A stretch of 25,179 nt of DNA from a virus: the IMG/VR virus record IMGVR_UViG_3300025322_000153, positions 1-25,179 of that record; one strand, written 5' to 3'. Positions 1 to 25,179 of this stretch are shown here, one piece after another (position 1 is the stretch's first letter; each line of letters starts with the position of its first letter). The translations under genes were made by a program, and so were the position numbers. The notes beneath the pieces are model-generated. The model did no database searches. It saw only the letters and a list, made by a program, of their open reading frames with translations, and had not been told where the DNA came from.

Positions 1-53
1 TCTTTCGCCGGGGCGAGATTCTTCGCGGCGAAATTGGCGGTGTCGGCTCTCAT
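1..53 (-). CDS. Start of a further minor tail protein gene (partial, runs off the window)
   Basis: An ATG at 53-51 overlaps the TGA of the upstream tail gene in the arrangement ATGA. The frame stays open to the edge of the window and reads MRADTANFAAKNLAPAK. Only 17 codons are visible, so no domain can be identified. The ATGA coupling and the position directly after a distal tail protein suggest another tail-tip component. That role is inference from gene order only. Confidence 0.55.
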   Translation of the reverse strand, partial: MRADTANFAAKNLAPAK

Positions 54-694
54 GCGACGCGGGCGCGGAACGCGATTTCGTAGAACTTGGATGCACCCAT
101 GCGCGCTTCGGTGTAGGACTCGTTGTCCAGCGTGCAGGTCAACTGGTTATCCGGCGAGGCGCCGGTGCCGTAGGGGTCGAAGGTAAAGGTCTCGCCGCCC
201 TCGGCGGAGGCTTGAAACTCGCGCCATTGCGCGAGATCGGATTCTTCGAGGAGGTCGGTTTTGATGTCCCAGGTCACCGTGCGGCGGTGCAGCAGGGTTT
301 CGAGCGAGCCACTGATGGATTCATGTTCTTTGCGCGTGACCTTGACGCCGCGGGTTAATTGCTGGGGGCCGAATTCGAGGTTGTAGTTCTGTCCGTAACC
401 GCGCTTGTAGCCCTGGATGGTCACGCTCGGACCCGCGGATTCGGTGACGAGGCTGGTAGTCGTGTCCTGGTTGATTTTGGTCGAGGTGGAATTTCCGCTC
501 GCCTGAAACCAACCGTTGTTCGCGGCGTTGGCAAATCCGCTCGTCAGCACCCATTCGTTGTCGAGCAGGCCGGAAAGATTGGTGCTGGTGGCGTTGAACG
601 AATCGTCGGACGCGGCGGCCGAGATGTCGGTGCCGGTCTTGAGGTAGGCCGTTTTCTGTATTTCGCGCTTGGCGGCGTAGGTCAGGAGACTCAT
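50..694 (-). CDS. Distal/minor tail protein, tail-tip module
   Basis: This encodes a 214-residue protein. Its start overlaps the stop of the tape measure gene (ATGA at 694-691) and its stop overlaps the next start, so all three are translationally coupled. I see no signal peptide, membrane segment or catalytic motif. The C-terminal half (about residues 135-214) is aromatic and acidic, with WDIKTDLLEESDLAQWREF followed by ETFTFDPYG and a beta-rich end. That is typical of small tail-tip proteins encoded after the tape measure, in the position of lambda gpM/gpL. Conserved position is the main argument; I do not recognise the exact family. It probably helps form the tail-tip hub. Confidence 0.6.
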   Translation of the reverse strand: MSLLTYAAKREIQKTAYLKTGTDISAAASDDSFNATSTNLSGLLDNEWVLTSGFANAANNGWFQASGNSTSTKINQDTTTSLVTESAGPSVTIQGYKRGYGQNYNLEFGPQQLTRGVKVTRKEHESISGSLETLLHRRTVTWDIKTDLLEESDLAQWREFQASAEGGETFTFDPYGTGASPDNQLTCTLDNESYTEARMGASKFYEIAFRARVA

Positions 695-1968
695 GTCACG
701 AGCTCCTGCGCCTGGCGCGAGCCGGACTGGATAATCACCACCGACCGATCGTTGATCGCATCCTGCAGGGCGGGGATCAACGTCTGATTGACGAATTCCT
801 CATTGCCGAAGACGTTGCCCTGGATGGTGACCTGGATGATATTCGGGGATTGCTGCGACGCCGACGCGGAGAGCGCGGAGCCGATAGGCTCGACCGGCTG
901 CACCGGGATCGCGGTCCCGCCGGCGACCGACGGGGCGCTGGTGCTGGTGCCGAATTGCGCGGACTGGATTTGGGCGATGTTGGCCGCGGCCGCGGCCCAG
1001 ATGATGCCGGCGAAGATCGGTCCCATGGGATAGCCCCATTTCAGCGCCTCGGCCGCGCCCTGGTTGGCGGCGATGACAGCGTTCGCGATGCCGGCGACCT
1101 TGTTCAGTTCGAACATCGAGCGGTTGTGGGCGGCCGCGCCCTGGGTGATTTTTTGCAGAGAGCCGAAATAGAATGCCACTTGCTGGCCGGCGGTCATCTG
1201 CTCCAATTTCTGCCGTTGAAGAATACCTTTGGCGGATGCGTCGCCGAGCTTGGCTTGGTGATCGAGTTCGAGTTGCTGTTGTATCTGCTGGTAGGTCTCC
1301 GTCGAGATGATGTCCCGCATCCAGGCGTCTTCGAGCATCATGCTGCGCTGGTCGTAGGAGAGTTGCAGCCGCTGTTCCTGGCCGAGCAGGGATTCGTCGA
1401 GGGCGATAACCTGCTGTTGCAGCCGTTCCTGTTCTTTGGATTCGGTATCGTCAATTTTGCCTCTTGCCGGGGCCGAACCGCGCGGGGCTGCGGCATACAT
1501 ATCTGCGCTAATCGTCGTGAAGCGCCGATAGGTATTTTCGGCATCGCTGCCGAAATCCTTGAGGATATTTTTGGCTTCGGAAAATTTTCCGGTGACCAGG
1601 GCGACGCTGGCGGCGGCGACTGCGCCGATGCCCTTGCCGAGCGTCTCGAGTGCCATCGCCCCGCCGATGGCGGCCACCGTTGCCGTCTTGACGGCAGCGA
1701 TCATCGAATCGAGGATGCCGGTCTCGGCGGCGGTGTTGAAGAATTTTTGCGTGACAGCGTCGAGCCGAGCCATTTCATCTCGCCACTTATCGGTGCCCTC
1801 CGCTCCTTTTTTGAAAAATGCCATGAGCGATCCGACGCCGGCGAGCTTGAGCATGTTGCTCGCGAGCTTGGTGGTCGCCATCGCGGTCTTGCTGAGGCTG
1901 CGCTCGATCGAGGCGAACGCCGCCGCCGTGCGATCTTCGGCGCTGATAACGATTTTTGCGTCAGCCAT
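691..1968 (-). CDS. Tape measure protein (short)
   Basis: At 425 residues this is the longest protein of the tail block. It is alanine-rich, with long helical stretches: an amphipathic N-terminal helix region, a hydrophobic segment around residues 90-125, a Gln/Glu-rich coiled coil around 175-260 (EQERLQQQVIALDESLLGQ) and a second hydrophobic stretch around 310-335. The C terminus (about 385-420, IIQVTIQGNVFGNEEFV) has the beta-strand-like ending common in tape measure and gpH-type proteins. It follows the two tail-assembly chaperone ORFs, exactly where a tape measure gene is expected. Tape measure length scales with tail length at about 1.5 A per residue in known siphoviruses. A 425-residue ruler would therefore mean a tail of roughly 60 nm, shorter than lambda's. 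The ATG overlaps the upstream stop by 8 bases; its own Shine-Dalgarno site is weak. Confidence 0.8.
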   Translation of the reverse strand: MADAKIVISAEDRTAAAFASIERSLSKTAMATTKLASNMLKLAGVGSLMAFFKKGAEGTDKWRDEMARLDAVTQKFFNTAAETGILDSMIAAVKTATVAAIGGAMALETLGKGIGAVAAASVALVTGKFSEAKNILKDFGSDAENTYRRFTTISADMYAAAPRGSAPARGKIDDTESKEQERLQQQVIALDESLLGQEQRLQLSYDQRSMMLEDAWMRDIISTETYQQIQQQLELDHQAKLGDASAKGILQRQKLEQMTAGQQVAFYFGSLQKITQGAAAHNRSMFELNKVAGIANAVIAANQGAAEALKWGYPMGPIFAGIIWAAAAANIAQIQSAQFGTSTSAPSVAGGTAIPVQPVEPIGSALSASASQQSPNIIQVTIQGNVFGNEEFVNQTLIPALQDAINDRSVVIIQSGSRQAQELVT

Positions 1969-2281
1969 GAGTATGCTTACGATCCCGGTGCAGTTGCGCT
2001 ATCAGCGTTTCGACCAACATGATTGCTTCACGGTATGCGGCCGGCTGTTCCATTGCGCCGCCGGCGAAGGGCAGAAATCCGGCCTTCCAGTCGGCGTGCA
2101 GGCGCAGCCATTCGCGCGATGCGGCACTGACCAGGGGCAGCAGGCATACGCGCGACTCGACGACGCCGGCGATGGTCCAGATCGGATAAGGAGCCGGGCC
2201 GCGCGAGCCCGGCATCGCGCCGGCGTCATCGCAATGGTGGCCGAACCGGCATTGCGCGCAGTTGAAATTCTCGCCGCCCAT
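1961..2281 (-). CDS. Tail assembly chaperone second ORF (T-like), probably made only by -1 frameshift
   Basis: The 106-codon ORF beginning at the ATG at 2281-2279 lies in the -1 frame relative to the upstream chaperone ORF. The frame is open upstream through the CTG at 2305-2303, so a -1 shift at the A_AAA_AAC site fuses the two into a protein of about 227 residues, like lambda gpGT. The ORF's own ATG has no convincing Shine-Dalgarno site and sits inside the 3' arm of a stable hairpin, which argues against independent initiation. The protein has a Cys/His cluster at its start (NCAQCRFGHHC) and then a helical Trp-containing segment. In lambda, gpGT recruits the tail tube protein while gpG coats the tape measure. 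I assign the T-like role from order and frameshift architecture. Confidence 0.75.
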   Translation of the reverse strand: MGGENFNCAQCRFGHHCDDAGAMPGSRGPAPYPIWTIAGVVESRVCLLPLVSAASREWLRLHADWKAGFLPFAGGAMEQPAAYREAIMLVETLIAQLHRDRKHTHG

Positions 2282-2311
2282 CGCGACATGGACGGCGATG
2301 GTCAGTTTTTT
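2271..2311 (-). promoter_or_regulatory. Programmed -1 ribosomal frameshift signal
   Basis: On the minus strand the chaperone ORF ends AGA AAA AAC TGA. This contains the heptamer A_AAA_AAC in the correct zero frame (2311-2305), immediately before the stop. Six bases downstream begins a hairpin with an 11-bp stem (2298-2288 paired with 2281-2271, one G-U pair) and a 6-base loop. Slippery heptamer, spacer and stem match the canonical bacterial/phage -1 frameshift layout. The -1 frame is open and continues into the next ORF. Confidence 0.88.
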
Positions 2312-2643
2312 CTTTCATCCTCCCCGAGCGCGGAGGCCGCGAAGATGCGGTTCACGAGCTCGCTTATCTGCCCCACCGTCAAGCGCGCGAGATTTTCCGA
2401 TTGCGTGCGCGCGAACTCGATCTCGCCGCCCTCGGGAGCGGTGAAATGCGACCAGCCGAGCAGCGCGGTCTGAAGCACGAACTCGAAACTCTCGGCGCGC
2501 GAGCGCATGCTCATGATCTCGCCGGAATGCAGATACTCGATCCCCGAAAGCGGACGCACGCGAAATAGCGTGGGTTTCGCGGTTCCGGCATCGGAATCGA
2601 GCGGGAACTCGAACGGGGCGAGCTTGGGTGCGGCGGTTGCCAT
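2302..2643 (-). CDS. Tail assembly chaperone (gpG-like)
   Basis: This 113-residue protein is encoded directly after the tail tube protein and before the tape measure, the fixed position of lambda gpG. It has a predicted beta-rich N terminus (PTLFRVRPLSGIEYLHSGEI) and a helical C terminus ending in the charged tail GEDERKN. The start at 2643 follows an AGAGG Shine-Dalgarno sequence seven bases upstream. The last sense codons form the slippery site described separately, so a minority of ribosomes should extend the protein. In known phages the product coats the tape measure and is absent from the mature tail. Sequence similarity to named families was not tested; position plus frameshift make the assignment strong. 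Confidence 0.82.
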   Translation of the reverse strand: MATAAPKLAPFEFPLDSDAGTAKPTLFRVRPLSGIEYLHSGEIMSMRSRAESFEFVLQTALLGWSHFTAPEGGEIEFARTQSENLARLTVGQISELVNRIFAASALGEDERKN

Positions 2644-2652
2644 GTTAATCCT

Positions 2653-3801
2653 CTACGAAAATGTAAGAGACACTTCGTTGTCGGTCCCGGTCTCGGCCGC
2701 CATGAACGGCGTCTCGTAGACCGTGATGCCGTCGCGATCGCCCTTGCCGACGCCGGTGTAACTGATCCCCGGCATCTGGATGCGATAGCGATTGCCGGCG
2801 GTCGTGCCGATCTGGCCGGTATCGAGCGCCATGGCATTGCCGGCCTTCCATTTGCCATGAAAATCGTGCGTCGCCACCAGCACCGCCTCGGGGTCGAACG
2901 ATCCGGTGAGCTTGCGCCCGATGATCTGCAATTCACCGAACCCGTCCGGAGAACTGATATCGGGCGGGGTGACCAGATTGAGACCCACGTCGAATGCGAG
3001 TTTCGAGATCACGGCGGCGTAGGAATCCACCGAAAACGGGACCGCGATCAGCGGCACGGGCACAATGGCGGAATAAGTCGGCGTGGCGAGCGCGGTGTCG
3101 ATCGGGCCGTTGTCGATCTCGAAAATGCTGGTGCTGTCGGGGGTCGTGGTCCAGGTCGTGACGGTGCAGGTTTTGGTCGCGCCGGTGTAGTCGGCGATCG
3201 ATTTCGACTGGCCGAGGCCGATGCCGGCGGTGATGCGCAGCGTACGGCCGTTGTAAACATCGTCGGTCGCGGAGAACGTGGACGGCAGCACGATCGTAGT
3301 GGACGTGGCCGAGACGGCGGTGCCGCGCATTTTGGTGTGGCCGGTGAAATTGAACGATGCCTTGCCAGGGGCGCCGGTCTCGCAATTGAACGTGACCTTG
3401 CCGCGCGCGCCGGTCAGGACGTGCAGCACACCATCCTGGTAGTAATGTAGCGTCAGACTCGCGTTGGCCCCAGAGGCCGGTGCATAGACAACCGATACAC
3501 CGGCATTGGTGGCCTCGGCGAAGCGGCAGCCGCGCAACAGTACGCCGAGCTCCGGCGGAACGTCGGCGGTGCCACTGCCTTTGATCTCAACCTCGAAACT
3601 GATCGCCTTGAGCGTGCCGCCGAATACGGGCTTCAGCGGCGCCATGCTCGACTTGATTGGGTTGCGCTCGTACATGCGCGCACCCTCGTGCGACCACGCG
3701 AGATTCTCCACCAGGATTGCGTTCGCGGCCCCGGTCAAGCCCGGGTCGATCCCGTAGGTCGTTTCAATCTTGGCGAGCAGGACTTCCCGGATTTTCAGCA
3801 T
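2653..3801 (-). CDS. Major tail protein (tail tube) with an inserted beta domain
   Basis: This is a 382-residue protein. The N terminus, MLKIREVLLAKIETTYGIDP, is typical of siphovirus tail tube subunits, which start by naming a metallo-free beta scaffold; an almost all-beta composition follows. Residues about 160-231 look like a separate module (ATDDVYNGRTLRITAG...ADYTGATKTCTV...TPDSTSIFEI). Modules with this pattern are common in phage fibre and baseplate proteins, so it is probably displayed on the outside of the tube. The tube fold resumes around 245 and ends VSLTFS. The ATG at 3801 follows GGAG eight bases upstream. The gene lies between the small hypothetical ORF/tail terminator and the chaperones, the canonical order. 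Tube identity is well supported; the inserted-domain call is inference from sequence texture. Confidence 0.8.
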   Translation of the reverse strand: MLKIREVLLAKIETTYGIDPGLTGAANAILVENLAWSHEGARMYERNPIKSSMAPLKPVFGGTLKAISFEVEIKGSGTADVPPELGVLLRGCRFAEATNAGVSVVYAPASGANASLTLHYYQDGVLHVLTGARGKVTFNCETGAPGKASFNFTGHTKMRGTAVSATSTTIVLPSTFSATDDVYNGRTLRITAGIGLGQSKSIADYTGATKTCTVTTWTTTPDSTSIFEIDNGPIDTALATPTYSAIVPVPLIAVPFSVDSYAAVISKLAFDVGLNLVTPPDISSPDGFGELQIIGRKLTGSFDPEAVLVATHDFHGKWKAGNAMALDTGQIGTTAGNRYRIQMPGISYTGVGKGDRDGITVYETPFMAAETGTDNEVSLTFS

Positions 3802-3934
3802 TATCGGTCTCCGATGCGGGTTTCGCCCGGACCGGCTTTTTCACCGGCGCCGGGGCGTGGGTCGTTGCGATTTCCGGGACAACGGCATCCCGCGGCTCCA
3901 CGGTAAACCGGGGAACCTGGTCGATATCGTTCAT
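3764..3934 (-). CDS. Small hypothetical protein (56 aa), Pro/Ala-rich
   Basis: A 56-codon ORF begins at the ATG at 3934-3932, with AGGA about ten bases upstream, and reads MNDIDQVPRFTVEPRDAVVP and onward to ...GSPARQD. It fills most of the 148-base gap between the tail terminator and tail tube genes. It overlaps the tail tube start by 38 bases in another frame. The protein is short, proline/alanine-rich and probably disordered. A lysine-rich stretch (VKKPVRAKPA) is the only notable feature. No function can be assigned. The Shine-Dalgarno site and the lack of any other use for this gap favour a real gene. Confidence 0.5.
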   Translation of the reverse strand: MNDIDQVPRFTVEPRDAVVPEIATTHAPAPVKKPVRAKPASETDNAENPGSPARQD

Positions 3935-3949
3935 GGGGCTCTTTCCTGG

Positions 3950-4393
3950 TTATGCACTTGGGTCGGTGCGCGAACGCCGATAACGGATTCGCCAGCGCAA
4001 CCGCATGCGCCCGATCGGCTGATCCGCCGCGCCGGAAAGATCTGGCTCATCGGCGTCACCCTCGGTGGAATCGAGCACGAATCCGAGCCCCTGGGTGTAA
4101 TCGGCGGCGAGCGCGATGATGATCTCCTTGCGAACCTGATTGAGCAGCGTGTCGATCTGGGTCGTAACCGACTGGACAACGGCGTCGAGGCCGATCTCGA
4201 TCGTGCTGTCGCGCAGCGACTGGCTGTGCACGATGGGGTCGGTATCCGCGCCCATGTAGACCAACACCGCCGGCAGATCGGATGCCTGCAATGGATACAA
4301 TCGCCCGCGAAACGCGCGCGCACCGGTGGTCGTGAGGCCGGTGACTTTCGCCAGCACGGCGACGACGATTTGTTCGGCGCGATGATTGGCCAC
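3950..4393 (-). CDS. Tail terminator / tail completion protein (gpU-like)
   Basis: This is a 147-residue protein. It starts at GTG (4393-4391), four bases after the stop of the connector gene, with GGAGAGG at the right distance. The N-terminal helix (HRAEQIVVAVLAKVTGL) is followed by LPAVLVYMGADTDPI, then a strand-rich segment and a long helix (IDTLLNQVRKEIIIAL), ending in a basic strand (RMRLRWRIRYRRS). Helix, strand, helix, strand with a DLPAV-type motif is characteristic of gpU-like tail terminators, which cap the tail tube and present it to the head. Position between the connector and tail tube genes supports this. Remote homology only; a family search would decide. Confidence 0.68.
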   Translation of the reverse strand: MANHRAEQIVVAVLAKVTGLTTTGARAFRGRLYPLQASDLPAVLVYMGADTDPIVHSQSLRDSTIEIGLDAVVQSVTTQIDTLLNQVRKEIIIALAADYTQGLGFVLDSTEGDADEPDLSGAADQPIGRMRLRWRIRYRRSRTDPSA

Positions 4394-4394
4394 G

Positions 4395-4691
4395 TTATTG
4401 CCTCTCCAAAATCAGCACCGTCATGCCGGTGCCATCCGGTTCCTGGTTGACGATTCTGTACGTGGTGCCGAATCGGATCAGCGTCGAGGTGCCGATGACG
4501 ATCGCCGAGACATCGGCCGCCAGGCAGATGAACGCCGGCTTGATCGATGCGACATCGGCGTTGCCGGTGGCAATGCTGAAATAGGCGTTATCGAAAATGC
4601 CGTTGACGTTGCCGCCGGCGATAACGACCGTCTCGCCGTGCTCGTCCGTCGCGAAAAATGTCGCGCGGTCGGTGTCGTCTTCGATGGCCAT
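4395..4691 (-). CDS. Head-tail connector (gpFII-like)
   Basis: A 98-residue, beta-rich protein. The segment GIFDNAYFSIATGNADVASI followed by PAFICLAADVSAIVIGTSTL and FGTTYRIVNQEPDGTGMTVL resembles the layout of lambda gpFII and related head-tail attachment proteins. Those have a loop followed by the pattern 'value-range-limits of strand, D, strand' and end in a strand with a proline-aspartate-glycine turn. It is encoded between the small capsid-side protein and the tail terminator, the correct position for a head-tail joining subunit. Its stop (4395-4397) nearly abuts the GTG of the next gene. The Shine-Dalgarno site upstream of 4691 is weak. Confidence 0.7.
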   Translation of the reverse strand: MAIEDDTDRATFFATDEHGETVVIAGGNVNGIFDNAYFSIATGNADVASIKPAFICLAADVSAIVIGTSTLIRFGTTYRIVNQEPDGTGMTVLILERQ

Positions 4692-4700
4692 GGAGATCCG

Positions 4701-5009
4701 TTAAATGAGTTTGTCGTCTTCCTCGGCCACGTGGCCTTTGGTCTTTGATTTCTTCTCGGTCTTGGCCTTGGCATCCGCGGCTTTCTCGATCTGTTCCGTC
4801 GTCATGATGACGGTCGCCATGGCCTTGGGAAATTCCCCATCGTAGCCGAACTGTTCGCCCTGCTTGAACTGGATCGGTCTGAGCACTTCGTACACGCCGT
4901 CGCCGCGCGGTCTGAGCAGATGCTTGCGCGGACGTGCCTGATCGTCGCCGAGCTTCACCAGCCCCGCGTGCACCGCCGCGACGTGGCCGATGACTTTGAA
5001 AGTTTTCAT
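4701..5009 (-). CDS. Small capsid-proximal hypothetical protein
   Basis: I place the start at the ATG at 5009-5007, giving 102 residues (MKTFKVIGHVAAVHAGLVKL). It has GAGG eight bases upstream and lies just past the terminator following the major capsid gene. A longer reading from 5054 would start inside the terminator hairpin and is unlikely. The N-terminal two thirds look like a compact alpha/beta domain (YEVLRPIQFKQGEQFGYDGE). The C-terminal 30 residues are a Lys/Glu/Ala-rich tail (AKAKTEKKSKTKGHVAEEDD). Small proteins with this arrangement are common between capsid and connector genes. I do not know its function; a head-tail or capsid accessory role is inferred from position. Confidence 0.65.
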   Translation of the reverse strand: MKTFKVIGHVAAVHAGLVKLGDDQARPRKHLLRPRGDGVYEVLRPIQFKQGEQFGYDGEFPKAMATVIMTTEQIEKAADAKAKTEKKSKTKGHVAEEDDKLI

Positions 5010-5021
5010 TGATTGTCCCTC

Positions 5022-5054
5022 AAAAAATGCAGGGCGGCCGAAGCCGCCCTGCAT
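5022..5054 (-). terminator. Intrinsic terminator after the major capsid gene (UUCG loop)
   Basis: A perfect 12-bp stem (5027-5038 with 5043-5054) closes a four-base loop that reads UUCG on the minus-strand RNA, an exceptionally stable tetraloop. It is followed directly by a run of U encoded by 5022-5027. It lies 30 bases after the major capsid stop and before the next gene, so it should reduce transcription of connector and tail genes relative to capsid. Confidence 0.88.
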
Positions 5055-5083
5055 CGCTACCGGAAAGATTATTCGGCAATAAC

Positions 5084-6034
5084 TTAGGTCATCGTCACGT
5101 AGCAGGCGCGCTGCCAGTAACCGTAGCCGACGTTGCGCCAGGAGTCGATGCCGAACTGCCAGGCGTCGTTATCGAACTCGAACTCCGATCCCTCGGCCTT
5201 CGCCTTCATCTCGTTTTCGGTCTCCTGCTGCCGGATGAGCCCCTTGATCGGGCTGTCGGTGCGGAATACCGCGAACGAGTCGGTCCATGTCGAACGCGCA
5301 TCCATCTGTATGTCCACTCGCAGACCCGCGACCAGGTTCGGGTTGAGGTTCTGCTGCAACGCGGCGGTGGTGAGAGTGCTGCACGCAGCGACGGCGGTCA
5401 TGTACAGACCGACCGGCACCAGCACCAGGAACTCGCGCGCGCCCTCGTTCAGCGGTTCGCCGCGGTCGTCTTTGAACGACAGGACCTGAGTGATGCCCTT
5501 AAGGATGGACTGCTGCATCTCCTCGACCGAGGGTGCCGTGACTACGCCGTGCACCGCCGCCGGCAGCAGCGAGATGTCCACCACGATGTCGTTATCCTGC
5601 GTGCCGGAATCGCCTTCGCTGTGATCGGTGTCGAAATAATATTGCCCGTCGTAGCACACGGTCGAGGTGCCGGCCAGGATCAGCGTGGAGAGCAGGCTTG
5701 CCCAATGGGTGAGCGCGCGGTCGGCGAACTCGTTCACCCGGGCGACGATCTGCCCGGTCTTGTCGCGTCGCGCGTCGCGCACGGCGATTTCCAGCGTGGC
5801 CTCGTAGTGCTTGTTGACGATCATGAGCGAATTGTCGCGCAAGCCCTTCGGCTGGCGACCGCCGATCCACTCGCGCATGGCCGGCGATTGGCCCAGGAAC
5901 GGATAGGTTTCGCTTACCTGGTCAGAGTTGAACATATTCGAGACGCCGTTGACCCAGGCCAGGCCCGGGCTCGCCTCGAGCCGTGCATAATACGCGCCGA
6001 TAACGGCGCGGCTCGACAGAATGCTTTCGTCCAT
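5084..6034 (-). CDS. Major capsid protein, Mu gpT-like
   Basis: The 316-residue product resembles Mu-like prophage major head subunits (gpT family, about 300 residues). Features include an N-terminal segment of the W-x-G-x-x pattern followed by MREWIGGRQPKGL; the strand RDNSLMIVNKHYEATLEIAV; LTHWASLLSTLILAG; and the hallmark region CYDGQYYFDTDHSEGDSG (about residues 128-145), matching the gpT 'FF-D-T-x-H' pattern. The C-terminal part around residues 275-290 contains EFDNDAWQFG. The start at 6034 follows GAGGA at seven bases. A capsid protein is expected after protease, scaffold and cement genes, and a strong terminator follows it. Combination with a lambda-type portal and terminase is noted as a finding. 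Confidence 0.83.
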   Translation of the reverse strand: MDESILSSRAVIGAYYARLEASPGLAWVNGVSNMFNSDQVSETYPFLGQSPAMREWIGGRQPKGLRDNSLMIVNKHYEATLEIAVRDARRDKTGQIVARVNEFADRALTHWASLLSTLILAGTSTVCYDGQYYFDTDHSEGDSGTQDNDIVVDISLLPAAVHGVVTAPSVEEMQQSILKGITQVLSFKDDRGEPLNEGAREFLVLVPVGLYMTAVAACSTLTTAALQQNLNPNLVAGLRVDIQMDARSTWTDSFAVFRTDSPIKGLIRQQETENEMKAKAEGSEFEFDNDAWQFGIDSWRNVGYGYWQRACYVTMT

Positions 6035-6090
6035 TGTTTAGTCCTCGATGTTAATTCGTTTCGATAAAGTTCGGTATCGGATCGCCCGAC

Positions 6091-7002
6091 TTAGACCTCG
6101 GTCGCCCAGGTCCCGCGCAACTCGGCCACCACCGGACCATTGGCGTCACCCGTGGTCAGCACGGCGAAGTCGCCGCGCTTGGCGGTGGCCTTGGTGTTGA
6201 TGAGGTCCTTGTTGTCGGTGCCGGGCAAATCCGGACCCTGCACCTTGTCCACCGCCTGCGGGCTGAGGTTGACAGCCACCGCACCATAGGCGCCGATATT
6301 CACGATTTTGGCGTTGACCGGTGTGGCCGTCGCCGGCAGCGTGGTGACCGTGGCGTCGGTATCGATGAAGAAAATCTTACCGTTGTCCTCGATGTCCAGC
6401 GTCTTGTTGGCCGAGATCGTTTCGCGGATCGTGTAGTCACCGTAGGGATCGCGATAGTTCAGGGCGTCGAACGCGACCACCACCACGCCGGTGCTCACGA
6501 ACCGGTGCACGAAACCGACGAACACGGCCGCCACCGGGCTGAACGTAAAGGCGTTGTCATCGGTGGCATAGACCGGTTGGCCGATATCGGTGATGACCGC
6601 ACCCGTGACGGCAAGCTGGATCTTGCCGGATTCGACCGCGCGCACATTGATCGCCGCCGCGGCGCCGGCCGAATTATCCGCCTTGGCCTCGGCGAAGCCG
6701 GAGAAGCGATCGGTAGCCGCCAGCGGCCGGGCATGGCCGGTGCCGATAACCAGACCGATGGCCGCGCCCTCGTAAATGATATCCGCGGCGATGACCGGAA
6801 ATTCGTTCCGGCTGCCGATCTCGAACGTGCGGTTCGAGTTTGCCGCCAGCGTGGTCATGCCGAAGATCGCAAGCGACGGCAACAGCGCCGTCTGCACGAA
6901 CTCCAGCGACAACGGCTCCGGGCCAGCCTGGGCGCCGGCGAACAACGCCAGACACCCAGCCAGCAAACCGAAAGCCACCAAAATGCTCTTCATGATCTTC
7001 AT
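6091..7002 (-). CDS. Capsid cement/decoration protein (DUF2190-like) with a hydrophobic leader
   Basis: I choose the ATG at 7002 (MKIMKSILVAFGLLAGCLAL) because GAGGA lies seven bases upstream; the ATG at 7026 lacks such a site. The result is 303 residues. Residues about 55-190 (NRTFEIGSRNEFPVIAADII, IGQPVYATDDNAFTFSP, then FVGFVHRFVSTGVVVVAFD) have the pattern of DUF2190-like capsid cement proteins, beta-rich with a 'G-x-x-V-Y' strand. Residues about 190-303 form a second beta domain ending LRGTWATEV. Unexpectedly, residues 1-25 look like a signal peptide: two lysines, a hydrophobic core and an AGAQAG site. Such a leader is odd for a protein acting on an intracellular capsid. The gene sits between scaffold and major capsid genes. 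Confidence 0.7.
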   Translation of the reverse strand: MKIMKSILVAFGLLAGCLALFAGAQAGPEPLSLEFVQTALLPSLAIFGMTTLAANSNRTFEIGSRNEFPVIAADIIYEGAAIGLVIGTGHARPLAATDRFSGFAEAKADNSAGAAAAINVRAVESGKIQLAVTGAVITDIGQPVYATDDNAFTFSPVAAVFVGFVHRFVSTGVVVVAFDALNYRDPYGDYTIRETISANKTLDIEDNGKIFFIDTDATVTTLPATATPVNAKIVNIGAYGAVAVNLSPQAVDKVQGPDLPGTDNKDLINTKATAKRGDFAVLTTGDANGPVVAELRGTWATEV

Positions 7003-7034
7003 GGAAATGTCCTCATTCGGGTTCATTGGGAATG

Positions 7035-7078
7035 AAAAAACGCCGCACCGGGCGCGTGTTTCGCCGCGAAGCGCGGCG
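7035..7078 (-). terminator. Possible intrinsic terminator or attenuator between scaffold and cement genes
   Basis: The minus-strand RNA of the intergenic region forms a 7-bp GC stem with a 3-base loop (7062-7068 with 7072-7078). A second, shorter potential stem precedes a six-U run (7035-7040). The CGCCGC of the first stem could alternatively pair with GCGGCG just before the U run. It has the form of a terminator with competing folds, but the geometry is imperfect. Confidence 0.4.
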
Positions 7079-7092
7079 ATTTCGTCGAGACG

Positions 7093-7611
7093 TTAAGCGG
7101 ACTTCTTGCCGAGAATTCTGATCTGGCCCGCCGCCTGCGCCTTTTCAAAGGCGGTGTACGACGCCAAATCGATGAACTCGCCGCGCACCTTGGAGTCCTT
7201 GTCCCACTTGGCCTTGCAGCGATCCTCCACCGAGAGATGGCTGTCACTTTCCGCGCCTCGATCCTCGATGGAGCTCGATGGCTTTACCCGCGCAGGGACC
7301 TTGCCGTCCTCCAGCAGATTACCGAGCGTCGTCACGCGCGCGGCCTTCTCGGCCTTCAGAACCTGCGCCGCGGCGGCGTCCGGCGAGGTTGTGCCGTCGA
7401 ACGCCAGCCGGTCGATCAATTCCTCGTGACCGGCCATACGATGATCCAGCACGCCTCGTATGCGCGCGCGCTCGGCCTCGGCGCCCTTCGCGATGCCTTC
7501 GGTCCTACCTTTCTCGATACCCTCGGCGTTCGCGCCGTTGCGGCCTTCGGCCAGCAAGGCCTCGGCGATGGCGGGATATTCCGCCTTAAACGATGCAACT
7601 GTCATGGTCAT
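7093..7611 (-). CDS. Probable prohead scaffolding protein
   Basis: This 172-residue protein is highly charged, Ala/Glu-rich and predicted helical. The N-terminal half has coiled-coil character (AEALLAEGRNGANAEGIEKG, EGIAKGAEAERARIRGVLD). The segment PDAAAAQVLKAEKAARVTTL resembles the C-terminal part of many protease-scaffold fusions. A basic C terminus (GQIRILGKKSA) could contact the capsid protein. It lies between the prohead protease and the cement/capsid genes, where lambda encodes Nu3. Here scaffold is a separate gene with its own GGAG site upstream of 7611 rather than an internal start within the protease gene. The assignment rests on composition and position. Confidence 0.7.
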   Translation of the reverse strand: MTMTVASFKAEYPAIAEALLAEGRNGANAEGIEKGRTEGIAKGAEAERARIRGVLDHRMAGHEELIDRLAFDGTTSPDAAAAQVLKAEKAARVTTLGNLLEDGKVPARVKPSSSIEDRGAESDSHLSVEDRCKAKWDKDSKVRGEFIDLASYTAFEKAQAAGQIRILGKKSA

Positions 7612-7634
7612 GTTCGTTTCTCCATCATGTTGGG

Positions 7635-8543
7635 TTAGGCGCGCACCGGCGCCGATTGGAGTGCGGCATTCAGCGCGGCCAGACGCGCCTTGCGGCCCTG
7701 CTGGCCGATCGTGCCCGCGTTGAGATCGGCGATCAGGCGGTCCATCGTGGCGACACCGTCCACGAGGCCCGCGCTGACCGCCTGCTGGCCGGTGAAAATG
7801 CGTCCATCGGCCATGTTCTTGAGTACCGTTTCCGCGTCCACGCCGCGTTGTTTGGCAATATCGGCCACGAAAACGGAATAGAGATAATCAACCATTTCCT
7901 GAATGTACCCCTTACCGTCCTCGGACAGGGGTTTGTGGCTGGACGCGATGCGCTTGAATTTGCCGGCAAATATCTCGGTGGTTTTCACGCCGAGCATTTC
8001 CTCGCGCCGCGAATAATCCGTATGGCTCGCGACCACGCCGATCGAGCCGACCTGCACCGTGTCGGCGCCGATATAGATCGCATCCGCCGCCGAGCCGATC
8101 CAGTAGGCCGCGCTCGCCATCATGCCGTCCACGTAGGTCACGATGGGTTTTTTGCCGCGTGCGCCGTGAATCGCCTGTGCCAGCACCTGCGTCCCATCCA
8201 CCGTACCGCCGGGCGAATCCACTTGCAGCAGCAGCGAATGCACATCTGGGTCCGCGAGCGCCGCGCGGATATCGCGCCCGATCAACTCGGTCGATGCCCC
8301 GCCGCTGATTTGCGAGAACAAGTTCATGCGCTTGCTGATGATGCCGTCGATCGGGATTACCGCCACCCCATCGACCGTGTCATAGCCCTGCTCGTTGTTG
8401 ACGAGCGGCTTGCCGAGCTTGGCCTCGATACCCTTGATGTCGATCTTCTCGCCGCGCAGATGCGTGGCGTAGATCGCCTGAATCTCCCGCAACTTGTCCG
8501 GGACGATGGCCCAAGGGGCATTCAGCACGTCGATCACACGCAT
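7635..8543 (-). CDS. Prohead protease, S49 (SppA-like) family
   Basis: This 302-residue serine protease belongs to the ClpP/crotonase fold. Visible features are the beta strand GVAVIPIDGII (59-69), the S49 oxyanion motif LLLQVDSPGGTVDG (104-117), and the nucleophile region VDGMMASAAYWIGSAAD, with the serine at about residue 144. A strand GADTVQVGSIGVVASHTDYS follows, then the lysine base within AGKFKRIASSHKPLS (Lys195 or Lys197). Length and order match lambda gpC-type proteases, which clear the scaffold and trim the portal region during prohead maturation. The start at 8543 follows AAGGAG nine bases upstream. It sits directly before the scaffold gene. The residue numbering of the Ser/Lys dyad is by motif, not by structure. 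Confidence 0.9.
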   Translation of the reverse strand: MRVIDVLNAPWAIVPDKLREIQAIYATHLRGEKIDIKGIEAKLGKPLVNNEQGYDTVDGVAVIPIDGIISKRMNLFSQISGGASTELIGRDIRAALADPDVHSLLLQVDSPGGTVDGTQVLAQAIHGARGKKPIVTYVDGMMASAAYWIGSAADAIYIGADTVQVGSIGVVASHTDYSRREEMLGVKTTEIFAGKFKRIASSHKPLSEDGKGYIQEMVDYLYSVFVADIAKQRGVDAETVLKNMADGRIFTGQQAVSAGLVDGVATMDRLIADLNAGTIGQQGRKARLAALNAALQSAPVRA

Positions 8544-8566
8544 CGTTTGGCTCCTTGGAATGGCGG

Positions 8567-8776
8567 TTATGCCGCACGCAACAGGAATTCTTCCTCGCGC
8601 CGCCGGATTGCGCGGCTGCGATGAGTGATTACGGCGACGCCGGACGCGGCCGCGGGCGGCGCGCTCTTCAGGAGCTGCGTGATCTCGGTTGCCATGCCGC
8701 GCTGGATATCGGTGCGCAGCCTGAGCACGTCAAGCTGCGCGCGGCGGAAAGCTCTCTCGCGTTCGGAGGGCGTCAT
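8567..8776 (-). CDS. Small basic hypothetical protein
   Basis: This 69-residue protein is encoded between the repeat protein and the prohead protease. Its ATG (8776-8774) overlaps the upstream TGA in an ATGA junction, so translation is coupled, and its stop is 23 bases before the protease start. It is arginine-rich and helical (SERERAFRRAQLDVLRLRTD, then HRSRAIRRREEEFLLRAA), with a small Ala/Pro linker. No catalytic or metal motif is visible. The coupling argues it is real. A role in head assembly is possible from its place but unproven. Confidence 0.55.
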   Translation of the reverse strand: MTPSERERAFRRAQLDVLRLRTDIQRGMATEITQLLKSAPPAAASGVAVITHRSRAIRRREEEFLLRAA

Positions 8777-9645
8777 GCGGCCTCGAGCAGCAGCAGCAAC
8801 TCGGCCTGCCGGCGCCGGCGAATTTTCCCGGCGTCCATATAGAGAATTTCCGCCGCGCCGCCCGCACGCGCGCCGCCGGTGGCGGTGTAGTCGTAAATAT
8901 CAACCTCCGGCCCCGCAATAAAACCGCTCTGCGCGCGCCCTCCCGCGTGCAGCCCGCCGCGTGCCGCGTATCCGCGTGTGCGCGGGAGCGGTTCGGCGCT
9001 GAGACGCCGCCAGGTCCGGCCATCGCCGGATGGCAACGATACTGCGGCCGATTCGTAAATCGTCTGGGCTGCGCCGGAGATCGCGGCGCCGCCGCTGGCG
9101 ATATAGACAAATTCCTGCGCAGCACCGCCTGAGATAAATTGCGTCAGCGCCGCGCCGGCGGTTTGCGCGCCGCCGGCGCCTGCGTAAATTTTGATTTTCG
9201 CGAAGTCCGCGGCGCCGCCGACGACGGCGCCGCCGATTGCGATAATTGCCGTGGTTTTCGCCAGACCTGCCGCGCCGCCAGATACCGCACCGCCGGCGGC
9301 GACAAAATTCTTTGTCTTGGCGACCGGCGCCAGGCCGCTGCTTTGCGTGCCGCCCGAAACCGCCGGCACTTTGACCTTCGCCACCGCGGCCGCGCCGCTC
9401 GATGTCGCCCCGCCGGACGCGACATAGGTATACACCGCGCCGCCGCTCTGCGCGGCGTTGAATGCGGGCTCGAACAGGCCCCAGTAGGCCGCCGACCACT
9501 CCGCCTGTAGTGCCGAGAATGTTTGCGCCAGGGAAACCGGGAAACTATCGTTGAGCGTCCAGCCCTGCTCCGCCGGAGCGGCCTGCGGTTCCTGCGCCAG
9601 GGAAACCGGAAAACTGTCGAAGAGCTGCCAGTTACGTTCAGTCAC
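8773..9645 (-). CDS. Glycine-rich 20-residue-repeat structural protein
   Basis: A 290-residue protein that begins at GTG (9645) with AGGAG nine bases upstream. Residues 9-18 and 32-41 carry a duplicated DSFPVSLAQ segment (69 bp apart in DNA). Residues 71-170 contain about five tandem 20-residue units of the form x-x-x-x-V-A-x-GGA-x-x-SGAA-x-x-A-K, each with GGA and GAA at fixed positions. Partial further units lie around 178-198 and 247-265. A basic, helical C terminus (KIRRRRQAELLLLLEAA) follows. Such regular Gly/Ala repeats suggest a beta-solenoid or fibre-like surface protein. It lies between Cys-rich proteins and the protease, a capsid-side context. I do not recognise a named family. Confidence 0.7.
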   Translation of the reverse strand: MTERNWQLFDSFPVSLAQEPQAAPAEQGWTLNDSFPVSLAQTFSALQAEWSAAYWGLFEPAFNAAQSGGAVYTYVASGGATSSGAAAVAKVKVPAVSGGTQSSGLAPVAKTKNFVAAGGAVSGGAAGLAKTTAIIAIGGAVVGGAADFAKIKIYAGAGGAQTAGAALTQFISGGAAQEFVYIASGGAAISGAAQTIYESAAVSLPSGDGRTWRRLSAEPLPRTRGYAARGGLHAGGRAQSGFIAGPEVDIYDYTATGGARAGGAAEILYMDAGKIRRRRQAELLLLLEAA

Positions 9646-9649
9646 CGGC

Positions 9650-10117
9650 CTAACTCCTGGCGGATTCGTTCAGCTCCGCGATGCGCCGATGTTTCGCGGC
9701 GATTTCGCTCATCATATCGTTTACGGTCACGGACAATTTTTCATGCTGTTGCCTGGCGTCCTGAGAGGCCCACTGGCGCAGGGCAGGCGCATCTCGCGTC
9801 GCTGGGAGCGCACGGGTGTTCTGCTCCTCGATCTCGTCGCGGGCCCGCACGGCCTTGTCCTTCTCCTGGAGCAGCGCGGCGAGATCGTCCTTGATGGCGA
9901 TGATCTTCTTGTGGATCGGCGCGTGCCGCTTCTGCTGATCCCGTGCCTTGGCGAGCAGCTTGTCGCATTCGCCGTCGCGGCAGGCATCGCAGAGATCGGC
10001 TCCGAACGAGGTTCCGGTGGGCCGCCCTTCGATCACCTCCCCGACAACGACATAACCGACGATGGTCTCGCGGGCGCCGGGTTTACCGCAGCAGTCGCAA
10101 ATTCGCTGTTCAGCCAC
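9650..10117 (-). CDS. Cys-rich N-terminal domain protein with coiled-coil tail
   Basis: This 155-residue protein begins at GTG (10117), overlapping the upstream stop by eight bases, with AAGGAG upstream. Residues 7-10 (CDCC) and 43-51 (CDACRDGEC) supply cysteines at 7, 9, 10, 43, 46 and 51, a plausible zinc-binding set. Residues 1-58 align without gaps to the neighbouring 72-residue protein. The remaining 95 residues are a charged helix typical of a coiled coil (IAIKDDLAALLQEKDKAVRA, ISEIAAKHRRIAELNES pattern). No catalytic motif is seen. It may link a metal-binding head to an oligomeric coiled coil in the virion or its assembly. Function unknown. Confidence 0.7.
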   Translation of the reverse strand: MAEQRICDCCGKPGARETIVGYVVVGEVIEGRPTGTSFGADLCDACRDGECDKLLAKARDQQKRHAPIHKKIIAIKDDLAALLQEKDKAVRARDEIEEQNTRALPATRDAPALRQWASQDARQQHEKLSVTVNDMMSEIAAKHRRIAELNESARS

Positions 10118-10328
10118 TGGCCTTCTCCTTGATCTTGGCGTGGTGCGACACCTTCGCGGCAGTCAACATCTTGTCGCACTCGCCATCGCGGCAGGTATCG
10201 CACAAATCCTGCTCGGCTGTGGTCTCAGTGAAGCGATCCGGTTCGATGTCGCCGAATACCAGGATTTGCACCTGGGTCAGTTTCGCCCCGGGTTTACTGC
10301 AGCAATCACAGATTTTTTTGCGCGCCAT
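10110..10328 (-). CDS. Small Cys-rich protein, paralogue of the following gene product
   Basis: A 72-residue protein with cysteines at 7, 9, 10, 43, 46 and 51 in the same spacing as its neighbour (CDCC and CDTCRDGEC), consistent with a zinc-binding fold. It starts at 10328 behind GAGG and its stop overlaps the next GTG. It lacks the coiled-coil tail of the paralogue and ends in a short basic stretch (HHAKIKEKASG). The pair looks like a tandem duplication in which one copy gained or lost the C-terminal helix. Function unknown; the capsid-region position suggests a structural or assembly role. Confidence 0.65.
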   Translation of the reverse strand: MARKKICDCCSKPGAKLTQVQILVFGDIEPDRFTETTAEQDLCDTCRDGECDKMLTAAKVSHHAKIKEKASG

Positions 10329-10335
10329 GTTCGCC

Positions 10336-10716
10336 TCAGAAAAAGTTGATCGCGCCCTGAACGCTGCCGGTCACCCCTGAGTTCATGCGCAGCCGCACCC
10401 GTTCGTTGCCTTGAAATGCAAGCGCCCCGCGCGAGGTCCAGTAGGCGAAGCCGTTGGCGGGAACGGGAATGATGTAGGCGAAAACGTTGGCGTCGTTCGC
10501 TGCGTTGCGCCACTCGACGACGATCGCCACCGCAACGGTCGATGACACGTAGACATCGAAATCGTGGCCGGCGCCGTCGCCGACGGCCCCTGTATCCGCG
10601 ACGATCTGGTTTGCGGTCGGATTGGTCTGGATGCCGTTCGTGAACCATTGCGCCGACGCCAGGGGGGCGGTGAGTATCGCGGCGACAAACAAGAATACTG
10701 CTGTGAGTTTTTTCAT
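10336..10716 (-). CDS. Secreted or lumen-exposed hypothetical protein with signal peptide
   Basis: This 126-residue protein has a clear signal-peptide-like start: MKKLTAVFLFVAAILTAPLASAQ, with two lysines, a hydrophobic core and an ASA|Q cleavage site. The mature part is about 103 residues, beta-rich (DFDVYVSSTVAVAIVVEWRN, VFAYIIPVPANGFAYWTSRG, ending VRLRMNSGVTGSVQGAINF). It resembles a small beta-sandwich. The ATG has GAGAGG seven bases upstream. Exported proteins of this kind encoded inside structural operons have been linked to superinfection exclusion or virion surface factors, but nothing here proves that. The family is not recognised. Confidence 0.68.
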   Translation of the reverse strand: MKKLTAVFLFVAAILTAPLASAQWFTNGIQTNPTANQIVADTGAVGDGAGHDFDVYVSSTVAVAIVVEWRNAANDANVFAYIIPVPANGFAYWTSRGALAFQGNERVRLRMNSGVTGSVQGAINFF

Positions 10717-10734
10717 TTCATGGCCTCTCTGTGG

Positions 10735-11421
10735 TTACTCTTCAAACTCGGAAATTTCCCAGTCCATCTGGGCCTTTCTGGTGTCCGCCGCCGTGCCGGC
10801 GTCCGGCTGGTAGAACACCAGTCCCTCACCCGCCGCGAATGCCAATTCGTCGGCGTGCGCGGAATGAGAGTTCGCCGCCAGCTCGTCGCGATAAGGTATG
10901 GCAAAAGTCCATCCTGCTGTTCCGGCGGTGACCGGCGGCAGCGTCGAGCGCGCGATCTGCTCCAGCGTCACGCTCATGCCGGTCGAGGCCGTACGCACGC
11001 TACAAGCAGCCGCCGGATAAGTGCTGCGTGATTTGCATGGGCTGATCGCGGCCCCCGAGGGCGTCCCGGTGTAGGTGAACCGCTGCGTCACAAGTCGCGG
11101 AGCCGTGGGCGCGGATAAATTCGTCGTGATGGTTGTTTGGACTTTCGCGCGGTGAATACCGCATTTCAACGATGCTCCGATCGGCATGAACAGCCACAGA
11201 AACCCGGTCGTTGTCCCGTTCTGAGCCGACGCCTGCACCGACAATGTGCCGGAGTGAAATTGATAGTTTCCTGAGAACGTGTACGGAATGGTTTCCTCGT
11301 TCCACATGTAATGCGTATGGACGGTATCCGAGCCGACTACGCGCGTGTGCGTGCGGACCCTCTTGCCGAGGTTGCCTGCGTCGTCCGGCGTGCGAATGTT
11401 GCTTGCGGTTGGCAGGGCCAC
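10735..11421 (-). CDS. Structural hypothetical protein, beta-rich
   Basis: This 228-residue protein starts at GTG (11421-11419), sharing one base with the upstream TAG. It is rich in Ser/Thr/Gly and aromatic residues (EETIPYTFSGNYQFHSGTLS, QNGTTTGFLWLFMPIGASLK), the composition of virion surface or adhesin-like domains. A central cysteine pair (ISPCKSRSTYPAAACSVRTA) could form a disulfide. The C terminus includes AFAAGEGLVFYQPDAGTAAD, a strand pattern seen in phage and baseplate proteins. No enzyme motif. Its operon place between portal and Cys-rich genes suggests a virion-associated role; specific function unknown. Confidence 0.62.
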   Translation of the reverse strand: MALPTASNIRTPDDAGNLGKRVRTHTRVVGSDTVHTHYMWNEETIPYTFSGNYQFHSGTLSVQASAQNGTTTGFLWLFMPIGASLKCGIHRAKVQTTITTNLSAPTAPRLVTQRFTYTGTPSGAAISPCKSRSTYPAAACSVRTASTGMSVTLEQIARSTLPPVTAGTAGWTFAIPYRDELAANSHSAHADELAFAAGEGLVFYQPDAGTAADTRKAQMDWEISEFEE

Positions 11422-11654
11422 TAGATCACCTCATATCCGAGTTTGCGCGCGAGCCCGGCATCCGGCCGCCGCGGCTTGGGGATATCCGCGAATGCCGCTT
11501 GCGTAAGCGAGGCGACGGCCGCGGCCGGGATGACGAGCGTAGTCAATCCTCGCTCATCGACCAGATGCACCTCGGCGGTATCGCCGTCGATCGAGTTGGC
11601 GATGCCGAGCTTGCCCTTGTATTTCACCCACATGCCTTTCCGGATTCCTGTCAT
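11421..11654 (-). CDS. Small hypothetical protein with KOW-like strand
   Basis: A 77-residue protein starting at 11654 behind GAAGG/GTGAG. The first 35 residues, including GMWVKYKGKLGIANSIDGD and AEVHLVDERGL, form a small beta-barrel-like pattern resembling KOW/SH3 motifs. The C-terminal half is a helical, Pro/Arg-containing tail (IPKPRRPDAGLARKLG). Small proteins of this shape are common near portal genes of siphoviruses. A head-assembly or nucleic-acid-binding role is possible, but the sequence does not decide. Confidence 0.6.
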   Translation of the reverse strand: MTGIRKGMWVKYKGKLGIANSIDGDTAEVHLVDERGLTTLVIPAAAVASLTQAAFADIPKPRRPDAGLARKLGYEVI

Positions 11655-11663
11655 GGCTCACCT

Positions 11664-12068
11664 TCAGTCGAGCGTGATTTTCGGAGTGACTTTGATTTGA
11701 TCGCCATTATTCACGATCTGATACGGCCCGTCCGAGAAACGCTCCGCCCAGGCGATACGCCCGCTGGTGGCGCGCGTCAGATAGTAGCCGTAATTATTCT
11801 GGCTCTGCGCGCCGGCCGTAGAGGTGAAAATCTGCTGCGCGTAACTTGCCTCGGTCGGGGCGCCTTCGACGATCGTCCAGCTCGCGCCGGTGAGCGTGAG
11901 CGCGGCATATCCGGTCCAGGTCGCCTCGGTGTAGGTCGCCGCGACATCGGTCTCGGATGGAGTGATGTTGTTCTGGCAGAGCCGCAGGACGACGTTCTCC
12001 GGCGCGCTCTTGTTGAGTGCGTAGGCGAGAAAATCGCCTTCGCCGTTATTCGGGACGAGCAAGGTCAT
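11664..12068 (-). CDS. Portal-coupled structural hypothetical protein
   Basis: This 134-residue, beta-rich protein's ATG (12068) overlaps the portal stop in an ATGA junction, so it is made from portal message with matched stoichiometry. The segment LLVPNNGEGDFLAYALNKSA opens with strands. The middle (AATYTEATWTGYAALTLTGA) and the end (YGYYLTRATSGRIAWAERFS, then DGPYQIVNNGDQIKVTP) are typical of small beta-sandwich virion proteins. A DGPY-x-I-x-x-GD pattern near the C terminus is the most distinctive motif. No known catalytic residues. Tight coupling to portal suggests a head or neck component. Confidence 0.62.
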   Translation of the reverse strand: MTLLVPNNGEGDFLAYALNKSAPENVVLRLCQNNITPSETDVAATYTEATWTGYAALTLTGASWTIVEGAPTEASYAQQIFTSTAGAQSQNNYGYYLTRATSGRIAWAERFSDGPYQIVNNGDQIKVTPKITLD

Positions 12069-13888
12069 GCGTCACCTTCCTGTTCGACGATCTGAGAAAT
12101 GCTGCCGTCCAGATTGTATTTAACGTCCTTCACGCCGCGCCGGCCGGGAAGCGTGACGTTGACCACCGGCGCCTCGACCGTAATCGCGGGCGGCGCGACA
12201 TTGACCACCGGCGCCGGCGATTCGCGGTTGGCGGCGCCGATGGCGGCCGCCACAGCGGCACGCAGCAGTGTACGATCGGCCTCTTGCTGCTTGTCTTTTT
12301 CTTCTTCCGCATCCTCGTCCGGTTTCGGCGGGTTCGGGTTCTCCGGTTTTGTCGTCTCCGGCGCGGCGCGTTCGACGCCATCCTCGCGGCGGCGTTTCAT
12401 TTCCTTGACGCGCTGGCGGTGCACGTCGTCGAAATCGCCGCCATCGTATTCGGAGATCTCCTTGGTCAGGCTCGACAGGCCGGTTTCGACGCGCACCTGG
12501 GCGGCGTTCGCCTCTTGCAGCGGCTGGATATGGCCCATGGGGCGCCCGATCCATTCGGTACACAGATACGCATTCCGCACCACCGGATCGGTAAAAAATC
12601 CCGGCGCGGACAGCATCCCGCGCGCAATCATCTCGGTGATGAATGCCTCGTAGGTCGGCTGACAAAAAGACCGCACCAGCCAGGCGCGGCGCGTCTTGAA
12701 AAACCGCCAGGCCTCGAGCATCGCCATGCGCGATGCGGAATACGAAGCCATAAAACTTTTAATCAACACTTCGCGCGGCAATTCCAGCGCGACTCCGACT
12801 TGATCCAGAATCGCCTTGACGAACGGATCGAAGGCGGTATTCGGCCGGCCGGGATTTGCGGTCTCGATAGCCTCGCCCTGGCCCAGTCCGATAATCGCGC
12901 CGTTGCCGAGCCGGTAATCCTCGTCCGAGGTTTTGCCGCCGGTCTCGCCGGTCGGCATCATCGGACCCAGGCTGCCGTCGCCATCCTCGGATTTGATGAA
13001 AACCGTGAACATGCCGGAGACCACCGCCGCCATCAATTCAGCTTCGGTGTAATCCTCGAGTTGTTTCAGCGACTCGACCACCGGCGCGAGATACGGCACG
13101 CCGCGCGTTTGTCCGACGCGCCGGCGGTCGAAATGATGCAGTACGTTGCGCCGTCCGGTTTTTTCGCCGAAGGCCGGGATCACATCCCACTCACGGGCGC
13201 GGCGGCTCAGTCCGCCTGGGTGCGACTTGAGGATATGATAATTTTTCGGGGCCCCGTGCTCATCGATCTCGATGCCACCGGCAAGCGCATCGGTATCCGA
13301 CCGCCCGCCCGGGTTCGTAACCCGGTCGGCCTCGATCATCAGGATACGCAAATCGAACGGCGAGCCGCGGCGCGGAATCGTCGGCAGCAGCGAAAACATA
13401 TCGCCGTTTTCGAGCGTCGAGCGGAACGCCAGCGACTGCATCTCGGCATGCACCTGCGTGCGCGTCACATCGCACTCGGTGGTATCGGCCCACAACGACC
13501 ACAGCATCTCGGCGCGGTCCTGCCAGGCGTCCGCCGTCGCATCGTCGAGTTTCAGCGTCCGGCGGTCGATGACGCTCGTCATTTTCAGGCCGGGCCCGAC
13601 GGTGCTCGTCACCACCGTGTTGATCGCGCCGCAGGCGATCGGCGAATTGCGGTTCAGGTCGCGCGAGCGCTCGCGCAGTGTCGCCAGATCCGGCAGTAGA
13701 TCGGCATCCGCGCTGCCGCCGGTGGTTTTCCACTGACCGATCGAACGGCGTTTTTTCGACGCCCCAACATAGCCACCGGCGAGCGACAGCATGGCGCGCG
13801 CCTGGAATCGGCGCGCGGCGCGCACCGGATCGACGATCTCCACCAGCCGGTCGAATAAATTCGACCGGACTTCGACTTTGCGCGCCAT
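12065..13888 (-). CDS. Portal protein, lambda gpB-like
   Basis: I start at the ATG at 13888 (MARKVEVRSNLF) because AAGG lies about eight bases upstream. An ATG at 13930 lies inside the preceding gene. The 607-residue product carries portal hallmarks: ERSRDLNRNSPIACGAINTV (about 72-91), strand-rich wing segments (ILMIEADRVTNPGG), RRVGQTRGVPYLAPVVESLK (256-275) and LEDYTEAELMAAVVSGMFTV. It forms the dodecameric vertex through which DNA enters and to which terminase docks. Lambda gpB is 533 residues. Here the last hundred or so form an extension: a Pro/Glu/Lys-rich linker, an alanine-rich helix and a repeated VNVAPPAITVEAPVVNVTLP strand segment. The following gene overlaps by ATGA. Confidence 0.88.
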   Translation of the reverse strand: MARKVEVRSNLFDRLVEIVDPVRAARRFQARAMLSLAGGYVGASKKRRSIGQWKTTGGSADADLLPDLATLRERSRDLNRNSPIACGAINTVVTSTVGPGLKMTSVIDRRTLKLDDATADAWQDRAEMLWSLWADTTECDVTRTQVHAEMQSLAFRSTLENGDMFSLLPTIPRRGSPFDLRILMIEADRVTNPGGRSDTDALAGGIEIDEHGAPKNYHILKSHPGGLSRRAREWDVIPAFGEKTGRRNVLHHFDRRRVGQTRGVPYLAPVVESLKQLEDYTEAELMAAVVSGMFTVFIKSEDGDGSLGPMMPTGETGGKTSDEDYRLGNGAIIGLGQGEAIETANPGRPNTAFDPFVKAILDQVGVALELPREVLIKSFMASYSASRMAMLEAWRFFKTRRAWLVRSFCQPTYEAFITEMIARGMLSAPGFFTDPVVRNAYLCTEWIGRPMGHIQPLQEANAAQVRVETGLSSLTKEISEYDGGDFDDVHRQRVKEMKRRREDGVERAAPETTKPENPNPPKPDEDAEEEKDKQQEADRTLLRAAVAAAIGAANRESPAPVVNVAPPAITVEAPVVNVTLPGRRGVKDVKYNLDGSISQIVEQEGDA

Positions 13889-13898
13889 TAAGTGCGCC

Positions 13899-14132
13899 TT
13901 ATCCGCGCATGATTGTGACACCGCGCACACTGATCCCGCCGCGCGTCAGCCGCTTGACCTGCCGGTCCCAGTATTCGACTTGCTTTTGCGCCTCCGCCAG
14001 ATCGGCCCGATTAACCGACCGACTGCCGGTGCCGGTGGCGATGCTGTAACTCTGCCCCACGGCGATTTTGTCCAGCGCCGCCATCCAGGTGGCGAGCTTC
14101 GCCTCGGCCTGCGCCAACGTGATACCCGCCAT
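13899..14132 (-). CDS. Small head-tail protein, DUF6148-like (gpW-like position)
   Basis: This 77-residue protein reads MAGITLAQAEAKLATWMAAL, then VGQSYSIATGTGSRSVNRAD, LAEAQKQVEYWDRQVKRLTR. This matches the pattern of the DUF6148 phage family: helix, QSY strand turn, helix with W-x-x-x-V-K-R-L. Members sit directly before lambda-type portal genes in the place of gpW, a head-completion protein. GGAG is eight bases upstream of 14132. The gene ends ten bases before the portal start. The head-tail-joining role is inferred from position and size; the family pattern itself is clear. Confidence 0.72.
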   Translation of the reverse strand: MAGITLAQAEAKLATWMAALDKIAVGQSYSIATGTGSRSVNRADLAEAQKQVEYWDRQVKRLTRGGISVRGVTIMRG

Positions 14133-14146
14133 GTTTCGATCTCCGA

Positions 14147-14413
14147 TCAGTTCGTGGTTAAGCCAGCGGGCGCATCGCGATGCCGCTCCGCGGCCGCGCG
14201 CGCCGCTTCGGGCGTGGCGAAATGGCCGAGCAGCGCGCGCCGCTGCGGCACCAGCTCGCCGAGTGCGTAGCGGATTTTTAATCGGCCCTCGAATATTTTC
14301 TCAGGCAGCGGCGGCGCGAATAGGCCGTAGATAGATTCGCCCTCGAGCCGGACGGCCGCGATGCGATAATTCTCCGCTTCCCACGCGCCGGAGGAAATCG
14401 GCCGCCAGTTCAT
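14147..14413 (-). CDS. Small hypothetical phage protein
   Basis: This 88-residue protein begins immediately after the preceding stop (TGA|ATG at 14416-14411), indicating coupled translation. It reads MNWRPISSGAWEAENYRIAA, with a basic strand RLKIRYALGELVPQRRALLG and a helical AATPEAARAAAERHRDAPAG-type end. The W-R-P-I-x-S start and the HFATPEAARAAAE helix are common in uncharacterised small phage proteins. No active-site motif is visible. It lies between the gpZ-like and DUF6148-like genes, among tail-assembly and head genes. Function unknown. Confidence 0.55.
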   Translation of the reverse strand: MNWRPISSGAWEAENYRIAAVRLEGESIYGLFAPPLPEKIFEGRLKIRYALGELVPQRRALLGHFATPEAARAAAERHRDAPAGLTTN

Positions 14414-15145
14414 TCAGCGCCTGATTTCCGCGAGCACCTGGCGCTCGAACTCCACCGGCCACACGCGGGCGACGGCGGCCTGCACGATTTTCTCGAATGG
14501 CAGACGCTTGCGGTAACGCGGCGCGCCCGTGACGACGATGAACGCCGGCACGGCGTTGTTGTCCGAGAGGCGCCGCCAGATCGCGGTCAGTCGCGCGCCG
14601 CGCACGCCGCGGCGGGTGAAATAATATTCGCCCTTCTTCTTGCCACCGCGCGCGCCGCCCCATGGCGTATGCTGGTGCGGGTCGAAGTGTGCTTGCAGAT
14701 TGGCGAGGATTTTCTGCACGACGCTGCGCGGCACGTTGCCGTATTGATCGAGCGGCTGGAACTTGGACGGCACCAGATATTCGTTCGCGCCGAGCAGTCC
14801 GCGATCGGCGAGCAGCTTCTCCATGCGTTTCGGCGATCGCGGGCCGGCATCCATATGCGGGCCGAGATATTCAAACGCCGAGGCGCGATGGCGCCAGTTT
14901 TTCCCCTGCAACGTCACCATCGCCGCCAGGTGCGCAGGCCGCGCCTTCTCCACCCAGGGAGCGTTCAGCGTCCAGGGCGTCGGTCTATCGAACACCTGCC
15001 CGATAAACCACTGCACGTCCTTGCGGGCGGCGAAGGCGGTATCGTTCAGCGCCACCGCGGCGGCCTTGCGCACGCCCTCGTTCTGCAAATACAGCAGTTT
15101 CATCCGGACCGCATCGACATCGGCCTTGACGCCGATTTGCAGCAC
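14414..15145 (-). CDS. Tail-assembly protein candidate, lambda gpZ-like
   Basis: This 243-residue protein starts at GTG (15145), seven bases after the cold-shock stop; no strong Shine-Dalgarno site is seen, so coupling is likely. Residues 20-45 (NEGVRKAAAVALNDTAFAAR) resemble the helix 'AAAMAINRVA' of lambda gpZ, where a small strand leads into an Ala-rich helix that binds tube or terminator proteins. The middle holds RPTPWTLNAPWVEKARP and basic loops. The C terminus (RYRKRLPFEKIVQAAVARVW) ends in the helix typical of the gpZ/HK97 gp10 class. Unusually, the gene lies between terminase and portal, away from the other tail genes. Remote similarity only. Confidence 0.5.
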   Translation of the reverse strand: MLQIGVKADVDAVRMKLLYLQNEGVRKAAAVALNDTAFAARKDVQWFIGQVFDRPTPWTLNAPWVEKARPAHLAAMVTLQGKNWRHRASAFEYLGPHMDAGPRSPKRMEKLLADRGLLGANEYLVPSKFQPLDQYGNVPRSVVQKILANLQAHFDPHQHTPWGGARGGKKKGEYYFTRRGVRGARLTAIWRRLSDNNAVPAFIVVTGAPRYRKRLPFEKIVQAAVARVWPVEFERQVLAEIRR

Positions 15146-15152
15146 GGCGGCG

Positions 15153-15368
15153 TCAGGCGCGAGCGGCGAGCGGCCGCACGCGTCCGGCCTGCAATCCCTT
15201 CGGCCCCGCCGCCGCGTCGAACTCCACCCGATCGCCCTCGTTCAGTTGTTTGTAGCCCCTGATCTCGATCGCGCTGTAATGCACGAACACATCCGCGCTA
15301 CCATCATCGGGCGCGATGAATCCGAACCCCTTGGCGGTGTTGAACCACTTAACTTTTCCGGTCGGCAT
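15153..15368 (-). CDS. Cold-shock domain protein (CspA family)
   Basis: A 71-residue CspA-type single-strand nucleic-acid-binding protein. RNP1 is KGFGFI (residues 13-18) and RNP2 is VFVHY (27-31). The N terminus [10 protein letters not shown] is typical and the domain is complete. Known functions are RNA chaperoning and transcription antitermination by melting hairpins. Here the gene begins 16 bases after an intrinsic terminator and 45 after a tRNA-like gene, heading the late capsid block. That position is compatible with a role in readthrough of nearby hairpins, but this is inference. A host gene captured by the phage is the likely origin. Confidence 0.88.
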
Positions 15369-15383
15369 ATAATTCCATGCAAC

Positions 15384-15408
15384 AAAAAACCCGGCACGCG
15401 GCCGGGTT
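15384..15408 (-). terminator. Intrinsic terminator between the tRNA-like gene and the cold-shock gene
   Basis: On the minus strand an 8-bp stem (15401-15408 with 15388-15395), loop of five, is followed by a run of U encoded by 15384-15389. It separates the tRNA-like gene from the late genes; the cold-shock ATG is 16 bases downstream. Confidence 0.85.
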
Positions 15409-15413
15409 ACGAA

Positions 15414-15488
15414 TGGAAGCGGGAGCTGGGGTCGAACCAGCGGCCTCTGCGGTATGAGCGCAGCGATCTACCTCTGATCTATCCCGCT
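15414..15488 (-). tRNA. tRNA-like gene, anticodon CAU (Met or Ile2 type)
   Basis: The 75-base minus-strand RNA folds as a complete cloverleaf. A 7-bp acceptor stem (AGCGGGA with TCCCGCT) is followed by T8-A9, a 4-bp D stem with loop AGAGGTA, base 26 G, and a 5-bp anticodon stem (CTGCG/CGCAG) with loop CTCATAC. The variable loop is five bases, and the 5-bp T stem (GCTGG/CCAGC) has loop TTCGACC. CCA is encoded at the 3' end. The anticodon is CAU, so elongator or initiator Met or lysidine-modified Ile are possible. The discriminator base is U, unlike the A usual for tRNA-Met, and the acceptor starts A-U. It may be an unusual phage tRNA or a decoy. Confidence 0.85.
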
Positions 15489-15570
15489 GAAACAAACGCC
15501 GCCCGCCTGACGCCATGACGTGTCGCTGAGACGATGGGTGTGGTGGCCGGGGGCGGCGGAAAATCGGCAA
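15489..15570. other. Gene-free spacer between tRNA-like gene and upstream terminator
   Basis: No ORF with a ribosome site, no second tRNA and no clear promoter is visible. An 8-base inverted pair (15497-15504 with 15551-15558) could form a long-range GC stem in the leader RNA. Confidence 0.4.
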
Positions 15571-15604
15571 TAAAAAACCCGGCCCTGAATCAGGCGGCCG
15601 GGTT
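15571..15604 (-). terminator. Intrinsic terminator upstream of the tRNA-like gene
   Basis: A 9-bp stem (15596-15604 with 15576-15584) closes a loop region with a small internal stem. It is followed on the minus strand by six U encoded by 15572-15577. Its stem shares the AACCCGGC sequence with the terminator on the other side of the tRNA-like gene, so the two look related. Confidence 0.85.
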
Positions 15605-15761
15605 CGGTCTGGATGCTGGCGATTTTCCCTTGAGGGATACTACGACCAGCTTGGTTAAGCATGATCGAAAAAGTGTACGGATGTCAATGCTTTTTTGTTC
15701 GCGTTATAATAGTTGACTGATTTTGTGTAGTAATTTCAGGAAATAGGTTGTCTAGTACTAG
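15605..15761. other. AT-rich gene-free region with promoter candidate and palindrome
   Basis: The stretch is more AT-rich than its surroundings. It contains a minus-strand TTGACA, a plus-strand TATAAT (15705-15710) without a matching -35, and a perfect 10-bp palindrome CTAGTACTAG (15752-15761) abutting the inverted-repeat element. No ORF is supported. Confidence 0.5.
15658..15687 (-). promoter_or_regulatory. Candidate late-region promoter (TTGACA box)
   Basis: The minus strand carries a perfect TTGACA (15687-15682). The best -10 is CATGCT at 18-bp spacing, only three of six matching. It would direct transcription through the upstream terminator and tRNA-like gene toward the late genes. A start here is plausible, but the weak -10 leaves it uncertain. 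Confidence 0.35.
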
Positions 15762-15889
15762 TTAGAGCGCATACAGAGCACTACGGTCGGACGGCATCGT
15801 CGGTCTGAGATTGTTCTCAACTTCTTCCCGCCAGTTCCCGAGTGCAGGCATTACTGCACATGCTCCGTAGTCCCTTGTATGCGCTCTAA
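15762..15889. repeat. Structured inverted-repeat element with three internal hairpins
   Basis: Two 25-base arms (15762-15786 and 15865-15889) are inverted repeats matching at 22 of 25 positions, starting TTAGAGCGCATACA. Between them are three perfect hairpins: GACG/CGTC around GCAT (15790-15801), TGAGA/TCTCA around TTGT (15806-15819), and GTGCAG/CTGCAC around GCATTA (15842-15859). On either strand this gives a closed multi-branched fold of 128 bases without an ORF. It may be a structured RNA or a small MITE-like element bounded by TA dinucleotides. Orientation and function cannot be decided. Confidence 0.65.
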
Positions 15890-15919
15890 TCCGGCGCCCA
15901 ACGCCGCTCTCTTCGGTCG

Positions 15920-16582
15920 TTATCCCCGTGGCATTTTTCTGAACAGTGCCCGATCAATCTCACTATATGCCACACGCAGCGTTTTTTTGAAAAAACTTTC
16001 CGATACCCGGAGCTGCCTCGCCTTCATCTGCTGCGTGCCGTTCCAGAAATATTCGCGGACTACCACGCGATTCATCCAAAACGTCTCATCGCGCTCGCGC
16101 CAGCCAGTAATGAGATTATCGAGAACCAGCGATTGCCAATCGCCAACGCCGGAACCAGGGCGCGTGCTGCGGATGCCGATCGGGTTCACCTTGAGATCGA
16201 TGATCCGCACGCTCCCGGCGCCCTTGCACCGATAGCAGTGATCGCCCGCGAATTTCTTACTGCCCTCGCAGATCGGGCACACGCGCGAGACCGCACGTTG
16301 CGTGGCCGTGAGTTTGAGCAGCAATCGCCCGGTGCCGTGGCACTGCGGGCACCACGGATCGTGCGCGTGCCCGGCCTGCATGTCCACGATCCAGCCCGGG
16401 CAGACATTCGAGCGTGCCCCCTGCATCAGCCGGCCGGTCATCGAGATCCCGCTGTTGCGGCTGCCACCGCACCACCGCGCCCAAGATTCGCATGCGCCTT
16501 TGACGTAGGGCAGATCGCGGATGCCGGCCTGATAGCCGGTGACGAAGTTCTGCCGCGGAAGTTTCATCATTCGCGTTTTCAT
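15920..16582 (-). CDS. Zinc-finger protein, candidate antitermination factor (lambda Q-like)
   Basis: This 220-residue protein's ATG overlaps the terminase stop (ATGA). Residues 78-120 carry CPQCHGTGR, CPICEGS and CYRCKGAG, a zinc-binding cluster; lambda Q has CRDCHGTGR and CGRCKGVG in the same relative arrangement. The C terminus (WMNRVVVREYFWNG, then KARQLRVSESFFKKTLRVAYS) resembles a DNA-binding helix-turn-helix. Lambda Q (207 residues) sits before pR' and tR', and here too a promoter-like box, terminators and late genes follow within about 550 bp. It could instead be another phage zinc-finger/HTH regulator or DnaJ-type protein. Motif and context support it; no alignment was possible. Confidence 0.55.
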   Translation of the reverse strand: MKTRMMKLPRQNFVTGYQAGIRDLPYVKGACESWARWCGGSRNSGISMTGRLMQGARSNVCPGWIVDMQAGHAHDPWCPQCHGTGRLLLKLTATQRAVSRVCPICEGSKKFAGDHCYRCKGAGSVRIIDLKVNPIGIRSTRPGSGVGDWQSLVLDNLITGWRERDETFWMNRVVVREYFWNGTQQMKARQLRVSESFFKKTLRVAYSEIDRALFRKMPRG

Positions 16583-18726
16583 CTGTTCACAAACCCCTTG
16601 CTGATCTGCCGCCGCGGCGACGATTTACCAGCAGTCGATGCTGGCGATGTTGGCGTGGTGACTTCGGCTTTCGGTTTTTTCTCAGCATCCGGAGACGAAA
16701 CAGCCAAATCTTCCGCCGCTGGCAGATCTGCCGACGGATGAAACAGGTCTGACTGCACGATGCGCTGTTCGATTGAGTCCCATTGCGCCGGCGTAAGCAC
16801 GTGCGTCTTGATCGCTCGCGCGGCGTGCAACGCATAGACCTCGCCATCCAGCGCCTCGTTGTTGCGCCCGGCGCGCTTCTGCCATACCAATTTACCGCGC
16901 ATTTTGCGCGACGGTGCCTTGACCTCGGCCGTGAGTTGATCGAAATAATCCTCGCGCACTGAGGGATACACGTGGAATCGCCCCGATCCGATACCGGCCA
17001 GATGGATGCGCCCACGCTGCTGCTCGCCACCGAGCAGCAGATCTTTGGCCTTATTCGTGCCGACGATGAACGGCCGCAGACCGTACTTCCACGCTTTGGT
17101 CGTAGTCTTGTGATCCACCGATTGCTTTGGCAGCGTGAAAATTTCTTTATCGGTGTTGCGATAGCTATCGCCCTTGATGGCCATCAGATGCACACGCCGA
17201 TACTTGCGCTTCATTGCGCGCACCCAGGTATAAACCGCATCCGATGTGTTGCCGTCGGAGCTATCCACCGATACCGCCACCGCATATAGGTCGCGTCCGC
17301 AATCGTGCTGGAACGATCTGAACACGCTTTGCTCGAGCTCCTGCCAGACGAGATCGCTGCTGTCATTCACGGAGCCATAGATTTCGTGGAACTTCACCAG
17401 CCACGATTCCTCGCCGCGGCCCCATGCGCGAACGATGATTGCGAACCGATCGTGCTGTACATCCACGCCGATCGTCACCGCTAACCCACCTCGCGGCACT
17501 GTGCCCTCAGCGTAGAATTGATCCAGCGTGCATTGCTTGCGAATCCCCTCAACGTCCAGCGCCTTGCCGCCATATTCGTAGGGCAAACCGAGCGTGGAGT
17601 TATAAAACGCCACCATCTCGCGATCATCACCGTTGTCGGCCTTGCGCTTTGCCACCAAGAAGCGCCGTACCAAATAAACTATGCCGGAATTCGGCCACGA
17701 TACATACATTTCTCCGAGATAGCCGAAACCGGCCGCGCCGTTAAAGGCAGCCGTCGCGCGCCAGCGTCCTTCGGTGCAGGCGCGCAGGACGTTCTGATTT
17801 TTTTCGTAATCGTTCCACAGCGTGCCGCAATGCGGGCACGCATAGCGCGCCGTCTCGGGCTGCGCGTGGCCATAGATTTCATGACGCTGGTTTGGGTCTT
17901 CGGTCCAGCGCACATTCTCCCAATCGAGCACGTGATCTTCGCCGCAGTGATGGCAAGGCACAAACAGTTTGCGTTGGTCGCTATTTCGATAGGCCTCCTG
18001 GGTATTCGACAAATCGTTGATCGTCGGCGTGCCGCCGATGACCACCTTGAAACGCGGATATGTTTTGGCTCGGTCTTTGAGCAGTCGAATTGAATCACCC
18101 TGGCCTTTCACGTCTTGGCTGGCGTCGTCCGGTTCTTCCACAATCAATACTGGCGCAGATGATGATTTCACCGAACGCGGCGAATTGGAGCCTACGAACT
18201 TTAGGAACCCGCCAGCGAATCGTTTGAAGGTGGCGCGATTGCCGTCCTTGCGTGACCGCAGATCAACCCTGGTGCGCATGCGTGGTGTCACGCTTACCGT
18301 GGTCATGAACTTTTCTTGGTTGAACTCACGGGCGGCATCGGCGGTGGGGAACATGACCACGATCGGGCAGGGGTCGAGGTCGATCCGCTTTCCGATGTAC
18401 GCCATCACCACGCCCATGGTCCAACCGATCTGGCTGGATTTCATGCACACGATCTCTTGCACGGCTGGGTCGTCAATGGCCTCTTGAATCGCCCACAACC
18501 ATGGCGTCACGTCCGAGCGATATTTTCCCGGGCGCGCCGAGCCTGCGTCCGGCGACAGATACAGATTCTCGTCCGCCCATTCCCGCGTATTTTGTTTGCG
18601 CGGAGGTGTCCAATGGCGCCAGGCGCGGCCAAGCATGGCGATCGCCACGGTGCGTGTTGATAGCCAGGGCGGGACCTGCGGCACCCAATCCGCGCGATTT
18701 ATCACCCGTGCCGAGGCTGGCATCAT
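16579..18726 (-). CDS. terL: Terminase large subunit, lambda GpA-like
   Basis: A 715-residue DNA-packaging motor with endonuclease. Residues 96-103 (KSSQIGWT) form the deviant Walker A of GpA-type terminases and 193-201 (VLIVEEPDD) the Walker B with catalytic Glu. Zinc-ribbon cysteines are at 258, 261, 297 and 300 (CHHC and CPHC). The nuclease domain has IGVDVQHDRF (Asp422) and VSVDSSDGN (Asp488), then ALDGEVYALHAARA. The ATG overlaps the small subunit stop by ATGA. It cuts concatemeric DNA and pumps it into proheads through the portal. The C terminus beyond about 680 is a Lys/Ala/Pro-rich tail. Confidence 0.93.
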   Translation of the reverse strand: MMPASARVINRADWVPQVPPWLSTRTVAIAMLGRAWRHWTPPRKQNTREWADENLYLSPDAGSARPGKYRSDVTPWLWAIQEAIDDPAVQEIVCMKSSQIGWTMGVVMAYIGKRIDLDPCPIVVMFPTADAAREFNQEKFMTTVSVTPRMRTRVDLRSRKDGNRATFKRFAGGFLKFVGSNSPRSVKSSSAPVLIVEEPDDASQDVKGQGDSIRLLKDRAKTYPRFKVVIGGTPTINDLSNTQEAYRNSDQRKLFVPCHHCGEDHVLDWENVRWTEDPNQRHEIYGHAQPETARYACPHCGTLWNDYEKNQNVLRACTEGRWRATAAFNGAAGFGYLGEMYVSWPNSGIVYLVRRFLVAKRKADNGDDREMVAFYNSTLGLPYEYGGKALDVEGIRKQCTLDQFYAEGTVPRGGLAVTIGVDVQHDRFAIIVRAWGRGEESWLVKFHEIYGSVNDSSDLVWQELEQSVFRSFQHDCGRDLYAVAVSVDSSDGNTSDAVYTWVRAMKRKYRRVHLMAIKGDSYRNTDKEIFTLPKQSVDHKTTTKAWKYGLRPFIVGTNKAKDLLLGGEQQRGRIHLAGIGSGRFHVYPSVREDYFDQLTAEVKAPSRKMRGKLVWQKRAGRNNEALDGEVYALHAARAIKTHVLTPAQWDSIEQRIVQSDLFHPSADLPAAEDLAVSSPDAEKKPKAEVTTPTSPASTAGKSSPRRQISKGFVNR

Positions 18727-19223
18727 TCCGGATTTTCCTCCACGTCCGTTCCCTCTGGTTCGTCGTCGTCGGTGTTCGGCGACGGCGGTTTTTCGCTCAA
18801 CTTAGTCAGCGCGTGATGAATCTCTGCCTCAATCATTTCCATATCCACGTTAATCCCGTAGCGCGCATCCATCGCGGCTTTTAGCCTGGGACCCATACCA
18901 AGTAAATCCGTCCGCGCCGCCAATACTGCCCCCTCCCACAACGGCGCTACTTCCTCGACTGATACCAGTAACCCAGCTCGTTCCGCCACGTCCATTTCAC
19001 GCAACCGCGCCTCGTAAAAATCTTTTAGCTCCTTCGGCGGCATCACCGTTTTACCGGACAGCGACCGCTGCACAATCCATTCGATCACTTTAGCGGTGTC
19101 GTATTGATTCTCCATCCCGCGCCCGCCCACAGACTCAATCGGCAAACCATCGTCCTGCCACTCCGTCAACGTCCGCTCAGATTTCCCCACCACGCCCGCC
19201 AGCTGATTTTTGTTTACGATCAT
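18723..19223 (-). CDS. Terminase small subunit, Nu1-like
   Basis: This 166-residue protein has an N-terminal winged-helix pattern (VNKNQLAGVVGKSERTLTEW, then QDDGLPI) like lambda Nu1, which recognises cos sites. Residues about 55-140 are a charged helical dimerisation/interaction region (LKDFYEARLREMDVAERAGL). The last 25 residues are acidic (NTDDDEPEGTDVEENPE). It is directly upstream of, and overlaps by ATGA with, the large subunit. The Shine-Dalgarno site is weak (GGA about eleven bases upstream). The wHTH plus pairing with GpA makes the assignment strong. Confidence 0.85.
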   Translation of the reverse strand: MIVNKNQLAGVVGKSERTLTEWQDDGLPIESVGGRGMENQYDTAKVIEWIVQRSLSGKTVMPPKELKDFYEARLREMDVAERAGLLVSVEEVAPLWEGAVLAARTDLLGMGPRLKAAMDARYGINVDMEMIEAEIHHALTKLSEKPPSPNTDDDEPEGTDVEENPE

Positions 19224-19504
19224 ATTTTCATGTTCCAGATTTCGTTCTTTTCTGGTCTATCTCGTTGATCTTACTCAGTAAGGAAGGCCCATAGCACCCC
19301 TCCACTACAAAAAAAACGAGGTTTGAATTACTCGCGTTTATGATCGCGGGAAGGACCCGCGACGCGATTGCACAGAATAAGATCGCACCATTCAGGCGCG
19401 AGAGCCCGGCCGGAATCACCGGCAATGCGGGTAATCGCGGGGGATGTTTCAGCCCCTTATATATATATGTCATCCTTGCCATTCTTACGCGTTAGATGTA
19501 ACCA
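19224..19504. other. Intergenic region between replication and packaging genes; weak ORF inside
   Basis: It holds a hairpin (19344-19350 with 19356-19362), an eight-base A run (19309-19316) that would be U8 in minus-strand RNA behind a weak CGAG/CTCG stem, a TA-rich stretch (19458-19469), and one arm of an inverted repeat. A minus-strand ORF of 84 codons (19228-19482) starts MARMTYIYKGLKHPP but has no good ribosome site and an odd composition. I treat it as unlikely. A terminator with a weak stem at 19309-19334 is possible. Confidence 0.45.
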
Positions 19505-19530
19505 TTACCCGCCATTACCCGCATTGCCGG
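19419..19530. repeat. 17-bp perfect inverted repeat around the end of the replication ATPase gene
   Basis: CCGGCAATGCGGGTAAT at 19419-19435 is the exact reverse complement of 19514-19530, which encodes the GNAGN end of the ATPase gene. The arms are 78 bp apart, too far for a simple terminator. A short GGGTAATGGCGGGTAATGG-type direct duplication lies beside the right arm (19501-19520). Confidence 0.7.
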
Positions 19531-21208
19531 AAATCCTAACCAACCGCCATCGTGCGATCTTCGAATGATCATCTAACCCAGCACGCTCCAACCTGTACCC
19601 ATCGCACACCCGCATTTGATGCCGCCTTAACCAATACCCGAACCGCTTGGTTGTGATCTTCTCTCCGCACGCAGCCAGAATAGCTTCATGCAGATCAGGG
19701 TTCATGTGCACCGATTGCCCCTCCACTCCTCTCGTCGCTTCTACGGCGCGTGCCGTGATAACTGATGCAGTTACCTCCGCTTGCCCGATTTCCTTGTCCC
19801 ACGCCGTGAACAGGGCGCGCTGTAGGGCTATATCGGGGTCTTCTGCGCGCACTTCTTCACTTGCCAGCAATGGGTCCGGGATATCCAGCCAGATTAGCGG
19901 CCGCCGGCACCACGCATCCCAGCTTTCGAATCCGCCGAACGGCACGGCTTCTATTGACGGATAACCGGCCGTGATATACGCGCGCACGATGATTAAGCAT
20001 GCAGTTATCAATTCCCCTCGCCGCTCGCGGACGATATCGACTATGTCGTGCGCGAACTTACGCTGCTCAGGGCGCTCCATTTTTGCATCCATGCGTACCA
20101 GAACGATGCGCCGTTTGAGATCGCCGCGGATGTCGAGATTATTGCCCGTCGCGAGAAATGCGCTGTTCGATACAATAGTCACCTGCACCGATCCACCCAA
20201 CGGTCGCAAATGCACCGCCGGCTGCGACAGCACCTGGCACAGCAAATCGCCGAATAGTGGCCGTTCGATATTATCCAGATTGACGATCGCATCGCCGGAC
20301 AGCAACGCGGCCGCGAGGCGCTTCTCTCCCTCGGCCTGGTCCTCGCCTATGCTCAGCACAGGTGCCTGCCGTCCAGTAGCAATCAATGCAATCACATCGG
20401 CGAGTTTGCTCTTCCCCGTCCCCGGCATCGGCGCCGTGATTGCGAGCATCGGCGCGGACGGTAAAGAGCGCCGCAACAAAACGGTCAAAATGCCGGCGAT
20501 CATCGACGCGCGATCCTCAAAACCGACGGCGGGAAAATCTGAAACCATGTCCCATAACAGATCGAGCGCTTTCCTGGCATCGTCCCGGGTCGGATTTTCC
20601 GGCGGCGCAACGTATCCGACAAGCTGCCGGCCCGCGAAATAAATCCCACTGGCGGCATCGTAGCCCGGCCGATCAAGCACCGATCCATCCATGCGCAGCG
20701 TGGGAGCCTCGACCACGCCGGTCAGCGGCGGCACGTGTTTCCATGCGCCGGCGCGTGCGATAAAACTCTCGGCGATCATGTGCGGGACATCGGCCGATAT
20801 CCAGTCGCCTTCACGTTTGTCCCAGCGTTTCCAACTAGCCACATACGCCAACCGGTCCACCAAGTGCGCCGGCGAGACCTGCTGAATCACAATCGCCCCC
20901 GGGCGCCGATGAATGCGTTTTTCTTGGGCGGCATCGTCGGCGTCGAACGATACAATCCGCACCAGTCGCGAATGCTGTGCGTAAATCGTAGGATCGCGCT
21001 CCCCGAGTGCGCGATCGGCCTCATCCAGCACGCGCGGCAATTTGCCGCGCACGATCTCGATTACCGGTCGATCGTCTCCATTCGCAGCGCCGCCGGAAGG
21101 AATATCTCCTTTGGCCTTTTTCTTGCGGGCCTTTTTGAGCGCCGCCTCGGCCAGAATCGCGACATTGCTCGTGGCCACCTTAATCTCCGACGGCTTCTCG
21201 TCTGTCAT
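19505..21208 (-). CDS. Replicative ATPase/helicase (AAA+/SF3-like)
   Basis: This is a 567-residue protein. Residues 1-45 are a basic Lys/Ala-rich tail. Residues 259-268 (APMPGTGKSK) are Walker A, AIVNLDNIE (307-315) a Walker B-like strand, FLATGNNLDI (351-360) sensor 1, and DLKRRI (363-368) a likely arginine finger. This layout matches phage and plasmid helicases of the P4-alpha/DUF927 type. No primase active site is visible in the N-terminal half, so it may be helicase only or have a divergent primase. The C terminus has a possible winged-helix (RFGYWLRRHQMRVCDGYRLE). The ATG at 21208 overlaps the upstream gene by 29 bases. It probably unwinds DNA for phage replication. Confidence 0.75.
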   Translation of the reverse strand: MTDEKPSEIKVATSNVAILAEAALKKARKKKAKGDIPSGGAANGDDRPVIEIVRGKLPRVLDEADRALGERDPTIYAQHSRLVRIVSFDADDAAQEKRIHRRPGAIVIQQVSPAHLVDRLAYVASWKRWDKREGDWISADVPHMIAESFIARAGAWKHVPPLTGVVEAPTLRMDGSVLDRPGYDAASGIYFAGRQLVGYVAPPENPTRDDARKALDLLWDMVSDFPAVGFEDRASMIAGILTVLLRRSLPSAPMLAITAPMPGTGKSKLADVIALIATGRQAPVLSIGEDQAEGEKRLAAALLSGDAIVNLDNIERPLFGDLLCQVLSQPAVHLRPLGGSVQVTIVSNSAFLATGNNLDIRGDLKRRIVLVRMDAKMERPEQRKFAHDIVDIVRERRGELITACLIIVRAYITAGYPSIEAVPFGGFESWDAWCRRPLIWLDIPDPLLASEEVRAEDPDIALQRALFTAWDKEIGQAEVTASVITARAVEATRGVEGQSVHMNPDLHEAILAACGEKITTKRFGYWLRRHQMRVCDGYRLERAGLDDHSKIARWRLVRISGNAGNGG

Positions 21209-21668
21209 CTTCTGTCAGATCCAGCGCGCCAAGATCGGCCGCCAGGAATCGGTTGTAGAGCCTCGCCCGGCGTTCATAATCGGCCTCATCCTCGATCGAC
21301 CACCAGCATGGGCGAGGACGATATGTGAATAAAAAATCGGCCACGTCTCGTTTTTTTCCTTTCGTGATTATCGTGACCGGTGCCGCATGGGCCGCGATCT
21401 CGGCGGCCAACTCCTGCACCCTGTCACCACCAATCCAAATCACCTCGATTTTTAATCCGGCAATTAAGGTCCAGTCATATTTACCAGTTTCATATTCCTG
21501 CGCCGGCATTATGATCGACAAACAATCCTTTGCGTGTCGCCATGGATCGGTCCCATAAAATACGCATACGGGCTCTAGGCATTCTCTGCGCGCAGCAGCG
21601 GCATCGCGTGCGGCTAATAAGGCGCGGCCGTAGGGAGGGAGCTTGGGCCTGACATCGGCGTTATGCAT
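21180..21668 (-). CDS. Unknown protein between methyltransferase and replication genes
   Basis: A 162-residue soluble alpha/beta protein. Visible segments are EPVCVFYGTDPWRHAKDCLS, KYDWTLIAGLKIEVIWIGGD, and APVTIITKGKKRDVADFLFT, which alternate strand and helix like a small Rossmann or Toprim-like fold, and then RPCWWSIEDEADYERRARLY. The DPWRHAK and PCWWS motifs are distinctive but I cannot match them to a known family. It starts 12 bases after the fusion gene and overlaps the ATPase start, so it belongs to the same operon. A role in DNA metabolism is inferred from neighbours only. Confidence 0.55.
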   Translation of the reverse strand: MHNADVRPKLPPYGRALLAARDAAAARRECLEPVCVFYGTDPWRHAKDCLSIIMPAQEYETGKYDWTLIAGLKIEVIWIGGDRVQELAAEIAAHAAPVTIITKGKKRDVADFLFTYRPRPCWWSIEDEADYERRARLYNRFLAADLGALDLTEDDRREAVGD

Positions 21669-21680
21669 TGTGCTGAACCT

Positions 21681-23978
21681 CTACTCGTCATCGCCGCCTT
21701 GCGATTCTTGTGGGCTAAATAGGTCATGCTGGGTTGATACGGCGTGTTCCATATTTTTGATCGCCATATCCCAATAACTGCGTTTCAACTCGGCACCGAC
21801 GAAGCGTCGGCCCATCTTCACTGCGGTGTAGCCCTCGCTGGCGATGCCGGTGAATGGAGATAACACCAGGTCGCCAGGATTGCTCCACATCTCGATGGCG
21901 CGCTCGATCACGTCCAGTTGCAATGGGCAGATATGGCGCTCGTCCTCGTTCTCGCGGGCGGCGCGATATTGCAGCGTGCGGGTGGCGTTGATATCAAACC
22001 AAACCGGCGAGGCATATTTCTGCCACAGATCTACTGGGAACGATTCATGCGTGTGCGCGATGGGGCAAGGGTTGTCGCCCGGCTTGCGGAATGTCACCAG
22101 GTAGTCGGGAATGCCCTGTCTGCTCATGCTCGAATCCTTGCGGATTGTTTTGTGCAACAGGCCTAATGCCTTCGTGCGCTGCATGGCGGTCACCGGGTCT
22201 TTCCAGATACAAACCTCGGAGTGGTAGATCCAGCCGTGCGACTGAAACAGGCGGATGATGTCGCCGCGGAAGTCTAGGATGCCGATAACCCCGTCTCTCT
22301 GCTTGCTGGTAGGCAGGTTCATGCAATGCACCGAGCACAGCCGCCCAGGCTTTGTGGTCCGCACCAAGTCTTTGACCAGATAGCCGAAATGCGCGAAGAA
22401 TTCATCGTGGGTACGGCTATTGCCCATGTCGCGGTCGCTGTTGCTGTAGGTGTACAGGGATGAAAACGGCGGGCTGAAAATAGTAAAATCTATGCTGTTC
22501 GATTCAATCTCTCCGACCACCTCTACGCAGTCGCCTAGATGAATCTTCCACCCCTGCCCTTCGGCCACGTCACGGACATATTCTGATTTCTCGGCTTGCA
22601 TACCAAAAACCCTCCGCTTCATGAATTCGCGCATGTGCTCAACCATTCGCGCGCTCATTTCGTTGTGCTGCGCCTCTTTCCGTTTGATGTTATCCAGAAT
22701 CGGGCGCTCTACGTCTGACAAGAAAACATGCACATTGACTGGCTTTGTCTGGCCAAATCTCCAGCAGCGGCGGATGGACTGATAGAACGATTCAAACGAA
22801 TGATCTAGTCCGACAAAAGCGACGTTGTGGCAATGCTGCCAATTCATCCCATAACCGCAGATGGATGGCTTGCTGACTAACACGGGTATATCTCCATCTG
22901 TGAAACCGTCCATTGATTCTTCCTTGTGTTCGATGGAGTCAGAACCGGAAACAGTTACCGCACCGTCTATGGACTTTCCGAGTGCATCGCTCTCGGCATT
23001 CATGTGGCACCAGACAAGCCACGGTTCATGGGACTGGTTCACGATGGCGGACAAAGCATTTACTCGATCATCCAGGCTTTCACGCTTGGCGGCCCGCTGG
23101 TCGGTCAGCGATATCGCCGGCAGCGAAAACAGTTGCCCAGGTGCGGGCCGGTCCACCTCCAGAATGTGCTCGTGAATATGTAGCGGCGGCAGGTCGTAGG
23201 TGGCATCGTCGAAGCCGATATCGGATGGCTTGCGGATGACCACCGCCCAAGTGGAGAGCCATTCCCAGAATTTTTCCTCGCCGTGGCCCTTGAGCCGCCA
23301 CTTCGCCGTGTCGCCGCCGTCGTGGACGAAAAACATGGCGAGCATTTCCTCGCGGCTCATGACGCCGACGAACTCGGCTTGGTTGCCGAGCTCCATGAAA
23401 TCATTTGGCGATGGCGTCGCGGTACAGGACAGCCGATAGGGAACCTTGCTGGATGACTCGAGAATCGCCGTGCGGGTCCGGCCATCGTGCGATTTCAGTA
23501 TGGATGATTCATCCAGCACCAAACCGGCGAAGCCTGCGAAATTGAAGCGATCCATCATCTCGTAATTGGTCACGATGATGCCGTGCGGATCATCTGGTTG
23601 GCTGCGGTGATAGCTGGCCGTGATGCCGAACTTGGCCGCCTCGCGGATGGTCTGGTGCGCGACCGAAAGCGGTGCCAGGATCAGTATTGGCTTGCCAGTC
23701 TGGCGTGTTATCTGCTGCGCCCATTCGGTCTGCATGGCGGTTTTCCCGAGTCCGGTGTCGGCGAAAATCGCCGCTCGTCCCCGACCGACCGCCCAACGCA
23801 CCAGAACTTTCTGGAAGTCGAATAGCTGATTGTTGATTTGCTTGAGTGTGATCTGGTGCCCAGTCGGCACTTCGATGATCTTTTTCGATTCAATAAATTC
23901 TGCGTACCCCAAATCAGCCTCCCTTGCTCCGGGCAAACTCGATTGCAACACCTTGGCGCGAAGAGAAGCGCAAGTCAT
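21681..23978 (-). CDS. SNF2-like helicase fused to a DNA methyltransferase
   Basis: I start at ATG 23978, whose TGA overlap with the transglycosylase stop (ATGA) fits; this gives 765 residues. N-terminal helicase: Walker A TGLGKT (75-80), DESS box (156-159), CTATP (185-189), and the C-terminal SF2 motif QSIRRCWRFGQ (400-410). C-terminal methyltransferase: FSPPF (501-505) as motif IV and LSPFTGIASEG (706-716) as the SAM-binding motif I, placed after motif IV as in the beta class of N4/N6 methylases. Canonical motif I begins with Asp; here it is Ser. No nuclease domain is visible, so this is not a complete restriction enzyme. It likely methylates DNA while translocating, perhaps to protect phage DNA or control replication or transcription. 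Which base is modified is unknown. Confidence 0.85.
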   Translation of the reverse strand: MTCASLRAKVLQSSLPGAREADLGYAEFIESKKIIEVPTGHQITLKQINNQLFDFQKVLVRWAVGRGRAAIFADTGLGKTAMQTEWAQQITRQTGKPILILAPLSVAHQTIREAAKFGITASYHRSQPDDPHGIIVTNYEMMDRFNFAGFAGLVLDESSILKSHDGRTRTAILESSSKVPYRLSCTATPSPNDFMELGNQAEFVGVMSREEMLAMFFVHDGGDTAKWRLKGHGEEKFWEWLSTWAVVIRKPSDIGFDDATYDLPPLHIHEHILEVDRPAPGQLFSLPAISLTDQRAAKRESLDDRVNALSAIVNQSHEPWLVWCHMNAESDALGKSIDGAVTVSGSDSIEHKEESMDGFTDGDIPVLVSKPSICGYGMNWQHCHNVAFVGLDHSFESFYQSIRRCWRFGQTKPVNVHVFLSDVERPILDNIKRKEAQHNEMSARMVEHMREFMKRRVFGMQAEKSEYVRDVAEGQGWKIHLGDCVEVVGEIESNSIDFTIFSPPFSSLYTYSNSDRDMGNSRTHDEFFAHFGYLVKDLVRTTKPGRLCSVHCMNLPTSKQRDGVIGILDFRGDIIRLFQSHGWIYHSEVCIWKDPVTAMQRTKALGLLHKTIRKDSSMSRQGIPDYLVTFRKPGDNPCPIAHTHESFPVDLWQKYASPVWFDINATRTLQYRAARENEDERHICPLQLDVIERAIEMWSNPGDLVLSPFTGIASEGYTAVKMGRRFVGAELKRSYWDMAIKNMEHAVSTQHDLFSPQESQGGDDE

Positions 23979-24445
23979 GGTTTCGCCATCATCCGATAGG
24001 CGCGCATGACCTTGTCCACATATCGCTGGTTCGGAAACGGTCGGCCCTTGTGCGTGGTGCGTGCTCCCCATTGGTTATAGGTGGCGATTCCCTTGCGCAA
24101 GCCGAAGCTGCGGATGTTCGCGGCTAATATCTGTGCGCCGATCTGTATGTTGTAGTCTGGATCTAGCAGACGGTCGCGGTGTGGTGGAGGCCACGCGAGC
24201 GCGTCGAGCGCATTGGCACACGTGTTGCCAGCGGGGCGGCAGAAGACTTGCATGATGCCGATGCTCGGATCCCGGCGATTCTCTGCGCGCGGGTCCAGGT
24301 TAGATTCCACTTGTGCGACCGCTTTCAGAAGTTTCCAGTCTACGCCATAGGCTGCTCCATGTTTTTGAAACAGCGCATCGAATTTGTTGCTTGCCGCGAT
24401 CGGGGCGGCAAGGGTGAGCGCGACCGCGGCGGCGAGGAATCTCAT
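23975..24445 (-). CDS. Secreted lytic transglycosylase (SLT family)
   Basis: I choose ATG 24445: it overlaps the upstream stop (ATGA) and gives 156 residues with a signal peptide (MRFLAAAVALTLAAPIAAS). The SLT domain shows VAQVESNLDPRA with catalytic Glu47, SIGIMQV (61-67) and ATYNQWG (121-127), the usual E...GLMQ...YN series. It cleaves glycan strands in peptidoglycan. The disulfide-like CRPAGNTC and a C-terminal YVDKVMRAYR helix are also seen. In this early-type operon it is far from any lysis cassette, so it may aid DNA entry, cell-wall remodelling or superinfection exclusion rather than lysis. Its stop overlaps the next start. Confidence 0.88.
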   Translation of the reverse strand: MRFLAAAVALTLAAPIAASNKFDALFQKHGAAYGVDWKLLKAVAQVESNLDPRAENRRDPSIGIMQVFCRPAGNTCANALDALAWPPPHRDRLLDPDYNIQIGAQILAANIRSFGLRKGIATYNQWGARTTHKGRPFPNQRYVDKVMRAYRMMAKP

Positions 24446-24774
24446 AGCGCGTGAGGGCTGACCGAATTGTGGCGGCAATTACCACACAGCCGGTGGTGCG
24501 CGCCCTCCGAGGGGAAGGAACAACGGCAGCACATGCAAGGTCGCATCGTGGTCTTGCGCCGGCTGGCCTTTGGCCGTGCGCCCAGGACCGGTGGACGGTC
24601 AATCTTTTCTTTTCTCATGTCCGGCAGACGCAAACCGAGCGCGCTCGCCTTAATGCGTATCGCTTCGACACTGCGCCGCACCCGCGATGCAATGAGCGTT
24701 TTGCTTACCCCTTTTGAGCTCAGCGCCTTGAGCAATCGTTCTTCACGCTCGGTCCAAAGATTGGTTCGCGGCAT
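24442..24774 (-). CDS. GcrA-like regulator with C-terminal zinc knuckle
   Basis: I place the start at ATG 24774 (MPRTNLWTEREERLL), with GGGAGG eight bases upstream; an ATG at 24873 gives an extra segment overlapping the repeat array and no good site. The 110-residue product has a helix-turn-helix (WTEREERLLKALSSKGVSKT, then VRRSVEAIRIKASALGL) typical of GcrA/Myb-like phage regulators. Residues 82-100 (CCRCSF...CGNC) form a CxxC-x11-CxxC zinc knuckle. GcrA proteins bind methylated promoters in alphaproteobacteria; the nearby methyltransferase makes a methylation-linked regulator an attractive idea. That link is inference. Confidence 0.7.
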   Translation of the reverse strand: MPRTNLWTEREERLLKALSSKGVSKTLIASRVRRSVEAIRIKASALGLRLPDMRKEKIDRPPVLGARPKASRRKTTMRPCMCCRCSFPSEGAHHRLCGNCRHNSVSPHAL

Positions 24775-24799
24775 GTCCTGCCCTCCCTTTTTCTCTGCG

Positions 24800-25033
24800 T
24801 TACGCTGGATTCCGCGGCTTTCCGCATGATTCCGCACAATTCCGCAACATTCCGCTGTGCTCCAATCTATCAACCATTATCCTGAACGCATGAAATTCGC
24901 CGACGATCATTTTTTCGAGCAATTCCGCCCCGAGCATCTGGATAGTTTTACCGGAGTGATCGGCAATCATCCGAAGTTGTTCATAAAGCTCCGCCTCGAT
25001 CTCGCACCGGAAATCTCTCCCGCGAATACTCAT
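24800..25033 (-). CDS. Small ribbon-helix-helix-like protein
   Basis: This 77-residue protein reads MSIRGRDFRCEIEAELYEQL, then RMIADHSGKTIQMLGAELLE, with the pattern of a strand, helix, turn and helix of the Arc/ParG ribbon-helix-helix class. Its last 16 residues (MLRNCAESCGKPRNPA) are encoded by the 10-bp DNA repeats. The ATG overlaps the leader ORF stop (ATGA). RHH proteins often bind tandem repeats and regulate their own operon, so binding to the adjacent array is a natural hypothesis. Homology could not be tested. Confidence 0.6.
   Translation of the reverse strand: MSIRGRDFRCEIEAELYEQLRMIADHSGKTIQMLGAELLEKMIVGEFHAFRIMVDRLEHSGMLRNCAESCGKPRNPA
24810..24855. repeat. Iteron-like array: five TTCCGC repeats at exactly 10-bp spacing
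   Basis: TTCCGC starts at 24810, 24820, 24830, 24840 and 24850, with a 5/6 match (TTACGC) at 24800. The surrounding consensus is (A/T)TTCCGC(A/G). Spacing equals one DNA turn, so all sites face one side of the helix, typical of binding arrays. It lies in the 3' end of the RHH-like gene, about 40-80 bp upstream of the GcrA-like start, and the period is not a multiple of three. Confidence 0.85.
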
Positions 25034-25119
25034 AGGCTTGCGTCAGCAAAAAAAATAGCCGCCTCGGCCTTTCGGGCTCCGGCGGCGCAAGTTACTGCTG
25101 GGAGGAGACAGGGTTTCAT
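25030..25119 (-). CDS. 29-codon leader ORF overlapping the RHH gene
   Basis: An ORF from ATG 25119 reads MKPCLLPAVTCAAGARKAEA and ends AIFFADASL, its TGA overlapping the RHH ATG (ATGA). An intrinsic terminator lies inside it (25048-25086). The Shine-Dalgarno site is only GGGAAA-like. The arrangement is that of a leader peptide whose translation could disrupt the terminator and couple to the next gene. No function is known for the peptide itself. Confidence 0.4.
   Translation of the reverse strand: MKPCLLPAVTCAAGARKAEAAIFFADASL
25048..25086 (-). terminator. Intrinsic terminator/attenuator upstream of the RHH gene
   Basis: The minus-strand RNA has a 6-bp outer stem (GCCGCC with GGCGGC at 25081-25086 and 25058-25063), an inner GCC/GGC stem with loop CGAAA, and U8 encoded by 25048-25055. 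It would end transcription coming from beyond the right edge, or act as an attenuator for the following operon. Confidence 0.75.
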
Positions 25120-25179
25120 GCGGCTTTCCCGCAATGGATTTTGCGGTTAGGCCACGGAAAATCGGGGCATAGAATCTCG
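25120..25179. other. Right end: hairpin and possible end of an upstream gene
   Basis: A 6-bp stem (CCGCAA/TTGCGG at 25129-25134 and 25141-25146) is present. In the minus direction a frame enters from the window edge reading RDSMPRFSVA and stops at 25147-25149, possibly the tail of another gene. No further gene is supported. Confidence 0.35.

Follow-up and report, generated by a model that had tools for sequence, protein, structure and literature searches.

Is the 128-bp structured element in the late-control region of a temperate phage an RNA of the phage's own making, or did it come from elsewhere? The question arises at positions 15762–15889 of the window, by which we mean the whole 25,179-nt stretch of viral DNA analysed (IMG/VR record IMGVR_UViG_3300025322_000153). 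The virus is represented by three assemblies, of which the window is one and a 42.6-kb record (L189–L191) another. An earlier note, made from the sequence alone, had placed the element between a Q-like gene and a tRNA-like gene and had offered two readings, a structured noncoding RNA of the late switch or a mobile MITE-like repeat with a TA target duplication of the IS630/Tc1 type.

The structural description held up in all but one detail. The arms, 15762–15786 and 15865–15889, are 25 nt long and 78 nt apart and match at 22/25 positions (88% complementary), with a terminal inverted repeat that is perfect over 14 bp and has TA at its ends; 10 Markov simulations of the window yielded no arm pair as good. 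Folded as RNA, the element reached −59.9 kcal/mol on the + strand (z = −5.2 against shuffled sequences) and −64.0 kcal/mol on the − strand (z = −6.0). The three small perfect hairpins that the earlier note had listed as separate structures (GACG-GCAT-CGTC, TGAGA-TTGT-TCTCA and GTGCAG-GCATTA-CTGCAC) are all present as sequence, but only the second and third, within a branched stem, appear in the predicted fold. The longest ORF spans 29 amino acids, in agreement with the claim that the element encodes no protein. Neither strand carries a GC-rich stem with a directly adjoining T run, as expected of something judged not to be an intrinsic terminator, and an Rfam search returned no match at the gathering score or at E ≤ 10, so the remark that no known RNA class is recognizable also stands. 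The element is identical in the two further assemblies of the virus, making three in all, which argues against a chimera; identical copies were the only ones found. A 38-nt part of it (15779–15816) resembles rpoC in frame at 82% identity in one genome (L193:1501–1538, E = 0.002), a similarity to this genome (G204) that we judged to be due to chance.

Only one other arm pair in the window is of comparable quality. This second long hairpin (19419–19530; 31-nt arms, 87%) lies between the end of a primase-like gene and terS, and has a homologue at L029:5432–5552 in which the pairing is kept while five pairs are altered on both sides. It may be a conserved structure close to the probable cos/packaging start, or an RNA, and is a stronger candidate for a genuinely structured element than the 128 bp at 15762–15889.

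The late genes of the virus all lie on the − strand, in the order terS, GpA-type terL, Q-like zinc-finger gene, element, late-promoter unit, tRNA-Met(CAT), cold-shock gene, and tail and portal genes. The Q-like gene matches the PHROG family 'anti-termination protein Q-like' weakly (E = 2e-4) and contains a DnaJ-type zinc finger that scores under the Pfam cut-off; the tRNA was confirmed as a real tRNA-Met(CAT), and the placement of the element between these two genes is thereby upheld. Searching 369 Gammaproteobacteria with a profile of the Q-like gene gave no match. Relatives of TerL led to two sister groups that share the gene, L184 (Q-like proteins 75–77% identical) and L025 (46–48%), in both of which it directly follows terL. 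A box reading GCTGGTCG, shortly past the −10 element and followed by a terminator, is conserved in all three (window 15570–15687, − strand; L184:5640–5760; L025:3401–3530 and 3530–3680), 3′ of the DnaJ-zinc-finger Q-like gene that itself comes directly after terL. The conserved promoter, GCTGGTCG box and terminator are candidates for the pR′/qut/tR′ unit of an unusual Q family. The tRNA-Met(CAT) (15388–15488, − strand) is followed by a second terminator; L184 lacks it and has the cold-shock gene directly after the terminators. On this comparison the region carries a second insertion, the moron-like tRNA.

What separates the window from its sisters is the distance between the Q stop codon and the late promoter. 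In L184 the promoter TTGACA overlaps the stop codon (GGGTATTGACAGCCGTACGG), and in L025 it begins within ~10 nt after it. Downstream, the GCTGGTCG box and terminator are kept in L184, in L025 and in the window, which alone has ~230 extra bases (about 15690–15919) in the gap. Since two relatives at different distances lack these bases, a gain in the window's lineage is the simplest reading, and the ~230 bp are, relative to these two, an insertion. The parts of the region are as follows.

15570–15687, − strand: late-promoter unit, with TTGACA at 15687–15682, GCTGGTCG box at 15650–15643 and terminator hairpin at ~15607–15570, aligned with its L184 and L025 counterparts.
15690–15740, + strand: left part of the insertion, AT-rich, which by position would be an intI–attI spacer; absent from L184.
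15741–15761, + strand: attI-like sequence; its last base is the G of the core G^TTAGAGC.
15762–15889, + strand: the reported element, probably an ORF-less cassette body; it starts at TTAGAGC, extends to the R″-like CTCTAAT (last base 15890), is bounded by core ends and folds on itself on either strand.
15884–15919, + strand: 5′ half of an attC (CTCTAATCCGGCGCCCAACGCCGCTCTCTTCGGTCG), truncated, the 3′ half (L′, R′) being missing.
15920–16582, − strand: Q-like zinc-finger gene, whose stop codon TAA (15922–15920) adjoins the truncated attC.

Read along the + strand, the order is thus AT-rich spacer, attI-like flank, G^TTAGAGC, 128-bp body, CTCTAAT, attC 5′ half and phage TTATCC (the Q stop). Comparison of the region with phages and plasmids by blastn gave chance-level matches only, and the left ~50 bp of the insertion have no convincing match. 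A promoter-like site, ATGTCA-18-TATAAT (15681–15710, + strand), identified by its match to the consensus, points into the putative cassette and then runs antisense to the Q-like gene.

The left boundary resembles the junction between an integron attachment site and its first cassette. In a DNA comparison with 369 Gammaproteobacterial genomes, of which 139 carry integron integrases, the sole match was to positions 15741–15772, which are identical at 28 of 32 bases to an attI/first-cassette boundary (L192/L195). That boundary lies directly upstream of an integron integrase (TIGR02249, E = 2.6e-143), and on its other side the integron, in genome G204, has a TIR-domain first cassette with a normal attC. 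When the score was anchored on G^TT, the best of the 247 other GTTR cores in the window reached 21, against 28/32 here, and the highest score among 20,000 permutations was 24. The G^TTRRRY cassette start beside attI is present as G^TTAGAGC at 15761/15762; its seventh core base is G and not Y, as it is in the matching G204 integron. The attI-like flank also shares an exact 18-mer with L245, which lies there in a terminase gene and was set aside as a chance match.

The right boundary came to light when the insertion was compared with the integron arrays of the integrase-bearing sample genomes. Positions 15886–15919 match the attC 5′ half of a Gammaproteobacterial family (L202) at 27 of 34 bases; elsewhere the window reached at most 21, and 1.82 million positions in other phage loci gave at most 24. 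A pattern search for this half found eight places in 6/369 genomes, and the reversed-pattern control none. On virus-labelled contigs, sites of the same attC family occur at full length in L246–L248 and interrupted in L249. After a 128-bp cassette a full attC would read CTGGACGCTGCGC...GTTRRRY. The complete attC end (R″, L″, L′, R′) was not found, its 3′ half being replaced by phage DNA, and R″ reads AAT in place of AAC. A tblastn search with IntI of the 42.6-kb record, L184 and L025 gave a best E value of 0.10, in the phage's own integrase-like region. As both a complete attC and an integrase were sought and not found, we class the element as an integron-derived remnant and not as a functional cassette or integron.

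How, then, do the arms arise? The core ends of integron cassettes (R′ at the start, R″ at the end) are complementary by nature, and the reported arms start with such ends, GTTAGAGC and GCTCTAAT. The first cassette of the G204 integron, starting GTTAGAGCGCAT and ending ATGCACTCTAAC, has arms of the same kind. End arms of 23 other cassettes match at no more than 15/25 positions, as against 22/25 here, which indicates that the body has a foldback of its own and that the core ends explain only the outer part of the arms. The element is not itself an attC, for which its polarity is reversed (GTTAG..CTAA); this polarity fits a cassette body between cores.

Both matches adjoin the ends of the element with the polarity attI–cassette–attC, which supports an integron order. 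Together, these results make it highly probable (roughly 0.88) that the element is the body of an ORF-less integron cassette, captured by a temperate phage along with an attI-like flank and half an attC. The structure is real, yet it is bacterial gene-capture DNA in a phage and not a new class of phage RNA. We suggest that an integron fragment, comprising attI-like DNA, one small ORF-less cassette and the first ~36 bp of its attC, was inserted into the stretch that separates the Q-like gene from the late promoter. Its source would be a chromosomal integron of the host, joined to the phage by illegitimate recombination during prophage residence. The cassette would now be immobile, a locked remnant, with outer arms that derive from its core ends and were presumably lengthened by the foldback of the body. 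Its present role is most likely that of passenger DNA, the Q gene, its stop and the late promoter having been left intact; at most, the element may give the Q-like mRNA, transcribed on the − strand, a stable hairpin in its 3′ part. A functional captured cassette seems unlikely: a stable folded RNA, or antisense transcription into the Q-like gene, starting from the promoter-like site at 15681–15710, would then tune the switch from lysogenic to late expression. If this were true, an integron cassette would have been domesticated as a phage regulatory RNA.

The proposal that the element is a structured noncoding RNA evolved by the phage for its late switch, transcribed on the − strand in the gap from Q-like gene to late promoter, fits the strong − strand fold and the late-control location, with neighbouring genes all transcribed on that strand. 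We nevertheless regard it as very unlikely, given that the two sister phages share the Q gene and the promoter unit yet lack the element, and that its flanks are integron DNA. A covariance model, the search by which the earlier note had proposed to look for compensatory changes, found no homologue in which pairing could be followed among 97 related phage and prophage loci, 25 genomes, 9 virus records and 53 integron/attC loci; a hit in G008 (E = 0.08) lies in coding sequence resembling hisA.

Of the mobile-element suggestion, the origin in mobile DNA survives and the kind does not. An IS630/Tc1-type MITE would account for the perfect terminal repeat ending in TA, but those ends are already accounted for by the integron core ends G^TTAGAG and CTCTAAT. 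The multiple genomic copies that such a repeat should have left, and that the earlier note had named as a check, did not appear: exact arms at 85–115 bp spacing occur in 0/84,980 genomes and, among viral contigs, in this virus only. The empty site in L184 lacks a stretch longer than the element, so a TA duplication at the element ends cannot be read from it. On these grounds a MITE is extremely improbable. One might also hold that the insertion is unrelated decayed DNA and its likeness to an integron fortuitous, as the matches are short and chance produced a 28-nt match in the unrelated terminase of L245 and another in rpoC. This is scarcely credible for two independent matches that each lie far beyond the null, fall exactly at both ends of the element and follow integron order and polarity, the more so as the reversed-pattern control for the attC half was empty.

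An integron cassette captured in this way suggests that short integron scraps travel in phages as ORF-less pieces with half an attC, which detectors based on attC or integrase would be expected to miss. It also suggests that such insertions are tolerated in the control region that lies between antiterminator gene and late promoter. For the annotation of noncoding RNAs there is a caution, in that a perfect-looking structured 'ncRNA' may turn out to be a cassette, its arms formed by recombination core ends.

Compared with known systems, the surroundings of the element recall the late unit of lambda-type phages (Q, pR′ and tR′), in which a promoter and an early terminator lie downstream of an antiterminator-like gene; the element was inserted into this layout and does not belong to it. 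A noncoding RNA on an integron cassette has a parallel in sRNA-Xcc1 (RF02221), which Xanthomonas carries on integron cassettes (PMC12444791). Tried as the element's family because it is an integron-borne sRNA, RF02221 had no match in the window and none in G204. Cassettes that lack an ORF or a gene are known, some of them promoter-active on either strand (PMC6557892; PMC11014356; reviewed in PMC8876359). The element resembles these in having no ORF and in being bounded by G^TTRRRY and the start of an attC, and differs from them in that it resides in a phage, measures only 128 bp, is strongly self-complementary and has a truncated attC. Integron components in phages have been described by Qi et al. 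(2023), whose survey of 10,705 phage genomes yielded 3 integrons, 1 In0 and 17 CALINs (PMC9892861). In that set, as in the window, temperate phages carry cassettes and recombination sites of integrons, fragments of sedentary chromosomal integrons among them. Detectors of attC and integrase had found those complete integrons, the In0 and the attC clusters (CALINs), whereas the element is a single cassette lacking an ORF, with attI-like DNA on one side and half an attC on the other; tools that need a complete attC would probably overlook it. Integron pieces in phages, like cassettes without an ORF, had thus been reported before.
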